Positions 1 through 64,000 of a stretch of 64,000 nucleotides of DNA are shown one piece after another; the stretch's first letter is position 1; each line of letters starts with the position of its first letter. Both the position numbers and the translations under genes were made by a program. The DNA comes from Sphingobacteriaceae bacterium (GTDB lineage Bacteria > Bacteroidota > Bacteroidia > B-17B0 > Aurantibacillaceae). Location: the NCBI GenBank assembly GCA_002319075.1, contig NVQB01000001.1, positions 1,178,001-1,242,000 of the forward strand, written 5' to 3'. The notes under the pieces were generated by a model. It saw nothing but the letters and a program-made list of their open reading frames with translations. It had not been told where the DNA came from and searched no databases.

Positions 1-857
1 GCTGTAATAACAGGGTTTAAAGCGTTTTTTAAGGCATGTTTAAAAACAATCTTGCTAAACGATAATCCTTTCGCTCTCGCGGTACGAATATAATCCTGCG
101 ACAAAACATCCAGCAAAGAACTTCTGGTTAATTGAATAACAATGCTCAAAGGACGCATGCCTAAAGTTAATGCCGGCAGTATAAGATTTTTCAATTTTAA
201 TTCTTCACCATCAATGTTGAGTTCAAATAAACTTCCCGAGGGATTTAATCCGGTGTAATCCGCCAGTACATAGCCGAATAACCAGGCCATAATCAACCCC
301 ACAAGAAACGAAGGAGCGCTCATACCAAAAACCGTAGCCAGGAAAAAAATACTCCGGTCAAGCACCGAATTCTTTTTTACAGCAGTTACAATGCCCAATA
401 GAATACCAATTACGGACGCAATAATGATGGCTACAAAGGCCAGGACGGCCGTTTCAGGTAAGGTTTCTTTAATAATTTCTGAGACGTTCTTTTTTGTAAT
501 GTAACTCCTTCTCAGGTAGGGAAATTTTAAAACCACTACTTCTTTTTTCCCAAGGGTAAATAAAGGGGTCCAATCGTATTTATCCGGATTGAGATAAGAA
601 AGATCCCCCTCATCCCTGTAGTTATGAAGCGAAACAGGAGAAAGATCATTCAGATAATTGAGGTATTGACTACTTATTGGTTTGTCGGTTCCTAAATCCC
701 TGTGAATCGCATCAATGGCATCCTTGTTGGCTCTTTGTCCAAGCATAACCGAAGCCGGATCGCCTGGCAAAACATTAAACAAAAAGAAGATGGTGGTAAT
801 AACTCCTAAAAGTACAACCAGCCCATAAAATAATTTTTTTAAGACAAATTTTATCAC
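1..857 (-). CDS. ABC transporter permease, OppB/DppB family (partial)
   Basis: Inner-membrane permease subunit of a peptide/nickel-type ABC importer; the 3' part lies beyond the left edge. Translating the minus strand from a GTG at 857 gives an open frame to base 1 (about 285 codons). The N-terminal membrane segment is followed by FNVLPGDPA, a sequence characteristic of the OppB/DppB group, then a long soluble loop rich in D, Y and N, then several membrane helices. The cytoplasmic EAA-type loop that docks the ATPase is visible near the cut end as RTARAKGLSFSKIVFKHALK. No ATG is available near the start and GTG fits the beginning of the membrane segment. The next gene is transcribed divergently. 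Partner subunits should lie to the left. Substrate cannot be told from this subunit. Confidence 0.88.
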   Translation of the reverse strand, partial: MIKFVLKKLFYGLVVLLGVITTIFFLFNVLPGDPASVMLGQRANKDAIDAIHRDLGTDKPISSQYLNYLNDLSPVSLHNYRDEGDLSYLNPDKYDWTPLFTLGKKEVVVLKFPYLRRSYITKKNVSEIIKETLPETAVLAFVAIIIASVIGILLGIVTAVKKNSVLDRSIFFLATVFGMSAPSFLVGLIMAWLFGYVLADYTGLNPSGSLFELNIDGEELKLKNLILPALTLGMRPLSIVIQLTRSSLLDVLSQDYIRTARAKGLSFSKIVFKHALKNALNPVIT

Positions 858-1028
858 GTTTACAGCCCCTAATATAATATTTTATCCGAAGTGGAATAGG
901 TCGCCCCTACCTTCTTTTTACACGATAATTCACCCAAAAACATCGCCGCTAAATTCCAGGCTTAATTCTTATAATAACTATTACAAATACTGCGTTATAT
1001 CCGTACTTTTACAAAACAAATTCCTTTT

Positions 1029-3326
1029 GTGATTACCCCTAAACTGATACTCATAGCGTTTCTTTTTTTTATCGCCTGCGGTTCTATTCAAGCGCAAAAA
1101 ATCGGCCTGGTACTTAGTGGCGGCGGAGCCAGTGGAATGTGCCACGTAGGCGTTTTAAAAGCTCTGGAAGAAAATAATATTCCGGTTGACTACGTGTGTG
1201 GTACCTCCATCGGCGGACTAATAGGTGCCTACTACGCTGTAGGTTATTCTCCCAAAGATATTGAGAGGCTTGTTAAAACTGCTTTTTTTGGAAGTATTTT
1301 ACGGGGCGAACTACCTGTAAAATATGAATACATGGTAAAAAAACGGGATGATTATGCTGCCTGGGTAACTTTTAAATATGATTTCAGAAACAACTATTTA
1401 AAGAATCTTCCAACCAACGTTATAAATTCTATGCCCATCGATTATTACCTGATGGAAACTTTTACAGGGGTTGCGAATAAAATGCATAACAACTTTGACA
1501 GTCTTTTTGTACCATACCGTTGCGTGGCTGCCGACATTGAATGCAAACAACCGGTTATTTTTAAAAATGGAGATCTGCCGAGCGCTGTCAGAGCCAGTAT
1601 GAGCTATCCCTTTTACCTCAGACCAATTAGTATTGATGGAAAGTTGTTATTTGATGGCGGTCTTTACGATAACTTTCCTACAGATGTGATGCAGAATGAT
1701 TTTAAACCCGATTACATCATTGGCTCCAATGTTTCGGAAAAACCAGTAAAACCAGACGAAGATAATTTGTATTTACAGATCAGGAGTTTGCTCATGAGCC
1801 AGACAAACAACAATCCGAAGTTTGAAGGTGCTCTTATTGAACCATGGAGCGATGTGAATGTTTTTAATTTTGATAACGTACAGCGTCTTATCGATAGCGG
1901 TTATGCAGCGACAATAAGAGCTCTGCCCGAAATTAAAAAACAAATTTCCCGCCGTGCTAATGATGAAACACTTGCTGCAAAAAGAGAAGACTATAAAAAA
2001 TACCAGAAGCTGGATGGCATTAAATTTGTTGATCTGGAGGTAGTAGGATTTAATAAAAAACAAACTCAGTTTATTACTAAAAGTTTATTTTTTAAGAGAA
2101 AACCTTTTACATTGGAACAACTTCAAAGACGCTACTTGCAGCTGGCCAGTGAGGATAAGATCAAAACTATGTTTCCTGTTACCAAACTCGACTCTTCAAC
2201 AGGTAATTATAAACTGAAACTGGTTGGAAAAAAAGAAAAACCTTTTTATATAGAACCCGGAGCAATTATTTCTAACCGTCCAATAAGTGAGGCCTTTCTC
2301 GGACTTCAATACAATTACCTTGGAAGAATTGGTATAAGCGCTTATGCCAACGGATATCTCGGAAAATTAAATACAAGCACGCATGCAAAAGTGCGTTTTG
2401 ACTTCCCGGGACGAATTCCTTTTTTTATTCAACCTTCTTTTACCATTTCACGCTGGGATTATTTTAGTAGTAGTGCGCTTTTTTATAATTTCGAAAAACC
2501 TGCTTACCTGGTGCAGATTGACAAATTCGGAGAACTTAAAGCGGGCATTCCCGTTGGCAATATATCGCAGTTTAATGTTGCAGGGGGATTTACAGAATGG
2601 AAGAATCAATATTACCAGACAGATAATTTTTCGAAAACAGACACTGCCGACGTTAGTTATTTTGATTATTGGTATATGCAGGCCGCCTACAAAATAAACA
2701 CACTGAATAGAAGAATGTATGCCACCGAAGGTACTTATCTTAATGCCAGAGCACGTTATTTAAAAGGACAGGAAAGCTTTTATCCAGGCAATACAAGTAC
2801 AGACACTATTACTTTCAAAAACAAAAACCAACCTGCCTGGCTGCAATTAAAACTAACTTTCGACAGTTATATCCGGACCTTCAAAAAATTCAAGCTTGGC
2901 CTTTTTTTAGAAGGAGTATATTCAACCCAAAGTTTTTTTAGTAATTATAAATCTACAATTCTCTCTGCACCGGTTTTTAATCCAACTCCCGAAAGTCAGA
3001 CTTTTTTTCTCGATGCATACAGGGCGCATAATTATTTCGCAGGTGGCCTGAAAGCTATTACAAGTCCGGCTAAAAGTTTTGACATTCGTATTGAGGCATA
3101 CGTGTTTCAACCATATCAATCTATCCGCGAAAATTCTAAAACCGGAAAAGCAGAATATTCATCGCCTTTCTTATACCGCTATTTGTCAGGAATGGCAGCG
3201 CTTGTATACAACAGTGCCGTTGGCCCTATCAGTATCGGCATTAACTATTACGATCAAAAAGATAACGCGATCTCACCATTTTTTCATATAGGCTATATTA
3301 TTTATAACCATAAATCGATCGAATAA
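1029..3326 (+). CDS. Patatin-like phospholipase fused to outer-membrane beta-barrel
   Basis: Predicted secreted or outer-membrane lipid acyl hydrolase of 765 residues, starting with GTG. Residues 1-23 form a signal peptide ending at QAQ. The patatin domain (about 24-310) has the oxyanion-hole glycine loop GGGASG (31-36), the nucleophile elbow GTSIGG with Ser60, and the catalytic Asp209 in FDGG. A linker with POTRA-like character (about 335-400) leads into a long C-terminal region of alternating aromatic and polar strands typical of a BamA/TamA-like barrel. This order is known for Bacteroidota patatin-barrel proteins and resembles type Vd autotransporters such as PlpD; whether the patatin part is released or stays on the surface is inference. 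It stands alone, convergent with the DUF2795 gene and sharing a terminator hairpin with it. All catalytic residues appear intact. Confidence 0.9.
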   Translation: MITPKLILIAFLFFIACGSIQAQKIGLVLSGGGASGMCHVGVLKALEENNIPVDYVCGTSIGGLIGAYYAVGYSPKDIERLVKTAFFGSILRGELPVKYEYMVKKRDDYAAWVTFKYDFRNNYLKNLPTNVINSMPIDYYLMETFTGVANKMHNNFDSLFVPYRCVAADIECKQPVIFKNGDLPSAVRASMSYPFYLRPISIDGKLLFDGGLYDNFPTDVMQNDFKPDYIIGSNVSEKPVKPDEDNLYLQIRSLLMSQTNNNPKFEGALIEPWSDVNVFNFDNVQRLIDSGYAATIRALPEIKKQISRRANDETLAAKREDYKKYQKLDGIKFVDLEVVGFNKKQTQFITKSLFFKRKPFTLEQLQRRYLQLASEDKIKTMFPVTKLDSSTGNYKLKLVGKKEKPFYIEPGAIISNRPISEAFLGLQYNYLGRIGISAYANGYLGKLNTSTHAKVRFDFPGRIPFFIQPSFTISRWDYFSSSALFYNFEKPAYLVQIDKFGELKAGIPVGNISQFNVAGGFTEWKNQYYQTDNFSKTDTADVSYFDYWYMQAAYKINTLNRRMYATEGTYLNARARYLKGQESFYPGNTSTDTITFKNKNQPAWLQLKLTFDSYIRTFKKFKLGLFLEGVYSTQSFFSNYKSTILSAPVFNPTPESQTFFLDAYRAHNYFAGGLKAITSPAKSFDIRIEAYVFQPYQSIRENSKTGKAEYSSPFLYRYLSGMAALVYNSAVGPISIGINYYDQKDNAISPFFHIGYIIYNHKSIE

Positions 3327-3354
3327 TTACAGGCCAGAAGTTAAAAAAAACGCC

Positions 3355-3388
3355 ATAAAAAAAGCCCCGATTATACCAGGGCTTTTAA
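3355..3388. terminator. Bidirectional intrinsic terminator
   Basis: The inverted repeat AAAGCCC (3361-3367) / GGGCTTT (3379-3385) is preceded by an A tract and followed by a short T tract. It lies between the convergent patatin-barrel and DUF2795 genes and could serve both. Confidence 0.75.
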
Positions 3389-3390
3389 TT

Positions 3391-3612
3391 CTAAAATTCG
3401 TCTTCGTTAAAAAAGAAGTCATCCTTAGTCGGATAATCCGGCCAGATTTCTTCTATGCTTTCATAACTTTCTCCTTCGTCTTCCATCTCTTGCAAATTTT
3501 CAATCACTTCCATTGGAGCTCCGCTGCGCATAGCGTAATCGATTAATTCGTCTTTTGTTGCAGGCCAGGGCGCATCTTCTAACCAACTCGCTAATTCTAA
3601 TGTCCAATACAT
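3391..3612 (-). CDS. DUF2795 domain-containing protein
   Basis: Small acidic protein of 73 residues matching the conserved Bacteroidota DUF2795 family. The recognisable core is LEDAPWPATKDELIDYAMR, followed by a helical segment (PMEVIENLQEMEDEG) and an acidic tail ending NEDEF. The family is widespread, single-domain and of unknown biochemical function; the fold is predicted to be mostly helical. No signal peptide or membrane segment is present, so it is cytoplasmic. It is transcribed alone, with a strong terminator just downstream. The upstream 240 bases up to meaB hold no convincing gene. Confidence 0.9.
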   Translation of the reverse strand: MYWTLELASWLEDAPWPATKDELIDYAMRSGAPMEVIENLQEMEDEGESYESIEEIWPDYPTKDDFFFNEDEF

Positions 3613-3852
3613 ATATTATGATTTAATTTTCGCTTTTTAATTCCTGCAAAAGAAAAAAAATTTTTGATAAGAAAAAAGAAATATTTATAAATATTAGTTT
3701 TTTTATTAAAAGTATAACATACTGCAAATCAATTAAATAACTAAGTTTTAACGGTAATGGCACTTTTTTGCCCTTAAATTTCGACCGAATGGCTCCATTA
3801 TCAGGAGTATTGTGAAAAAGATTGACCAAAAACCGGGTTCAGAACTCCACGA

Positions 3853-4854
3853 TCAATTTTCTTTTTTCAGGAAATTGTTCAGTAGTTGGTTAGCCAGGGC
3901 AAAGGGATGAAGATCTGTTCGCGTTTTTATTTCCTGCATTTTTTGCTGAACAGTTTCATCTGAATAAAAACGTTCCTTTAACTGCTCGTCAATAGCGTTT
4001 AAAAAAAGATCATACTGTTGCTCTTTTCTTTTTTGCTGGAAATAGGCATTAGAAGTAGTAAAATTTTTATAATCTTCTATCATTTCGTAAAGCTCTTTAA
4101 TGCCTGTATTCTCGGTAGATGAACAAATCATTGTGCGAGCAGTCCACCCACTCTCCGGAGCTTGCAAAAGATGCATGGCATGCGCATATTCCGTTCTTGC
4201 CGATTTTGCTTTGATCAAATTATCTCCGTCTGCTTTGGTAATCACAAGTGCATCTGCCATTTCCATAATTCCTCGTTTTATCCCCTGCAATTCATCACCT
4301 GCTCCTGCCAGCATAAGCAAAAGAAAAAAGTCGGTGATTTTACTTACTGCTACTTCACTCTGCCCTACACCAACTGTTTCAACTATTATAAAATCATAAC
4401 CTGCGGCTTCACATAAAAGTATGGTCTCGTAAGTTGCTTTTGTAACGCCTCCTAAAGTGCCGCTGCTCGGCGACGGACGAATGTAAACGTTCGCCATCGT
4501 TGATAATTCCTCCATGCGGGTTTTATCCCCTAAAATACTTCCCTTACTTCGGGTGCTTGACGGGTCGATAGCCAATACCGCAAGTTTACGTCCTTGTTTA
4601 ACCACTTCTTTTCCGAAACTTTCTATGAAAGTGCTTTTACCTACACCGGGTACACCCGTAACTCCAAGGCGAAAGGAATTTCCGGAAGAAGAAATAATAC
4701 CGTCAATAATTTTTTGTGCTATATCCTGGTGCGATTTATTCTGAGATTCTACAAGAGTAATGGCACGACTCAAAATTGCCACATCTCCCTTCAGAATGCC
4801 CTCTATAAAGAAGCGGGGATCTTTGTTGCTATATAAGTTTCCCGGCTTACTCAA
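3853..4854 (-). CDS. meaB: MeaB/ArgK-type G3E GTPase, methylmalonyl-CoA mutase chaperone
   Basis: GTPase that in characterised relatives loads and protects adenosylcobalamin-dependent methylmalonyl-CoA mutase (propionyl-CoA/succinyl-CoA interconversion). The 333-residue protein has Walker A GVPGVGKST at 67-75, a MeaB-specific switch region (AIDPSSTRSKGSILGDKTRM), a Walker B/G3-like VETVGVGQSE and a base-recognition region ALVITKADGDN. The C-terminal helices fit the MeaB dimerisation arm. Length is normal for the family. Its start overlaps the end of the upstream AMP nucleosidase gene by 8 bp, so the two are probably co-transcribed. The mutase itself is not in the window. Confidence 0.95.
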   Translation of the reverse strand: MSKPGNLYSNKDPRFFIEGILKGDVAILSRAITLVESQNKSHQDIAQKIIDGIISSSGNSFRLGVTGVPGVGKSTFIESFGKEVVKQGRKLAVLAIDPSSTRSKGSILGDKTRMEELSTMANVYIRPSPSSGTLGGVTKATYETILLCEAAGYDFIIVETVGVGQSEVAVSKITDFFLLLMLAGAGDELQGIKRGIMEMADALVITKADGDNLIKAKSARTEYAHAMHLLQAPESGWTARTMICSSTENTGIKELYEMIEDYKNFTTSNAYFQQKRKEQQYDLFLNAIDEQLKERFYSDETVQQKMQEIKTRTDLHPFALANQLLNNFLKKEN

Positions 4855-5620
4855 ATCGTAAATGTTTTACAGAAACGCCTTTATTTTGTAATTCTTTTAA
4901 AGCTTCAATACCAATTCTTAAATGTGTATTAACAAAATCTTCCGTTACTTTTAAATCACTTTGTTCGGTTTTCACGCCTTCTGCAATCATCGGTTGATCT
5001 GTAACAAGCATCAATGCCCCGGTAGGAATGCCATTACTGAAACCCACGGTAAAAACAGTAGCAGTTTCCATATCAATAGCCATAGTACGTAAACTCCTCA
5101 GGTAATCTTTAAACTTTTCATCGTGTTCCCAAACTCTTCTGTTTGTGCTGTAAATTGTTCCCGTCCAATAATCAAGCGCGTTTACACGAATGGTATGAGA
5201 TATGGCTTTCTGAAGACTGAAGGCCGGAAGCGCCGGCACTTCCGGGGGCATGTAATCGTTACTGGTTCCCTCCCCGCGAATGGCTGCTATGGGTAATATT
5301 AAATCGCCTATCTGGTTCTTCTTTTTTAGCCCGCCACACTTCCCTAACAGCAATACGGCTTTGGGATGAATGGCTGTAAGCAGGTCCATAACGGTTGCCG
5401 CACTGGCGCTACCCATGCCAAAATTAATAATGGTTATATTTTCGGCTGTAGCGCTAAGCATAGCTTTCCCTTGTCCCATCACTTCTACACCATATTGTTT
5501 TGCGAACATATGTACATAATTCGAAAAGTTTACAAGAATGATATATTTCCCGAATGCCTCCAGGGGAACGCCTGTATAACGTGGTAACCAGTTATTTACA
5601 ATCTCTTCTTTCGTCTTCAT
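4847..5620 (-). CDS. amn: AMP nucleosidase (short Bacteroidota form)
   Basis: Cytoplasmic enzyme hydrolysing AMP to adenine and ribose 5-phosphate, controlling adenylate pools. The 257-residue protein is a phosphorylase-superfamily (MTAP/PNP fold) protein. It shows the glycine-rich NFGMGSASAATVMDLL, LLLGKCGGLKKK and the conserved AIDMETATVF segment, where the Met-Glu pair contacts the ribose in this superfamily. It lacks the long N-terminal regulatory domain of the enterobacterial Amn, as is usual in Bacteroidota. It is first in a two-gene unit with meaB (8-bp overlap) and divergent from the HsdR-N gene. A related nucleosidase specificity cannot be excluded from sequence alone. Confidence 0.9.
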   Translation of the reverse strand: MKTKEEIVNNWLPRYTGVPLEAFGKYIILVNFSNYVHMFAKQYGVEVMGQGKAMLSATAENITIINFGMGSASAATVMDLLTAIHPKAVLLLGKCGGLKKKNQIGDLILPIAAIRGEGTSNDYMPPEVPALPAFSLQKAISHTIRVNALDYWTGTIYSTNRRVWEHDEKFKDYLRSLRTMAIDMETATVFTVGFSNGIPTGALMLVTDQPMIAEGVKTEQSDLKVTEDFVNTHLRIGIEALKELQNKGVSVKHLRFE

Positions 5621-5686
5621 ATCTGTCTTAATTAGTGATAAAAAAATAGCAGCGATTCAATTAATGTAAATATATTTAAAATAAAT

Positions 5687-6130
5687 TTGTCATCCCTGGA
5701 CTTCCCTCTTAAATATCCACCTTTTGCTGTGCGTTTAAAAAAGCTAGGCAATCAAATGCAGATCTTTGATTTTATCCGTAAAAAATGGTTGGTCTTAACC
5801 CCTGAAGAATGGGTAAGACAGCATGTTTTAAATTACCTGGTAACCGAAAAAAAATTCATTGCATCCTCCATTTCTGTAGAGAAAGAACTCATTCTAAACG
5901 ATATTAAAAAACGTTACGATATTGTAGTGTACAACCGCGAGCTTAAACCTTATCTCATTATAGAATGCAAGGCGCCTTATATCGAATTGGATCGTTTGGT
6001 AGTAGAACAGGCTCTCCGCTATAATCTCACCGTTAAAGCCGATCTGTTAATGATCACAAATGGAGTCAGCGACCTCATCTTCAATTCAAAAAATGAAATA
6101 GTAGACCTGCCTCAACATATCCTCATCTGA
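5687..6130 (+). CDS. Orphan type I restriction HsdR N-terminal domain protein
   Basis: A 147-residue cytoplasmic protein consisting of the HSDR_N domain, the PD-(D/E)xK nuclease-like N-terminal part of type I restriction subunit R. It has IRKKWLVLTPEEWVRQH and the candidate catalytic motif D78 ... E93-C-K95 (in LIIECKAP). No helicase domain follows, and no HsdM/HsdS genes are nearby. Stand-alone copies are common in Bacteroidota, often in housekeeping contexts, and their function is not established. The start is a TTG; the first ATG would be residue 24 and would remove conserved N-terminal sequence, so TTG is preferred. A TAAATTTG string overlaps this start codon, so the true promoter is uncertain. 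Confidence 0.82.
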   Translation: MSSLDFPLKYPPFAVRLKKLGNQMQIFDFIRKKWLVLTPEEWVRQHVLNYLVTEKKFIASSISVEKELILNDIKKRYDIVVYNRELKPYLIIECKAPYIELDRLVVEQALRYNLTVKADLLMITNGVSDLIFNSKNEIVDLPQHILI

Positions 6131-6540
6131 TATATTCAAAATCTTAAGGTGTAAGATCTAAATTAAAAAGTAAGCTAATTTGCCAGTTAGCACTCATAGC
6201 GAGCACGACTTCTCCGCGACAAAATATCGCTAGACAAAAGGCATTAATGTTATATCTATCTTACATAAACTGGACCCCTGGGCTTGGCAACGAATATTCA
6301 ACTCCTGCACATCATCAGACTATTAATGTTCTTCGTAAACTTTGTACGGAATGGACAGGCTTTTCAATAAATATTCCGAGTATAACTTGGGTTTTATGGT
6401 TGTGACAAAAATAGAGACAACAGTGCTTGAAGTTAAAGGCCATCTTAGATCAGCATTAATACCGCGCGAATGTAAATTCAGCAAGTTCTCAACCAATGTC
6501 GGTTCAAGTATGGTGGGATAGTTACAGGGTAGCCGAATGT

Positions 6541-6786
6541 CAGTGCGAGCAGGATTAAAATCCAGTGGATCTTAAGGCCGGTAATCGCGAAAGCAATGTC
6601 AGTTCAAGCCTGGAAGAATGTCTCTTAGAGCCCAGTCGAATGCCAGTTCGAGCAGGATTAACATCCGGTGGATGTTAAGGCCGGCAATCGCGAAAGCAAT
6701 GTCAGCTCAAGCCTGGAAGAATGTCAGTGGGAGCCCAGTCGAATGTCAGTTCGAGCAGGATTAACATCCAGTGGATGTTAAGGCCA
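6541..6786. repeat. Tandem 103-bp repeat, two full copies plus a partial
   Basis: Copy 1 spans 6541-6643 and copy 2 6644-6746, each exactly 103 bp and differing at roughly ten positions. A third copy starts at 6747 and is recognisable for about 40 bp. A degenerate partial copy precedes copy 1 (from about 6483). Each unit contains the palindrome TTAACATCC/GGATGTTAA (imperfect in copy 1) and variants of AATGTCAGTTCAAGCCTGG and CAGTTCGAGCAGG. No open frame runs through the units. Confidence 0.9.
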
Positions 6787-6796
6787 GCTGATTGGC

Positions 6797-6862
6797 AGTC
6801 AAATGTCAGTTCGAGCGTAGTCAAATGTCAGTTCGAGTGTAGTCAAATGTCAGTTCGAGCGT
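6797..6862. repeat. Tandem 22-bp repeat, three copies
   Basis: Three direct copies at 6797-6818, 6819-6840 and 6841-6862. Copies 1 and 3 are identical and copy 2 has one C-to-T change. The core is AAATGTCAGTTCGAGCG. An extra partial unit (AGTCGAGA) runs to 6870, ending one base before the dnaN stop codon. The core is related to the ends of the adjacent 103-bp units. Confidence 0.92.
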
Positions 6863-6871
6863 AGTCGAGAA

Positions 6872-7993
6872 CTAGTTATTCAACATCACCGGCATTACTA
6901 ACATCAGCACATCTTCGCCCGGATTTGATTTATTATTCGGTAAAATAATACCTGCACGGTTTGGAGCGCTCATCTCGATAACGATTTCATCACAGTCTAA
7001 GTTACTTACCATCTCTACAAGAAAACGGGAATTGAAACCTATTTCCATGTCTTCACCCACATAAGTACAAGTCAATAACTCGTGACCTTCATTAGCGAAG
7101 TCTAAATCTTCAGCACTCACTCGCAATTGACTGCCGGTAACTTTTACACGGATCTGGTGAGTGGCTTTGTTAGAAAAAACGCTCACACGTTTTAATGCGC
7201 CAAGAAACGCACTTCTGTCAACCGTTAGTTTATTAGGATTTTGTTTTGGAATTACAGCTTCGTAATTCGGATATTTTCCGTCGATTAAACGACAGATTAA
7301 ATTTACATTTCCAAAACTGAATAAAGCATTTGTTTTATTGAACTCAACTTTTACTGCATCATCCACACCCGTTAATAATGTTTTTAAAACATTCAAAGGT
7401 TTTTTTGGCATGATAAAAGAGGCAGAAGCTCCTGCTTTTGCATCATTACGGGTGTAACGTACAAGTTTGTGAGCATCCGTTGCAACAAAAATAGAATTCA
7501 CTTCGCTGAACTGGCAAAATACGCCACTCATAACAGGACGAAGATCATCGTTACCGGTTGCAAAAATAGTTTTGTTGATAGCGCTTGCAAGCACATCACT
7601 TTTTATAACAATTGAAGTCTGTGACTCTAACTTCGGCATCTTCGGATACTCTGTTCCGTTTTGTCCCGAGATATTGTAATCACCCGTTTCTGTTTTAAGT
7701 TTTATGGAGTGTTTTGTTTTGTCAACGATAAAAGAGATCGGTTGCTCCGGAAGGTTTGCCAAAGAATCTAAAAGTGTTTTAGCAGGAACCGCAATACTAC
7801 CACTATCATTTGAATCTACTTTTACAGTGGTTGTTATAGTAGTTTCCATATCACTTGCTGATAACGTCAACTCATTTTTATTTATCTCAAATAAAAAACA
7901 ATCTAAAATCGGAATGGTGTTACTGGAGTTTAAAACCCCACCAATAGATTTCAAATGTTTTAATAAGGTTGACGCGGAAACAACAAAATTCAT
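6872..7993 (-). CDS. dnaN: DNA polymerase III beta subunit (sliding clamp)
   Basis: Processivity clamp that encircles DNA and tethers the replicative polymerase. The 373-residue protein starts MNFVVSASTLLKHLKSIGG, which matches the usual clamp N-terminus (first of three domains). An upstream in-frame start at 8044 would add 17 residues (MRGFSFAYC...) absent from clamps, so the ATG at 7993 is chosen. Family sequences include ANLPEQPISF, DGKYPNYEAVIP and the C-terminal LVMPVMLNN, close to the conserved pocket-forming terminus. It lies downstream of a DUF4340 gene on the same strand and is not adjacent to dnaA, which is about 46 kb away. Confidence 0.97.
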   Translation of the reverse strand: MNFVVSASTLLKHLKSIGGVLNSSNTIPILDCFLFEINKNELTLSASDMETTITTTVKVDSNDSGSIAVPAKTLLDSLANLPEQPISFIVDKTKHSIKLKTETGDYNISGQNGTEYPKMPKLESQTSIVIKSDVLASAINKTIFATGNDDLRPVMSGVFCQFSEVNSIFVATDAHKLVRYTRNDAKAGASASFIMPKKPLNVLKTLLTGVDDAVKVEFNKTNALFSFGNVNLICRLIDGKYPNYEAVIPKQNPNKLTVDRSAFLGALKRVSVFSNKATHQIRVKVTGSQLRVSAEDLDFANEGHELLTCTYVGEDMEIGFNSRFLVEMVSNLDCDEIVIEMSAPNRAGIILPNNKSNPGEDVLMLVMPVMLNN

Positions 7994-8063
7994 AGACTTA
8001 ATTTTAAAAGCGAAATTACAGTAAGCAAAGGAAAATCCCCGCAAAAGGGATTATAGTTTTAAA

Positions 8064-9104
8064 CTATTTTTTAACAGAACTCTGAGCGGAAAAATAATTT
8101 GACGTAACAAATAATTTTCCAAACACAAAATATTGAATAAGCGCCCACTCCCCGTCGTTATTGAAACTCAGGAAAAGCCGATCCGGATCATAATAATAAG
8201 TCACTCCGTGCTCAGGATTATCTTCATTGGTATATTGCTTTCTGAAAAAATTGTATTTTTCTACTTTATTGTCCTTTGTCGTGATGGTGAGAGAACTGAA
8301 GGGCTTTACTGTCATTAAAGAATCCTGTAACTTCTTGCTTTTGTTCGTCAACAATACTTCGTAAGAGATGTTTTGAAGATACACCAGGTACTGTCTCATC
8401 CTAGCATCATCATAAGTCAGTTGCTGCCCCTTCCCGTTTTTCAGGCTGAATGTATTGGCATTGATAAGATCAATTACAAATGAAGAGTCTGCCGGTGCCT
8501 CGTAATTCTGAAATGAGATCTGCTTCATCTCCGGTGGCGTGTAATTAAGCACCAGGCGATCGCGCCATTCATTTTCATTTACAATGTACCGTGGCATTAA
8601 GAATCCTTTAAAACCTGCTATAAAGCACACATAAGGATCTTTGTAGTTTTCGCCGTTTTCCGGATCACTCAGCAACATGTAACTGCCTTCTGAATCATCT
8701 GTCTCGTGGCCCACGTAATATTGCCGTACACGCTCATCTCCGGTATAGATCTCAACTTTAATGGCCTGCGCTGCCATATACTTTAAAGTACTTTCCCGCA
8801 TAGTTTTCGGAACCGGATTTTTTACCTCAACCAGTTTGATCACCTCCAGTAAATTTAAAATGGCATCGCCCCGGCAGTTGTATTTATCATTTACAACCCA
8901 GCCTGTTTTCGTTCTTTTTAAATCAGACTTGTGCCCGTCTTTATCGGCCAAAAAAATTCTCGTAATTGCTGCTGTATCCCTGTATTTGAAGTTGCGCGAC
9001 TCTTCATCCAGCGTTCCTGGTTTGGATTTTGCTTTATAAATATAGATAGAAACTCCTGCAAGAAGCAGCAGAATAAAAATAATAATGGAGGAAGATTTTT
9101 TCAT
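8064..9104 (-). CDS. DUF4340 domain-containing membrane-anchored protein
   Basis: A 346-residue protein with one N-terminal membrane segment (about 5-24, SSSIIIFILLLLAGVSIYIY) and an extracytoplasmic remainder, resembling the DUF4340 family. The TKTGWVVNDKYNCRGDAILNLLEVI segment (interrupted by a motif break in the family at the Cys) is the typical start of the first DUF4340 repeat, and EWRDRLV marks the second half. DUF4340 proteins often accompany ABC-type transport genes of the Gld type; none is present here, so any such role is inference. It lies between the PorP/SprF-like gene and dnaN on the same strand with short gaps (38 and 70 bp), so co-transcription is possible. Confidence 0.75.
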   Translation of the reverse strand: MKKSSSIIIFILLLLAGVSIYIYKAKSKPGTLDEESRNFKYRDTAAITRIFLADKDGHKSDLKRTKTGWVVNDKYNCRGDAILNLLEVIKLVEVKNPVPKTMRESTLKYMAAQAIKVEIYTGDERVRQYYVGHETDDSEGSYMLLSDPENGENYKDPYVCFIAGFKGFLMPRYIVNENEWRDRLVLNYTPPEMKQISFQNYEAPADSSFVIDLINANTFSLKNGKGQQLTYDDARMRQYLVYLQNISYEVLLTNKSKKLQDSLMTVKPFSSLTITTKDNKVEKYNFFRKQYTNEDNPEHGVTYYYDPDRLFLSFNNDGEWALIQYFVFGKLFVTSNYFSAQSSVKK

Positions 9105-9142
9105 GATAGAAGCAAGTACTTTAAAGGAAGATCAAAAAATTC

Positions 9143-10183
9143 TTATTTGAATTCTTTTCTCGACTCAAATAAAGAGCTGGCAAGGTTGTTATAGCGCAAA
9201 GAAATCTCAAATCCACCGAAACCTTTTGATGCCGTTCTATACGCTGAAACGTTTGCATCATAAGCCATTCCAATGGCATAATCGCCTAAATCAAAAATAA
9301 GTTTGGCTACTATGGCATCTTTGTTTCTGTAAAATACACCCAAACCGATAGCATTCTGCGTTTTTACACCTGTAACTTTTGTACCTGTACTCATACGGTA
9401 TTTAAAGTACGATCCCATGTAAAGCTCACTGTAACTTCCCTGAGCCTGGTACATTACTGTTGGACTCCATGAAAATTTTGTATCCTCAATATCCAGCACC
9501 GAGGTTAACGCTGCAGTCCAGCGAACAGGCATTCTTGATTTTGATCCTGCACCGAATTCCTGGTTTGGTCTGTTTAAATGAAATGCACCCAAAGCTATTT
9601 TGAAAGACCTTACATCATCATGATCCTGATCTCTTTTATAGGTAGCAAATTCATAAGCTATACCTGCAGCTACGTCTACTGTTGTGTATTGTCTGTAAAT
9701 GGCTTCGCGCGAGTCTAGATTCGGATCAATATAATTACCATTAAACTGTGAAGCGTAAGTAAGTTTGTCATAATTTCCGTTTGTAGCAGCAGTTCCGCCG
9801 GCAAGCCCAACACTTAAAGCGCTGTTGCGCCCCATTTTTAACAGAGCGCTTACATTCAGCAGCGCTGATGTTTTACGGATTTTAGCAACACCAGCCTGAT
9901 CATTGAAAATAGTTAAACCAAGTCCCATAAAAGCCGGGCGTTTTTTCGATCTGAATAATCCACCGTCGAGAGACAAACCCATGGTTTGATAAGCATTATT
10001 CATAGCGGCCCACTGGTTGCGGTAATTAGCAATAGCTCTGAAATAACCATTGTAAAACCCGGTGTTTGCAGGACTTATCAGCAAAGGGGTTTCATACAAC
10101 TGTGAGAAGTGAATGTCTTGCGCGTGCACTACACCAGATAAAGTAAAAACCAAAAGAGCTGAAAGGTATTTTATTTTCTTCAT
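9143..10183 (-). CDS. PorP/SprF family type IX secretion outer-membrane protein
   Basis: Predicted outer-membrane protein of 346 residues. A signal peptide (1-21, ending VVHAQ) is followed by the family hallmark DIHFSQLYETPLLISPANTG and a series of amphipathic beta strands ending in an aromatic C-terminus. In Flavobacterium, SprF of this family is needed for secretion of SprB, a cargo with a type B C-terminal domain. Here the gene lies 92 bp downstream of a large type B cargo gene on the same strand, which suggests a cognate pair; that specificity is inference. The genome should contain the T9SS core (PorV, SprA, GldKLMN) elsewhere. Confidence 0.92.
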   Translation of the reverse strand: MKKIKYLSALLVFTLSGVVHAQDIHFSQLYETPLLISPANTGFYNGYFRAIANYRNQWAAMNNAYQTMGLSLDGGLFRSKKRPAFMGLGLTIFNDQAGVAKIRKTSALLNVSALLKMGRNSALSVGLAGGTAATNGNYDKLTYASQFNGNYIDPNLDSREAIYRQYTTVDVAAGIAYEFATYKRDQDHDDVRSFKIALGAFHLNRPNQEFGAGSKSRMPVRWTAALTSVLDIEDTKFSWSPTVMYQAQGSYSELYMGSYFKYRMSTGTKVTGVKTQNAIGLGVFYRNKDAIVAKLIFDLGDYAIGMAYDANVSAYRTASKGFGGFEISLRYNNLASSLFESRKEFK

Positions 10184-10275
10184 ATACTATAATTTGCAAC
10201 AGCTGCCACCAGCTGCGTGATCGTGTTATTCGTTTTATTTAGGATTGTTACCTGTAACATAAATTTCTGAGTCAG

Positions 10276-13095
10276 TTAGCGGGTTAAGGTTACATTTCCT
10301 TTTACCAGTTTTTGCTCATTGTAAATATTTCTGTAGCTGATAAAATAAGCATAAACACCGGTCTGTGCATCCTGACCTCTGAATCTGCCATCCCAGGCTG
10401 TAAATACGTCTACTGTTCTGAAAACTTCCTGGCCCCAGCGGTTAAAAATTGTCATTTGATACTCGGTAGCAAATTCAGCACTTCCCAAAGGACGGAAATC
10501 GTCATTAAGACCATCACCGTTTGGCGTAAAACCTGAAGGAATGTTTGTATTATCTCCCGAGCTGGAAATATCATTACGTTTATCTGTAAATACAGCTACA
10601 ACGTTCCCTCCCGTGTTCCAATTCACTACGATAGAGTCGCTGCTCAAACCAGTAGCAATTGGTCCGTCAATTTCCCAGTGGTGGAATTTGTAATCTGAAG
10701 AACTTGCTGGAATTCCTTTGAAAGTGATGTTAGATTGATGATATTCGCCATACCAGGTATAGTAAGGAAGAACCGTTGTATTCAGTTGAACACTTCCTGC
10801 ATCTTTTGGTCTGACGTCCACACTGATATTAAACGGACCGGTAAGACCAAAACAATTCCCATTTTTAAAAGCATCCTGCATGTAAAAACAACGCAGTTGA
10901 ATTACTTTTCTCAATACACTCACATTCGTGTCCCAAAGGTGCAACTGGTCAGTAGAGGGAAATTTCCCTGGAAGTGGAGCAGAGGCAGGATCTTCGTGGT
11001 ATTTCATTTCTTTTGAATAAAGAGCAGCCACATAATCCAATTGTTTAATAATGTTCTCACATTTTAAAGGTCCGTTTAATAGATCCTGGTAACGTGCAAT
11101 GTATTCAGCTTTAAAGGTTGGATTTCTCATCAATTTGGTCATGATGTTACCGTGACCATTCAATGCGTTACTGGTTGGAACATAAAGTGTTGTTGCACCC
11201 GCCGCGTTAAACAAATAACAAGGAGGCAATGCATAATTTGGATACACCGGCTGACCTGAAGGAGATACAGCTGTATAATTGAAAATAGATGGCATATTCC
11301 ATAAATAAAAATGCCATTTTCCACCATTCTTATTGGATTGACCACCTTTTGCAAGAGCAATGTTGTTAGTCCAAAGATCACTATTCATGGCATAACTGTT
11401 CAATGCCATAAAATCTATAAAACTGGCTTTGTCCATATTAGCCATTACTTTTTGGTAATCAGCTGTGTTTGAAGACACCACTTTTTTCATGGTGATATCG
11501 TAAACATTGGTGTTAAAATGCGAAGTTGGAGCAAAACTGGATTTAGATCCGTCCCAGTACGTCACATACCCTTCCTGAGGACTGTTCGTTGAACCTCTTA
11601 CAACAAAGTTAAGATCTAATGAATCTAAAGATTGACCATTATAATACTGTTCATAATATTTGTCATAAACCTCTCGTAAATCATATACTCCCCAATAGGC
11701 TCCATTTACAAAAGCTACAACGGGCTTTATGTGAAGAGGACTAACATTCAGATTATTCTTAGCAGCGATTGATTGCATCACTATATCCCTTATACCCGTT
11801 CCGTAGGACGTTCCGGGAGCCTGTAGTGCAGAACCTGAGTGACTTTCATAATCCCCTGCTTTTACATGCAGGATTGGAAACACTCTTCTTGGTGTTGTAC
11901 CCAGACCTTCTACGTTAAAAATATCCCCTTCAAAATCACATCCCGATCCTAAACGGTCGTCTTTGTGAATATAAAACCCTTTTTGTGACGTGATCCATTG
12001 TTCCTGGGGGGGTCTAGTCATCATCCCATACCCTTCGCTGATCTGCTTTTTCTTATCATAATATTCTACATGCACGGAAGGCGAGTAAGCACCCTGGCTG
12101 CCATTAAACCAGGCGGTATCAGCCTTATCAAGGGCTATGGAAATAACCCCGAATTCTTCAGAGAATCCATTGTGCTCCGTGCCAATAAAATAGGTATTTG
12201 TCTCACAAAAGCTTGGTAAAGTATTAACCGGACAATTTGGATTATTTAGCTTAGGCACAGCTATGGCACGAATCATTGTTGTGCCTTCCAGAGTAATAGG
12301 AACTAATGAATCGTTAAAGCGGTATGTTTGGCCTGATTGTGTTAGGTTGTCGTAAAACGGAACAGGGTAATCACCATTTTTAGTATAAAATACATTGTAA
12401 CAAGAAGTGGTAGAATCGTAATTATTGCCCTGCAACCTGATATATGCAAGGGGTGCCGATCCTTCTGGTATAAAAACCCCTTCACTCGCGCTGGAAGTAA
12501 AAGTCAACTGCGTGTTCAGGAAGATGTTCGGCTTAGGAGCATAGCCATTTGCTGCAGGAGTTCCGTTCGCAAACTTTGGAGACTGGCTTGTAAAAAGTTT
12601 CCAGGCGCCGTTGCCAATGTTATCATAGTCAACACGGCCGCGAACGTGACCACCTTTGGTTGGCAACACAAAAATAGAATCATAAACTACGCCACTCGCA
12701 TTGGATATGATAATCCATTGATTTTTACATTGCTCAACATTAAAATTTGTATGAAAGTTAACGCCGTCGTTTGTATTCTTTCCAGATAGCCAAACGAGGT
12801 AATAATTCTGAGGTTGTAAGACAGGAAAGTTAGAAGGGAATTTCCATTTTTTCAGATTTACACGGTCGTTTGTGAGATAAAAGTTGGCAAGGCTGATAGA
12901 CTGTGTATGGTTACAATAAAGTTCCACGTAATCATTGAGAACACCTTTTTCGTCAGTAGCCCCAATTGGACCTGTGTTGGACACGCAATATTCATTTAAA
13001 ATAATGGGATAGGTCGCCATCTGCGCCAACAAGGTTTGAGTTCCGTTTAAAATAAAGAAAAATCCAAAAACCAGTAAAAGTTTTCTTGTTATCAT
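10276..13095 (-). CDS. Secreted CotH-like protein with lamin-tail and type B T9SS sorting domain
   Basis: Secreted or surface protein of 939 residues. Domains in order: signal peptide (1-25, ending LLAQ), lamin-tail domain (about 28-150, starting IILNEYCVSN), a chitobiase-C-like beta domain (about 195-290), a CotH-like region (about 375-690, with PVVAFVNGAYWGVYDLREVYD), a beta-sandwich region, and a gliding-motility-associated CHU_C (type B) sorting domain (about 855-939, IPSGFTPNGDGLNDDF ... IFNRWGQEVF). CotH proteins are atypical secreted kinases, but the position where relatives carry a D-x-D-F-G-like motif reads LWNMPSIF (about 597-604), so catalysis is doubtful. It is the first gene of a unit with the PorP/SprF-like gene and has a good promoter at 13133-13164. 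Confidence 0.88.
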   Translation of the reverse strand: MITRKLLLVFGFFFILNGTQTLLAQMATYPIILNEYCVSNTGPIGATDEKGVLNDYVELYCNHTQSISLANFYLTNDRVNLKKWKFPSNFPVLQPQNYYLVWLSGKNTNDGVNFHTNFNVEQCKNQWIIISNASGVVYDSIFVLPTKGGHVRGRVDYDNIGNGAWKLFTSQSPKFANGTPAANGYAPKPNIFLNTQLTFTSSASEGVFIPEGSAPLAYIRLQGNNYDSTTSCYNVFYTKNGDYPVPFYDNLTQSGQTYRFNDSLVPITLEGTTMIRAIAVPKLNNPNCPVNTLPSFCETNTYFIGTEHNGFSEEFGVISIALDKADTAWFNGSQGAYSPSVHVEYYDKKKQISEGYGMMTRPPQEQWITSQKGFYIHKDDRLGSGCDFEGDIFNVEGLGTTPRRVFPILHVKAGDYESHSGSALQAPGTSYGTGIRDIVMQSIAAKNNLNVSPLHIKPVVAFVNGAYWGVYDLREVYDKYYEQYYNGQSLDSLDLNFVVRGSTNSPQEGYVTYWDGSKSSFAPTSHFNTNVYDITMKKVVSSNTADYQKVMANMDKASFIDFMALNSYAMNSDLWTNNIALAKGGQSNKNGGKWHFYLWNMPSIFNYTAVSPSGQPVYPNYALPPCYLFNAAGATTLYVPTSNALNGHGNIMTKLMRNPTFKAEYIARYQDLLNGPLKCENIIKQLDYVAALYSKEMKYHEDPASAPLPGKFPSTDQLHLWDTNVSVLRKVIQLRCFYMQDAFKNGNCFGLTGPFNISVDVRPKDAGSVQLNTTVLPYYTWYGEYHQSNITFKGIPASSSDYKFHHWEIDGPIATGLSSDSIVVNWNTGGNVVAVFTDKRNDISSSGDNTNIPSGFTPNGDGLNDDFRPLGSAEFATEYQMTIFNRWGQEVFRTVDVFTAWDGRFRGQDAQTGVYAYFISYRNIYNEQKLVKGNVTLTR

Positions 13096-13132
13096 AATTA
13101 AAAATCGTGTTTTAGTTCAAAAATGTACTTTT

Positions 13133-13164
13133 CAAATATACACATTACATCTATATATCTCAAA
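13133..13164 (-). promoter_or_regulatory. Bacteroidota-type promoter of the CotH/PorP unit
   Basis: On the minus strand TTTG (13164-13161) is followed after exactly 20 bp by TATATTTG (13140-13133). This matches the Bacteroidota -33/-7 consensus (TTTG and TAnnTTTG) in both sequence and spacing. The predicted start of transcription leaves a leader of about 30 nt before the ATG at 13095. Confidence 0.75.
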
Positions 13165-13222
13165 AATAGGAATAGATATCTAAAAAAACGATTGTTATCC
13201 TTTCACAATTGTTAAATTTCGA

Positions 13223-13254
13223 TTGTTAATTCCCGAATCAAAAGACTACCTTTG
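13223..13254 (+). promoter_or_regulatory. Promoter of the amidophosphoribosyltransferase gene
   Basis: TTG (13223-13225), 21 bp spacer, then TACCTTTG (13247-13254), a perfect -7 element. It lies 13 bp before the ATG at 13268 and shows that the longer frame starting at 13223 is not the real gene start. Confidence 0.7.
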
Positions 13255-13267
13255 TTGCCCGGTTATT

Positions 13268-15169
13268 ATGAGCGATATTATTCATCACGAGTGCGGTGTT
13301 GCACTCATCAGGTTATTAAAACCTTTAGATTATTATAAAACTAAATATGGTTCTACCAGGTATGGTTTGCACAAGCTTTACCAGCTTATGGAAAAAATGA
13401 TCAACCGTGGTCAGGATGGCGCCGGAGTTGCTACCATCAAACTTGATGTACCCGCCGGAACGACTTACCTTGACCGCATGCGTTCTATTAAACCCAAAGC
13501 AACGCAAGACATTTTCGGGCACATTAATAATAATTTTATAGAGGCGCAGAAAAACTCACCTGATCTTTATAAAAATGCCCAGTGGCAAAAAGAGAATATC
13601 CCTTTTATGGGTGAGCTTCTGCTGGGTCATTTACGTTACGGTACTTTTGGAAAAAATAATGTAGCGGCCTGTCATCCTTTTAAACGTCAGAATAATTGGA
13701 TGAGCCGTAATCTGGTTGTTGCAGGAAATTTTAATCTTACTAACGTAGATGAACTTTTTACGCATTTATTAGAACTTGGTCAGCACCCGGTTCAAAAAGC
13801 GGATACTGTTACGGTAATGGAAAAAATCGGTCACTTTCTCGACAAAGAAAATGACAAGCTTTTCAAAAAATTCAAAGAACAAAACGATAAAAATTACGAG
13901 ATCAGCAAACTCATTCAGGCCAACATAGACGTAGCGTCAATTTTAAGAGAAAGTAGTAAAAAATGGGATGGCGGTTATGTTATGTGCGGAATGATCGGAC
14001 ATGGTGACGCGTTTGTTCTACGCGATCCTAACGGTATACGCCCAGCCTATTTTTACCAGGATGATGAAGTGATTGTAGTGGCAAGCGAACGCCCCGTTAT
14101 ACAAACTGTTTTTAATGTTCCTTTCGAAAAAGTGAATGAAGTAAAACCAGGGCATGCACTCATTATTAAAAAGAATGGTACTTTAACCGAGGAAGAAATT
14201 ATTCAGCCTGAAAAAAAATTAGCTTGTTCCTTCGAACGTATTTATTTTAGCCGTGGTAACGATAAAGACATCTACAAAGAACGTATTTCACTGGGAAAAA
14301 ATTTAACACAGGCCGTTCTTAAATCCGTTGGTCACGATCTTGAAAATACGGTTTTCAGTTATATTCCAAATACTGCTGAAGTGGCATTTGGCGGACTCGT
14401 AGAAGGACTTAACGATTATTCCAATAATTGGAAACGCGAAGAAATTCTGAAACTCAATAACAAGTTTACCGAGGCTCAGCTTAAAAAAATACTAGACACA
14501 AAACCACGCGTTGATAAAGTAGTTTTAAAAGATGCCAAACAGCGTACTTTTATAACCGATGATGAAAGCCGCGATAGTCTTGTAAATTTAATTTACGACG
14601 TTACTTACGGAACGGTGAAAAAAGGGGTTGACAATTTAGTTGTGCTCGACGACAGTATTGTTCGGGGTACCACTTTAAAACAGAGCATTTTAAAAATATT
14701 AGACCGGCTCGAACCAAAGAAAATTGTGGTAGTGAGCTCTGCACCGCAGATTCGTTACCCTGATTGTTACGGTATTGATATGGCAGTGCTTAAAAAGTTT
14801 GTTGCCTTTGAAGCCACTATTGCGCTTTTAAAAGAAGGTGGAAAAGAGAACTTCATTCAGGAGGTATATGAGCGCACTAAAATTGAGCTTGAAAAACCAA
14901 AAGAAGAACAGATAAACATGGTAAAGGAAATCTACAATTCTTTTAGCGATGAGCAGATTTCTAAAAAAATTGCTGATCTGATTAAACCGAAAGATTTGAA
15001 AGCTGATTTTGAGTTAATCTATCAAACCATTGACGGCTTGCATACTGCATGTCCCGAAAATGCCGGCGATTGGTATTTCAGTGGCAACTTCCCCACTCCG
15101 GGTGGAAACAAAGTTAGTAACCAGGCTTTCGTAAATTACATAGAAGGAAACAATAAGCGAGCTTATTAG
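13268..15169 (+). CDS. Amidophosphoribosyltransferase homologue (PurF-like, long form)
   Basis: Predicted first enzyme of purine synthesis, forming phosphoribosylamine from PRPP and glutamine, or a paralogue of it. The 633-residue protein starts MSDIIHHECGVALIRLL, putting the glutaminase nucleophile at Cys9 after a short propeptide, as in PurF. NRGQDGAG and GHLRYGTFG are glutaminase-domain motifs. The C-terminal type I phosphoribosyltransferase domain has the PRPP loop VVLDDSIVRGTT (about 456-467). It is about 130-160 residues longer than canonical PurF; a long form of this type occurs in Bacteroidota, often beside a normal PurF. The start is chosen at the ATG directly before Cys9 because the upstream extension overlaps the promoter. 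Precise substrate is therefore less certain than the fold. Confidence 0.88.
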   Translation: MSDIIHHECGVALIRLLKPLDYYKTKYGSTRYGLHKLYQLMEKMINRGQDGAGVATIKLDVPAGTTYLDRMRSIKPKATQDIFGHINNNFIEAQKNSPDLYKNAQWQKENIPFMGELLLGHLRYGTFGKNNVAACHPFKRQNNWMSRNLVVAGNFNLTNVDELFTHLLELGQHPVQKADTVTVMEKIGHFLDKENDKLFKKFKEQNDKNYEISKLIQANIDVASILRESSKKWDGGYVMCGMIGHGDAFVLRDPNGIRPAYFYQDDEVIVVASERPVIQTVFNVPFEKVNEVKPGHALIIKKNGTLTEEEIIQPEKKLACSFERIYFSRGNDKDIYKERISLGKNLTQAVLKSVGHDLENTVFSYIPNTAEVAFGGLVEGLNDYSNNWKREEILKLNNKFTEAQLKKILDTKPRVDKVVLKDAKQRTFITDDESRDSLVNLIYDVTYGTVKKGVDNLVVLDDSIVRGTTLKQSILKILDRLEPKKIVVVSSAPQIRYPDCYGIDMAVLKKFVAFEATIALLKEGGKENFIQEVYERTKIELEKPKEEQINMVKEIYNSFSDEQISKKIADLIKPKDLKADFELIYQTIDGLHTACPENAGDWYFSGNFPTPGGNKVSNQAFVNYIEGNNKRAY

Positions 15170-15338
15170 ACTTAGATGCAGGCCGCGTGGACTGCAGAGA
15201 CACAGTACTGTAGCGCAAAATTATCGTTACTTTAATTTAGGGATTTTTTTTATTGCAATTTATTTTCTTGCGTTCTGACGCCTTGTAATTGCTGTCATGA
15301 ATCATTGAAGTACCTTAAGGCTTGATTCTTTAACAACC

Positions 15339-15668
15339 TTATTCTTCGAGAATATTTATCTGTTCAATGGCATCGATCTGGATAGTGCGCTTGCCACTTC
15401 CTTTGCCTGGAATCCAAATGCTTGAATTGAATTTCTTTTTTGATTTTGTAATAATTTTTATTGCGTACTGCCCTCTTTTAGCGTGTGAAAACTCAGTACT
15501 TGACTCTAATCCTACATTCTTAAATACTATCATGTTATCACCAACGACTACAGAATCTAAAGGCTCTAAATAATAATTTGTACAACGAATATCATAGCCC
15601 TTATCGCAGGAAACCATCAACAAACAGAGGATGGCAAGGTTGAAGTAGACTATTTTTTTGATCTTCAC
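15339..15668 (-). CDS. Small putative lipoprotein
   Basis: A 109-residue protein I do not recognise. It has an N-terminal signal with lipobox LMVSC (Cys21), so it is probably a membrane-anchored lipoprotein. The mature part is mostly beta, with a Lys-rich strand (IKIITKSKKKF) and an immunoglobulin-like look. It lies 3 bp downstream of smpB on the same strand and is probably read from the same transcript. No function can be assigned. Confidence 0.7.
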   Translation of the reverse strand: MKIKKIVYFNLAILCLLMVSCDKGYDIRCTNYYLEPLDSVVVGDNMIVFKNVGLESSTEFSHAKRGQYAIKIITKSKKKFNSSIWIPGKGSGKRTIQIDAIEQINILEE

Positions 15669-15671
15669 GTC

Positions 15672-16124
15672 TTAAAATTTCCTGTTCATTTCGCGTTCAA
15701 TGTCTTTTTTCTTGATATCGTCACGTTTATCGTAAGCTTTTTTACCCTTTGCCAGGGCAATGTTCAGCTTAGCAAAACCTTTATCGTTGATAAATAGTTT
15801 TATCGGAACAACCGTTAAGCCAGAATCTTTTACCCGCTTCAGCAATTTACTGAGCTCCTGTTTAGTGAGCAACAATTTGCGTTCGCGCAGGGGTTCGTGC
15901 TGGTAAAATGAAGCGTCTGCATATTCACTGATATGAAAATTCTTTACGAATAACTCATCATTCCTGAAATAACAATAACTATCAGAGAGTCCTGCTTTTC
16001 CTTCACGGATAGCTTTGATCTCTGTTCCTTTCAATACAAGTCCTGCAGTAAGTGTATCTAAAAACTGGTAGTCAAACTTTGCCCTGCGATTTTCTATATT
16101 AACGGTATTGCTTATCTTAGCCAC
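15672..16124 (-). CDS. smpB: SsrA-binding protein SmpB
   Basis: RNA-binding partner of tmRNA in trans-translation, which rescues stalled ribosomes. The 150-residue length is normal. Family blocks are present: RRAKFDYQFLDTLTAGLVLKG near the start, GTEIKAIREGKAGLSDSYC, and the basic C-terminal tail GKKAYDKRDDIKKKDIERE, which mimics the mRNA in the A-site. The start codon is GTG, giving MAKISNTVNIENRR as expected. A CAAATTTA string (minus-strand TAAATTTG) ends only 5 bp before the start. The tmRNA gene is not in this window. Confidence 0.96.
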   Translation of the reverse strand: MAKISNTVNIENRRAKFDYQFLDTLTAGLVLKGTEIKAIREGKAGLSDSYCYFRNDELFVKNFHISEYADASFYQHEPLRERKLLLTKQELSKLLKRVKDSGLTVVPIKLFINDKGFAKLNIALAKGKKAYDKRDDIKKKDIEREMNRKF

Positions 16125-16128
16125 AAGT

Positions 16129-16136
16129 CAAATTTA
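16129..16136 (-). promoter_or_regulatory. Possible -7 element of smpB
   Basis: Minus-strand TAAATTTG, an exact match to TAnnTTTG, 4 bp before the GTG of smpB. No clear -33 element is seen at the right distance. If used, the transcript would be essentially leaderless. Confidence 0.4.
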
Positions 16137-16146
16137 CACATTTTTA

Positions 16147-16647
16147 ATGCAGGATGTAAAATTAATACCCGCTGAACCAAAAGATATAGCGTTGATTGCA
16201 GCTCTGGCTGAACTCACATGGAATCAGCATTACCCGGCCATTATAAGTCAACAGCAAATTAATTATATGCTCGAAAAAATGTACAGTTTTGAGAGCCTTG
16301 AGGAACAAATGACTCAAAAAGGGCATATGTTTTTTCTTATCGCAGCGGCAAACGAAACTATTGGTTTCATTTCCGTTCACAGAGAAAATGAGAATGACTG
16401 GTTTCTCAATAAATTTTACATCGATCAGAATAAAGCGGGGAAAGGCATCGGAGCAGTGGTGTTCGAAGCAGTAAAAAAAACCATTAATCCCGCCAAAATA
16501 ACCTTAACTGTGAACCGTCAGAATTTTAAATCGCTTAATTTTTATTTTAAGATGGGATTTAAGATTGAGCGTGTTGCCGATTTTGATATCGGAAATGGTT
16601 ATGTGATGAATGATTTCGTGATGACCTGGCAAAAAGAAAAACACTAA
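16147..16647 (+). CDS. GNAT family N-acetyltransferase
   Basis: Acetyl-CoA-dependent acyltransferase of 166 residues, substrate unknown. The GNAT fold is shown by the beta4 strand FISVHRENENDWFLNKFYID, the acetyl-CoA pyrophosphate loop NKAGKGIGAVVFEAV (Q/RxxGxG/A type, here KAGKGIG), and the C-terminal NFKSLNFYFKMGFKIE signature. The ATG at 16147 (MQDVKLIPAEPKD) begins exactly at the usual first strand; an upstream frame from 16108 would overlap smpB and add non-family sequence. The gene is divergent from smpB with a gap of 22 bp. Confidence 0.88.
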   Translation: MQDVKLIPAEPKDIALIAALAELTWNQHYPAIISQQQINYMLEKMYSFESLEEQMTQKGHMFFLIAAANETIGFISVHRENENDWFLNKFYIDQNKAGKGIGAVVFEAVKKTINPAKITLTVNRQNFKSLNFYFKMGFKIERVADFDIGNGYVMNDFVMTWQKEKH

Positions 16648-16709
16648 TTACACGAATTATTTTTTGTAACAACACTCCTTACAGGAGTGAAATTTATGAA
16701 ATACGTATG

Positions 16710-18740
16710 TTACTCCTCCTTAGATTGCAGCATCTTCTCCAGAGCATACATTTCATCCCGTAAACGCGCGGCTTCCACAAAATCCATTTCTTTTGCGGCG
16801 CGTATCATCGACGATTTTATTTTCCCAATTTGTTTTTTCAATTCATCCGCATTCATATACTGAACCACCGGATCAGCTGCTAAACTTATCTCTTCAGATT
16901 CTGCATAGGCTTTTACCAGTTTTCCATTAACGGTTACTTCTACCCCACCAAATTGTGAGAGCGCCATTTTCTTACGCCCAGCCTGAACAGGAGTTATTTT
17001 GTTTACAAAATTATACTCAATCTGCTTTTTGCGACGACGCATGGTCTCATCAATAGTCAACTGCATACTCTCTGTGATCCGGTCGGCATACATGATCACT
17101 CTTCCGTTTACATTTCTTGCTGCCCGTCCCACCGTTTGCACAAGGCTTCGTTCATTTCTCAAAAAGCCTTCTTTGTCTGCATCTAAAATAGCTACCAGCG
17201 ACACTTCGGGTAAATCCAAACCTTCGCGCAATAAATTAATCCCGATCAACACATCAAACATCCCTGCCCTTAACTGACGCAGAATTTCCACCCGTTCAAG
17301 AGTATCTACTTCACTATGAATGTAACGGCAACGGACATTCAGTTTCGTGAGGTATTTTGTAAGTTCTTCTGCCATACGTTTCGTTAAGGTGGTCACCAGT
17401 ATACGTTCGTCCAAAGCAGCTACTTTATGAATCTCATCCAATAAATCATCTACCTGGTTGGCGCAAGGGCGAATATCGATTAGAGGATCTAAAATTCCGG
17501 TAGGTCTGATCAATTGCTCAACCACAATTCCTTCAGCTTCCTGCAATTCATATTCCGCAGGAGTAGCACTAACATAAATCACCTGGTTCACGATGCTGTA
17601 AAACTCTTCAAATTTTAAAGGACGATTATCCAATGCAGATGGCAAACGAAATCCATATTCTACAAGATTTACTTTGCGTGCCAAATCACCTCCAAACATC
17701 GCGCGCACTTGTGGCAAGGTAACATGACTCTCATCCACAATTAGTAAAAAATCTTTTGGAAAATAATCCATTAAACAAAAGGGGCGTGTGCCTGGAAGTC
17801 TGCCATCAAAATACCGAGAGTAATTCTCAATCCCGCTGCAATAGCCAAGTTCACGCATCATCTCCAAATCAAAATTCACACGTTCTTCAATACGTTTAGC
17901 TTCCAGAGTTTTATCTTGTTGCAAAAAAAACTCTACCTGCTTTTTCATGTCTTCTGCAATGCTTACCATGGCATTCTTTAAAGTGTCAGGAGCGGTTACA
18001 AAAAGGTTCGCAGGGAAAACGGTAAAACTCTCATGCTTTTTAATGATGTGATTATTAACGTTGTCAAAAGTTTCTATGCTTTCAATCTCATCGCCAAAAA
18101 ATACAATCCGCACGCAAAAGTCCACGTAAGGCAGGTTAATATCTACGGTATCTCCTTTTACACGAAATGTTCCGCGGTTAAAATCACCAGTAGTGCGCGA
18201 ATACAAAGACCCTACAAATTTGTAAAGCAATTTATTTCTTGAAATCGTTTGACCTTTTTCTACAACAATTATATTTTGCTTAAAGTCCGTAGGATTACCA
18301 ATACCATAAATACAACTTACTGAACTTACAACGATCACATCGCGACGGCCGGACAGTAAAGAGCTGGAAGCACTCAAACGGCATTTTTCAATTTCCTCAT
18401 TAATAGCCAGATCCTTTTCAATATAAGTTCCGGTAGTTGGCAGATAAGCTTCCGGCTGGTAGTAGTCGTAATAACTCACAAAATATTCAACAGCATTATT
18501 TGGAAAAAACTGTTTGAACTCGGCGTAAAGCTGTGCTGCCAGAGTTTTATTGTGACACAATACAAGCGTCGGTTTATCCACCTGCGCAATTACATTCGCA
18601 GCCGTAAAAGTTTTTCCAGAACCGGTAACACCAAGTAGTACCTGGTGCTGGGTATTGGAATTAATTCCGTCTACTAATTGTTTTATGGCCATCGGCTGAT
18701 CACCGGTTGGCTCAAATTCGGAGGTAAGTTGAAATGCCAT
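16710..18740 (-). CDS. uvrB: UvrABC excision repair subunit B
   Basis: Helicase-like damage-verification subunit of nucleotide excision repair. The 676-residue protein is full length. It has Walker A GVTGSGKT (37-44), the beta-hairpin region YYDYYQPEAYLP, the DEAD-like VDESH, helicase motifs QTVGRAARN, and a C-terminal UVR motif (about 638-670, IRAAKEMDFVEAARLRDEM) that binds UvrC. The start MAFQLTSEFEPTGDQP is typical. It appears monocistronic; uvrA and uvrC are not in the window. Confidence 0.98.
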   Translation of the reverse strand: MAFQLTSEFEPTGDQPMAIKQLVDGINSNTQHQVLLGVTGSGKTFTAANVIAQVDKPTLVLCHNKTLAAQLYAEFKQFFPNNAVEYFVSYYDYYQPEAYLPTTGTYIEKDLAINEEIEKCRLSASSSLLSGRRDVIVVSSVSCIYGIGNPTDFKQNIIVVEKGQTISRNKLLYKFVGSLYSRTTGDFNRGTFRVKGDTVDINLPYVDFCVRIVFFGDEIESIETFDNVNNHIIKKHESFTVFPANLFVTAPDTLKNAMVSIAEDMKKQVEFFLQQDKTLEAKRIEERVNFDLEMMRELGYCSGIENYSRYFDGRLPGTRPFCLMDYFPKDFLLIVDESHVTLPQVRAMFGGDLARKVNLVEYGFRLPSALDNRPLKFEEFYSIVNQVIYVSATPAEYELQEAEGIVVEQLIRPTGILDPLIDIRPCANQVDDLLDEIHKVAALDERILVTTLTKRMAEELTKYLTKLNVRCRYIHSEVDTLERVEILRQLRAGMFDVLIGINLLREGLDLPEVSLVAILDADKEGFLRNERSLVQTVGRAARNVNGRVIMYADRITESMQLTIDETMRRRKKQIEYNFVNKITPVQAGRKKMALSQFGGVEVTVNGKLVKAYAESEEISLAADPVVQYMNADELKKQIGKIKSSMIRAAKEMDFVEAARLRDEMYALEKMLQSKEE

Positions 18741-18911
18741 AGAGTATATAAAGTTAATCTACAGTTGGGAGTATTCAAAACCTGATGCTGGATTTTAGTA
18801 ATTTTTGGAATCTGGATTCCCTGTCACTACTTTGCCACCGATGTAAAGGATTTCACAACTAAGTTTTAACTTACTCTGAAAGTCCGGAAAAAAGATCTGT
18901 GTAATCTGTGG

Positions 18912-19682
18912 CTACTTTATCAATCTATACTTGGCACTAGCTTCGGCCTTGGTACACAAACTGAAATGCCACCATTCACTGGTAATAGGATTCATTTTAG
19001 CAAGTAACATCACCTTACGAAGCAAAAGCCGGTTCTGGTAAGCTTCCTGGCTTAATTCCCCGCTTTTTAAAAATCTTGCTTCATAAATAGGTTCCGATAA
19101 ATTTCCAAAAAAGTCGAAGTCTGTGCCCATATCCAGCCATTGGTTGGTTCTGGTGTTTATGAGGGTTAGATCTACGGCGCAACCATAATTGTGCATCGAG
19201 GTTTCCTCGGGGCGGGAAAGGTAGACTATTTTTTTATCCGGATGCATTTTTAAACTATCCCACATGATTTGCTGAATGTGTTGGGGGCGCGAAGCATCGA
19301 GGATCAGCAGACTTAAATCAGGATTAAGTTGTTTTAAATAATACTGAGCAGCCGCCACTTTGAGTGCTGTTTCGCAGTTAAAATAAGCATTGCGGAGACC
19401 GTCGTACAAATTGTACTTTAAAAAATTAAGCGTATCGGCATACATCAAATTAACTTTTATACTCGAATCCAGCGACTTGATATTTACCAGATCGTAAGTC
19501 TTGAAAAGAAATTCTACGTAGGAAGTATCAGGATTGTGAGCCGGATTTTTTTTATTTCCTGTACTATCCATTTCGGCGATCTCGTAAACAATTTGTTTTT
19601 TGATCCTGTATACATGATTGTGCTCTTCTATGTTGCAGGCAGTGAGAACTAAACTTAAGACAAGGATGTTAATATGTTTCAA
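18912..19682 (-). CDS. VanX-like D-Ala-D-Ala dipeptidase lipoprotein (M15D)
   Basis: Predicted zinc dipeptidase of 256 residues, anchored as a lipoprotein (lipobox LTAC, Cys16). The M15 zinc site is visible: His164 and Asp171 in SMHNYGCAVDLTL and His239 in EWWHF, with the general base Glu236. The ASRPQ motif near 130 is also typical of VanX/DdpX. A periplasmic enzyme of this type more likely recycles peptidoglycan dipeptides than confers glycopeptide resistance, because the vanHA genes are absent; this is inference. The gene is divergent from yajQ. The upstream 171-bp gap to uvrB contains the phrase CTGTGTAATCTGTGGC but no gene. Confidence 0.88.
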   Translation of the reverse strand: MKHINILVLSLVLTACNIEEHNHVYRIKKQIVYEIAEMDSTGNKKNPAHNPDTSYVEFLFKTYDLVNIKSLDSSIKVNLMYADTLNFLKYNLYDGLRNAYFNCETALKVAAAQYYLKQLNPDLSLLILDASRPQHIQQIMWDSLKMHPDKKIVYLSRPEETSMHNYGCAVDLTLINTRTNQWLDMGTDFDFFGNLSEPIYEARFLKSGELSQEAYQNRLLLRKVMLLAKMNPITSEWWHFSLCTKAEASAKYRLIK

Positions 19683-19717
19683 CTAAATTCGGGGCTTAGA
19701 GTTTAAAATCAATTACC

Positions 19718-19725
19718 TATTTTTG
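19718..19725 (+). promoter_or_regulatory. -7 element upstream of yajQ
   Basis: TATTTTTG, an exact TAnnTTTG match, 19 bp before the ATG at 19745. The -33 region is not clear. Confidence 0.45.
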
Positions 19726-19744
19726 GACGTAAATTTAAAAGAAT

Positions 19745-20233
19745 ATGCCTTCATTTGATATAGCCAGTAAACTCGACGCGCAATTATTAGATAATGCCGT
19801 AAATGTAGCGAAAAAAGACATTTTAAACCGGTGGGATTTCAGAGATAGTAAAAGCACGATTGAATTAAACAAAAAAGACCTGCTTATAAATATCGCTACT
19901 GAAAATGACATGCGCCTCGATGCTATAATCGACGCCATCCATTCCCGTATGATCAAACAGGGCCTCGATCCTCGCGGCTTGGACGAAAGCAAGGAACATT
20001 ATCCAAGTGGCCCGCTAATTAAAAAAGACATTAAAGTAAGACAAGGTATTGAGAAAGAGGCTTCCAAGAAAATATTGAAAGACATTAAAGACAGTAAAAT
20101 AAAAGTTACCGCTCAAATAATGGATGACATTATTCGTGTAAGTGCTAAAAAAATTGATGATCTGCAGGAAGTTATAGCCCTTTGTAGAAGGGGTGATTAT
20201 GAAATTCCGCTTCAGTTTATTAACATGAAATAA
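19745..20233 (+). CDS. yajQ: YajQ family nucleotide-binding protein
   Basis: A 162-residue cytoplasmic protein of the YajQ/DUF520 family. It begins MPSFDIASKLDAQLLDNAVN, followed by NRWDFRDSKSTIEL and the C-terminal FINMK, all diagnostic. The fold is two ferredoxin-like domains. A Xanthomonas homologue binds cyclic di-GMP and other family members have been reported to bind nucleotides or tRNA; which applies here is unknown. It is followed by the HddA-like kinase gene after 58 bp, with its own -7 element. Confidence 0.95.
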   Translation: MPSFDIASKLDAQLLDNAVNVAKKDILNRWDFRDSKSTIELNKKDLLINIATENDMRLDAIIDAIHSRMIKQGLDPRGLDESKEHYPSGPLIKKDIKVRQGIEKEASKKILKDIKDSKIKVTAQIMDDIIRVSAKKIDDLQEVIALCRRGDYEIPLQFINMK

Positions 20234-20279
20234 ATGTTTTCAGTCGATCTGCTCAAAACTCTAACCCGTATATTTTAAT

Positions 20280-20287
20280 TACTTTTG
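20280..20287 (+). promoter_or_regulatory. -7 element upstream of the HddA-like kinase
   Basis: TACTTTTG, an exact TAnnTTTG match, ends 4 bp before the ATG at 20292, implying a leaderless or near-leaderless transcript. No good -33 element is seen. Confidence 0.45.
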
Positions 20288-20291
20288 CCGC

Positions 20292-21314
20292 ATGATTATC
20301 AGAAGCAAAGCTCCTTTAAGAATTGGTCTGGCCGGCGGCGGAACAGATGTTAGTCCCTATTCTGACCTTTATGGCGGTGCCATCTTAAATGCAACCATCG
20401 ACCTTTATGCCTATGCTTCTTTAGAACCACTCACTAATGGCACTATTGAGTTTGTTATTGACGGCACCGAAAAAAATTTTAAAGTAAAAACTGAAAAGGA
20501 ACTTAAACTTAGTGAGGGATTCGAGCTTTTTATCGGCGTGTACAATCGCGTGATCAAACAATTTAATCTTGAGCCTCTTTCCTTCCGTTTAACTTCGTAC
20601 ATCGAGGCGCCCCAGGGATCAGGACTAGGCACCTCATCAACGCTGGTTGTATCAATGCTGGGCGCTTTTGTAGAATGGCTGAATCTTCCTTTAGGTAAAT
20701 ATGATATTGCACATTTAGCGTACGAGATTGAACGTGTAGATCTGAATATGGCAGGTGGTAAACAAGACCAGTACGCTGCAACATTTGGGGGAATAAATTA
20801 TATTGAATTTTTTGAAAAAGATAAGGTCATTGTAAATCCTTTACAACTGAAACCAGAGATCATTTACGAACTGGAAAACAATATTCTTCTCTATTTTACG
20901 GCTACACAAAGGCTTTCGGCCAACATTATCCGCGAACAGGTAAAAAACGTAAACGATAAAAACACTAAAAGTGTAGATGCCATGCACAATTTAAAGGAGC
21001 AGGCGCATCAAATGAAAGAAGCCCTCCTTCGCGGAGAACTAAATAAGATCGGTGAAATTTTAAATTTCGGCTGGAAAAATAAAAAAGATATGGCCCAAAG
21101 TATTTCCAATACTTTAATTGATTCTATCTATACCATGGCTCTTGAACATGGCGCTACCGGAGGGAAGATCTCGGGCGCAGGTGGTGGTGGCTTTATGTTT
21201 TTTTATTGTCCCGCTGTTACTAAAATAAAAGTGGCAAAAGCCATTCAATCACTTGGTGGAAACATTCAGCCGTTCAAATTTACACAACAAGGTCTGGTTA
21301 CCTGGAAGATGTGA
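20292..21314 (+). CDS. GHMP kinase, HddA-like sugar kinase
   Basis: A 340-residue ATP-dependent small-molecule kinase of the GHMP superfamily. It begins MIIRSKAPLRIGLAGGGTDVSPYSD, the signature of the D-glycero-alpha-D-manno-heptose 7-phosphate kinase (HddA) group. It has the ATP loop PQGSGLGTSSTL (about 105-116) and the C-terminal motif GGKISGAGGGGFMFFY. The pathway in known cases is GDP-heptose synthesis for surface glycans. Partner genes (gmhA, hddC, gmhB) are not nearby, so the sugar substrate is uncertain (fucose kinase-like relatives exist). Confidence 0.85.
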   Translation: MIIRSKAPLRIGLAGGGTDVSPYSDLYGGAILNATIDLYAYASLEPLTNGTIEFVIDGTEKNFKVKTEKELKLSEGFELFIGVYNRVIKQFNLEPLSFRLTSYIEAPQGSGLGTSSTLVVSMLGAFVEWLNLPLGKYDIAHLAYEIERVDLNMAGGKQDQYAATFGGINYIEFFEKDKVIVNPLQLKPEIIYELENNILLYFTATQRLSANIIREQVKNVNDKNTKSVDAMHNLKEQAHQMKEALLRGELNKIGEILNFGWKNKKDMAQSISNTLIDSIYTMALEHGATGGKISGAGGGGFMFFYCPAVTKIKVAKAIQSLGGNIQPFKFTQQGLVTWKM

Positions 21315-21497
21315 ACGGAGCCACGACTGCAGGGACGAGAAGAGAATCATAGCCTGGATGCTAAAAAATAATTTGAAGCTTCCATAATTTGAAAGACTTA
21401 TAAGAATCATGCCGCTGATAAATCCCAAGCGTTTATTAATCGTTTATATCATTTCTTAAAACATTCTGTCTTATTTATTAAATTCGCCTTTTTAGAT

Positions 21498-22448
21498 ATG
21501 GCAACGACTACACTCGATAAAACAGATTTTAAACTTCCCGGACAAAGCGCTTATTACAAAGGAAAGGTGCGCGATGTATACACAATTAATAACGACATTC
21601 TGGTAATGATCGCAAGCGACCGCATCAGTGCATTCGATGTGGTGCTGCCAAGAGGAATTCCTTACAAAGGGCAAGTGTTGAACCAGATCGCCGAACAGTT
21701 TTTAAAAGCAACAAGCGACATTGTTCCTAACTGGTTAATTTCTACACCGCATCCAAATGTGAGTATCGGCCGTATGTGCCAACCTTTTAAAGTTGAGATG
21801 GTTGTACGCGGATATCTCGCGGGGCACGCTGCCAGAACTTATGCCAGTGGCCTGAGAACTTTATGCGGTGTAACTTTGCCGGAAGGTCTTATTGAAAACG
21901 ACAAATTGCCGCAGCCCATCATTACTCCTACTACCAAAGCTTCCGAAGGACATGATGAAGATATCAGCAAAGAAGAAATTATTAAACAGGGCATCGTAAG
22001 CAAAGAACATTACGAGCAACTTGAAAAATACACACTTGCTTTGTATGCTCGTGGACAGGAAATTGCAAACAAAATGGGGTTGATTCTTGTAGATACCAAA
22101 TACGAATTTGGTCTTTTTCAAAATGAGATTGTTTTGATGGACGAAATCCATACACCTGATTCTTCCCGCTATTTTTATCAAGAAGGATATCAGGAGCGTC
22201 AGAAAAAAGGAGAAGAACAAAAACAACTCAGTAAAGAATTTGTACGACGCTGGCTGATCGAGAATGGCTTCCAGGGCAAAGAAGGACAAACTATTCCTGC
22301 CATGAGTGATGAATGGGTAACTGAAATCAGTGACCGCTACATTGAGCTTTATGAAAAAGTTACCGGAAAATCTTTTATAAAATCAGACTACAGCAACATT
22401 CAAAAAGACGTTGAAGCGGCCATTCTAAAAGGCCTTTCAGCATTATAG
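21498..22448 (+). CDS. purC: Phosphoribosylaminoimidazole-succinocarboxamide synthase
   Basis: SAICAR synthase, the ATP-dependent step joining aspartate to CAIR in purine synthesis. The 316-residue protein carries [13 protein letters not shown], the signature [11 protein letters not shown], the catalytic LVDTKYEFG segment and the SRYF block ([13 protein letters not shown]). The length matches the longer form of the family. A strong terminator follows. It is the second purine gene in the window after the PurF-like gene, 6 kb away, with unrelated genes between. Confidence 0.97.
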
Positions 22449-22480
22449 ATTGATACTGTATTTTTTACCAGGTTTAATAG

Positions 22481-22517
22481 TTAACCCGGAGTTTTTATGA
22501 ACTCCGGGTTAATTTTT
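22481..22517 (+). terminator. Intrinsic terminator of purC
   Basis: Perfect 13-bp inverted repeat TTAACCCGGAGTT (22481-22493) / AACTCCGGGTTAA (22500-22512) with a 6-nt loop and a run of T. Confidence 0.92.
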
Positions 22518-22561
22518 GTTCTGAAGTTTAGCTGGTTGCATAATTTTGATAAAACACTCCC

Positions 22562-22669
22562 CGCCTGTCGTAGAAACGCGCATCCTTTTTTGCGGAAATA
22601 CGCAAAGTAGTTTGCGCAAACACGAAATTATTTCGTGGAAATACGCAGGCGTCTACTGCTATTTCTACG
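22562..22669. other. Structured intergenic segment with overlapping hairpins
   Basis: Between the purC terminator and the PAS-SpoIIE gene. Inverted pairs: CGCCTG (22562-22567) with CAGGCG (22646-22651); CGTAGAAA (22569-22576) with TTTCTACG (22662-22669); TTTGCG (22589-22594) with CGCAAA (22601-22606), or that CGCAAA with TTTGCG (22611-22616); CACGAAA (22621-22627) with TTTCGTG (22631-22637). The two outer pairs cross, so they are either alternatives or a pseudoknot. It could be an RNA element or a REP-like DNA repeat. I do not recognise a known family. Confidence 0.5.
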
Positions 22670-22745
22670 TTGCCCCTTAAGCAACTAAGCGCGAATTTTA
22701 TCTACTGAATTTTTCGAATTAACCCCGTTAAGATTCAGTACCATA

Positions 22746-23942
22746 ATGAGCGCTCTCACAAAAAATATTTTTGCTGAAATTCCAGGAAGTCCTGAAAGGC
22801 TTTATGAGCAGAGTATTGAGAGCTTCTTTAAAGTATTTAATGTTGCACCAGGGGGCATGTGCCTCACTGAAAACTCACTTTTGGTTGAAGTGAACCCTAT
22901 GTTTGAAAACATGTTTGGACATAGCCGGGCGGAAGCCATGGGCAAGAGTAATCTTGCTCTTGGCACGCTACGGGAAGAGGAAGTTATGAAAGTTGGTGAG
23001 ATTTTCAGAACTACTGGTAAACTTTTTAATGAGGAAGTGACCTGTTATCATAAAAATGGTAAAAAGGTACATTGCCTGGTTACTACAAGTACTCTGCTGA
23101 TTGGTGGCAAACAGTTAATCCTGACTTCCTTCAGCGATGTTACCTCCTTAAAAAAACAAAGCGCTACCATAGCAGAACAGCATAAAGATCTTTTTGACAG
23201 TGTCACCTACGCCAAACGTATACAAGAAGCAATTTTTTCCTCGCCGCAAACATTTCACACAGTGTTACCGGATTCTTTTCTCCTTCTAAAACCCAAATCT
23301 ATCGTTACTGGTGATTTTTACTGGCTCGAGAAAAAAGGAAATAAAATTTATGTAGCCGCGGCTGATTGCACCGGCCACGGAGTTCCCGGAGCTTTAATGA
23401 GTATCATTGGGCACAACATCATCAGCAAGTCTCTTAGTCCTAAAAACTTAACCCGTCCTTGCGAAATTTTAAATGATTTAAGCAGCGAAATTTTTAAAAC
23501 GCTTCAGCAAAACTTAAACAGTCACGGCGTTAAAGATGGCATGGACATTTCTCTCATCAGCATCGATACTGAAAACATGGTGATGGAATATGCCGCTGCC
23601 CGGCAACCTGTTTATCGCATACGCAACAATGAGTTGGTGAAGCTTATGCCAGATCGTTTTCCAATTGGAATTTACACCGGCCAACATTTGCAGGAATTTA
23701 ATAACCAGCAAATTAGTCTTCAGCGGGGCGACACCATTTACATGTTTACGGATGGATACACGGATCAGTTCGGTGGTCCGGAAAAGAAAAAATTTAAAGC
23801 ACTGCAATTTCAAAAACTCTTGCTTTCTATTCAGACTTTTTCCATGGATGAACAAAAACAAATTCTCCTGAAAGAACTTTCTGATTGGCAAGAAGACTGT
23901 GTGCAGGTAGATGATATTATGATTATTGGCATAAAAATATAA
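22746..23942 (+). CDS. PAS domain - SpoIIE/PP2C-type serine phosphatase
   Basis: Cytoplasmic signalling protein of 398 residues. A PAS domain (about 22-135, FNVAPGGMCLTENSLLVEVNPMF) is followed by a short coiled linker and a SpoIIE-type phosphatase domain (about 170-398). The metal-binding motifs are GDFYW (aspartate), ADCTGHGVPGA, and DGYTDQFGG near the C-terminus, and the last Asp lies in VQVDDIMIIG, so it should be active on phosphoserine or phosphothreonine. In other bacteria such enzymes dephosphorylate anti-sigma-factor antagonists (RsbU/RsbP), but no STAS or RsbW gene is seen nearby. It is preceded by the structured segment and followed by two small signalling or unknown genes. Confidence 0.9.
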   Translation: MSALTKNIFAEIPGSPERLYEQSIESFFKVFNVAPGGMCLTENSLLVEVNPMFENMFGHSRAEAMGKSNLALGTLREEEVMKVGEIFRTTGKLFNEEVTCYHKNGKKVHCLVTTSTLLIGGKQLILTSFSDVTSLKKQSATIAEQHKDLFDSVTYAKRIQEAIFSSPQTFHTVLPDSFLLLKPKSIVTGDFYWLEKKGNKIYVAAADCTGHGVPGALMSIIGHNIISKSLSPKNLTRPCEILNDLSSEIFKTLQQNLNSHGVKDGMDISLISIDTENMVMEYAAARQPVYRIRNNELVKLMPDRFPIGIYTGQHLQEFNNQQISLQRGDTIYMFTDGYTDQFGGPEKKKFKALQFQKLLLSIQTFSMDEQKQILLKELSDWQEDCVQVDDIMIIGIKI

Positions 23943-23998
23943 ACTAAAAACCCATCAGTTTTGAACGCATCGCCCAAAAAAACAAACATACCAGCATT

Positions 23999-24026
23999 GA
24001 GTAGTCCGGTTAGTGGACTGCTCTTT
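23999..24026 (+). terminator. Weak hairpin, possible terminator
   Basis: GAGTAGTCC (23999-24007) pairs with GGACTGCTC (24015-24023), with one G-T pair, followed by only three T. It is downstream of the PAS-SpoIIE gene. Confidence 0.4.
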
Positions 24027-24073
24027 GCAGGAATGGAGTTTATGATGTGTAACTGATTAATAAAAACTCAACT

Positions 24074-24502
24074 ATGAAAAATGTAAGCCTGCACTACAAC
24101 GGTAAACTCAAAAAAGTAAGTATTGCCGTAAACAAAGCAAACGAAATTTTAAGTTCTACGCAATTCTATGAGCAAATAAGAGCTTACAAAAAATTCGACA
24201 ACAGTCCGCTGAGTCCCGAAATTATCTCAAGACTGTTGCAGGATTCCGGTCACCAGATTGAAGTAACTGTCAACTGGATAGTTCCGATCGTAAAAACAAA
24301 ACACAATAAAATAAGTGTTTCCGGCTGGGATTTTAGCAGCAATTTACCTGCAGGCGTTAACAATCTCATCTATGAAACAGTCAACTCTATGGATTGCCTC
24401 TATAACATTTTAAATAACGAATCAGTTCCTTCTTATAACCAGGGAAGTCTTACCGCCCCATGGGTAATTGGCGCTATTGCGGAAGTGATGGTACTGAAGT
24501 AA
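24074..24502 (+). CDS. Hypothetical protein, 142 aa
   Basis: I do not recognise this family. The protein is cytoplasmic by appearance (no signal peptide, no long hydrophobic segment), with an N-terminal half rich in Lys, Asn and Ser and a beta-rich middle (IEVTVNWIVPIVKTKHNKISVSG). The C-terminus has a helical segment (NLIYETVNSMDCLYNIL) and the hydrophobic patch APWVIGAIAEVMVL. Coding is supported by a clean ATG, length, and position between two signalling genes on the same strand. It may be a partner of those proteins, but that is inference. Confidence 0.65.
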   Translation: MKNVSLHYNGKLKKVSIAVNKANEILSSTQFYEQIRAYKKFDNSPLSPEIISRLLQDSGHQIEVTVNWIVPIVKTKHNKISVSGWDFSSNLPAGVNNLIYETVNSMDCLYNILNNESVPSYNQGSLTAPWVIGAIAEVMVLK

Positions 24503-24546
24503 AGCTTTTTTTAACGGTCTCATTTTAGTCATCTAGAATTATTTTT

Positions 24547-25224
24547 ATGAACCAGCCATTTGATATTACAGGAAAAACAGAAGTGGAACTTCTGGAACTA
24601 TTTACTGATATGCAATTTGAACTGGAACATGAAAAAAGATTCCATGGTACCGTCGATCATTTACTCGAAGGACTTCAAATTATCGATTTCAACTGGCGCT
24701 ATGTTTACGTAAATGAAGCTGTTGTGAAACAAAGTAAATTTTCACGGGAACAACTTCTCGGGCACTCCATGATGGAAATCTATCCAGGACTTGAGCAAAC
24801 AGAACTCTTTAAAGTAATGAGTTTATCGATGAACGCCCGGGTGCCACATCTTTTTGAAAATGTCTTTACATTTCCCGATAACTCTACAGGGTGCTTCGAA
24901 TTAAGCATACAGCCCACAGAAGGCGGTCTCACAATATTATCCAACGATATCAGCGAAAAGAAAAAGGCCGAAAAAGAAAAAGCAGAGCGTTCTGCTGCCC
25001 TGGAAAGGCTCATTTTTATGACCTCACACAACCTTCGCCAGCCCGTAACACAAGTACAAGGACTTGCTAACCTATTAAAAAGCCAGGTGCAGAGCCTCGC
25101 AGAGGCAAACCCTGAACTTAAAAAAATCGTCGACTATCTTATACACTCCGCATCTTCCCTCGATAACGTAACACGTGATCTCACCAGTTACATACAAAGT
25201 ATCGAACTTAAAGCAAAAAAATAA
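24547..25224 (+). CDS. PAS domain protein with histidine-kinase H-box but no ATPase domain
   Basis: A 225-residue cytoplasmic protein. A PAS domain (about 32-140, with FNWRYVYVNEAVVKQSKFSREQLLG and the terminal ILSNDISEKKKAE) leads through a coiled coil into a dimerisation/phosphoacceptor-like helix pair, with the H-box TSHNLRQPV (His161). The sequence then ends after the second helix; no N, G1 or G2 boxes of a HATPase domain follow, and the next frame (25226 on) does not encode one. So it is a sensor plus phosphoacceptor without its own kinase domain. It may act as a phosphotransfer or dimerisation partner for another kinase, or be a truncated kinase; the C-terminus ends in LKAKK with no sign of a frameshift in the following bases. 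Confidence 0.82.
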   Translation: MNQPFDITGKTEVELLELFTDMQFELEHEKRFHGTVDHLLEGLQIIDFNWRYVYVNEAVVKQSKFSREQLLGHSMMEIYPGLEQTELFKVMSLSMNARVPHLFENVFTFPDNSTGCFELSIQPTEGGLTILSNDISEKKKAEKEKAERSAALERLIFMTSHNLRQPVTQVQGLANLLKSQVQSLAEANPELKKIVDYLIHSASSLDNVTRDLTSYIQSIELKAKK

Positions 25225-25225
25225 G

Positions 25226-25561
25226 ATGATACGAACCGACAAATACAAAAAAGGAGTAATGGCTGTATCTAAAAAAGCTGCGCAGCTCAATCCTCTGTTA
25301 GGTTGCTACCAAGCCCATTATCTGAATGAAGAGGGCCGTTTTATGATACAATTAAGTAATTGTCAGCTAGAGATTGACATAGACATTGCGCGCGACTACG
25401 ATCAAAACTCACCTTTATTACACGAAGGTAGAATACACCAGGCAGCTTTTGCCTACAAACCCGATGACCGGGTTTACAAAGAAACAAACAAGATAGATCA
25501 GGCCTGGAGAAAATTATTTATCGATGTTCGGAAATCTTATCCGGGCGAGGCGGAGTTGTGA
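25226..25561 (+). CDS. Hypothetical protein, 111 aa
   Basis: Unrecognised small cytoplasmic protein. The ATG at 25226 comes directly after the stop of the PAS/H-box gene (1 bp apart), so the two are almost surely co-transcribed. A longer frame from 25175 would overlap that gene and is not preferred. Visible features: a basic N-terminus (MIRTDKYKKG), a beta-like middle (FMIQLSNCQLEIDIDIA) and a hydrophilic C-terminus. It might be a regulator or target of the upstream protein. Confidence 0.65.
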   Translation: MIRTDKYKKGVMAVSKKAAQLNPLLGCYQAHYLNEEGRFMIQLSNCQLEIDIDIARDYDQNSPLLHEGRIHQAAFAYKPDDRVYKETNKIDQAWRKLFIDVRKSYPGEAEL

Positions 25562-25670
25562 AGAAACATTACCACCCCTTGTTTGTCTGCTTTTTTTTAC
25601 TACATTTAGTAGTAGCGAAATTAAAAATGTAAGACGTTAACGTGAAAAAGGTGATTGAAAAATTTGCCTT

Positions 25671-25688
25671 CTGATTTTATTAAAGAAT
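25671..25688 (+). pseudogene. Remnant 3' end of a fourth T9SS paralogue
   Basis: These 18 bases read GAT TTT ATT AAA GAA TGA, i.e. D-F-I-K-E-stop, matching the K-F-I-K-E-stop terminus of the three paralogues that follow. It sits at the same distance from the next start as the end of the second paralogue does from the third. The shared leader continues past the stop. I read it as the relic of a deleted upstream copy. Confidence 0.6.
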
Positions 25689-25731
25689 GAAATCGAAAAT
25701 TCACGAAGACCTTGAATTTAAAACTATAAAC

Positions 25732-26637
25732 ATGAGTAAAAAACTCTTACCCATACTCATTATCTTAATTTCAGTAGTGCACTTAAACTCCCAATCGTTA
25801 TTTTGCCCCCCGGGCGCGGGATGGAATTTTGTTTATAATGCCTTTCTCATGGACCCTACGCCAGATCTCATAAATGTTGCCGCCTGGAACGGTGGAAAAA
25901 CTATTTTAAATGGGGAAACCGTTACTATTTTAAAACATAGCAAATTATTTGCTCAATGTAATATGACAAACATTTATGAATCTTATCTTAAAGAAGTTGG
26001 TGACACTGTATTTATAAAAAATATACATACAAATAATCAGTGGCGCATTTTATTTAATTTTGCTGCCTCTCCTGGTCACAGCTGGGTTACCTCATTAAGT
26101 TTCGCAGGTGTCTCTTTTACGGTCACTGTAGACAGCGTTGGCAGTATTTTAAAAAATAACCTTACGTTAAAGGTGCTTCATGCTTCCTACAAACAAAGTA
26201 ATCCTCCGCGTAGTTATAAAGCTGATATTATAGAGCGTATTGGGGGTTCTTATTTTCTTTTTAATTTTTACCATGGTCCTGTAAGCGATGGTGACTATAT
26301 GACCGAGTATTTATGCTATCAGGATAGCGCTTTAGGTCTGCTGCAATTTTCAAATAAACCTTGCTATTATTCTAATCTGACAAGCCTTTCAGAAAATAAT
26401 TTATCTTCATTATTTAGAATGTATCCTAATCCAACAAGCGACTTCCTTCACATTGACCTCACCAGGCAAGAAGAAGCCGAAGTAAAAATTATAGATATTA
26501 CAGGAAAAGAACGGAGCAACATCAGAGTAGAAGGAAGCGCAAAAATTCCCGTTTATGATCTTCCTAACGGAATTTATCTCCTGAATGTTTACGAAGGAAA
26601 AGAAAAAACTTTCAGCACTAAATTTATTAAGGAATGA
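25732..26637 (+). CDS. Secreted T9SS type A sorting domain protein, paralogue 1
   Basis: Secreted protein of 301 residues, function unknown. The start is the ATG at 25732 (MSKKLLPILIILISVVHLNSQ), a clear signal peptide; an upstream frame from 25687 would place 15 charged residues before it. The mature part begins SLFCPPGAGWNFVYNAF and is beta-rich with several Cys and Trp. The C-terminal 80 residues form a type A sorting domain (MYPNPTSDFLHIDL ... GIYLLNVYEG ... TKFIKE). It should be exported by Sec, moved across the outer membrane by T9SS and attached or released there. It overlaps the next paralogue by 4 bp (ATGA) and shares its leader sequence with paralogue 3. Confidence 0.85.
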   Translation: MSKKLLPILIILISVVHLNSQSLFCPPGAGWNFVYNAFLMDPTPDLINVAAWNGGKTILNGETVTILKHSKLFAQCNMTNIYESYLKEVGDTVFIKNIHTNNQWRILFNFAASPGHSWVTSLSFAGVSFTVTVDSVGSILKNNLTLKVLHASYKQSNPPRSYKADIIERIGGSYFLFNFYHGPVSDGDYMTEYLCYQDSALGLLQFSNKPCYYSNLTSLSENNLSSLFRMYPNPTSDFLHIDLTRQEEAEVKIIDITGKERSNIRVEGSAKIPVYDLPNGIYLLNVYEGKEKTFSTKFIKE

Positions 26638-27548
26638 AAAAACTTCTACCCATACTCATAGCTTCTATTTTCTTCGGAAACCTGAAATCTCAGTTAGTAT
26701 TTTGTCCGCCAGGAGCTGAGTGGCATTATTACTTTAACTGGTTCAACGGAGGAAAAATCAATGAACACGTCAAATATGTGGGAGACTCGCTGGATGGTTC
26801 TGACACTTTAAAAATTTTAAGTCACAAGCGTCTTCTTTTAGGATGTAGTCCCCTTATGAGTAAAACATTGATAAAACAAAAAGGCGACACCATCTTTTTC
26901 AAGAACAGCCAGACGCAAAATGGCTGGCAGGTCTTATACAATTTTGCAGCTACAACGGGCCAAAGCTGGAAGACAACGGTAGATAATGGCAATACATTTG
27001 TAATAACTTATACTTTTACGGTTGACTCCGTCAAACAGGTTTTAGTTAATGGCTCTAGCCTTAAAAGATTATATGTTAAAGAAAAAGCAATTTTTTCCAG
27101 TCAAAGCTACACCTGGAATACGACTACAAGTGTCACAGAACGTTTAGGCTGTGATAATTTTTTGTTTAATTTCCGACCTTATAATTTCGGTTGGTGTGAT
27201 GCCGATTATTTTGCTGAGCGCTTATGTTACAAAGACAATTCATTTGGCTTACTGAAGTTTACAGATAAATCCTGCGATTACTCTATTCCAGTTGGTATCT
27301 CTGAGCAAAGCCAGAACGCAAAGCTTAGAGTGTATCCTAATCCTGTACAAGATTTTTTATTGGTTGATTTAGAGTCTGCTTACGAAGTTGCATCTATTAT
27401 CACTGACATTTCCGGCAGGCCCTTAAGAAAAATAAAACTGGATAAAAATTCTAAAATAGATATCAGCGATCTATCCAAAGGGATTTATTTTTTATCCATT
27501 TTTGAAGGAACAGAAAAAAACTTCACGACGAAATTTATCAAAGAATGA
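26634..27548 (+). CDS. Secreted T9SS type A sorting domain protein, paralogue 2
   Basis: The most divergent of three tandem paralogues, 304 residues. Signal peptide MKKLLPILIASIFFGNLKSQ, then LVFCPPGAEWHYYFNWF, the same start of the mature domain as in the neighbours. Shared blocks: LYNFAATTGQSWKTTV, ERLGCDNFLFNF, and LCYKDNSFGLLKF. The C-terminal sorting domain reads RVYPNPVQDFLLVDL ... GIYFLSIFEG ... TKFIKE. It lacks the segment corresponding to VNVAAWN of copies 1 and 3, and has an extra ITYTFTVDSV stretch. Its ATG overlaps the stop of copy 1 (ATGA), suggesting translational coupling. Confidence 0.85.
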   Translation: MKKLLPILIASIFFGNLKSQLVFCPPGAEWHYYFNWFNGGKINEHVKYVGDSLDGSDTLKILSHKRLLLGCSPLMSKTLIKQKGDTIFFKNSQTQNGWQVLYNFAATTGQSWKTTVDNGNTFVITYTFTVDSVKQVLVNGSSLKRLYVKEKAIFSSQSYTWNTTTSVTERLGCDNFLFNFRPYNFGWCDADYFAERLCYKDNSFGLLKFTDKSCDYSIPVGISEQSQNAKLRVYPNPVQDFLLVDLESAYEVASIITDISGRPLRKIKLDKNSKIDISDLSKGIYFLSIFEGTEKNFTTKFIKE

Positions 27549-27588
27549 AATCGAATATTCACGAAGACCAGAGTTTAAAACTATAAAC

Positions 27589-28494
27589 ATGAATAAAAAA
27601 ATTCTACCCATACTTTTTTGTCTTGTGATTTTTTCAAGCCTAAAATCGCAGTCTCTATTTTGTCCACCGGGAGCTCAATGGCGCTACGTGTATAATGCAT
27701 TTAACCTGGATCCTACTCCTGAATTTGTAAATGTGGCTGCCTGGAATGCAGGAACTACAACTGTTAACGGCGAAACGGTCACCATTTTAAAACATAACAA
27801 ATTATTTTCACAATACAACATAAAGACTATTTATGAATCCTATCTGAAAGAAGTTGGCGATACGGTGTTTATGAAAAGTGCTGTTACAAATGATCAATGG
27901 CGTATCTTATTTAATTTTGCGGCAACAGCAGGTCAAAGTTGGGTTACACCTTTAAATTTTTCAGGCGTTTCCTTCACTGTCACCATCGACAGTGTAAGTA
28001 CTGCTATTACAAATGGAATAAGTTTAAAAACGCTTCATGCAGTTTATAATCAATCTAACCCTTCGCGTTCATATCATTCCACTATAACCGAACGCATCGG
28101 TGGCTACTACTACTTATTTAACTTCTGGCGCGGGCCCTATTCCGACGGAGATTACATGACTGACTTTTTATGTTATCAAGACAGTGCTTTAGGGCTTGTA
28201 CAATTTTCAAATAAACCTTGTAACTATTCAAATCTTACAGGACTTTCAGAAGAAAATCAAACTCGCATACTAAGAATATTTCCAAATCCCGCCGCAGATT
28301 TCCTTTACCTTGATGTTGCGCAGGGAAGGGAAACAGAAGCGAGAATTATAGACATTTCGGGTAAAGAAGTCAGAAAAATAAAATTTGATAGCAATTCAAA
28401 AATACCCGTTTATGATCTTCCTTATGGAATTTATCTTTTGACCATTTTTGAAGGCACAGAAAAAATTTACAGCACTAAATTTATAAAAGAGTAA
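27589..28494 (+). CDS. Secreted T9SS type A sorting domain protein, paralogue 3
   Basis: A 301-residue secreted protein very similar to paralogue 1. Signal peptide MNKKILPILFCLVIFSSLKSQ, mature start SLFCPPGAQWRYVYNAF, shared blocks VNVAAWNAGTT, GETVTILKHNKLF and YESYLKEVGDTVF. The type A sorting domain is at the C-terminus (IFPNPAADFLYLDV ... GIYLLTIFEG ... TKFIKE). The ATG at 27589 is used; an upstream frame from 27502 runs through the end of copy 2. The 40-bp leader between copies 2 and 3 nearly repeats the leader before copy 1. It is convergent with the HerA-like gene, with only 4 bp between the stops. Confidence 0.87.
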   Translation: MNKKILPILFCLVIFSSLKSQSLFCPPGAQWRYVYNAFNLDPTPEFVNVAAWNAGTTTVNGETVTILKHNKLFSQYNIKTIYESYLKEVGDTVFMKSAVTNDQWRILFNFAATAGQSWVTPLNFSGVSFTVTIDSVSTAITNGISLKTLHAVYNQSNPSRSYHSTITERIGGYYYLFNFWRGPYSDGDYMTDFLCYQDSALGLVQFSNKPCNYSNLTGLSEENQTRILRIFPNPAADFLYLDVAQGRETEARIIDISGKEVRKIKFDSNSKIPVYDLPYGIYLLTIFEGTEKIYSTKFIKE

Positions 28495-28498
28495 GCTA

Positions 28499-30058
28499 TT
28501 AAAACCACGAAGAACCTTTTTTCTTTCTACCAGATCCACCAATCCCAAGTACGCCCAGTAATCCGCGAGCGACCTCTTTAACAACCGTTCTACCCACCTG
28601 GCGAACCATAGTGTTTTCAGATAATTTTTCTATGGTAGATTTTTCTTCTTTGGCGGGACGTTTTTCTTTTTTCGCTCTAGGCGATTCTTCTTCCTCAACC
28701 GTCGCTGCGGATAATTTTTCATTCAAAATTTCAAAAGCGCTTTCTCGGTCAATAATCTCATTGTATTTGGGAGCAATATTACTAGCTGAAACACAAGCAG
28801 AAATTTCATCCGGACTCAACACACCTATTCTACTTGAAGGCGCTCTCAAATGCGTTGCAGCTAAGGGTGTCGGACTTCCTTTTTCATTGAGACAAGTTAC
28901 CAATGCTTCACCAATACCTAAGCTGGTGAGGAGTTCATCTGTTTTATAAAATTCAGAGAGGGGGTAATTTTCGGCTGTTTTTCTAATAGCCTTTCTATCC
29001 TTTTCCGTAAAGGCTCTCAGGGCATGTTGCACCTTTAAGCCTAACTGCGCTAAAACTGCTTCTGGAATATCATAAGGATTTTGAGTACAAAAATAAATAC
29101 CCACCCCTTTACTCCTAATTAATTTTATAATCGATTCGATCTGATCACGCAAAGCTTCTGACGCTTCCTTAAAAATTAAATGTGCTTCGTCAATAAAAAT
29201 ACAAAGTCTTGGTTTTTCAAGATCCCCTGCTTCCGGAAAAGTCTGGTAAACCTCAGCCAAAAGGCACAACATAAAGGTCGAAAACAATTTAGGCTTGTCC
29301 TGTATATCCACCAAACGAATAATAGAGCAAATGCCTTTGCCGGAAGCATCCAGTCGCACAAGATCATTCACATCAAAAGAACGTTCACCAAAAAAGATTT
29401 CTGCACCCTGGGATTCCAGTTCAATAACAGATCTCAAAATAGTAGACAAAGAAGCAGGAGAAACATTTCCATAATTTTTACGAATCTCTTCTTTCCCTTC
29501 TTCTCCAATATAATTTAAAAGGCTTTTAAAATCTTTAAGGTCCAGAAGTGGTAATTTTTTATCATCCGCATATTTAAAAACAATGGCTACAATCCCACTT
29601 TGTGTATCGTTTAAATTTAAAACTTTAGAAAATAACACCGGCCCAAACTCACTAACAGTTGCCCTCAGACGCGCTCCTTTTTCTTTAGAGAGCGTAAGAA
29701 ACTCTACAGTTGTCGCCGCAGGTTTAAAAGGAATGCCGATGGCTTCATGCCGTTCTTCTATTTTAGAATTACTTGTACCTTCTTTAGCGATACCACTTAA
29801 ATCTCCTTTTAAATCCATCATCAACACCGGCACACCTTTGGCACAAATGTTTTCTGCAATGATTTGTAGTGTCACTGTTTTACCGGTTCCGGTAGCTCCA
29901 GCAATCAAACCATGACGGTTTAAGGTTCTTAAAGGAAGTTTCACCTGGGCCTCTTTTTGTGGTTGTCCGTCGAGAAGCGCTGAACCCAATAAAATATACT
30001 CTCCTTTAGTAGAATATCCTGCAACGATGCTATCAACAAATTTTGTACTGCCTGCCAT
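28499..30058 (-). CDS. HerA-like ATPase, DUF853 family
   Basis: Cytoplasmic P-loop ATPase of 519 residues related to HerA/VirB4-type DNA translocases. Walker A is GATGTGKT (54-61), Walker B is LCIFIDEAHLIF (about 288-299), and the downstream glutamine/asparagine sensor is FCTQNPYDIP. The N-terminal residues (YILLGSALLDGQPQKEA) and C-terminal HLRAPSSRIGVL fit the DUF853 family, whose members are often annotated as helicase HerA C-terminal domain proteins. A charged low-complexity segment (about 455-475) precedes the C-terminus. True biochemical function is not established; no nuclease NurA or Mre11 gene is adjacent. Confidence 0.9.
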   Translation of the reverse strand: MAGSTKFVDSIVAGYSTKGEYILLGSALLDGQPQKEAQVKLPLRTLNRHGLIAGATGTGKTVTLQIIAENICAKGVPVLMMDLKGDLSGIAKEGTSNSKIEERHEAIGIPFKPAATTVEFLTLSKEKGARLRATVSEFGPVLFSKVLNLNDTQSGIVAIVFKYADDKKLPLLDLKDFKSLLNYIGEEGKEEIRKNYGNVSPASLSTILRSVIELESQGAEIFFGERSFDVNDLVRLDASGKGICSIIRLVDIQDKPKLFSTFMLCLLAEVYQTFPEAGDLEKPRLCIFIDEAHLIFKEASEALRDQIESIIKLIRSKGVGIYFCTQNPYDIPEAVLAQLGLKVQHALRAFTEKDRKAIRKTAENYPLSEFYKTDELLTSLGIGEALVTCLNEKGSPTPLAATHLRAPSSRIGVLSPDEISACVSASNIAPKYNEIIDRESAFEILNEKLSAATVEEEESPRAKKEKRPAKEEKSTIEKLSENTMVRQVGRTVVKEVARGLLGVLGIGGSGRKKKGSSWF

Positions 30059-30100
30059 GATTTAATTTTCCATAAAATTAAAAAGCTTTCAGCAAGCTTT

Positions 30101-30108
30101 CAAACTTA
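30101..30108 (-). promoter_or_regulatory. -7 element upstream of the HerA-like gene
   Basis: Minus-strand TAAGTTTG, an exact TAnnTTTG match, 42 bp before the ATG at 30058. A CAA (minus TTG) lies 18 bp further up. A hairpin AAAGCTT/AAGCTTT (30082-30100) lies within the leader. Confidence 0.45.
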
Positions 30109-30152
30109 ATTAATTTCTTTTACAAGCAATTTAAACAGTTTACCAACAAGAG

Positions 30153-30854
30153 CTAAGATACTTTGTTTTGCTTATCAGAAAATCTGAATCCAATTCCGTG
30201 AAGATTCTCAATACTTATTGCCTTGTCCTTTGCCAAAATTTTTCGAAGGCGTGAAATGAAGACATCCAGGCTTCTCCCTAAAAAATAATCGTCATTACCC
30301 CAGAGTTTTTTTAAGATCTCTTCGCGTTTTAAAACAGTATCAGGATTGTCTAAAAATAATTTCAAAAGTTGTGCTTCGCGCTGGGTAAGCGAAACTTTGT
30401 CATTCTCGCGGTTTAAACTGTAATTGAGAGCATTAAATTGATAAGATCCCACAGGATAAAAACTTTTGTCTGGCCCACCCGTTTTTTTTGAACGCGTCAA
30501 AAATATTTCCATCTTCAATAATAATTCTTCAATGCTGAAAGGTTTAACCAGGTAATCGTCAGCGCCCAAACGCAGCCCCTTTATACGGTCTTCTTTTAAT
30601 ATTTTTGACGAAAGAAATAAGATGGGAACATCGGGATTAATTTTTCTAATCTCTGTAGTTAACTCAAAACCGTCCATCTTAGGAAGCATGATATCAAAAA
30701 TGCAAAGGTCAAATTTCTCCTGTTTAAAAACCTCATAGCAGCTTACACCATCGGTACAATGCGTTACCTGGTACTGACTCTGCTCAAGATTATCTTTAGT
30801 AAGATAGGCAAGCGTTTCGTCATCTTCTGCGTAAAGTATTTTTATGGGCGTCAT
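30153..30854 (-). CDS. OmpR-family response regulator
   Basis: DNA-binding response regulator of 233 residues. The receiver domain (1-120) has the acidic pocket AEDD (9-12), phosphoacceptor Asp54 in CIFDIMLP, and the conserved Lys in LVKPFS. The C-terminal winged helix (about 130-230) shows LTQREAQLLKLF and SLDVFISRLRKIL. Its ATG overlaps the stop of the upstream sensor kinase (4-bp overlap), so the two form a coupled two-component system. Bacteroidota members of this group include RprY; orthology is not established here. Confidence 0.94.
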   Translation of the reverse strand: MTPIKILYAEDDETLAYLTKDNLEQSQYQVTHCTDGVSCYEVFKQEKFDLCIFDIMLPKMDGFELTTEIRKINPDVPILFLSSKILKEDRIKGLRLGADDYLVKPFSIEELLLKMEIFLTRSKKTGGPDKSFYPVGSYQFNALNYSLNRENDKVSLTQREAQLLKLFLDNPDTVLKREEILKKLWGNDDYFLGRSLDVFISRLRKILAKDKAISIENLHGIGFRFSDKQNKVS

Positions 30855-32113
30855 AGTTTATTGGGAATTTGAATAGCGACGGTAATTCCTTCTTCCTTAT
30901 TATTAAAGGCAGTTATTTTCCAATGATGAAGCAGACAAATCTTTTTCACATAGTATAATCCTAAACCAAAACCGTTAACCTCATTGCTGCGGGAATTCGG
31001 AATCCGGTAGAACTTATCGAATATAAAGGAAATTTTCTTTTTTGAAATGCCAATGCCATTGTCGCTAAATTCAAGTTGTAAATTTTTTCCCAGATCTTTA
31101 GCGCGAATAATAATTTCCGGACTCTGCTCGCAGTATTTCACCGAGTTATCGATCACATTGTAAACAAGATTTGTAAAATGAAATTCATCAGCAAAAATCT
31201 CTAGCTTAGTTTTAGGGAAGTCTAACTCAACTTTTAAGGTTTCGTATTTCAAACGAATATTATCAATAACGCCTTCTATCATAGGCCGTAAAGGATTGTG
31301 CGTTTTACTGAGAGCCAGCGGAGCATTATCTGATTTAGCAATATTTAAAACCTTCTCGATGTGTTTGTTTAGCTTATTACTTTGATCAATAATTATTCCG
31401 GTGTATTTTCCCAGCTTTTCATCTGACAGTATTTTCTCTTGTTTATAAAGGTAGTTAGATGCAATTAAAATAGACGACAAAGGCGTTTTAAACTCATGGG
31501 TCATATTATTTATAAAATCACGTTGAAGCTCTGAGTACTTTTTTTGCTGAAGAATGGTAAAGATAGAATAGACATAAATAATTAACACTAAAACCAGAAT
31601 GCCGGAAAGGATCAGCCAAAATCTCAATGATCCAATAAGAAAACTTCTTTCTTTTGGAAAACGAATAGCAAAATAATAGATCAGGTTTTTTTGTTTTGGA
31701 AAATGCATGGAAGATTTTTTCTTTTCATGGTCCTGAAAAGAAATATAATTCCCATAAATCATCTCATCGCTCTGGCACTTATAAATGGCGTACTCGAAGT
31801 CTGTTAAGAGATTTGATTTCTCAAACTCTGTCTTTAAACAATATTCCAGCACCTGGGCATCAAAGTCATTATTTACATTCACAATGTAATAATCGTTAGA
31901 GATCTTATTTATAGGATTGTTTAAGGGGAATTCATTTCCATTCAACTTATATAGCCGCTCTACCACATGCAATAAGGTAATATGAACCGTTTGGCTGAAT
32001 TTTTTTCCCTCGTTATTAAAGGCTTGTTTAGTCCATAAAAACTGAAGGACCAGTACCCCCGTTATGGCTACCAATCCTAAAATAAGAACGCTGTTTAGTT
32101 TGTTCAGTTTCAA
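30851..32113 (-). CDS. Sensor histidine kinase, two transmembrane segments
   Basis: Inner-membrane sensor kinase of 420 residues. Two membrane segments (about 8-28 and 163-185) flank a periplasmic sensor region. The dimerisation helix carries the H-box FINNMTHEFKTPLSSI with His207, followed by an N-box (YNVIDNSVKYC), G1 (FSDNGIGI) and G2 (GFGLGLYYVK). The ATP-binding domain is complete. It is the first gene of a two-gene unit with the OmpR-type regulator. The signal sensed cannot be inferred. The architecture resembles RprX-type kinases of Bacteroidota. Confidence 0.93.
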   Translation of the reverse strand: MKLNKLNSVLILGLVAITGVLVLQFLWTKQAFNNEGKKFSQTVHITLLHVVERLYKLNGNEFPLNNPINKISNDYYIVNVNNDFDAQVLEYCLKTEFEKSNLLTDFEYAIYKCQSDEMIYGNYISFQDHEKKKSSMHFPKQKNLIYYFAIRFPKERSFLIGSLRFWLILSGILVLVLIIYVYSIFTILQQKKYSELQRDFINNMTHEFKTPLSSILIASNYLYKQEKILSDEKLGKYTGIIIDQSNKLNKHIEKVLNIAKSDNAPLALSKTHNPLRPMIEGVIDNIRLKYETLKVELDFPKTKLEIFADEFHFTNLVYNVIDNSVKYCEQSPEIIIRAKDLGKNLQLEFSDNGIGISKKKISFIFDKFYRIPNSRSNEVNGFGLGLYYVKKICLLHHWKITAFNNKEEGITVAIQIPNKL

Positions 32114-32226
32114 GGTGTAGATTTCTTTTCCCTAATATTAGAGAAAAAAGATTGGCTATGGAGGACATTAACATGTCATTAACAAAAATTTAAAGGTGCT
32201 TAACAGGCTTGCTTATTGTGTGAGGC

Positions 32227-32234
32227 TACTTTTG
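32227..32234 (+). promoter_or_regulatory. -7 element upstream of the DUF1573 gene
   Basis: TACTTTTG, an exact TAnnTTTG match, 54 bp before the ATG at 32289. The following 30 bases form a hairpin (see next entry). A TTG lies 15 bp upstream, shorter than the usual spacing. Confidence 0.5.
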
Positions 32235-32235
32235 T

Positions 32236-32266
32236 AGAGACATCTTGCAAGACGATCTCTTTTTTT
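32236..32266 (+). terminator. Leader hairpin with T run before DUF1573 gene
   Basis: AGAGA (32236-32240) pairs with TCTCT (32256-32260), enclosing the palindrome TCTTGCAAGA (32243-32252), and seven T follow. It looks like an intrinsic terminator placed in the leader, downstream of the putative promoter, so it could be an attenuator. It may instead be a REP-like palindromic element of the GTAGAGAC type. Confidence 0.45.
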
Positions 32267-32288
32267 ATTCACCTTTAAAATTAAACTT

Positions 32289-32705
32289 ATGAAAACCACA
32301 TTAAAAATTTCAACGCTTGTATTAGCAGCTGTGTTTATGTCTTTTGCCCCTGCTTCGATTAAAGTTCCGGTAACCGGCACTGAAATTCCAGCCTCAGTAA
32401 AAACAAGCATTAAATGGAAAAACACCGAGATACAGCTTGGCGAAATTCCGCAAAACAAACCCGTAACTATTGAATTTGAATTTATGAACGATGGCGGGAG
32501 TCCGCTACTAATAACCAATGTCCAGGCCTCCTGCGGTTGTACATCAACTAATTTTGTTAAAACACCTGTTCTTCCCGGGGAAAGCACGAAGATAACTGCC
32601 GTTTTTAATGCGGCTGCCAAAGGTGCTTTTCATAAACAAGTTACCGTAACTACCAATGCAGAGGATGGTCCAAAAAGTTTAAGTTTTGCAGGAACCGTTA
32701 TCTAA
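32289..32705 (+). CDS. DUF1573 domain-containing secreted protein
   Basis: A 138-residue exported protein with a signal peptide (about 1-22, TLVLAAVFMSFAPAS) and a single Ig-like DUF1573 domain. Family marks are IEFEFMNDGGSPLLITNVQASCGCT and the C-terminal KQVTVTTNAED. The Cys-Gly-Cys is characteristic of the family. The function is unknown; the fold suggests a periplasmic or surface adhesion-like module. It is monocistronic, with a perfect terminator just downstream. The leader contains a terminator-like hairpin. Confidence 0.92.
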   Translation: MKTTLKISTLVLAAVFMSFAPASIKVPVTGTEIPASVKTSIKWKNTEIQLGEIPQNKPVTIEFEFMNDGGSPLLITNVQASCGCTSTNFVKTPVLPGESTKITAVFNAAAKGAFHKQVTVTTNAEDGPKSLSFAGTVI

Positions 32706-32712
32706 TTCCAGG

Positions 32713-32741
32713 GCCGGCAGAGATAAAGCTGCCGGCTTTTT
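32713..32741 (+). terminator. Intrinsic terminator of the DUF1573 gene
   Basis: Perfect 8-bp stem GCCGGCAG (32713-32720) / CTGCCGGC (32729-32736), 8-nt loop, followed by T5. It overlaps the 3' end of the convergent T9SS gene. Confidence 0.93.
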
Positions 32742-33384
32742 AATTCTTGATAAACTTAATTGTCTCTTTTGTTTCATTACCTGAAACACAAATAAAATAT
32801 AAGCCAGGGGCAAGGTCTTCAATCTCGATTTCGATTTCGGTTTTCTGAGGTAACTCAAGAGTTTTTACAACTCTTCCGTCAGCGGAATACATTGTTGCTT
32901 TTAGAAAACCGGAATTCTGCAAGAAAACTTTATCGCTGGCAGGATTTGGAAAAATTAGTACCGGTTTTTTTTTAATCTCCTGCAACCCGGTGGTAGTTGC
33001 AACAACGAGATTTAAACTTACAACATTGCTGTCTGTAGGATGGCAGACTTGTTGTCCTGAAGACATATAAGCTTTGTGCTTTAAAGTGTACGATCCTGCA
33101 GCTAATTGGCCTAAGGTGAGCGTATCAACAAAATCCTGTGTAGCTGGAAGCATACCATTCCAATAACAAGCCCGTATATTTATTTCTTTGGGACTTTGTG
33201 TCACCGAAAATGAAGCCTGATCTACCACAATACCCTGGTTAGGAGTTGTAACCTTTGTAATGATTTTCACTATATCAGAACTTGTAGGAAATTGCGGAAT
33301 GACGGTTGGAGTTCCCATATAAGGCATTTGCGACCAGCCGGGAAATGCAGAGATTAAAACTGCAAGGAGTAAAAGTTTTTTCAT
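32740..33384 (-). CDS. Secreted T9SS type A sorting domain protein
   Basis: A 214-residue secreted protein. Signal peptide MKKLLLLAVLISAFPGWSQ; a central beta domain (about 25-125, TSSDIVKIITKVTTPNQG) of Ig-like character; and a C-terminal type A sorting domain (IFPNPASDKVFLQN ... GLYFICVSGNETKETIKFIKN). The central domain is not recognised. It is not closely similar to the 25-28 kb paralogues outside the sorting domain. Export by Sec and T9SS is expected. It is convergent with the DUF1573 gene and downstream of pckA on the same strand, but a terminator separates it from pckA. Confidence 0.85.
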   Translation of the reverse strand: MKKLLLLAVLISAFPGWSQMPYMGTPTVIPQFPTSSDIVKIITKVTTPNQGIVVDQASFSVTQSPKEINIRACYWNGMLPATQDFVDTLTLGQLAAGSYTLKHKAYMSSGQQVCHPTDSNVVSLNLVVATTTGLQEIKKKPVLIFPNPASDKVFLQNSGFLKATMYSADGRVVKTLELPQKTEIEIEIEDLAPGLYFICVSGNETKETIKFIKN

Positions 33385-33443
33385 GATTTTTGTTTAGTTA
33401 CGATTTACAAGGATAGTGCCAGAAATGAGGATTAGGGGAATAA

Positions 33444-33472
33444 AAAAAGTCCCCCGGATAACCAGGGGACTT
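33444..33472 (-). terminator. Intrinsic terminator of pckA
   Basis: Minus-strand stem AAGTCCCC (33472-33465) / GGGGACTT (33455-33448), followed by a T run (33447-33442 on the complement). Confidence 0.9.
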
Positions 33473-33493
33473 CTAATACAAATCTCAAAATCA

Positions 33494-35107
33494 TTAAGCA
33501 GTTACAGCTACTTTAGGAGCTGCAGCGAGAATTTCTTCATTAGCAGCAGAAGCATATTGACTGAAGTTTTTAATAAACTGTTCGGCTAAATTTTTAGCTT
33601 TTTCATCATAAGCATTTTTATCAGACCAGCTATTGCGAGGATCCATTAATTCTGCAGGCACACCTTCGCAAGCTTTAGGGAACGCCAGACCGAAGAAATT
33701 AGTTGTACCATACTCGGCTTTGTCTAACTGGCCGGTTAAAGCTGCAGTAATTAAAGCACGGGTGTACGACAATTTAATACGGCTTCCAGTTCCATAAGAA
33801 CCCCCTACCCATCCGGTATTTAATAACCAAACGTTTACTTTATGTTTCTTTAGTTTTTCTCCTAATAACTCAGCGTATTTTGTTGGATGCAATGGTAAAA
33901 ATGCTTTTCCAAAACAAGCAGAGAAAGTAGTAGTAGGTTCAGTGATTCCCATTTCAGTACCTGCAACTTTTGCAGTATAACCGGAAATGAAATTATACAT
34001 AGCCTGACCTGTTGTTAATTTGCTGATTGGAGGTAAAACTCCGAACGCATCACAAGTAAGGAAGAAAATGTTTTTTGGCATATCGCCTACTGCAGGAGTT
34101 ACTGCGTTATCGATATAATCTGCAGGATAACTTACGCGTGTGTTTTCAGTTCTTGAAATGTTAGCGTAATCAACAGTAGTTGTTCCTTCGTAGAAACCGA
34201 TGTTTTCTAAAAGCGACCCAAATTTAATAGCGTTAAAAATTTGCGGTTCCTTTTCTTTAGTAAGATCTACACATTTTGCATAGCATCCACCTTCGAAGTT
34301 AAACACGCCTTTATCGCTCCAGCCGTGCTCATCGTCTCCAATAAGTTTACGGTTAGGATCAGCGCTTAACGTTGTTTTTCCAGTTCCAGAAAGACCAAAG
34401 AAAATAGCAGTATCACCTTCTTTACCAATGTTGGCAGAGCAGTGCATACTTAATACTTTTTTCTCGTGAGGTAAAATATAATTTAAAACAGAGAAGATAG
34501 ATTTTTTAATTTCTCCTGTATACCCCGTTCCACCAATTAAAATTGTTTTTTTGGTAAAGTTGATAATCGCGAAATTATGTTGGCGAGTGCCATCAATAGC
34601 AGCATCAGCTTTAAAACCCGGTGCATTTAATATCACCCAATCGTGTTTGAAGTTCTTAATTTCATCATCCGTTGGACGTAAGAATAAATTGTAAGCGAAT
34701 AAATTACTCCAGGCATGTTCGTTAACCACACGAATGTTTAAACGAAAAGTCGGGTCAGCGCAAACGTATGCGTCACGAACGAAAACTTCTTTGTTACCCA
34801 GGTATGCAAGCATACGGTTGTGCAGGGCATCAAATTTATCAGATTCAAAACGGTTGTTTACATCTCCCCACCAAACACTGTCTTTTGTATTGTCATCATA
34901 CACCACGTATTTATCTTTCGGAGAACGCCCTGTAAACTCACCAGTATCAATGGCCAAAGCGCCAACATCTGTCAAAACTCCTTCGCCTCTTACAATACAC
35001 TCTTCAATTAATTCACTCGGGTGAAGATTCCAGTACGCCATATCAACATTTGAAAGGCCAAGTTGTGCGACTGAAGCATTCTCTGCTTTAATTCCAATTT
35101 CGTTCAT
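33494..35107 (-). CDS. pckA: Phosphoenolpyruvate carboxykinase (ATP)
   Basis: Gluconeogenic or anaplerotic enzyme interconverting oxaloacetate and phosphoenolpyruvate with ATP/ADP. The 537-residue length is normal. Signatures: substrate-site EFTGRSPKDKY, the kinase-1a/P-loop FFGLSGTGKTTLS (about 246-258), kinase-2 LIGDDEHGW, and the C-terminal WLLNTGWVGGSYG and RIKLSYTRA. The motif GLSGTGKTT distinguishes the ATP form from the GTP form. A minus-strand TAATTTTG lies 26 bp before the ATG. It is flanked by terminators on both sides, so it is probably monocistronic. Confidence 0.98.
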   Translation of the reverse strand: MNEIGIKAENASVAQLGLSNVDMAYWNLHPSELIEECIVRGEGVLTDVGALAIDTGEFTGRSPKDKYVVYDDNTKDSVWWGDVNNRFESDKFDALHNRMLAYLGNKEVFVRDAYVCADPTFRLNIRVVNEHAWSNLFAYNLFLRPTDDEIKNFKHDWVILNAPGFKADAAIDGTRQHNFAIINFTKKTILIGGTGYTGEIKKSIFSVLNYILPHEKKVLSMHCSANIGKEGDTAIFFGLSGTGKTTLSADPNRKLIGDDEHGWSDKGVFNFEGGCYAKCVDLTKEKEPQIFNAIKFGSLLENIGFYEGTTTVDYANISRTENTRVSYPADYIDNAVTPAVGDMPKNIFFLTCDAFGVLPPISKLTTGQAMYNFISGYTAKVAGTEMGITEPTTTFSACFGKAFLPLHPTKYAELLGEKLKKHKVNVWLLNTGWVGGSYGTGSRIKLSYTRALITAALTGQLDKAEYGTTNFFGLAFPKACEGVPAELMDPRNSWSDKNAYDEKAKNLAEQFIKNFSQYASAANEEILAAAPKVAVTA

Positions 35108-35133
35108 TATAAATTATAAAGGTTTATAGACTG

Positions 35134-35141
35134 CAAAATTA
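35134..35141 (-). promoter_or_regulatory. -7 element upstream of pckA
   Basis: Minus-strand TAATTTTG, an exact TAnnTTTG match, 26 bp before the ATG. It abuts the terminator of the upstream gene; no clear -33 element. Confidence 0.45.
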
Positions 35142-35143
35142 CG

Positions 35144-35173
35144 AAAAAAACCGCTCTTCTCTGAGCAGTTTTT
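35144..35173 (-). terminator. Intrinsic terminator of the small lipoprotein gene
   Basis: Minus-strand stem ACTGCTC / GAGCGGT (one G-T pair) with a 6-nt loop, followed by seven T. Forward-strand arms are at 35150-35156 and 35163-35169. Confidence 0.85.
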
Positions 35174-35200
35174 CCACAATTTTATATTTTCTAAATCAAT

Positions 35201-35578
35201 TTATCTTATTGATACTGAGACTAATTGACCCTCTTTTGCTATCTTTTTCAGTTGGTTAATAAATTCCGTTTTTTTCTTTCCTTTTAGTTCCGTAAGAGGT
35301 AGACAAATACGCGTTTCGCCTTCGCGACCGATGGTTTTCGATGTAGAAGCGAGTTTCCTTTCTTCTATGAGCTTAGTAACTTTTTCAAACGCGGCACCGT
35401 CTATCCCTGAACCATAGCTGCCAAAAGCTACTTCTGCAGCACAAGCATTATCTGATACACCTTTATAAACAGTTGGTTCTTTGGTTGGTTGTGGCCCTGA
35501 TGCATTTATAACCTGTGACTTACAGGATACAATGAGTAAACATACAAGGGTGCTGGTGAAAAAAATGAAACGTTGCAT
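35201..35578 (-). CDS. Small putative lipoprotein
   Basis: Unrecognised protein of 125 residues. The N-terminus is a signal with lipobox LLIVSC (Cys19) followed by KSQ. The mature part has a Pro/Thr-rich linker and a compact domain (about 40-125) with SYGSGIDGAAFEKVTKLIEERK and a C-terminal helix (LKGKKKTEFINQLKKIAK). Two Cys (46 and 92, in ACAAEVAF and RICLPL) could form a disulphide. It is the last gene of a possible run guaB-def-TPR-DUF423-this gene, ending in a terminator. Function unknown. Confidence 0.7.
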   Translation of the reverse strand: MQRFIFFTSTLVCLLIVSCKSQVINASGPQPTKEPTVYKGVSDNACAAEVAFGSYGSGIDGAAFEKVTKLIEERKLASTSKTIGREGETRICLPLTELKGKKKTEFINQLKKIAKEGQLVSVSIR

Positions 35579-35656
35579 ATTTTTTTAGTTTATGTGAATG
35601 TAAGAATTAAATTCCATTGCCTCTTTATTACAAAGACCGCTCCGGACTTGATGTAT

Positions 35657-36073
35657 TTAACTTTTTTTAAAGGCGGCAATGGCAAGACATAACCATCCTG
35701 CTACGAACAACAGTCCACCAATTGGAGTAACTGGACCTAGTACTTTTAAACCTTCGGCACCGATTAAACTTCTTGTGCAAAGAAAATAGAGCGACCCGCT
35801 GAATAAAATAATGCCCCAGAAAAAAAGCTGGTAAGCAGCGTTCAGAAATTTATTTGTGTATGAATTTTTCAGAATTAAAATTACCGACATTGCCAGGGTA
35901 TGATACATCTGGTATTTCACCGCGGTATCGAAACCATTGAGTTGATCAATTGTAATTAAACCGCCCGGCAATTGATTTTTGAGAGCATGCGCACCAAGAG
36001 CGCCAAGAGCAACCGCTATGGCGCCTAAAACGCCAACTGTTATAAACTGTTTTGGAAGAGATGTAGTTTCCAT
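35657..36073 (-). CDS. DUF423 family membrane protein
   Basis: Small integral membrane protein of 138 residues with four predicted helices. The family signature GAIAVALGALGAHAL is near the N-terminus, and NGFDTAVKYQMYHTLAM follows. Homologues include E. coli YgdD; the function is unknown. It lies 31 bp downstream of the TPR lipoprotein gene on the same strand and is probably co-transcribed. Confidence 0.93.
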   Translation of the reverse strand: METTSLPKQFITVGVLGAIAVALGALGAHALKNQLPGGLITIDQLNGFDTAVKYQMYHTLAMSVILILKNSYTNKFLNAAYQLFFWGIILFSGSLYFLCTRSLIGAEGLKVLGPVTPIGGLLFVAGWLCLAIAAFKKS

Positions 36074-36104
36074 AGTATCTTCATTAAGAGATTTAATTAT
36101 CTGC

Positions 36105-36704
36105 CTACTTTTTTCTTTTGCCTTTTAACTCCTCAAGAATCTGGGCGTCTGTTTTTCCAAGAAAATTGATAGCGCCTTTTGCGCTCGAAGCCCATTCGCT
36201 TTTAGGGTATTCCTCAATGATCTTGTTGTATAGCTTGCGGGCTTCTTCTTCGTTGTTTAAGTACGTGGCCTCGTCGTACAACTGTGCCAGCAAAAATAAA
36301 GCAGCAGGACGATTTTTAAAAGCAGGATAGGTGTCGATACACTTTTCCAAAGCTATTTTTGCTTGTGGAATATTATTTATTACGCGTGCAACCTGGGCAG
36401 TTTTAATCAAAAAAACAGGACTTAGACTATCGTTGGAACAATAATAAGCGATGTCGGTAAAAGCTTTAATGGCTTTGTTGGCCGCTACCGGATCTATCTC
36501 TAATTGATGCATCAACACACTGTCCATATGTTTCGCTTCGGCTACCAACTTTTTGCAGTCGGTTAGATAATTTTTATCTACACGCTTAGGCTCTGTTGGC
36601 GCAGCGCTGTCAAGAGCAGTTTCTTTTTTAGATGTATTATTGGAACAGGAAAAAGTGAGCAGTAAAAAAGAAAGAAGGAAACTGCATACTAAAATCTTCC
36701 GCAT
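36105..36704 (-). CDS. TPR-containing lipoprotein
   Basis: A lipoprotein of 199 residues. The ATG at 36704 (MRKILVCSFLLSFLLLTFSC) gives a perfect lipoprotein signal with Cys20; the longer frame from 36767 overlaps def. After a Ser/Thr/Lys linker the mature part contains tetratricopeptide-like helices (AARKLYNKIIEEYPKSEWA type, visible here as EEARKLYNKIIEEYPKSEWA and KIALEKCIDTYPAFKNRPA). The fold resembles YbgF/BamD-like TPR repeats that bind envelope proteins. It starts 4 bp after the def stop codon, indicating co-transcription with def. Confidence 0.85.
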   Translation of the reverse strand: MRKILVCSFLLSFLLLTFSCSNNTSKKETALDSAAPTEPKRVDKNYLTDCKKLVAEAKHMDSVLMHQLEIDPVAANKAIKAFTDIAYYCSNDSLSPVFLIKTAQVARVINNIPQAKIALEKCIDTYPAFKNRPAALFLLAQLYDEATYLNNEEEARKLYNKIIEEYPKSEWASSAKGAINFLGKTDAQILEELKGKRKK

Positions 36705-36708
36705 AAAC

Positions 36709-37314
36709 TTATTTTTTTGGTTTGTAGACTTTCGTTTTATAGTCGGCAGAAATTTTGCCATTAGCAATATCGTTTAATTTGCCTGAAATCATTTTACGTT
36801 TAAAAGGACTTATTTTATCTGTAAATAATTTTCCGTCAATATGATCATACTCATGTTGAATAACACGCGCAATAACGCCATTGTATTTCTCAACATGCTT
36901 TTTGAATTTCTCGTCGTAGTATTCAATTTCAATATTGGGCATACGGCTAACATCTTCCCTTATTTTAGGAATACTTAAACAGCCTTCGCTAAACTTCCAT
37001 TCTTCACCTTCTTCATCAAGAATGCGGGCGTTGATAAATACTTTTTTGAAAGCCTGAAGTTCCTTGCGTTGTTCTGGAGTGAATTCATCATCCTCCTCAT
37101 CATCTTCATCCACCTCTGCAAATGGATGTGTATCTACAATAAAAAGACGGATAGCTTTTCCAATTTGCGGAGCAGCAAGGCCAACACCTTTTGCTTTGTA
37201 CATAGTCTCAAACATATCTTTGATCAATTGATCAAGACCTTCATAATTTTTATCAATATCAACCCCTACTTTTCTCAGTACAGGATCTCCATAAACAACT
37301 ATTGGTAATACCAT
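36709..37314 (-). CDS. def: Peptide deformylase with acidic insertion
   Basis: Removes the N-formyl group from nascent proteins. The three family motifs are intact: GVGLAAPQ (43-50), EGCLS (110-114, Cys112 metal ligand) and HEYDH (154-158, His154 and His158 metal ligands, Glu155 catalytic). Between motifs I and II there is a strongly acidic insertion (about 67-90, with EVDEDDEEDDEF), extending the protein to 201 residues against about 170 for E. coli. It is 65 bp downstream of guaB and 4 bp upstream of the TPR lipoprotein gene. Confidence 0.97.
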   Translation of the reverse strand: MVLPIVVYGDPVLRKVGVDIDKNYEGLDQLIKDMFETMYKAKGVGLAAPQIGKAIRLFIVDTHPFAEVDEDDEEDDEFTPEQRKELQAFKKVFINARILDEEGEEWKFSEGCLSIPKIREDVSRMPNIEIEYYDEKFKKHVEKYNGVIARVIQHEYDHIDGKLFTDKISPFKRKMISGKLNDIANGKISADYKTKVYKPKK

Positions 37315-37379
37315 TTCTATTTTCTATTTCGGGTTTGTTATTTCGGGTTAGCGCGTAACACGGAATAATTACTAATTGA

Positions 37380-38858
37380 TTATCGACTGTAGTTCGGTGC
37401 TTCACGTGTAATTACAACATCATGCGGGTGACTTTCTTTTACCCCTGCTGCAGTTATACGAATGAATTTTGCATTTTGTAAAGCTTTAATATCTTTTGCT
37501 CCGCAATACCCCATACCGGCTTTTACACCACCAATTACCTGGTAAATAATTTCCGAAAGATTTCCTTTGTAAGGAACACGTCCACTAATTCCTTCAGGTA
37601 CTAATTTTTTAATATCGTCTTCCGCATCCTGGAAATAACGGTCTTTACTTCCTTTTTGCATCGCTTCTAACGAGCCCATGCCACGGTAGGATTTAAACTT
37701 ACGCCCCTCAAAAATAATAGTTTCACCCGGACTCTCTTCTGTTCCTGCGAACATTCCGCCCATCATTACCGTTCCTGCACCAGCTGCTAAAGCTTTTACA
37801 ACATCACCGGTAAAACGAATACCACCGTCGGCGATCAGAGGAACACCTGTGCCTTTTAAAGCATTGGCAACATCTAAAATAGCAGATAATTGCGGCACAC
37901 CCACACCTGCAATAATTCGCGTAGTGCAGATAGAACCTGGCCCAATACCAACTTTTACAGCGTCTGCTCCTGCCTTTACAAGGGCTAAAGCAGCTTTACC
38001 GGTGGCTATATTTCCAACAATAACTTCCAGGTTTTTATATTTCTTTTTTACTTCTTTTAATTTCTCAATAACTCCTTTGCTATGTCCGTGCGCAGTATCA
38101 ATAATAACAGCATCAACTCCAGCATTTACCAGGGCATCTACACGCTCCATGGTATCGGCTGTAACACCTACTGCTGCAGCCACACGTAAACGCCCTCTTT
38201 CATCTTTGGCAGCGTTCGGACGTACTTTCATTTTGATCATGTCTTTGTAGGTGATCAATCCAACAAGTTTGTTAGCTTTATCTACTATAGGTAATTTTTC
38301 AATCTTATGCTCCTGCAAAATTTCTTCTGCCTTTTTCAAAGTAATTCCATACTGAGCAGTGATTAACTGCGCATAAGGTGTCATTACCTGGATAACGGGT
38401 TTTTTAAAATCCTTTTCAAAACGTAGATCACGACTGGTTACAATTCCCAGCAATTTATTTTGCTTGTCCACGATTGGAATACCGCCGATTTTATTGTCAG
38501 TCATCAACTTCACCGCATCTCCAATAGATGCGTCGGCTACAATGGTCACAGGATCCATGATCATTCCGCTTTCGCTGCGTTTAACCTTGCGCACCTGCTC
38601 GGCTTGCTCAGCTATAGTCATATTCTTATGCAGAACACCGATTCCACCTTCCTGGGCAATAGCTATAGCCAGGCTATGTTCTGTTACGGTATCCATCGCA
38701 GCAGAAACTATTGGCGTATTCAATTTAATTTTTTTAGTGAAATTTGAAGCGATAGTTACTTCGCGTGGCAATACTTCTGAATAATCGGGAACTAATAATA
38801 CATCATCGTAAGTTAGTCCTTCGGGAACAAACTTGTTGGTTAAGAAATTGGAAGCCAT
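37380..38858 (-). CDS. guaB: IMP dehydrogenase
   Basis: NAD-dependent oxidation of IMP to XMP, the committed step to guanine nucleotides. The 492-residue protein has the N-terminal TYDDVLLVP, a CBS pair inserted in the TIM barrel (about 95-205, MTDNKIGGIPIVD and LQEHKIEKLPIVD), the catalytic-Cys loop GIGPGSICTT (Cys at about 308), and the flap region YRGMGSLEAM. Length and motifs are normal. It is the first gene of a probable unit with def, TPR lipoprotein and DUF423. A -7 element lies 32 bp before the start. Confidence 0.98.
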   Translation of the reverse strand: MASNFLTNKFVPEGLTYDDVLLVPDYSEVLPREVTIASNFTKKIKLNTPIVSAAMDTVTEHSLAIAIAQEGGIGVLHKNMTIAEQAEQVRKVKRSESGMIMDPVTIVADASIGDAVKLMTDNKIGGIPIVDKQNKLLGIVTSRDLRFEKDFKKPVIQVMTPYAQLITAQYGITLKKAEEILQEHKIEKLPIVDKANKLVGLITYKDMIKMKVRPNAAKDERGRLRVAAAVGVTADTMERVDALVNAGVDAVIIDTAHGHSKGVIEKLKEVKKKYKNLEVIVGNIATGKAALALVKAGADAVKVGIGPGSICTTRIIAGVGVPQLSAILDVANALKGTGVPLIADGGIRFTGDVVKALAAGAGTVMMGGMFAGTEESPGETIIFEGRKFKSYRGMGSLEAMQKGSKDRYFQDAEDDIKKLVPEGISGRVPYKGNLSEIIYQVIGGVKAGMGYCGAKDIKALQNAKFIRITAAGVKESHPHDVVITREAPNYSR

Positions 38859-38890
38859 TGAAAATGAATTTTAAGGTTTTAAAATTCGGG

Positions 38891-38898
38891 CAAATATA
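38891..38898 (-). promoter_or_regulatory. -7 element upstream of guaB
   Basis: Minus-strand TATATTTG, an exact TAnnTTTG match, 32 bp before the ATG; no clear -33 element. Confidence 0.5.
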
Positions 38899-39075
38899 CG
38901 ACTTTATTTTTGATTTGATAAAAACCTTGATTTGAAAAGGGTTCTGGCGCTTCTTTTTATGATTTTTTTATGATATTCCCTTACTAACCTTTTCTGTTTT
39001 GAAACCCCTGGTCTGGTTCATCGCTAACACCAAAGGTAAATTCGGATCCATCGTAAAATACTATCGGGACTAAAA

Positions 39076-39122
39076 ACGAAAAAGCCACTCCGCGGAAAAT
39101 CTCCATAATCCGGAAGTGGCTA
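39076..39122 (-). terminator. Intrinsic terminator, minus strand
   Basis: Minus-strand stem AGCCACTTCCGG (39122-39111) pairs with CCGCGGAGTGGCT (39095-39083), followed by a T run. It lies 320 bp past the LytTR stop and is the first terminator in that direction. Confidence 0.8.
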
Positions 39123-39280
39123 GATTCTTGTTATAACTAAACAAAACCCTGAAAAGAACGTGCTATAAAATTAATTCTGTGGAGGGTGTTTTTTTTATTG
39201 CTTTTAATAAGTGGTTTATTTGGATTTATAAGTGGATGTGCGCAGTAAAGATGGAAAATAAAAGATTGTTTTGAACCGGC

Positions 39281-39440
39281 ACTCGCACCTGCATCTTGGC
39301 CCTTGCATCTGGGCTCCCGCCTCTCGTATCTTGACTCCAGCACATTGCATCGTCGTTCTTGCATCTTTACTCCTGGCTCTTGACTATAGCATCTTTGCTC
39401 CTGCCTTCTGGATCTAGCATCCTGGCTCTTGCCCCTCAGC
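39281..39440. repeat. Degenerate short-period repeat
   Basis: About 160 bp made of varied copies of CTTGCATCT, CTTGACTC, CTGGCTCTTG and similar 7-12 bp words, for example TCTTGGCCCTTGCATCTGGG and TCCTGGCTCTTGACTATAGC. Such degenerate intergenic repeats occur in many Bacteroidota genomes. No ribosome-binding or coding signal. Confidence 0.75.
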
Positions 39441-39445
39441 TGTTG

Positions 39446-40195
39446 CTAGGATTTATTCAATTTCTCCATGAAAGCTTCTTTTTTACGGCGGGAAATTTCG
39501 ATTTTAGATCCATCGCTCATAATGGCGTAACCTCCGTCTTCTTTCAAAAAACGTATAACGTGATTCATATTGATTAAATGATGATGATGTACCCTGATAA
39601 AATCTCCCTCTGGAAGAAGTTCTTCGTAATGTTTTAACCCGGCACTAATCATCAGTTTGCGTTTATCGCTGAGATAAAAGGTGGTATAACTTCCATCTGC
39701 CTCGCAACGAACGATATCTTTAATATTAACTATTTCATAAGCATTGCCTGTTGGCAAAGTGATCTTTTGAAAATTTTCATCAGAACGTTTTAATTGCTGA
39801 ATTAAAAACTGGAGATTCTCCATGTTAGGAATCGAGCTTTTTTTCTTTACTACCTTGTCTACTGCAATTTTTAACTCATCAATATCAATAGGCTTTAAAA
39901 GATAGTCACAAGCGCTGTACTTGATAGCACGAATCGCATGTTGATCGCTTGCTGTGGCAAATATTAATTCAAATTTTTGTCCAGGAACTTTTTCAAGCAG
40001 ATCAAATCCACTTCCATCGGGCATGCTTATATCTAAAAACACAAGCTCAGGATGCAGAGACTCAATCATCTCCACGCCTTCTTTCACATTTGTAGCAAGT
40101 CCTACAACGCTAAGTTCAGGGCAATTCTTTTGGATAATGCCTGCAAGCATTTCCCTGCTTTTTTGTTCATCTTCAATTATCAGAGTCTTGATCAT
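39446..40195 (-). CDS. LytTR-family response regulator
   Basis: A 249-residue two-component regulator. The receiver domain (1-120) has IIEDE at the start, phosphoacceptor Asp55 in LVFLDISMP, and Lys in LLKPID. The C-terminal LytTR DNA-binding domain (about 145-245) shows IVRCEADGSYTTFYL and FIRVHHHHLINMNHV. It lies 11 bp after the stop of the giant propeller kinase, the usual AlgR/LytS-type pairing, so the kinase is its likely partner. A terminator lies about 320 bp downstream. Confidence 0.95.
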   Translation of the reverse strand: MIKTLIIEDEQKSREMLAGIIQKNCPELSVVGLATNVKEGVEMIESLHPELVFLDISMPDGSGFDLLEKVPGQKFELIFATASDQHAIRAIKYSACDYLLKPIDIDELKIAVDKVVKKKSSIPNMENLQFLIQQLKRSDENFQKITLPTGNAYEIVNIKDIVRCEADGSYTTFYLSDKRKLMISAGLKHYEELLPEGDFIRVHHHHLINMNHVIRFLKEDGGYAIMSDGSKIEISRRKKEAFMEKLNKS

Positions 40196-40206
40196 GTTGT
40201 TTCTTT

Positions 40207-43128
40207 TTAGCCGGTTAGCGGAACAAACAATCGCACCTGGGTTCCCAGCGAATTATTATTTGCGTCTTTTAAATCGGTTACGGTTACACTTAACTGTGAA
40301 TTATTTATTTCATTTAATATTTTTAATCTGTCTTCGGTAATTTTCATGCCTAATGACTTGTATTTTTTAACCGGCATAGTGCGTCTTATTTCCGACGCTT
40401 TTTCCCTGCCAATTCCGTTATCTGCAATGGTGCAAATTAAAAAATTATTTTCAGAACTCAGGCGAATAGTTAATTTTCCTTTATAAGAAGCTGGATTTAA
40501 GCCGTGCAGGATGGCATTTTCTACATAAGGTTGCATTAACAAGGGAGGCATAATGTCATAATCCACATCCACACTGTCTTCCACAATAATTTCATATTCG
40601 AATTTATCTTCAAAACGCATTTGTTCCAGTTCAAGATAAAGTTTTAAAGCTTCAAGGTCATCACTCACTGTAACCGTTGGTCGCTCTGAATTATTTAAGA
40701 TGATACGTACCAAACGCGCAAATTTATTCAGGAATTTAATGGCTTCGTCGCCTTTAGTTGTAAAAATATAATGTTGTATAGAGTTTAAAGAATTAAAAAT
40801 GAAATGCGGATTCATTTGCGAGCGCAGGGCCTTTAATTCTATTTTACTCATCTCTACTTTTCTTTCGAAGTCGAGTCTTTGTTTCTTTTTAATATTGTAA
40901 ACCCGAAGTGTAAAGAAAATATAGAAGCCTGCAAATACTCCCAGCACCGAGATTAATAAAAACCACCAGGTGGAATAAAAAGGAGATTTAATACTAAATG
41001 TAAATCTCGCCTCAGTAGTGTTCCACAGGCCTTCATTATTGCATGACCGTACTCTAAAAGTATATTTTCCGGGTGCAAGATTGGCATATTTGCTGTAATC
41101 TTCGCTGCTTGGAGAACTCCATTCTTTATCGCCTGCAAGGCCTTCCAGTTTTTTCTGGTACAAAACATTATCAGGATTTGTGAGGCAAATTCCCCGGTAA
41201 TAAAAAGAGAGGGTATTGTAATCACTTGGTAGAACAACACTGTCCTGAAGTAAAGTGTCTTCGTTCAACAAGGTAATTTTTTGAATAAGTGTTTTATTTT
41301 CAATGGTGTTTTTTTTGAGACTTGCAGGTTCATGCTTTACCAAACCGCTTACTGTGCCAAACCAAAGCGAACCATCCGGATCTTCCCATATGCCGTTTGA
41401 ATTACACTCCACTCCTAAAAAGCCCTGAAGTTTTCCGTAAGAAATAATCTGCGTTTTACCTGTCTCCAGATAATGTTTCAGATCAAGCCGGTTAATTCCC
41501 TGGTTTGTTCCAATCCAAAGCACGGAACTATCCTGCGCAAACTCTATTGAATAAACAAGTTCAGAATTTAAACCGTTTTGCTCATTAATGTATTGCGTAG
41601 TATTTGTGCGAGTATTTAAAATCATAACGCCGTTAAGAGTCGCAACAAAAATATAGCCTTTGTAATATTTCAGTGAAAAATAATCTTCTTCTTTTATTCC
41701 ATTGCCTTTGCTATAATTACTGATTATGCCATTGGCTATTTTATAAAGTCCACCCGGAGATGTGCCAACAAAAAGGTGACCTTGTTCATCTTCACACAAA
41801 CCATACACTTGTACGTTTTGTTTTCCCGGAAGTGCATAATAATGAAGTTCGGGATTATTGTTTTTCCATTTAAGAGAAGCAATGCCATTTCCGCCTGCAA
41901 TCCAGGTTGTGTTATCGCGGCCTTTATAAATGAATTCGTAAGTACCTTTAAATTCTTTTGGAAGCGGGATACTTTGAAACCTTTCGTTTTTAAACTGAGT
42001 AAGTCCGTTTTTTGTTCCGAAAATTAAACGGCCATCTGCATCCTGAATGCCTGTCTTACATTCTACTGTTGTAAGGCCATCTTTAAAACCATATCTTTTA
42101 AAATATCCCTGGCTATATTTATAGATGCCATTGTTCTGTGAACAGATCCATAAATTTTTATCGGTATCGCGAAAGATCTGGTAAATAAAAGCATTACCAG
42201 GGCCGTTAATCCGGTCGAAGGTTGAAAAAGAATTATCTCGGTACCTGTATAAGCCGCTGTGAGTTGCGATCCACAAATTATCCTCCCGGTCGCGAAGAAT
42301 AGACCTTACGTGATTAGAATTATTATCAGAGCCAATATTGTAGTAAACAAAATTGTGACCATCGTAACGAAGTAAACCTGTTTGTGAACCCACCCATAAA
42401 AATTGATTATTCTGATTTGTTACGGAGCTAATGTTTTCATCAATTAAACCACTCTCAACAAAATAGTTTATAAATTTTTGTGTGGTAAGATCAAAAAAAC
42501 TTAGCCCGCGATTTGTACCTATTACAAGATAGTTTTTAAAACGGGTGATGCAATTTACTTTGTTGCTGGCTAGTCCGCTGGATTCGTCAAGGATACGAAA
42601 TGTTCGGGGTCCATATAAAATAAGTCCGCGGTCAGAGCCAACAAAAACTACAGAAGTATCTGTATTAAAAAGACAGTTTATTTTGTAGCCTTCGGTCTTT
42701 TTTACAGAGGTAATTTTATCGTCCTGAAATATGAAAAGTCCCTTGGTAGTTCCAATAAACATGCTGTGATCAAAGCCTTTACACAGAGCCGTTACCGGGG
42801 GAATTATAGAATTATTCTGTTTATTGTAGTTAAAAAACTGCTTACCTCTGAATACACTGATTCCTTTTGTGGTTCCAACATAAATTTCTCCCTTATCATC
42901 CGCACATATTGCATTTACATTATGATCAATTAATCCGCTCTTAAGATTATAATTCTCGAAAACTTTACCATCAAAACGACTAAGCCCGCCAAATCCCCCA
43001 CTCCAGAGATAACCATTCTGATCCTGAAACAAACATGACACCTGAACAAAGGGCAACCCACTCTCTACACTATAATTTTTAAAGAAGAATTGTTGTGCTC
43101 TGAGTCCTGTAAAAAGACTAAGACACAA
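40207..43128 (-). CDS. Giant propeller sensor histidine kinase (Reg_prop - Y_Y_Y - LytS type)
   Basis: Envelope-spanning sensor of about 973 residues. The periplasmic part has many two-component-regulator propeller repeats (about 15-610; WSGGFGGLSRFDG, LWVGSQTGLLRYDG, LWIATHSGLYRYRD), forming two seven-bladed propellers, then a Y_Y_Y domain (about 615-705). One membrane helix (about 715-738) precedes a LytS-type His_kinase domain (QMNPHFIFNSLNS, His775) and a HATPase (IADNGIGREKA). The partner is the LytTR gene downstream. The TTG start at 43128 leaves a clipped signal peptide (MCLSLFTGLRAQQ). The frame is open further upstream and a fuller signal would begin near 43185 with an ATT codon, so the true start is uncertain. 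Confidence 0.92.
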   Translation of the reverse strand: MCLSLFTGLRAQQFFFKNYSVESGLPFVQVSCLFQDQNGYLWSGGFGGLSRFDGKVFENYNLKSGLIDHNVNAICADDKGEIYVGTTKGISVFRGKQFFNYNKQNNSIIPPVTALCKGFDHSMFIGTTKGLFIFQDDKITSVKKTEGYKINCLFNTDTSVVFVGSDRGLILYGPRTFRILDESSGLASNKVNCITRFKNYLVIGTNRGLSFFDLTTQKFINYFVESGLIDENISSVTNQNNQFLWVGSQTGLLRYDGHNFVYYNIGSDNNSNHVRSILRDREDNLWIATHSGLYRYRDNSFSTFDRINGPGNAFIYQIFRDTDKNLWICSQNNGIYKYSQGYFKRYGFKDGLTTVECKTGIQDADGRLIFGTKNGLTQFKNERFQSIPLPKEFKGTYEFIYKGRDNTTWIAGGNGIASLKWKNNNPELHYYALPGKQNVQVYGLCEDEQGHLFVGTSPGGLYKIANGIISNYSKGNGIKEEDYFSLKYYKGYIFVATLNGVMILNTRTNTTQYINEQNGLNSELVYSIEFAQDSSVLWIGTNQGINRLDLKHYLETGKTQIISYGKLQGFLGVECNSNGIWEDPDGSLWFGTVSGLVKHEPASLKKNTIENKTLIQKITLLNEDTLLQDSVVLPSDYNTLSFYYRGICLTNPDNVLYQKKLEGLAGDKEWSSPSSEDYSKYANLAPGKYTFRVRSCNNEGLWNTTEARFTFSIKSPFYSTWWFLLISVLGVFAGFYIFFTLRVYNIKKKQRLDFERKVEMSKIELKALRSQMNPHFIFNSLNSIQHYIFTTKGDEAIKFLNKFARLVRIILNNSERPTVTVSDDLEALKLYLELEQMRFEDKFEYEIIVEDSVDVDYDIMPPLLMQPYVENAILHGLNPASYKGKLTIRLSSENNFLICTIADNGIGREKASEIRRTMPVKKYKSLGMKITEDRLKILNEINNSQLSVTVTDLKDANNNSLGTQVRLFVPLTG

Positions 43129-43381
43129 ACAGACGAATATGTATTGGGTGTAGCGGATAAATGTTTCTACTAATTTAACTTTAATATTAACTATTTAAAA
43201 AAAAGAATAAACAAGTGGAGCACTTTACTACTTAATTGGCTTTGAGGTATCTTTTTTACAAAGTATGAAAGACTACACAGGAAGGAAACGCCGGGTTTAG
43301 ATAGTTCTGAAGATTTTATTTCATTGGCTGGAACTGTGCAGGCGAATTTAATCTTATCTTTAAAAATTTGAAATTAGCGCT

Positions 43382-43882
43382 GTGACCGAAGAAGTTATTT
43401 TAGTGAACGAGCAAGACCAGGAGCTCGGAACGATGGAAAAAATGGAAGCCCATGTAAAAGGTTTACTTCACAGAGCTTTCTCCGTTTTTATTTTCAATTC
43501 TAAAAAAGAGCTCCTTATACAACAGAGGGCGCTATCCAAATATCATAGTCCCGCTTTGTGGACCAATACCTGCTGTTCGCATCCGCGCCCGGGTGAAAAA
43601 ACGCATGATGCTGCCTTAAGACGCATGAGAGAAGAAATGGGCATGGAAACCACCCTGGAACACATGAGTAGTTTCATTTACAAAACAACCTTTGAAAATG
43701 GATTAACCGAATTTGAATACGATCATATCTATACAGGTAAATCAAATGAAGATCCCATCATTAATCCGAAAGAAGTGAATGCTTATAAATGGATGAGCCT
43801 GGATGACATCAAATCAGATCTGAAAACACATCCCGAAATCTACACCTACTGGTTCAAACTGGCAATAGAAAAACTCTTTTAG
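43382..43882 (+). CDS. idi: Isopentenyl-diphosphate delta-isomerase (type I)
   Basis: Nudix-family enzyme interconverting IPP and DMAPP for isoprenoid synthesis. The 166-residue protein has the catalytic Cys in NTCCSHPRPGE (Cys64/65), the Nudix helix ALRRMREEMGME, and the acidic EFEYDHIY strand. The start is GTG (43382), giving the family-typical VTEEVILVNEQDQELG. It is convergent with the next gene, with 1 bp between the stop codons. No other isoprenoid genes are nearby. Confidence 0.95.
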   Translation: MTEEVILVNEQDQELGTMEKMEAHVKGLLHRAFSVFIFNSKKELLIQQRALSKYHSPALWTNTCCSHPRPGEKTHDAALRRMREEMGMETTLEHMSSFIYKTTFENGLTEFEYDHIYTGKSNEDPIINPKEVNAYKWMSLDDIKSDLKTHPEIYTYWFKLAIEKLF

Positions 43883-43883
43883 A

Positions 43884-44549
43884 TTACCATTTAAAGGTAA
43901 CGCCACCAGAGATGAACGAGGTGCCTACGCCTCCTACTGCCTCGCCAAACAAAGCTACTTTAGGAACAAAATACCAACGCGCTCCTGCAATAAAAGATGC
44001 TACCGGCATAACACCTCCATCGCTACGTTGATAGAGTTGTGTATCAGGATCGGTACTGTTAGACGAGTATTTATAAGTTGTAACTCTAAAACCAATTAGC
44101 ATACCACCATAAACCTCAGCGTTTTTTGTATTTAAAACATCCCAGTGATAGATACCTCTTGCTGCGAATGTGAGGTAATTCCATCTATGTTCGTAATAGT
44201 ATCTTTCATTTTTATAGTAATAGTTATCATAACGGGAGTGGGATGTTCTGAAGCTCGCAAAGCCACCTACTCCAAGGTATCCAGGTCCCAGCTTTTTTTT
44301 CCAACCCTGCTCGTAGCTTACACTTATCAGTGGCGAACTTCCATAACTGTAACCTCCGCCGAGTCCATAACTACGGTAAGTTGCAAAACCGAAACCAATA
44401 CCTACATTTAAGAGGTGGGTACTTTCGTCAAAACAAGTTCCGTTTTTGCCGGTACCATTTTTAAATTTTATGGGATTGTTTCCGTCTTTTGCATTCGTGA
44501 TTGCCGATAATAAAATCAAGGCTGCAACAAATAGTAATGCTTTCTTCAT
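43884..44549 (-). CDS. Putative outer-membrane beta-barrel protein
   Basis: A 221-residue exported protein with a signal peptide (1-20, LLFVAALILLSAITNA) and an alternation of aromatic and polar residues typical of an eight-stranded barrel (VGIGFGFATYRSYGLGGGYSYG, YLTFAARGIYHWDV, SFIAGARWYFVPK), ending TFKW. A Tyr-rich loop (SHSRYDNYYYKNERYYYEHR) is conspicuous. No named family is recognised. It lies downstream of the FecR gene on the same strand (gap 80 bp), with its own exact -7 element at 44598, so it may or may not belong to the sigma regulon. Confidence 0.75.
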   Translation of the reverse strand: MKKALLFVAALILLSAITNAKDGNNPIKFKNGTGKNGTCFDESTHLLNVGIGFGFATYRSYGLGGGYSYGSSPLISVSYEQGWKKKLGPGYLGVGGFASFRTSHSRYDNYYYKNERYYYEHRWNYLTFAARGIYHWDVLNTKNAEVYGGMLIGFRVTTYKYSSNSTDPDTQLYQRSDGGVMPVASFIAGARWYFVPKVALFGEAVGGVGTSFISGGVTFKW

Positions 44550-44597
44550 AGGGGTTAATTATAAAAAAGTAGTGTTCAAAAATTGATAATGAAAGTA

Positions 44598-44605
44598 CAA
44601 AGGTA
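44598..44605 (-). promoter_or_regulatory. -7 element upstream of the outer-membrane protein gene
   Basis: Minus-strand TACCTTTG, an exact TAnnTTTG match, 48 bp before the ATG at 44549. No clear -33 element. Confidence 0.45.
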
Positions 44606-44629
44606 GACTTCTGGAATTAAAAACGTATA

Positions 44630-45622
44630 CTATTTTTTCCCAAAAAGTTTGTCGAAAAAGTTTTTGATCTTAGCGCGGAGGCTTTCTTTCTGCCACCATT
44701 TATAATTCTTGCGCTCGTGTTTAGATTTTAAAATCTCGCTTTTGGTCTTGTTATAGTAACCACTTTCACCAGGAGCAAGCACAAGTTTTTTCACGTCTTT
44801 GTATCCAACCCCTGAGAACTCAACAGCCCCGGTGGCAACAATAACTTCCACTTCTTTATCAGAACTATGACTTTTTACATTAAACGTGGTGGATCTTCCT
44901 TTTACAAGCGTGTTTTCGCATGCAACCATAAACAAAACGGAATCTTTTTTCACATCAAAATAGGCTTCGCCCGTAAGAGATACGTAACGGTTTGACTTAT
45001 TAAAATTTTGCGGATATTCAAGTTTGCTATTAGCATTCAGATAAACAATACTATTATCAGGCAACATAAAAATTTCCATCGAATCTCCGGTAATAACCGT
45101 TACAACAGCATCAGATGTTTGAGAAGGAAATTTAAATTTCGCTGAAGTTTTAGCAAGTGGTTTTGTTTTTGTTTTAGAAGAAGCCAAAGAGTCTAATGTA
45201 ATACTATTAAAATCCGGCTCATTAATTTCAACCGGTGCTTCAACAGCTTTATTAGCGCTGTTATTTGCTAAAACAGGCGTAGTGGCAGATTTCGATGATA
45301 CAAAATACACTTTTACAACTATGCCCATTACCAGAAACAGAGTAACAGCAGCGGCAATTCTGAACCAGCTATAGTTTACTTTGGTAACTTTTATTTCAGG
45401 TTGAGTTTCGGTTAAATGTTTAAACTGATCCCATGCCTGATTAACATCGGCATCTTTTTCTTTTTTAAGATGCAGCGAAGCCTTCCAGAATTTCTCCACG
45501 CTGTCGAATTCAGCCTGATGTGAGGGATCTTGTTTTAACCACTCTTTTATTTTTTTTTCTTCCTCGTGAGTTGCGTTCCCGGAAAGATACTTTCCAAAAA
45601 GTATGTCTTTATTTGCCAGCAT
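44630..45622 (-). CDS. FecR-family anti-sigma factor, short form
   Basis: Inner-membrane regulator of 330 residues paired with the ECF sigma gene upstream. A cytoplasmic N-terminal domain (1-80) includes YLSGNATHEEEKKIKEWL, which binds sigma. One membrane helix (86-108, WFRIAAAVTLFLVMGIVVKV) follows, then a Ser/Thr/Lys-rich linker and the periplasmic FecR domain (about 178-300, LPDNSIVYLNANSKLEYP, ... RYVSLTGEAYFDV). The usual C-terminal DUF4974/STN-like domain is missing; the protein ends in a basic tail (KNFFDKLFGKK). No TonB-dependent receptor follows, unlike classic SusCD loci, so the signal is probably different. Confidence 0.9.
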   Translation of the reverse strand: MLANKDILFGKYLSGNATHEEEKKIKEWLKQDPSHQAEFDSVEKFWKASLHLKKEKDADVNQAWDQFKHLTETQPEIKVTKVNYSWFRIAAAVTLFLVMGIVVKVYFVSSKSATTPVLANNSANKAVEAPVEINEPDFNSITLDSLASSKTKTKPLAKTSAKFKFPSQTSDAVVTVITGDSMEIFMLPDNSIVYLNANSKLEYPQNFNKSNRYVSLTGEAYFDVKKDSVLFMVACENTLVKGRSTTFNVKSHSSDKEVEVIVATGAVEFSGVGYKDVKKLVLAPGESGYYNKTKSEILKSKHERKNYKWWQKESLRAKIKNFFDKLFGKK

Positions 45623-45759
45623 TTAGTCTATTTATTTTAAACCTTTGTTTTGCCTTACACTGGTTTGATTCTATGACCGAAAAACCGGCCCTTACCCCCA
45701 AAGAATCTACCGTTTAAAGCTAATGTATTGATAATGAACTGCTAAAATTCCAATCTTTT

Positions 45760-46335
45760 TTAAATTATTAATCCTGAATCGTGCAAAATCTTAAAAATAA
45801 CTGAAAATCCCAGTACTGTGGCCAGCGAAAAAAACTCTTTTGTGAGGTAAGGTTTTAAATCTTCTTTCATCTTTTTCAAAGCAATTCCCATTTGATTTTC
45901 CACTGTTTTAATCGACAATCCCAGGTACTCAGAAATCTCTTTATTTTTTAATCCTTCAAAGCGACTTAAAACAAAAATAGCCTTGCATTTTGGCGGCAAA
46001 GCGTTTAAAGCTAATTGTATTTTTGATTCCAATTCTTTAACCAAAACCGGAGTGTCTGTTTGTCCCGAGGACTCAATCTTTAAATCGCCAATACTGGTTT
46101 TATTTTTATTGTTTTCCAGATAGGTGATCGAGGCGTTGATAACGGATTTAAACAAATAGGCTTTTTTATTTAGAATTGCTGAAACCTCATCTCTTCTGTT
46201 CCAGAGTTTAATAAAAACGTCCTGAACCACGTCGTGAGCGGCATCTGCGTCGCCCACAATGTTTTCAGCAGCATTGCGCAGCATTTTGTAATGCACTTTG
46301 TACATCTCTTCAAAATTATCTGCAAGGTCTGTCAT
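45760..46335 (-). CDS. ECF RNA polymerase sigma factor
   Basis: Sigma-70 family factor of 191 residues. Region 2 (about 10-80; VGDADAAHDVVQDVFIKLWNRRD) and region 4 (about 110-165; LNALPPKCKAIFVLSRFEGLKNKEISEYLGLSIKTVENQM) are both present. The C-terminus has an unusual hydrophobic stretch (FFSLATVLGFSVIFKIL). The FecR gene follows after 137 bp on the same strand. A TATCTTTG lies 6 bp before the ATG, which would give a nearly leaderless transcript. Confidence 0.94.
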   Translation of the reverse strand: MTDLADNFEEMYKVHYKMLRNAAENIVGDADAAHDVVQDVFIKLWNRRDEVSAILNKKAYLFKSVINASITYLENNKNKTSIGDLKIESSGQTDTPVLVKELESKIQLALNALPPKCKAIFVLSRFEGLKNKEISEYLGLSIKTVENQMGIALKKMKEDLKPYLTKEFFSLATVLGFSVIFKILHDSGLII

Positions 46336-46341
46336 TGGTCA

Positions 46342-46349
46342 CAAAGATA
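46342..46349 (-). promoter_or_regulatory. -7 element upstream of the ECF sigma gene
   Basis: Minus-strand TATCTTTG, an exact TAnnTTTG match, 6 bp before the ATG at 46335. No good -33 element. Confidence 0.5.
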
Positions 46350-46444
46350 CACAAATGAATGATTGAAATTCTGTAGAATATTTGTCGTTTCAAAGAGGCT
46401 ATACGTCGATCTGCAAGCCTCGCAGGAGCAAGCTTATTTTAATA

Positions 46445-46756
46445 TTAGTGGCTGTGAGACGCTTGTGAAAAATCAAGTTCATTGAGCGACCATGCTGAGG
46501 GCTTGTCGTTAAAGAGAATTTTTGTGGCGCCCCATACTTTTTCAAACAATTCGGAATGGCGATATGCGTTTAAATGCTCTTCGCTTTTCCACAAACTAAA
46601 CGTAAAAAAAATAGTTGGTGTGTTTTTATCCTGCAACAATTCCACATGGTTACAGCCCTCGAAGCCTTTAATATATTGCCAGTTGTTTTCAAAAATAGAT
46701 TTGAATTCTTCTATTTTTTCGGGATCAAAACTCATTTTCACAATACGTTTAATCAT
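46445..46756 (-). CDS. Antibiotic biosynthesis monooxygenase (ABM) family protein
   Basis: A 103-residue protein with a dimeric ferredoxin-like ABM/quinol monooxygenase fold. Recognisable parts are MIKRIVKMSF (first strand), EGCNHVELLQD and FFTFSLWKSEEHLNAYRHSELF, where the Trp-Lys-Ser-Glu-Glu turn is typical. The His-rich tail (QASHSH) is unusual. Its ATG overlaps the stop of the DUF62 gene by 4 bp, so the two are probably translationally coupled. Substrate unknown; haem or quinone substrates occur in relatives. Confidence 0.85.
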   Translation of the reverse strand: MIKRIVKMSFDPEKIEEFKSIFENNWQYIKGFEGCNHVELLQDKNTPTIFFTFSLWKSEEHLNAYRHSELFEKVWGATKILFNDKPSAWSLNELDFSQASHSH

Positions 46757-47568
46757 AAAATTTCTATTAATAAATTAAAATCAAAGGTGGTACCTATATC
46801 GCGTGGAAACAGCATATTGTAAGCGCTTTTACCGTTCGCCGCTATTTCGAGGTAACCAAAACTATTAAAAAGCGCTAAAGGTGTTCCATATTTCACCTCG
46901 TCGTAAGTGGTATGGATTTTTGTAATGCGCGCGCCCGGCAGTGTAATAAGAAACTCCTTTTTACCGATGATCTCTGCAAAACGCTCTTTGGTTATATTGG
47001 TGATGATGTTTCCAAAATCATCCACATAAATTCCCTTTCCCCGCAATATATTTCCATTTACAAAACTATCAAACTGAAAGGCTTTATAGTAGTCGCTTGT
47101 TAGTACGGCAATCTCTTCTATTTTTTTATTCTGAAGAATATGAATAGCAACATCTGCAAAAACATCTTTTAAAAAGAAATGGTGTTTATTTTCTCCTTCA
47201 TAATAAATTTGATAAACGGGTTCGTTAAAAGCGGCATCAATCAAGGTAAAAAGCCCAGTATCTGGACAAATGATGTATTGATTTTTATATTTAGTTACCA
47301 GGTAGCGAGAATTGTCAACGTTATTTGCTTTGTTCAAATTACTGCGATCAACAATAAATTTGATTGCCACAAGGTGTATACTTCCCTCGGGAAAATAAGC
47401 CAAAGAATTCTTAATGATAAATGCTGCGTCTGAAATATTGTTCTCCTTGATCTCGCAGCTTAAATCTACAATATGGTGCGAAGGTTCTGAAGAAATGAGT
47501 TTTGCTTTAACTATGGCCAAATAAGGGTCGCGGTAGCCAAGATCGGTTGTTAAAGTAATAATGCTCAT
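46753..47568 (-). CDS. DUF62 family SAM-hydrolase / SAM hydroxide adenosyltransferase
   Basis: A 271-residue protein of the DUF62 group, which in characterised relatives hydrolyses S-adenosylmethionine to adenosine and methionine (fluorinase and chlorinase are specialised members). The N-terminus MSIITLTTDLGYRDPYLAIVKAKL and VDLSCEI are typical. The block usually read as VDPGVG/PDNG in archaea is replaced by VDRSNLNK and CPDTGLF; Bacteroidota members vary at the first block. The C-terminal small domain has GNIITNITKERF and LFNSFGYLEIAANG. It is divergent from phoH and upstream of the ABM gene. Confidence 0.88.
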   Translation of the reverse strand: MSIITLTTDLGYRDPYLAIVKAKLISSEPSHHIVDLSCEIKENNISDAAFIIKNSLAYFPEGSIHLVAIKFIVDRSNLNKANNVDNSRYLVTKYKNQYIICPDTGLFTLIDAAFNEPVYQIYYEGENKHHFFLKDVFADVAIHILQNKKIEEIAVLTSDYYKAFQFDSFVNGNILRGKGIYVDDFGNIITNITKERFAEIIGKKEFLITLPGARITKIHTTYDEVKYGTPLALFNSFGYLEIAANGKSAYNMLFPRDIGTTFDFNLLIEIL

Positions 47569-47670
47569 TTGTTCAAAAATAATTATTATTTATGCGCTTA
47601 TTTTTTTAAACTTGATGTAGAGATTAACAGGGTTATAAACAAATCAAGTCCCTGTATGAAAGATGCACTT

Positions 47671-48621
47671 ATGAATGAAAAAATAATCACCCTTGACAGC
47701 ATTGAGCCAGTTGAAATTTACGGTGTGAATGATGTAAAACTGAATGTCATTAAAAAACATTTTCCAAAACTTAAATTAATTGCCAGAGGCTATTCACTGA
47801 AAGTACTTGGTGATGCCCAGGAAATTACACGTTTCGAAAAAAAACTTGATCTTCTAGTAGATCATTACCACCGCAGCGGAGTTCTTACAGATACTGTAAT
47901 TGAACGCCTGCTGGGGCAAACCGGCGATAATATTGTTGAATCAAAAGACGAGGCGTTAAATAATGACATAATTCTTTTTGGAAATAACGGCCTTGTTATA
48001 AAAGCCAAAACCGAGAACCAACGTAAAATGGTGAGCGGTATTGTTAAGAATGATATGCTCTTCGCTGTTGGTCCTGCGGGAACCGGTAAGACCTACACTG
48101 CTGTTGCCCTGGCGGTAAAAGCTTTAAAGAACAAAGAGGTGAAACGTATAATTTTGACGCGACCTGCAGTTGAAGCGGGAGAAAATCTTGGTTTCCTGCC
48201 CGGGGATATGAAAGAAAAGCTCGACCCTTATATGCAGCCATTGTATGACGCCTTAAACGATATGATTCCCAGTGAGAAGCTGAATCAATATTTAGAAAGT
48301 CGCACAGTTCAAATTGCTCCCCTGGCTTTTATGAGAGGTCGTACTTTAGACAATGCTTTTGTAATACTTGATGAAGCGCAGAATACCACAGAAAGCCAGA
48401 TGAAGATGTTTTTAACCCGTATGGGTGCAAATGCTAAATTTATTGTGACCGGCGATCCAACTCAGGTCGATCTTCCTGCAAGGCAGAACAGTGGCTTACT
48501 TCAGGCGTTGCGTTTATTAAAAAAGGTAGAAGGTATTAGTGTTATTGAACTAGATAACACCGATGTAATTCGCCATAAATTAGTAAGAGCTATTATTGAA
48601 AAATACGAAGCAAAACCTTAA
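47671..48621 (+). CDS. PhoH family ATPase
   Basis: A 316-residue cytoplasmic P-loop ATPase. Walker A is GPAGTGKT (about 133-140), Walker B is AFVILDEAQN, followed by TRMGANAKFIVTGDPTQVD. An N-terminal KH-like region (VKLNVIKKHFPKLKLIARG) is present as in the YbeZ/PhoH group. The start at 47671 (MNEKIITLDSIEPVEIYG) matches relatives; the upstream frame from 47569 adds 34 residues of unrelated sequence. The usual partner YbeY is not adjacent. The family is linked to rRNA maturation and phosphate starvation. Confidence 0.93.
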   Translation: MNEKIITLDSIEPVEIYGVNDVKLNVIKKHFPKLKLIARGYSLKVLGDAQEITRFEKKLDLLVDHYHRSGVLTDTVIERLLGQTGDNIVESKDEALNNDIILFGNNGLVIKAKTENQRKMVSGIVKNDMLFAVGPAGTGKTYTAVALAVKALKNKEVKRIILTRPAVEAGENLGFLPGDMKEKLDPYMQPLYDALNDMIPSEKLNQYLESRTVQIAPLAFMRGRTLDNAFVILDEAQNTTESQMKMFLTRMGANAKFIVTGDPTQVDLPARQNSGLLQALRLLKKVEGISVIELDNTDVIRHKLVRAIIEKYEAKP

Positions 48622-48650
48622 TAATTCATTTTTGCTTATCCGATACATCT

Positions 48651-49643
48651 TTGAAGAAGCGCAGTTCAATACTTATTTTATTTCTATTTACCGTAACAGC
48701 TTTCTTTGCACAAAAAGCACAAGAGGCTCTCGGGCTGAAGACCTGGTATAGCAATGTTGCTTTTGGCTCGGATAATGTGATCCTGTCTACCGATAATGGT
48801 AACAACTCGCTTTATGAGATCAGGTTTTCAGTCACCGGCAAATTAGTTTTAAAACACCTTAAAAAAAAGCTGTTCGATACTGCTGCTACTTATTTCGTAA
48901 AAAAGAACAATCTTACTGTTAAGTTAAACTACAAGGATTCTTCCAAAATCTTTGAATATAAAATCAGGCGTATATCAGGCAATCAGGCATATGAATTAAA
49001 CCTTACTGCAAGTTCAAAGTATTTTAAACGCAAAGGTGATGATACCATTGTTACAAAGCTGGTTCTCACACAAGGCACGAAAAGAAAAGTGATTAAAAAC
49101 ATGCAATCAGTGATCGTGTTTTCCAAAAAGAGAGCTTTAAAAAACGACAGCATTGATTTCGCTATCTGGGGACAGCTTGTGGGCTATATTGCAGATACAC
49201 TCATTATTGACTGTGACCAGTATATTGAACATAATTTCTACAAGAAACATCCCGATTCGCTGCACTACATTAGCCCCGAGCTATACGATACCGTTATACG
49301 CATAAAAGTTCCTGTCAGGGAAGTAACCAAGATTTATACGCAGCGCGAAAGTTTCACTTCTGTTACCAATGGATTAACTTACACTGCTTTGGGAACCGGC
49401 CTTGTTTTTATTGGCGGCTCGCTCATTTTTAATGATAAGGATTTTGGATCTAACCTTGGAGCTATTGGCGTTGTTTCACTTTTAACGATCCCTTTCTCCT
49501 TTGGAACTGGTTTAATTTTTGCCACCGAAAAATACTATCTCATCGCCACTGAAAAGCAGTCGAAAACCTGGAAAGTGGAGCGCAGAATGCCACACAAAAT
49601 TGAGATTAAACACAAGCCGAAGCCTGTAAATAAAAAATCCTGA
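48651..49643 (+). CDS. Hypothetical exported membrane protein
   Basis: Unrecognised 330-residue protein with a TTG start. The N-terminal signal (MKKRSSILILFLFTVTAFFAQ) suggests export. The middle is beta-rich (SLYEIRFSVTGKLVLKHLKKKLFD, ELNLTASSKYF). Two hydrophobic segments lie near 247-262 and 270-290 (TALGTGLVFIGGSLIF and LGAIGVVSLLTIPFSFGTGLIF). The C-terminus is basic (MPHKIEIKHKPKPVNKKS). It follows phoH by 29 bp and may be co-transcribed. The last codons overlap a minus-strand terminator. Confidence 0.7.
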   Translation: MKKRSSILILFLFTVTAFFAQKAQEALGLKTWYSNVAFGSDNVILSTDNGNNSLYEIRFSVTGKLVLKHLKKKLFDTAATYFVKKNNLTVKLNYKDSSKIFEYKIRRISGNQAYELNLTASSKYFKRKGDDTIVTKLVLTQGTKRKVIKNMQSVIVFSKKRALKNDSIDFAIWGQLVGYIADTLIIDCDQYIEHNFYKKHPDSLHYISPELYDTVIRIKVPVREVTKIYTQRESFTSVTNGLTYTALGTGLVFIGGSLIFNDKDFGSNLGAIGVVSLLTIPFSFGTGLIFATEKYYLIATEKQSKTWKVERRMPHKIEIKHKPKPVNKKS

Positions 49644-49670
49644 AGCGAGAGGAATTCTTCACTTCAGGAT
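49631..49670 (-). terminator. Intrinsic terminator of the nucleotide-sugar operon
   Basis: Minus-strand stem ATCCTGAAG (49670-49662) / CTTCAGGAT (49645-49637) followed by T6. The stop codon of the plus-strand gene lies inside the stem. Confidence 0.87.
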
Positions 49671-49688
49671 CAGTTATTCTAAAAGAAA

Positions 49689-50663
49689 TTAGTTGAAAGT
49701 TCTGTGTTCTACCTTATTTAAATCGTCTTTGCTTAGAGATTTAAAGTATTCATAAGTTATTTTTAAGCCCTCTGCACGATTCACCTTCGGCTCCCAACCC
49801 AAAATTTCTTTTGCTTTGGTAATATCGGGACGACGTTGTTTGGGATCATCTTTAGGCAATGGCAATGAAATTAATTTTTGTTTAGCTCCGGTAAGTTTTA
49901 AAATCTCTTCACCAAATTCTTTAATGGTGATCTCGCTTGGATTGCCAATGTTTACAGGCAAATGATAATCACTCATCAGTAAACGGTAAATGCCTTCCAC
50001 CAAATCATCCACGTAACAAAAACTACGCGTTTGAGATCCATCCCCAAACATGGTAAGGTCCTCACCACGCAATGCCTGTCCGATAAATGCCGGTAATACG
50101 CGGCCGTCATTCAGTCGCATACGTGGCCCATAAGTATTAAAAATACGAATGATTCGCGTTTCTAATCCGTGATAATCGTGATAGGCCATGGTAATGGCTT
50201 CCATAAAACGTTTAGCTTCGTCGTAACAACCACGGGGACCAACAGGATTTACATTTCCCCAATATTCTTCTGTTTGCGGATGCACGTGTGGATCTCCATA
50301 AACCTCGCTGGTAGAAGCAACAAGAACTCTTGCTTTTTTTACACGTGCCAATCCAAGAACATTATGAGACCCTAAGGAAGAAACCTTTAAAGTTTGAATA
50401 GGAATTTTTAAATAGTCGATAGGGCTTGCGGGTGAAGCAAAATGTAAAATATAGTCGATATCGCCTGGTACATGGATAAATTTAGACACGTCGTGGTGAT
50501 AAAACTCAAACTGTTCTAATTTAAACAGGTGTTCGATGTTTTTAAGGTCGCCGGTAATTAAATTATCCATGGCAACAACGCGCATTCCTTCCTTTATAAA
50601 GCGATCACATAAATGCGATCCTAAAAAACCTGCTGCTCCTGTTATTAATATTCTTTTTTGCAT
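49689..50663 (-). CDS. UDP-glucuronate decarboxylase-like SDR (UDP-xylose synthase)
   Basis: NAD-dependent extended short-chain dehydrogenase of 324 residues. The nucleotide-binding motif [10 protein letters not shown], the conserved [23 protein letters not shown] segment characteristic of UDP-glucuronate decarboxylase, the catalytic YxxxK (CYDEAKRF), and [10 protein letters not shown] are visible. The product would be UDP-xylose from UDP-glucuronate. Upstream, the same strand encodes UDP-glucose dehydrogenase, which supplies UDP-glucuronate, so the two make a consecutive pathway. The terminator follows directly. Confidence 0.92.
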
Positions 50664-50692
50664 AGTTATTTAAGTGTTCAGGTTTTAAAATT

Positions 50693-52018
50693 CTAAGTAT
50701 TTGTGTTAACCCCGATACAGTAATAATCGTAACCCAAATCTTTCATATCCTTGTGATCAAAAATATTTCTTCCGTCAAAAATAACTTTGTTTGAAAGACG
50801 CTTTCCGACTTCTTCAAAATCAGGAGATCTGAATTCAGGCCATTCTGTTACTATCAATAAAGCATCCGCTCCATTCATGGTATCGTACATATCGTTGGAA
50901 TACGCAATAGTGTCGCCAATCATTCTTTGTGCTTCGTGCATGGCAACCGGATCATAAGCCACAACACTTGCTCCTGCTTTTAATAATTTTTCGATGATCA
51001 CTAAGCTTGGAGCTTCACGCATGTCGTCTGTTTTTGGCTTGAAGGATAAGCCCCAAAGCGCAAAAGTTTTACCTTTTAAGTTATTATTAAAATGCGTGCG
51101 AACCTTATTAAACAACACTTCTTTTTGAAGCTCGTTTACTTCTTCTACAGCATTTAAAATACGCATGTTGTATTTATGTTCTTTAGCCGTTTTAATCAAG
51201 GCTTTTACATCTTTAGGAAAACAGCTTCCTCCATAACCAACACCCGGGTAAATAAATTTATGACCAATACGGCCATCGCTTCCAATTCCTTTTCGCACCA
51301 TGTTTACGTCTGCGCCCATGATCTCACAAAGATTGGCCACGTCGTTCATAAAACTGATTTTAGTTGCTAACATAGCATTGGCTGCATATTTGGTCATTTC
51401 AGCACTCGGAATATCCATAAAAATAATAGGATGCCCGTTCAATAAAAATGGCTTGTACAATTTGCGCATTATTTCTTCCGCCTCATGTCTGTCGGTGCCA
51501 ACTACAATGCGATCTGGTTTCATAAAATCTTCGATAGCTGCTCCTTCTTTTAAAAATTCAGGATTGGAGGCAACATAAAAATCAATTTTGGCGCCACGCT
51601 TGTCAAGCTCTGCCTGCAAAGCTTTACGTACTTTTTCTGCTGTGGTTACCGGAACGGTAGATTTTGTGACAACTACCAAGGGTTTTTGCATGTGCTGGCC
51701 TATACCAGCTGCTACTGCTAAAACATACTTCAAATCTGCTGAACCATCTTCATCAGGAGGTGTTCCCACTGCAATAAAGGCTACTTCAGCTTCTTTGATG
51801 CTTTCCTGCAAAGAAGTAGAAAAATGTAAACGTTTTTTTGTGGTATTTCTTTCCACCATTTCTTCAAGACCTGGCTCGTAAATGGGCAGAATACCTTTAT
51901 TGAGGTTATCAATCTTTTGTTGATCGATGTCAACACAGGTTACATCCACCCCTACCTCGGCAAAACAAGTTCCCGTTACTAAACCTACGTATCCTGTTCC
52001 TACAACTGTAATTTTCAT
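50693..52018 (-). CDS. ugd: UDP-glucose 6-dehydrogenase
   Basis: Oxidises UDP-glucose to UDP-glucuronate with two NAD. The 441-residue protein has an N-terminal Rossmann motif [16 protein letters not shown], the catalytic Cys in [13 protein letters not shown] (about residue 262), and the C-terminal substrate domain ([18 protein letters not shown]). Length is normal. Adjacent genes for the decarboxylase (29-bp gap) and the DegT aminotransferase (29-bp gap) make a three-gene nucleotide-sugar operon. Confidence 0.97.
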
Positions 52019-52047
52019 ATAATATATAAATATTGCCGCTTAAGCGG

Positions 52048-53181
52048 CTAGATTAATTCTAAAACTGTTTTAGTAATATATTCCAAAGTTTCCTGATCAA
52101 GCTCTGTATGCATTGGGAGCGAAAGCACGCAAGCGCATAATTTTTCTGTCACAGGAAAATTACCTGGTTTATGGCGTTCACTTGCAAAAGCTTTTTGCAT
52201 ATGTAAAGGTATAGGATAATAGATCATAGAAGACACACCGCGTTCGGCTAATTGTTCGCGGAGCTTTGATCTGTCAATATCTTTTAATTGCAAAGTGTAT
52301 TGATGAAATACATGATTTGAATGTTTAGAGCGAAAAGGTGTTTTTAATTTAGGGTGATTTGCAAAAGCTTTATCGTAATGATCTGCCACCTTATTTCTCG
52401 CCGCAGCATATTCATCCAGGTGTTTAAGTTTTACTTTCAAGATAGCGGCCTGAATTGTGTCGAGACGCGAGTTTACACCAAGAACATCATGATGATATTG
52501 TATACTTTGTCCATGATGGGCAATCATCCTTAATTTTTTAGCCAGCTCGTCGTCGTTGGTATACATAGCACCGCCGTCACCGTAACACCCTAAATTCTTA
52601 CTTGGAAAAAAAGAAGTACAACCTATCGTACCAATAGTTCCGGCCTTTGCTGTTTTACCGTCGGCAAAGAAATAATCACTCCCAATGGCCTGGGCCACAT
52701 CTTCAATAACATATAAGTTGTGTTTTTTTGCTATAGCCATGATCTTTTCCATATTAGCGCATTGTCCGAATAAATGCACCGGAACAATGGCTTTGGTTTT
52801 TGATGTTATATTGCGCTCCATTGCCTCAATATCAATATCAAAAGTATCAGGATAAACATCTACAAGAACAGGAGTAAGACCAAGAAGGCCGATTACCTCT
52901 GCGGTAGCTACATATGTAAAACTAGCGGTAATAACTTCATCACCTGCTTTTAAACCAAGGGCCATCATAGCAATTTGTAAGGCATCGGTGCCATTGGCAC
53001 AGGGAATAACGTGTTTTACTTTCAGATAAGCCTCAAGATCTGCCTGAAATTCTTTAACAGCCGGACCGTTAATAAACGCCGTTGTATCGAGTACTTGTTG
53101 AATGCCTGCGTCTACTTCACTTTTAATCTTCTCGTATTGACCTTTCAGGTCAACCATTTGAATTTTTTTTGTCGAAATCAT
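52048..53181 (-). CDS. DegT/DnrJ/EryC1/StrS sugar aminotransferase
   Basis: PLP-dependent aminotransferase of 377 residues acting on a nucleotide sugar. The fold-type I lysine lies in SFFPSKNLGCYGDGG (about residue 193); PCANGTDALQIAMMALG and VIEDVAQAIG bind PLP. The N-terminal MVDLKGQYEKIKSEVDAGIQ resembles WbpE/PglE-type enzymes. It is the first gene of the operon with ugd and the decarboxylase-like gene. The substrate is probably a keto-sugar derived from UDP-glucuronate or UDP-N-acetylglucuronate, but that is inference. No glycosyltransferase is nearby. Confidence 0.93.
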   Translation of the reverse strand: MISTKKIQMVDLKGQYEKIKSEVDAGIQQVLDTTAFINGPAVKEFQADLEAYLKVKHVIPCANGTDALQIAMMALGLKAGDEVITASFTYVATAEVIGLLGLTPVLVDVYPDTFDIDIEAMERNITSKTKAIVPVHLFGQCANMEKIMAIAKKHNLYVIEDVAQAIGSDYFFADGKTAKAGTIGTIGCTSFFPSKNLGCYGDGGAMYTNDDELAKKLRMIAHHGQSIQYHHDVLGVNSRLDTIQAAILKVKLKHLDEYAAARNKVADHYDKAFANHPKLKTPFRSKHSNHVFHQYTLQLKDIDRSKLREQLAERGVSSMIYYPIPLHMQKAFASERHKPGNFPVTEKLCACVLSLPMHTELDQETLEYITKTVLELI

Positions 53182-53221
53182 CTTCTTCCTTTGGATCAGC
53201 GAAAATACTAAATTTTAGGCA

Positions 53222-53635
53222 CTAAACAGGAAAAAAGGGATCAAAAGCCTTACTAAACCAATCAGGCAGACCACATACCTTACCCGTGACTTTATCAACG
53301 CAAACAAGCACTACCTGTCCAGAATTGAGAAGTTCTCCTTTAGCATTAAAACACTCATAATCAAATGGAAGCCTTACCCCTTTTGGTTTTTCCCACATGC
53401 GGGTTACCACTGTAATTTCATCGTCGTAAAGAGCAGGTTTTTTATAATTAATAGAGTAATCTACAACCGGCAGCATAATTCCACGAGCCTCCACCTCTTT
53501 ATAACTAAATCCCAGTAAACGCATGGCTTCTACCCTACCTACTTCATAATACTGCGCGTATATTCCATAATAAGCGTAGCCCATTTGGTCGGTTTCGCCA
53601 TATCTCACTCTGATTTTTGTTTCTGCTCTGATCAT
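53222..53635 (-). CDS. Acyl-CoA thioesterase (hotdog fold, YbgC-like)
   Basis: A 137-residue 4HBT-family thioesterase. The active-site region GETDQMGYAYYGIYAQYYEVGRVEAMR (Asp acting as nucleophile/base in related enzymes) starts near residue 14, and YSINYKKPALYDDEITV is the second characteristic strand. Substrates in the family are short acyl-CoAs or 4-hydroxybenzoyl-CoA; not resolved here. An exact -7 element lies 15 bp before the start. The gap to the DegT gene is 40 bp on the same strand. Confidence 0.9.
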   Translation of the reverse strand: MIRAETKIRVRYGETDQMGYAYYGIYAQYYEVGRVEAMRLLGFSYKEVEARGIMLPVVDYSINYKKPALYDDEITVVTRMWEKPKGVRLPFDYECFNAKGELLNSGQVVLVCVDKVTGKVCGLPDWFSKAFDPFFPV

Positions 53636-54483
53636 AAAAAGTGCTTTTTACAAATTTACCGAAATAATGAAGCTCAGATCTTAAAAAAACGCTCGAATTA
53701 AACCTATTTATTAAGATGATTGGTATGAACCAGCCTTAAAACTTTGACTCACCTTTTACCCTAATTAAGCAAGATGCTTTTCTAATCCACTTCACTTATA
53801 AAAGTCAAAAAAAACACAAAATAAATCAAAACAAAAGTAATCCTTTCTTATACTTATTTTTTTCATTCTGCAAGCACAAAAAAACAGAAAAGAAAAAAAA
53901 TATCTTTTTTTTTGACATTGAAAAAAAACGACAGTAAACGGATAATTGAAAACAAACAAGCATTTAAAAAAATTCAGTACGAAATCCCGAAAATTGGTTT
54001 TTGATTATTGTAATTCTGATTTTAGTTACCATTACGATTTATTTTTTGGCTGCCCGCTGCGTTTAAAAAAAATTTGCGAGAAATTATTCCATTTTTTTTT
54101 AATTCGCTGTAAGCCTTTTAAAAGTAAGGGGTCCGGAAATTATGTGGTTGCGAATTCGTTTGTGATCCAGGCTAAAAACAGGTATCTTGTATCTATAAAA
54201 GTTAGAAATGAACTCGTGCCATACAAAAACAATTTCTTAGATAAAAAATAAAAATGAGTGTGTAAGCATTTTATAATAACGAAAAAAAAAATACAAAACA
54301 CTACCCGCGAAGAAATTAAATTGGGTCAGACAAAAAAAAACCGAAATTGCAAGCGAGGAAGAAAAATTTTCCCAAACTTTTTTTTCGTATTTCCTATTGC
54401 AAAGACAAATAATCGCATTATATTTACAAACACTATTGCGTTGATTACTTATAACACCAAAATATTTAAAACTTTTTTATAAC
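53636..54483. other. AT-rich gene-free region upstream of dnaA
   Basis: About 850 bp, notably AT-rich with long A and T runs. Two Lys/Asn/Phe-rich frames (53946-54251 and 54258-54482) are read as chance frames. I looked for DnaA boxes (TTATCCACA and close variants) on both strands and found no cluster, so I do not call an origin. The dnaA promoter should lie at the right end; TATATTTA near 54418 is a one-mismatch -7 candidate. Confidence 0.6.
53651..53658 (-). promoter_or_regulatory. -7 element upstream of the thioesterase gene
   Basis: Minus-strand TAAATTTG, an exact TAnnTTTG match, 15 bp before the ATG at 53635. No clear -33 element. Confidence 0.45.
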
Positions 54484-55926
54484 ATGATGAAAGAAAAAAC
54501 TGCTGAGCAAGTTTGGAATGGTTGCCTGGAAATTGTAAAAGATAATGTTAGCCCACAAAATTTTAAAACATGGTTTGATCCGATTAAACCAATCAAAATA
54601 AATAACAACGTTTTAACCATTCAGGTTCCCTCACAATTTTTTTATGAATGGATTGAAGAACATTACATCACTTTAATTAAAAAAGTAATTAAAAAAGAAT
54701 TAGGGCCAGAAGGTCGTTTAGAATACAATATTATTATGGATAATGCTTCAGGTAAAACTGAAACTCCTATTACTTTTAAATTACCTAATATCAATACCAA
54801 TTTAAAAAACCCTTCGGTTTCTATGCCGATTGATATCAGCGGTAATAATCCTATTAAAAATCCCTTTGTTATTCCAGGTTTAAAAAAGGTTCAGGTTGAA
54901 TCTCAGTTAAATCCAAATTACAGCTTTGACAATTTTGTAGAAGGAGACTGTAACCGCTTGTCCCGCAGCGCAGGATACGCAGTAGCACAAAAACCAGGTG
55001 GAAATGCTTTTAATCCTTTATTATTATATGGTGGTGTTGGTTTAGGTAAAACCCACTTAGCTCAGGCCATTGGTATCGAAGTAAAAAAGAATTATCCTAA
55101 CAAGACTGTACTTTATGTACAATCTGAAAAATTTATTACTCAGTTTATTGAGTCTATTAAAAACAACAATCAAAATGATTTCGTACACTTCTACCAAATG
55201 ATAGACGTGTTGATCATTGATGACGTTCAATACTTTGCAGGAAAAGAAAAAACACAAGATGTGTTCTTCCATATCTTTAATCACCTGCACCAATTAGGAA
55301 AACAAATTATCTTAACGGCAGACCGTGCTCCTGTTGACATCCAGGGAATCGAACAACGCTTATTATCCCGTTTCAAATGGGGGCTTAGCGCTGATCTTCA
55401 GGCACCTGGATTAGAAACACGTATCGCGATCTTAGATAAAAAAGTATACAACGAAGGAATTCAACTTCCAAAAGAGGTAAACGAATACCTTGCCTATAGC
55501 ATTACTTCAAACGTACGTGAACTAGAAGGAGCATTAATCTCTTTACTGGCACAATCAAGCTTAAACAAGAAAACAATCACTTTGGAATTAGCCAAAACAA
55601 TGATTGATAAATTTGTGAAGAGTACTGCACGCGAGGTTTCCATTGATTATATTCAAAAAGTAGTTTGTGACTATTTTGATCTTGCTATTGACACTATGAA
55701 ATCAAAAACACGTAAACGTGAAGTGGTTCAAGCCCGTCAGATTGCAATGTACTTTGCAAAAAGTATGACCAAATCATCTTTAGCTACAATCGGTATGCAT
55801 TGCGGTGGTAAAGATCACGCTACTGTATTACATGCTTGCCGCACGGTAAATAACTTAATGGATACTGATAAACGTTTTAAAGCTTACATCGAAGAGCTTG
55901 AGAAAAAAATCAGCATTACTAATTAA
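54484..55926 (+). CDS. dnaA: Chromosomal replication initiator DnaA
   Basis: ATP-dependent origin-binding initiator. The 480-residue protein has domain I (1-85, EQVWNGCLEIVKDNVSPQNFKTWF), a linker, the AAA+ domain III with Walker A GGVGLGKT (183-190) and Walker B VLIIDDVQ (about 240), and domain IV with the DnaA-box-binding signature GMHCGGKDHATVLHACRTV. A clean terminator follows. dnaA is not next to dnaN, which is 46 kb to the left on the opposite strand. Confidence 0.98.
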   Translation: MMKEKTAEQVWNGCLEIVKDNVSPQNFKTWFDPIKPIKINNNVLTIQVPSQFFYEWIEEHYITLIKKVIKKELGPEGRLEYNIIMDNASGKTETPITFKLPNINTNLKNPSVSMPIDISGNNPIKNPFVIPGLKKVQVESQLNPNYSFDNFVEGDCNRLSRSAGYAVAQKPGGNAFNPLLLYGGVGLGKTHLAQAIGIEVKKNYPNKTVLYVQSEKFITQFIESIKNNNQNDFVHFYQMIDVLIIDDVQYFAGKEKTQDVFFHIFNHLHQLGKQIILTADRAPVDIQGIEQRLLSRFKWGLSADLQAPGLETRIAILDKKVYNEGIQLPKEVNEYLAYSITSNVRELEGALISLLAQSSLNKKTITLELAKTMIDKFVKSTAREVSIDYIQKVVCDYFDLAIDTMKSKTRKREVVQARQIAMYFAKSMTKSSLATIGMHCGGKDHATVLHACRTVNNLMDTDKRFKAYIEELEKKISITN

Positions 55927-55949
55927 AATTTAAATTTTAACACAAAGAA

Positions 55950-55977
55950 AACCTTTCGGAAACGAAGGGTTTTTTTT
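55950..55977 (+). terminator. Intrinsic terminator of dnaA
   Basis: Stem AACCTTTCG (55950-55958) / CGAAGGGTT (55963-55971) with a GAAA tetraloop (one G-T pair) and a run of T. Confidence 0.92.
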
Positions 55978-56045
55978 ATGATTGTTTAAAATTTTCTTTG
56001 TTAAAACCGAATTTCTCTACTAGCTTTAAAAACTAAATTATTTTT

Positions 56046-56954
56046 ATGAAGAACATTACTGTGATAGGCAGCGGAACCATGGGAAACGGCATTGCACATA
56101 CATTTGCGCAAGCGGGCTATAGTGTGAATCTTGTTGATGTAAATGAAAATGCCCTGCAAAAAGCTATAGCAACCATTACCAAAAATTTAGACAGACAAGT
56201 TCAAAAAGGAACTATCGACGACGCTGCTAAAACTACAACTTTAAAAAATATAAGTACTTCCACCGACCTTACCAAAGCTGCTTCAAATGCCGATCTTGTA
56301 GTGGAAGCTGCCAGCGAGAACATAGAGATTAAATTCAAAATTTTTAAGCAGCTCGACGAAATCTGTCCTCCTAATACCATACTTGCAAGTAACACTTCCT
56401 CTATATCTATTACACAAATTGCAGCAGTTACAAAGCGCGCAGATAAAGTAATCGGCATGCACTTTATGAATCCGGTACCGGTGATGAAGCTCGTTGAAGT
56501 GATTCGTGGTTACAGTACCTCAGATGAGGTGTGTGATCTGATCATGGAAACTTCTAAAAAATTGGGAAAAATTCCTGTAGAGGTAAATGACATTCCGGGA
56601 TTCGTAGCAAATAGAATTTTAATGCCTATGATTAACGAAGCTATCATAACTCTAAATGAGGGAGTTGCCGGTGTTGAAGAAATTGATACGGTTATGAAAT
56701 TAGGCATGGCTCATCCGATGGGTCCTTTACAATTAGCGGATTTTATTGGCCTGGATGTATGCCTGAACATTCTACGCGTGCTACAAGATGGTTTTGGAAA
56801 CCCGAAATACGCTCCTTGTCCTTTATTAGTAAATATGGTAACCGCAGGTCACCTGGGTGTAAAATCAGGAAAAGGGTTTTATGATTACAGTAGTGGCACC
56901 AAAGATTTAATTTTAGCCGATCGTTTTAAAAAGAAAACCAACGCAATAGCATAA
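56046..56954 (+). CDS. 3-hydroxybutyryl-CoA dehydrogenase
   Basis: NAD(P)-dependent 3-hydroxyacyl-CoA dehydrogenase of 302 residues (PaaH/Hbd/FadB type). The Rossmann motif GSGTMGNGIAHTFAQAGYSV is at the N-terminus, followed by the NTSSISIT and the catalytic-His region GMHFMNPVPVMKLVE, and the C-terminal dimer domain (PMGPLQLADFIGLD). It acts in butanoate or fatty-acid metabolism. No thiolase or enoyl-CoA hydratase is adjacent. The next gene starts 15 bp later. Confidence 0.94.
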   Translation: MKNITVIGSGTMGNGIAHTFAQAGYSVNLVDVNENALQKAIATITKNLDRQVQKGTIDDAAKTTTLKNISTSTDLTKAASNADLVVEAASENIEIKFKIFKQLDEICPPNTILASNTSSISITQIAAVTKRADKVIGMHFMNPVPVMKLVEVIRGYSTSDEVCDLIMETSKKLGKIPVEVNDIPGFVANRILMPMINEAIITLNEGVAGVEEIDTVMKLGMAHPMGPLQLADFIGLDVCLNILRVLQDGFGNPKYAPCPLLVNMVTAGHLGVKSGKGFYDYSSGTKDLILADRFKKKTNAIA

Positions 56955-56969
56955 TAATACTTCTCTTCC

Positions 56970-57398
56970 TTGTCATCCAATTACTCAGATATACTGCCCA
57001 TCGAATTTCCGAACATCCCAAGTGCCGGAGTGTACTATTTTAACACGAAAAGTGGTCTTCGCTACGAAGTAAGATTCGGCAGATTGCAGGATAATATTTT
57101 ACACGCGAATATCGTTTTTGGGGTCATTAACGATGAATTTGAAGGTGAAGAATACATTACAACCAATCGCGGTGAAGTTTACCAGGTAATGAATACGATT
57201 GTAGAAATTGTAAAAAATTACATGAAAGAACATCCTAAAGTAAATATTTACGAATTTAACGCGGTTGGAAGAGATGGGGAAGACGAGTACGTTGAGAACG
57301 CACGCATGGCTTTATACCGCAGGTTTCTTCCCAGAATCTTTGAATCAGGATGGAAGTTTAAGATTGAAGGGAATTTCGCTCTCGTTACCAAGGCCTAG
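56970..57398 (+). CDS. Hypothetical protein, 142 aa
   Basis: Unrecognised cytoplasmic protein. It starts with TTG (then S-S-N-Y-S), 15 bp after the dehydrogenase stop, so co-transcription is likely. The N-terminal half is beta-rich (GVYYFNTKSGLRYEVRFGRLQ), followed by TTNRGEVYQVMNTIVEIVKNY and a C-terminal ARMALYRRFLPRIFESGWKF. The layout (strand, then a threonine-asparagine turn and a long helix) recalls small phage or toxin-related families of unknown function, but the resemblance is weak. Confidence 0.65.
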   Translation: MSSNYSDILPIEFPNIPSAGVYYFNTKSGLRYEVRFGRLQDNILHANIVFGVINDEFEGEEYITTNRGEVYQVMNTIVEIVKNYMKEHPKVNIYEFNAVGRDGEDEYVENARMALYRRFLPRIFESGWKFKIEGNFALVTKA

Positions 57399-57526
57399 GC
57401 CACAGATGCCTCTAATCCCCTGATCTGTTTTCAATAGTCTCGTTATTCTATGAAAAGTTCGTTAAGTGCCGCTGTAAAAGAAGGCCCACGATTATCCAAG
57501 TAATCGGAGCCTCACGTGGTGCAATT

Positions 57527-58516
57527 CTACAATCCCAGCCAGCTTTTAGCGGCTGATCCCATTATAGTTTCTTTCTCTGATTGTTTTAGTGGCGAGGTTC
57601 TCACAAGTTCTCCAGGTACTGCTTCGCCTAAGGGAAAAGGATAATCGCTTCCCTGCACAACTTTATCAACGCCAACCATATCAATAATGTATTGTAGCAT
57701 CTTATGATCGCATACATGACTATCCACCCAAAACTTTCCGAGATAATCTTTGGGATTTACCGGATTATCGATAGCTACAAGGTCTGGACGGCAATCCCAG
57801 CCATGTTCGATGCGACTGATGGTTGGTAAAAAAGATCCTCCACCATGTGCAAAACACACTTTCAGATTTTTATATTTTTCAAAAATTCCACCAAAAATCA
57901 TACTGCAAATGGCTCTGCTGATTTCTGCGGGCATTCCTACAAGCCACGGTAACCAATATTTTGCCATGTGTTCTTGTCCCATCATTTGCCAGGGATGCAC
58001 CAATATAGCAGCGTTTAATTTTTCGCAGGCTGCAAAAAACTCATCAAACTGCGTTTCGTTCAAATTTAAATTATTGATGTTACTACCTATTTGTACACCT
58101 CTGAAACCGAGTTTCATACAACGCTCTAACTCTTTTACGGCCATATCTGTATCCTGCATGGGCACGGTAGCTAATCCAATAAATTTTTCAGGATGATTAT
58201 TTACAGTAGTTGCAATGTCATCATTTAAGAATTGACTGATCTCGAGACCATCTTTTGCTTTTGCCCAATAGCTGAACATTACAGGAATGGTACAGATAAC
58301 CTGCATGTCGGCCAAGTGGTGTTGCATCTCATTTATTCGTACTTCAGCATCCCAGCAATTATCGGTTATTTCTCTAAAGCGTTTGTTTCCCTGCATCATC
58401 CAGGCTCTTCCCGGCGCATGATGATCTAAAGTGATGAATTCACCATAACCAAATTTCTTGGTAAAATCCGGAAGTTGTTTAGGGATAATGTGCGTGTGAG
58501 TATCTATAGTAAACAT
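57527..58516 (-). CDS. ACMSD-like amidohydrolase
   Basis: Metal-dependent hydrolase/decarboxylase of 329 residues in the aminocarboxymuconate-semialdehyde decarboxylase family. The HxH metal site is at the N-terminus (DTHTHIIPKQLP), CFAHGGGSFLP supplies a further His, and the Asp ligand is in VVQGSDYPFPLGE. Decarboxylation of ACMS in tryptophan breakdown is the best-known activity, but no kynurenine-pathway gene is present. It is the third gene of a tight unit with a beta-lactamase-like hydrolase (4-bp gap) and a lipoprotein. Confidence 0.9.
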   Translation of the reverse strand: MFTIDTHTHIIPKQLPDFTKKFGYGEFITLDHHAPGRAWMMQGNKRFREITDNCWDAEVRINEMQHHLADMQVICTIPVMFSYWAKAKDGLEISQFLNDDIATTVNNHPEKFIGLATVPMQDTDMAVKELERCMKLGFRGVQIGSNINNLNLNETQFDEFFAACEKLNAAILVHPWQMMGQEHMAKYWLPWLVGMPAEISRAICSMIFGGIFEKYKNLKVCFAHGGGSFLPTISRIEHGWDCRPDLVAIDNPVNPKDYLGKFWVDSHVCDHKMLQYIIDMVGVDKVVQGSDYPFPLGEAVPGELVRTSPLKQSEKETIMGSAAKSWLGL

Positions 58517-58520
58517 GATG

Positions 58521-59708
58521 TTATTTTTTAACTGCGTGTTTTTTTTGTAATTCGTAATTATAAAATTGTCTTCCTAATTCAGCTAAATAAGGAAGCGCAA
58601 TTGTTTTGTAATCGTATTTTCCATCGTTGATGACCTCATCTTCATTTGCATAAATTACCGCACTCAGCATAAATTCTATTCCGGCGGATTTATCTAAAAA
58701 GTAAGCACAGTCGGACATAAAGCCATACGATTGCCCCACAATATTAGTAATTATTAAATTAGTATTTTCGATAGACCTTTTTGAATCGCCATAAAAAAGG
58801 TACTTTTTATAACTGTCGTAATAAACCTTAGGATCGTATTTAGGGCTGATACTTTGGCGGGGAAAAATGCTGAGGTAGTTCCTGAGAAATAATCTTTGCT
58901 CTTCTGTAATTTTAAACTTACCGGATTGGTTGAAAATAAGTTCTTGTAAAATCGTGTGACAATCAATAAGGCTCATGTAGTTGGAGCCAGCAAAGTTTTT
59001 GGGAGTGTTTATTTTTTTATTATTTGAATCGTAATATGCTTTTCCAACTTGCATATTCCGATCAGTACTGGCATAGTGCCGTGCGGAGGTTTGTTCCTTT
59101 TGGGTGTATAATACATTTAAATTAGGATCGAGGAAAGAAACAGGGTTTGTTATAACATTGTCTTTTCCACGGCAATTACCGTCATAACGACTCAAAATAC
59201 GAATCCCTGGATAACCCCCCTTCTCCAGATTTTCATGAATATAATCTACGCCAAGAAATTCGTAAACCCTGCTGTAGGCTGCATTATCACTTACCAATAG
59301 CATTTTTTTTATATACTGCTCAATACTTGGATAGTTATTTGAAGAACTTGTGTCGCGCTTTACTTTTTTGTGACAGATTATGGAACTATCCGTAAACATT
59401 ATAGCATCCTGGTTCACGCCTATCTCATTGAGTTTTTGAAGAGCCAAAATACTTACAGGCAATTTTACAAGACTTGCGCAGTAAAAATAGTTTTCAGGCT
59501 TTACATTAAAATAATGATTCGTAAAACCAGGTTTATCGCCAGAGCGGTTAATCTCGGTATAAATAATTTGAAGGTGATATTTATCTGGCTGAGAACTTAT
59601 TTTTTTTAGCAGTGGACTTTTTTTAAAAATGGTGTCGAAACCAAACTGGCAGTAGCTTAAAGTTGGCCATTTAAGACAAATAAGTATGAGCAGACACCAT
59701 CTTAGCAT
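58521..59708 (-). CDS. Class A beta-lactamase-like serine hydrolase, secreted
   Basis: A 395-residue exported protein. Signal peptide (about 1-20), then a beta-lactamase2-type domain with the nucleophile motif SLVK (Ser79, Lys82) and the SDN motif (Ser140-Asp-Asn142). A KTG/HTG equivalent is not obvious, so activity on beta-lactams is not established; relatives include penicillin-binding-like esterases. It lies 3 bp downstream of the lipoprotein gene and 4 bp upstream of the ACMSD-like gene, all on the minus strand. Confidence 0.82.
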   Translation of the reverse strand: MLRWCLLILICLKWPTLSYCQFGFDTIFKKSPLLKKISSQPDKYHLQIIYTEINRSGDKPGFTNHYFNVKPENYFYCASLVKLPVSILALQKLNEIGVNQDAIMFTDSSIICHKKVKRDTSSSNNYPSIEQYIKKMLLVSDNAAYSRVYEFLGVDYIHENLEKGGYPGIRILSRYDGNCRGKDNVITNPVSFLDPNLNVLYTQKEQTSARHYASTDRNMQVGKAYYDSNNKKINTPKNFAGSNYMSLIDCHTILQELIFNQSGKFKITEEQRLFLRNYLSIFPRQSISPKYDPKVYYDSYKKYLFYGDSKRSIENTNLIITNIVGQSYGFMSDCAYFLDKSAGIEFMLSAVIYANEDEVINDGKYDYKTIALPYLAELGRQFYNYELQKKHAVKK

Positions 59709-59711
59709 TCC

Positions 59712-60896
59712 TTAATTGCGCCTGGCTACCATTAAATTGCTGTTCTTATCTTTAAAATTGTAACCAATTCCAAAACCAAGTGCAGTTGAATTGCCGTGTT
59801 TATAAAGCGAATCAAGATCTTTTTGGTAAGCGTTTTTAAAGAGGGAGATGGGTTTGGTATATTCGCCGAATAATTTGTAGCTCCAGTTTGCATCATCTTG
59901 TTTAAAGTAACGCAAAGCTATACCACTATCATCCTGTACAATAGTAGAAGAGCCTTTTAAAATAATTTCACGTACAAATGAAAAATAGGTTTTATGCAAA
60001 AGGTAAGACGCTCCTTTAAGATAGGTATTAAAATTTTTAAAGCTTCGAAGATAAGTCTTGAAACCTGGATTTGAATCCAAAGCCACATCCACTACATTAA
60101 GAGAATAATAGTTCAATTCTTTTAACTTGTTCTCGGCAGTTTTATACAGAATCTCCACGCCTTTACTTTTAAGATTAGAAGTTTTTAAAGTTTCGAATGA
60201 AGCCAAATATATCTTATTACCCAGAGAGTCGACAGTGACAGGTTTTGCAGAAACGATGGCATTTCCGGTTCTGCTTAAAAACAAAAACAATAAATGAATG
60301 GTTCCGTCTACCTCTCCGTTTTTAAGATCTTTACTCATAGCTTCTGTTCTAAAAAAACTAAAGTTTAAAATTGCATGTAAAGAAGAATTCAGTTTATCGT
60401 AATAGCGTTTTAATGAATCTCCTTTTAATGCGTTAAATTCCGGTAAGGTTCCTACAGGTTCCAATCCTATCATAACTGTTTTATCAGCCTGTGGGAAAAA
60501 CAAATTCGCGTATAAAATATCCGGACCAGAAAAAGGATAAAACAAGTTTGGTTCAGGTTTTATTTCTACCATAAGTTCTTTGTTTCTGAACTCCAGCAAT
60601 TTTTGCATACGTGTGGAATCGAAATTATTCCAGCGTTTTGAAAAGTCATCTGAAAAATTTTTGTAGTGTTGATTTTCCGTGGTACCACTAAACATTTTTC
60701 CAGGAGGATAAATACCGGCAATTAATTCTGCCACAGCATTCAGAGAGTCGTTGATTTTTATCTCCGGTTTTTCAGCTATTTTTGTTAAGCTATCTGTAAC
60801 AAGTGAATCTTTCTGATTCTTTTTTTCACTATGAGCATTATCGTTTTTCGGCGCGCAACCTAAAAGTAATAAAGCCAAAACAATGTATTTTGTCAT
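59712..60896 (-). CDS. Putative lipoprotein, 394 aa
   Basis: Unrecognised lipoprotein with lipobox LLLGC (Cys14) and a charged linker (about 18-55, rich in Lys, Asp and Ser). The mature part is a mixed alpha/beta domain with AELIAGIYPPGKMF, FYPFSGPDILYANLFFP (a recurring block in Bacteroidota hypothetical lipoproteins) and IALRYFKQDDANWSYKLFGEY. It is the first gene of the unit and has an exact TACTTTTG 5 bp before its ATG. Function unknown; co-transcription with the hydrolase suggests an envelope role. Confidence 0.75.
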   Translation of the reverse strand: MTKYIVLALLLLGCAPKNDNAHSEKKNQKDSLVTDSLTKIAEKPEIKINDSLNAVAELIAGIYPPGKMFSGTTENQHYKNFSDDFSKRWNNFDSTRMQKLLEFRNKELMVEIKPEPNLFYPFSGPDILYANLFFPQADKTVMIGLEPVGTLPEFNALKGDSLKRYYDKLNSSLHAILNFSFFRTEAMSKDLKNGEVDGTIHLLFLFLSRTGNAIVSAKPVTVDSLGNKIYLASFETLKTSNLKSKGVEILYKTAENKLKELNYYSLNVVDVALDSNPGFKTYLRSFKNFNTYLKGASYLLHKTYFSFVREIILKGSSTIVQDDSGIALRYFKQDDANWSYKLFGEYTKPISLFKNAYQKDLDSLYKHGNSTALGFGIGYNFKDKNSNLMVARRN

Positions 60897-60901
60897 GGCC
60901 G

Positions 60902-60909
60902 CAAAAGTA
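60902..60909 (-). promoter_or_regulatory. -7 element of the lipoprotein-hydrolase-ACMSD unit
   Basis: Minus-strand TACTTTTG, an exact TAnnTTTG match, 5 bp before the ATG at 60896, implying a nearly leaderless transcript. Confidence 0.5.
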
Positions 60910-60987
60910 ATAAAATTGTGCGTATGCCTATTAAAAAAGGGACAATTACCCTAAGAGACGGCTGTTAAATTTAAAGGGAACCGGAGT

Positions 60988-61335
60988 TTAATCCTGATTA
61001 TCGCGAAGTTCGATGAGTTTTGCTTTTATATTCTTAAGTTTTTCAATCACATCGGCATGGGAGCCTGCTGACTTAACAACAGATTTATTTTTAAGTTGTT
61101 CCTTTGCGCCTTGAATGGTATACCCTTTTTGTTTTACCAGCTCAACGATGCTGGCAATGTGTTCGATATCCTTTTTTGTAAATAAGCGATTACCTTTTTT
61201 GTTTTTCGTCGGTTTAAGTACGTCAAATTCCTTTTCCCAAAAACGAAGCGTACTGGCGTTTAAGTCAAACAAGTCAGAAACCTCGCTAATGGAATAGTAT
61301 AGCTTTTCGGTTTCTTCTTTTTCGTTTACACTCAT
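60988..61335 (-). CDS. MerR-family transcriptional regulator
   Basis: DNA-binding protein of 115 residues. The winged helix-turn-helix starts YYSISEVSDLFDLNASTLRFWE and is followed by the wing GNRLFTKKDIEHI and a short coiled coil (about 72-110). The effector domain is almost absent, as in the small MerR proteins of Bacteroidota that lack metal-binding Cys. It is transcribed alone; the upstream 156 bp carry the terminator of the neighbouring lipoprotein gene. Confidence 0.92.
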   Translation of the reverse strand: MSVNEKEETEKLYYSISEVSDLFDLNASTLRFWEKEFDVLKPTKNKKGNRLFTKKDIEHIASIVELVKQKGYTIQGAKEQLKNKSVVKSAGSHADVIEKLKNIKAKLIELRDNQD

Positions 61336-61441
61336 AATAGGATTTTTAACTGTTTTAAAAGTAAATCTATTTGTTACAAAGTCAATCTTTAGTTTTCAAC
61401 AGAAAACCTATGATTTAAACAGTAAGCGAAGGTTATGAGCA

Positions 61442-61472
61442 TAAAAAAAGCCATCTCCGCAGAGATAGCTTT
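61442..61472 (-). terminator. Intrinsic terminator
   Basis: Minus-strand stem AGCTATCTC (61470-61462) / GAGATGGCT (61457-61449), tetraloop TGCG, followed by T7; ends the 61.5-62.5 kb gene. Confidence 0.9.
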
Positions 61473-61491
61473 CGTTCTGATAATTTCCAGA

Positions 61492-62481
61492 TTAAGGAAG
61501 TGTTATATTAAATACACGCCCGTTAATAGTTACCGTTGCAGCCATGTCACAAGCACCATTTCCGAAATCTATGGTACGTAATGGACGGCTACCTGGTGTA
61601 TAAGCAATAGTTCCACTAATAAAAGGGTGACGGTGAGGGCGGGAAACAGGATCGGGAGCGCAATTAAAATCTCTTACCAGGTTGGTAGCGTTTGCAGTAA
61701 AGTTTTCTCCTTTAGCATTAACACCACTGGCGCTGCCATTGATTTTCACCATGGCCTTAGTCCAATCGATTGGCATAGCCTGACCTTTATAACAGAGTGT
61801 ATCACCTGTATTCATCAATTCCTTTGTACGGTTGCAAGACCAGCTAATAGTACCTCCGCTATTTGGTTTTACTATAGAGATATTGGCTACAACCGACCAT
61901 TTAAGATTAGTTCCGGGATTAGCAGTACTCGGAATAGAGCTGGAAGTAATATTACTTACTGACTTGCTAATAATAGTTACAGCGTACCCATCAACCACAT
62001 AATTCTGAGATGTTACACTCATGTTAAAGCCTGGATTTCTGTAGCGGGTGGCACCTGATGCAGATCCTGAAAAATCATAGATCAATTTTCCGGTACGGGT
62101 TCTACCATCTTTTCCAATACAACCGCTTGTACCAAAGTCGATGGTTACAACTTGATTATTCACTGTTACTGCTGCACATCCCGACGCTTCCAATGCTTCA
62201 ACAGAAGAAGGGCCACTTGTCTTGTAGGTAGATAAAGACCCATTGTCTGAAACCTGGCTTCCCATAGACTCTATATCTGCTACATAACTTTCAGCCACAT
62301 TATTATCAGTGGCGGTGCTTTGTTCTGTATCTTCGGCGATAGTTTCTTCCTTATCTTTTTTACGGCACGAGCTAAAAGATAAAGAGGCTACTGTAAAAAT
62401 TACTGCGAGACCCATAGAGATTTTGGATGTTCTATATCCCGGCTTGTACTGACCTTTGAGGTTTTTTAGTTGATTTTCCAT
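61492..62481 (-). CDS. Putative lipoprotein, 329 aa
   Basis: Unrecognised exported protein. The lipobox FSSC (Cys39) is preceded by a hydrophobic stretch (MGLAVIFTVASLSF); an internal ATG at residue 23 (62415) would give a more typical lipoprotein signal and may be the real start. The mature part is Gly/Ser/Thr/Asn-rich and beta-sheet-like (GASGATRYRN type; here SGSASGATRYRNPGFNMSVTSQNY), with several Cys and repeated DFG motifs (VTIDFGTSGCIG, TIDFGNGACD). No known domain recognised. Confidence 0.72.
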   Translation of the reverse strand: MENQLKNLKGQYKPGYRTSKISMGLAVIFTVASLSFSSCRKKDKEETIAEDTEQSTATDNNVAESYVADIESMGSQVSDNGSLSTYKTSGPSSVEALEASGCAAVTVNNQVVTIDFGTSGCIGKDGRTRTGKLIYDFSGSASGATRYRNPGFNMSVTSQNYVVDGYAVTIISKSVSNITSSSIPSTANPGTNLKWSVVANISIVKPNSGGTISWSCNRTKELMNTGDTLCYKGQAMPIDWTKAMVKINGSASGVNAKGENFTANATNLVRDFNCAPDPVSRPHRHPFISGTIAYTPGSRPLRTIDFGNGACDMAATVTINGRVFNITLP

Positions 62482-62576
62482 TTTTTATTCTGGTTTAGTT
62501 TATTTGAATCTTTGACTCAAGGAATGCATCAAGGTTTAACCAAAAAAGAAATAATTTAAAAAAAAAAGAAAAATAC

Positions 62577-63506
62577 TTAGTAATAAATCGGATAAAAACG
62601 AAAGCCGTTCTTAGTGCATTGCAGGGCTGGCGCTGGAAATTTCAGCATGTTAACCACTGAAAAAATTCCTTTTAAAATTTTTGATTTTGTTTTAATACGT
62701 GTCAGGTCCACATCTAAACTTAAATAGAATCTTCGTTCTCTGTCAAATTTTAAAACGTTCCCTTCATTATCCACAACCACACTATTATTGTAGTGACCAC
62801 CAAGCATGCCATAAGCACCATAGCCCAAGGCTATATTTAACCATTTCGGAAATTTGTTTTCTCTTTTTATAAATGCAGAAGGATTTATGCTTAACCAATA
62901 AGTTTGTCCATTGTAATCCTTTAGAACCTGCGTGTAAGGTGTTTCACCAAGTAAAGCAGGATTGTATTTTGCAAGTCCGCTTTCTGAATAAGACAATTTT
63001 AGCTGGAAACGCTGTTCTCTCCAGGCAAGCTCCTGGGCAATAGCCATGCCGGTTCCCAAACCATCGGCCAATTGATCTCCCCATGAAAATCCCCAGCCTC
63101 TGCTAAAACCATCCATTACTTCTATTGTTGTCATGTACACAAATCCAATACCCCCACCGTAAATAAGTTTTTGTTTTCTTGTATAACCTGCCCAGTCAAA
63201 AGCATTCATCATTAAGCGTGACATTTGATATGTGGTGAAAGTATGTCCTACTTTATCCATCTGAAGCCACTCTTTGTTATCATTGAAAAAATGAAATTTC
63301 CCTGTATTATATCCGCTATACCAGGCTACGTTCAAATAAAAAAGAGAACCTACAGTTAAGGCACCTGTTGAAGATGCAAGAACTACTTTTCGCTTTTTAA
63401 ATGGGTCGGCTTTAAGAGAATCGTTTTGACCCAAAAAAACCTGAGTCAGAAAAACTAAAAAAATAAATAAGGAAAGCCTCGGGCGCATCCCTGTAAAGAT
63501 AAGCAT
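62577..63506 (-). CDS. DUF2279 domain-containing protein
   Basis: A 309-residue exported protein. The signal peptide lies near residues 7-27 (LSLFIFLVFLTQVFLGQ), so the start could also be the ATG of residue 7 (63488). The DUF2279 core includes WLQMDKVGHTFTTYQMSRLM and EVMDGFSRGWGFSWGDQLAD, with His and Asp pairs conserved in the YfiM/DUF2279 family. It overlaps the stop of the upstream gene by only a few bases (TAAATG), so the two are co-transcribed. Predicted membrane or periplasmic location; function unknown. Confidence 0.85.
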   Translation of the reverse strand: MLIFTGMRPRLSLFIFLVFLTQVFLGQNDSLKADPFKKRKVVLASSTGALTVGSLFYLNVAWYSGYNTGKFHFFNDNKEWLQMDKVGHTFTTYQMSRLMMNAFDWAGYTRKQKLIYGGGIGFVYMTTIEVMDGFSRGWGFSWGDQLADGLGTGMAIAQELAWREQRFQLKLSYSESGLAKYNPALLGETPYTQVLKDYNGQTYWLSINPSAFIKRENKFPKWLNIALGYGAYGMLGGHYNNSVVVDNEGNVLKFDRERRFYLSLDVDLTRIKTKSKILKGIFSVVNMLKFPAPALQCTKNGFRFYPIYY

Positions 63507-64000
63507 TTAGAAATCATTATAGTCTACCAGGTCCTCAACGGATTTAAGATTTAAATCTGATTTTTTCTTCTTCGGAGAAAGAGGAATTTGCGCATTACCA
63601 TTACTATTCGGGTCAATGCTAGTATTCAAATCAACAGCATCATAAATATTCTTATTATTAAAGTAAGACCGCGTTTTACCGAATTTTAAAACGAATCCGA
63701 AATTGAAAAAGAGTGAAGGCGCTATGTTCTTTCTATAAAAATAAGTACTATAATAACTTCGTCTTCTGTTAGCGTTTTCAGAGTAAAAGGTAATTGTGTT
63801 TCCTGTGCTTAGGCCTGTTGCTAAATAAAAATTAAAATTACGACTTACCCTAATATCAAACCTTACTCCCGTATTCAGTTCCCTGCGGGTGAAATGGAAA
63901 GTGGCATCGGTTTTTTTGTAATACAGAGAATCGGCATTTGAAAAATTAAACAGACCTCCCTGCGGACGTGTGTAAAAACTAAAAATAACTTTTGAACCCA
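63507..64000 (-). CDS. Outer-membrane beta-barrel protein (partial, DUF6268-like)
   Basis: C-terminal part of an exported barrel protein; the start lies beyond the right edge. The minus-strand frame is open from base 64000 to a TAA at 63507-63509, immediately followed by the ATG of the DUF2279 gene. Visible strands include FTRRELNTGVRFDIRVSRNF, LYLATGLSTGN-type (here FYLATGLSTGNTITFY) and SLFFNFGFVLKFGKTRSYFNN, and the tail ends EDLVDYNDF. The layout recalls the DUF6268 outer-membrane family often found beside DUF2279 in Bacteroidota, with moderate confidence. Confidence 0.7.
   Translation of the reverse strand, partial: GSKVIFSFYTRPQGGLFNFSNADSLYYKKTDATFHFTRRELNTGVRFDIRVSRNFNFYLATGLSTGNTITFYSENANRRRSYYSTYFYRKNIAPSLFFNFGFVLKFGKTRSYFNNKNIYDAVDLNTSIDPNSNGNAQIPLSPKKKKSDLNLKSVEDLVDYNDF

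Follow-up and report, generated by a model that had tools for sequence, protein, structure and literature searches.

Three genes for secreted proteins stand in tandem in the genome of a Sphingobacteriaceae bacterium, and two of them begin with a common leader, raising the question of whether this leader belongs to the array or has a history of its own. The genes lie in a 64,000-nucleotide stretch of contig NVQB01000001.1, the whole of which is referred to here as the window. The initial annotation read the locus as repeated duplication and loss of a surface protein, as in antigenic or adhesive variation. The array is instead an ordinary lineage-specific tandem duplication, and its leaders are copies of an element that is widely but patchily spread in Bacteroidota and that lies in frame almost only in export-like proteins. 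In window coordinates, the locus comprises:

25658–25690, + strand: tail-like relic reading K-N-L-P-S-D-F-I-K-E-stop, its TGA overlapping the ATG of the c1 leader
25687–25689, + strand: first start codon of c1, immediately 5' of the leader element
25687 or 25732–26637, + strand: c1, open reading frame of 316 aa (from 25687) or 301 aa (from 25732) with a signal-peptide-like start and a T9SS C-terminal sorting domain
25690–25737, + strand: leader element, copy 1, 48 bp, in frame with c1, KSKIHEDLEFKTINMS (model E 1.1e-14)
26419–26628, + strand: Por_Secre_tail domain of c1 (E 6.5e-13, 49.2 bits)
26634–27548, + strand: c2, divergent paralogue without the leader element, with an empty site GAATG/AAAAAACTTCTACCC (the slash marks the junction) and an ATGA overlap with the c1 stop
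27330–27539, + strand: Por_Secre_tail domain of c2 (E 8.3e-12, 45.7 bits)
27548–27594, + strand: leader element, copy 2, 47 bp, out of frame with c3, its short upstream frame ending in TAA (model E 9.6e-11)
27589–28494, + strand: c3, secreted paralogue closest to c1
28276–28485, + strand: Por_Secre_tail domain of c3 (E 6.2e-11, 42.9 bits)

That these are three tandem T9SS paralogues on one strand was confirmed. Like other T9SS cargo of this kind, all three match Por_Secre_tail (PF18962), each above the gathering score of 27 bits; they differ in their N-terminal ~200 residues, which have no Pfam match. Judged only by sequence pattern and a hydropathy threshold, their N-termini carry a putative Sec signal peptide of typical form. 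The divergence ascribed to c2 is borne out by an amino-acid identity of 43% for c1/c2 against 66% for c1/c3; the latter, which had been called nearly the same, are the closest pair but too far apart to be a recent copy. A search with c1 against solved structures gave matches mainly to the sorting domain, and a scan for loci related to c1 returned no relative. A structure prediction for c1 from the three-sequence alignment (mean pLDDT 48.9, mostly beta) was too poor for a fold search.

The reading confined to the array, in which tandem duplication with a private leader serves antigenic or adhesive variation, draws on the three tandem copies and on a mosaicism of sites between their segments. 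Against it stand the occurrence of the leader throughout the genome and across Bacteroidota, and the surroundings of the array itself. The family is present in 20 of the 60 genomes searched, own included, and nowhere among them outside the own genome do members stand side by side; the own genome holds only one further full-length homologue, at C1:3900664. Counting the own genome, 23 of the 40 genomes in the genus have the neighbouring HerA gene at the cut-off used, and in none of the 22 other congeners with HerA does a family member lie beside it (flanks of at most 1.5 kb, some shortened by contig ends). No switching arrangement was seen; the inverted repeats around the array are short (12–25 nt, 72–93% complementarity). 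Tandem Repeats Finder reported no array of short units at the c1–c3 locus, and Rfam gave nothing at gathering scores between window positions 24000 and 30000. We consider the reading scarcely tenable and find no support for the proposed variation. The open reading frame just upstream (25175–25558) has no Pfam match and none in 39 congeners, the latter making synteny unusable on that side of the array.

The array nevertheless retains traces of how it arose. Immediately before c1, GATTTTATTAAAGAATGA (25673–25690) encodes D-F-I-K-E-stop, and the 33 bases preceding the c1 leader agree with the c2 coding tail at 21 of 33 positions, including 10 of the 12 beside the leader. Matches this good occur at random window positions with frequencies of 7e-5 (21/33) and 1.8e-4 (10/12). 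Among the sequences upstream of other ATG-started open reading frames of at least 100 codons, with the relic itself and the c2 upstream left out (671 reduced to 669), 21/33 was reached by 0 of 669 and 10/12 by 1 of 669; counting those two, 2 and 3 of the 671 do so. Alignment of the junctions revealed that the three genes, with their leaders, each start on a TGA overlapping an ATG (GAATGA): c2 on the c1 stop, the c3 leader on the c2 stop and the c1 leader on the relic. The segment is thus, judging from these matches, likely a tail relic marking the edge of a duplicated segment. The annotators had taken it for the tail of a lost fourth copy; as the only reading of the relic we rejected this, a duplication edge being enough. 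Of the postulated repeated duplication and loss, the tandem duplication and the duplicated leader stand, while the sign of loss may be a mere edge.

Recombination between the copies, which the initial annotation proposed to check, is weakly supported by informative sites. In the body, 169 sites pair c1 with c3 against 118 for the other two pairings, while in the signal-peptide part the figures are 4 and 20 (Fisher 6.6e-5 against the body). In the tail, 31 sites pair c2 with c3 and 10 pair c1 with c2, compared with 55 and 63 in the body (Fisher 0.0018). Contrasts among these three segments give Fisher values of 6.6e-5, 0.0018 and 0.0046, but the segments were picked after looking, and signal peptides change fast; such mosaicism is only suggestive of exchange between the copies.

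The leaders of c1 and c3 are 89% identical over ~82 bases, and c2 has none, as had been noticed; what did not hold is that the leader is a feature of the array. Of 31 array-family homologues, four of them from the own genome, c1 and c3 are alone in carrying it, and blastn of the own genome with the c1 leader produced matches at the starts of unrelated genes. These copies belong to an element that begins with AAATCRAAGATTCACGAA and ends with TGAGT, with an A-rich, variable middle. Where both ends are present (125 sites), its length is 44–48 bp in 108, the extremes being 36 and 62. Gene-associated copies lie directly after the start codon (ATG^A), and a second start-like codon, (A/G/T)TGAGT, lies near the 3' end. 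The start of c2 represents the empty site: at the junction in GAATG/AAAAAACTTCTACCC, c1 carries 48 bp and c3 47 bp. By inspection there is no terminal inverted repeat, the ends AAATCRAAG and TGAGT not being complementary. No clear target-site duplication was seen at filled and empty sites, where A-rich flanks blur the exact ends by a few bases. No consensus RNA structure was predicted for the element, and the folding of six copies is unremarkable (z-scores −0.51 to 1.71). Three copies (L335, L360, L361) are longer by ~28 bp: an extra segment is inserted within them where the conserved core ends, and the frame is kept.

How far the element extends was determined by pattern and model searches. 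A pattern allowing up to three mismatches found 12 sites in the own genome and its reversed control none; a sequence-only model built from 22 copies, which include those of the own genome by construction, likewise gave 12 clear copies there (E 0.002 or better), which stand at the starts of genes. Two weaker matches, L161 and L163, have the appearance of decayed leaders where export-like proteins start; the other weak model matches in this genome do not. In 39 congeners the 16 pattern matches are at chance level by count (17 in the reversed control), and we counted only the seven that stand in a leader-like context. Across Bacteroidota the core, with up to two mismatches, was detected in 21 of 395 genomes, at 43 sites against 2 control matches, five of the 43 looking like chance by context. 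A search with an 18-base core lacking the ATG matched 100 of 249 genomes in one large genus belonging to the same class, against 10 control matches; context was read for 110 loci among the matches listed. The exact pattern occurs in five records of named genomes: a Flavobacteriales MAG, MAGs labelled Chitinophaga and Chitinophagaceae, Flavobacterium terrae and a MAG labelled Klebsiella, whose sequence we suspect to be from Bacteroidota.

Searches beyond chromosomes yielded little. A 25-residue leader query had no match among plasmid proteins and five, at E 2, among phage proteins; at the DNA level six records of plasmids and 18 of phages matched the leader, all of them over less than 80% of the query (E 0.5 to 6 among the matches listed), and IMG/VR contained no match to the exact pattern. 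One leader-bearing host, L262, matches DUF4141, which we take to be a conjugative-transposon protein, making it a possible vehicle between genera. Locus L189 has no Pfam match. We found no description of the element in the titles and abstracts of the literature searched, most subscription papers being outside our reach.

Insertion is visible where filled and empty sites can be compared. Orthologues without the element start directly with the signal peptide in all those examined from the genus, for LolA (31/31), a binding protein (6/6) and YceI (10/10), families named by Pfam and examined in smaller numbers than the matches listed. Within non-coding repeats of single genomes, the element is present or absent between identical flanks. 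Its presence is lineage-specific, and patchy within a genus. Copies recur in more than one genome group at the genes for LolA, for a thioredoxin-like protein and for a short-chain dehydrogenase, as they do at similar AHSA1-like genes (L123, L276), a hint that genes are preferred, inherited or transferred and not hit at random. The AHSA1-like genes have an out-of-frame leader in two different genera; the Pfam match is weak for one, and the short piece available of the other has none. At L207:3621–5327 three leaders are neighbours: two continue in frame into export-like proteins, and the third precedes a frame of 41 residues. At L205:5500–12600, non-coding repeats are dense, and modules including the leader replace one another in hairpin-like loops; Rfam gave two matches at this repeat-rich locus, both below gathering scores.

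Dispersal ahead of unrelated genes is also what a mobile promoter or upstream regulatory cassette would show. The conserved unit begins only after the start codon, and the sequences upstream are not common to the copies. This position of the conserved part argues against a promoter cassette, which we set aside, and we consider any reading of this kind very improbable.

The relation of the element to reading frames is more informative. Of 171 distinct parsed sites, 83 are in frame with a gene, 24 are start-proximal and out of frame, and 64 are neither. All 83 in-frame copies lie directly after an ATG, as do 17 of the 24 out-of-frame copies and 7 of the other 64, these seven including cytosolic-looking, short and broken frames. 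In the survey genus 49 of 121 parsed sites belong to neither gene-start class, many of them in other repeats, and the element is therefore not confined to start codons. The 107 hosts were grouped into 58 families, by a clustering that lumps families with only the sorting domain in common: 43 in-frame-only, 11 out-of-frame-only and 4 mixed. With export-like defined by a hydropathy threshold and no trained predictor, 41 of the in-frame-only families are export-like and 2 are not, against 2 and 9 of the out-of-frame-only and 3 and 1 of the mixed families. The contrast between frames is strong (Fisher 5e-7) and persists (9e-6) when two doubtful families, L134 and L345, are removed from the nine. 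By the identical rule 20 of 55 open reading frames in the window are export-like, a background that the out-of-frame hosts resemble and from which the in-frame hosts depart. Several proteins behind out-of-frame copies receive Pfam names of cytosolic enzymes; their families include NIF3, ribulose-phosphate epimerase, peptidase S51 and a saccharopine dehydrogenase domain.

So marked a preference for exported proteins could reflect selection on the peptide, MKSKIHE...MSKK being a functional N-terminal extension of the signal peptide comparable to ESPR or YSIRK. Several observations agree with this: the export-like character of the in-frame-only families, a spacing of 45 between the two starts in 50 of 62 measured in-frame copies, and synonymous variation at the Ser codons (TCG 48 and TCA 33 in 83 in-frame copies), which peptide selection would allow but the search pattern itself also allowed. 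In addition, the second start (ATG, GTG or TTG) is absent in 8 of 74 in-frame copies with a placeable S-K junction, which means that translation most likely begins at the first ATG. The codons for His and Lys tell against it. All 79 His codons in in-frame copies are CAC, which makes up 42% in the host bodies; no synonymous change is found, though CTC, CGC and AAC do occur at this position and 4 copies have another residue. The second Lys is AAG in 63 of 65 copies, against 15% in the AAA-rich host bodies, and another residue replaces it in 18. The search by pattern over-represents conserved copies, and orthologous sites are not independent, but this bias is not hiding CAT, because CAT was found 24 times, all in the unclassified, largely non-coding class. 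This fixation of CAC and AAG points to conservation or recent descent of the DNA and not of the peptide alone, and we rejected peptide-level selection as the sole cause. Identical DNA also lies out of frame before cytosolic-looking genes and in non-coding repeats, and orthologues manage without the extension. When ten N-termini of 40 aa were compared with Pfam and NCBIfam at E up to 1, no match covered residues 1–15; for two of them, weak NCBIfam matches begin at residues 16–18, as though the usual start were there. An extended signal peptide is accordingly a distinctly improbable account.

We consider it probable that the leader is a small dispersed mobile DNA insertion at start codons, whose in-frame copies are tolerated where the signal peptide is removed. 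The element would insert directly after the host start codon, and the second start-like codon near its 3' end would let the gene start from either end. A copy whose length is a multiple of three would place ~16 extra residues (M-KSKIHE...MS-K) ahead of the signal peptide; export should remove this extension, permitting in-frame insertions in exported proteins, to which it may be harmless. Before cytosolic-looking proteins it would be mostly out-of-frame copies that survive, translation of the protein then beginning at the second codon. In the window, the element presumably entered the start of the common ancestor of c1 and c3, and tandem duplication then gave the two genes, c2 retaining the empty start.

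A serious rival to insertion is a useful expression element: a short translated or untranslated 5' segment of the mRNA, acting in cis to raise or regulate translation, that spread for its usefulness. Strong conservation at the level of letters, the location at start codons and the lack of marked structure would suit such a segment, and five out-of-frame orthologues of the NIF3 family keep the core unchanged although the bases after it differ. These points are tempered by the patchy presence within a genus, by the many copies in non-coding repeats, by the absence of any common host function among those seen and by a search that favours conserved copies. We judge this explanation unlikely, and retain the mobile insertion as the better one.

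Short as it is and without evident inverted repeats, the element may move as DNA or through an RNA copy, and may be targeted to start codons, not merely survive there. In its boldest form, the proposal is of a mobile element of at most ~50 bp that actively selects start codons as its targets, perhaps by way of an RNA intermediate or of DNA exposure linked to translation, with start-like codons at both ends that keep the host gene unsilenced, and that so provides exported proteins across Bacteroidia with an N-terminal peptide that can be removed. This version is possible but doubtful. No clear target duplication and no movement was observed, and no mobilising enzyme was identified in these comparisons. 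If the explanation is true, the element would be among the smallest insertion elements known to us, many genomes of Bacteroidota would have annotated protein starts shifted by it, and the contrast of in-frame copies in exported proteins with out-of-frame copies before cytosolic-looking ones would constitute a natural experiment on the tolerance of change at protein starts.

Several known systems share part of this description. MITEs and REP/BOX-type repeats are likewise non-autonomous short repeats dispersed in chromosomes, from which the leader differs in that its filled and empty sites show neither a terminal inverted repeat nor any target duplication that is clear. The ESPR, YSIRK and KxYKxGKxW segments are conserved N-terminal stretches ahead of a signal peptide, as the leader is when in frame; it differs in matching no Pfam or NCBIfam model, in its fixed codons and in occurring out of frame and in non-coding repeats as well. 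Putative mobile promoters are repeated segments at the 5' ends of unrelated genes, for which our literature search gave no direct paper; they resemble the leader in that position, but its conserved part starts after the start codon. The closest kind known to us is the Rickettsia palindromic element, described as a small dispersed repeat of ~150 bp inserted in frame into unrelated protein genes, with a conserved peptide (PMC10969869). It is longer than the leader of mostly 44–48 bp and palindromic by name, where the leader has no predicted structure, and the leader occupies start codons and is found in Bacteroidota; what the two have in common is insertion in frame, which for the leader amounts to 83 sites in 43 in-frame-only and 4 mixed families.
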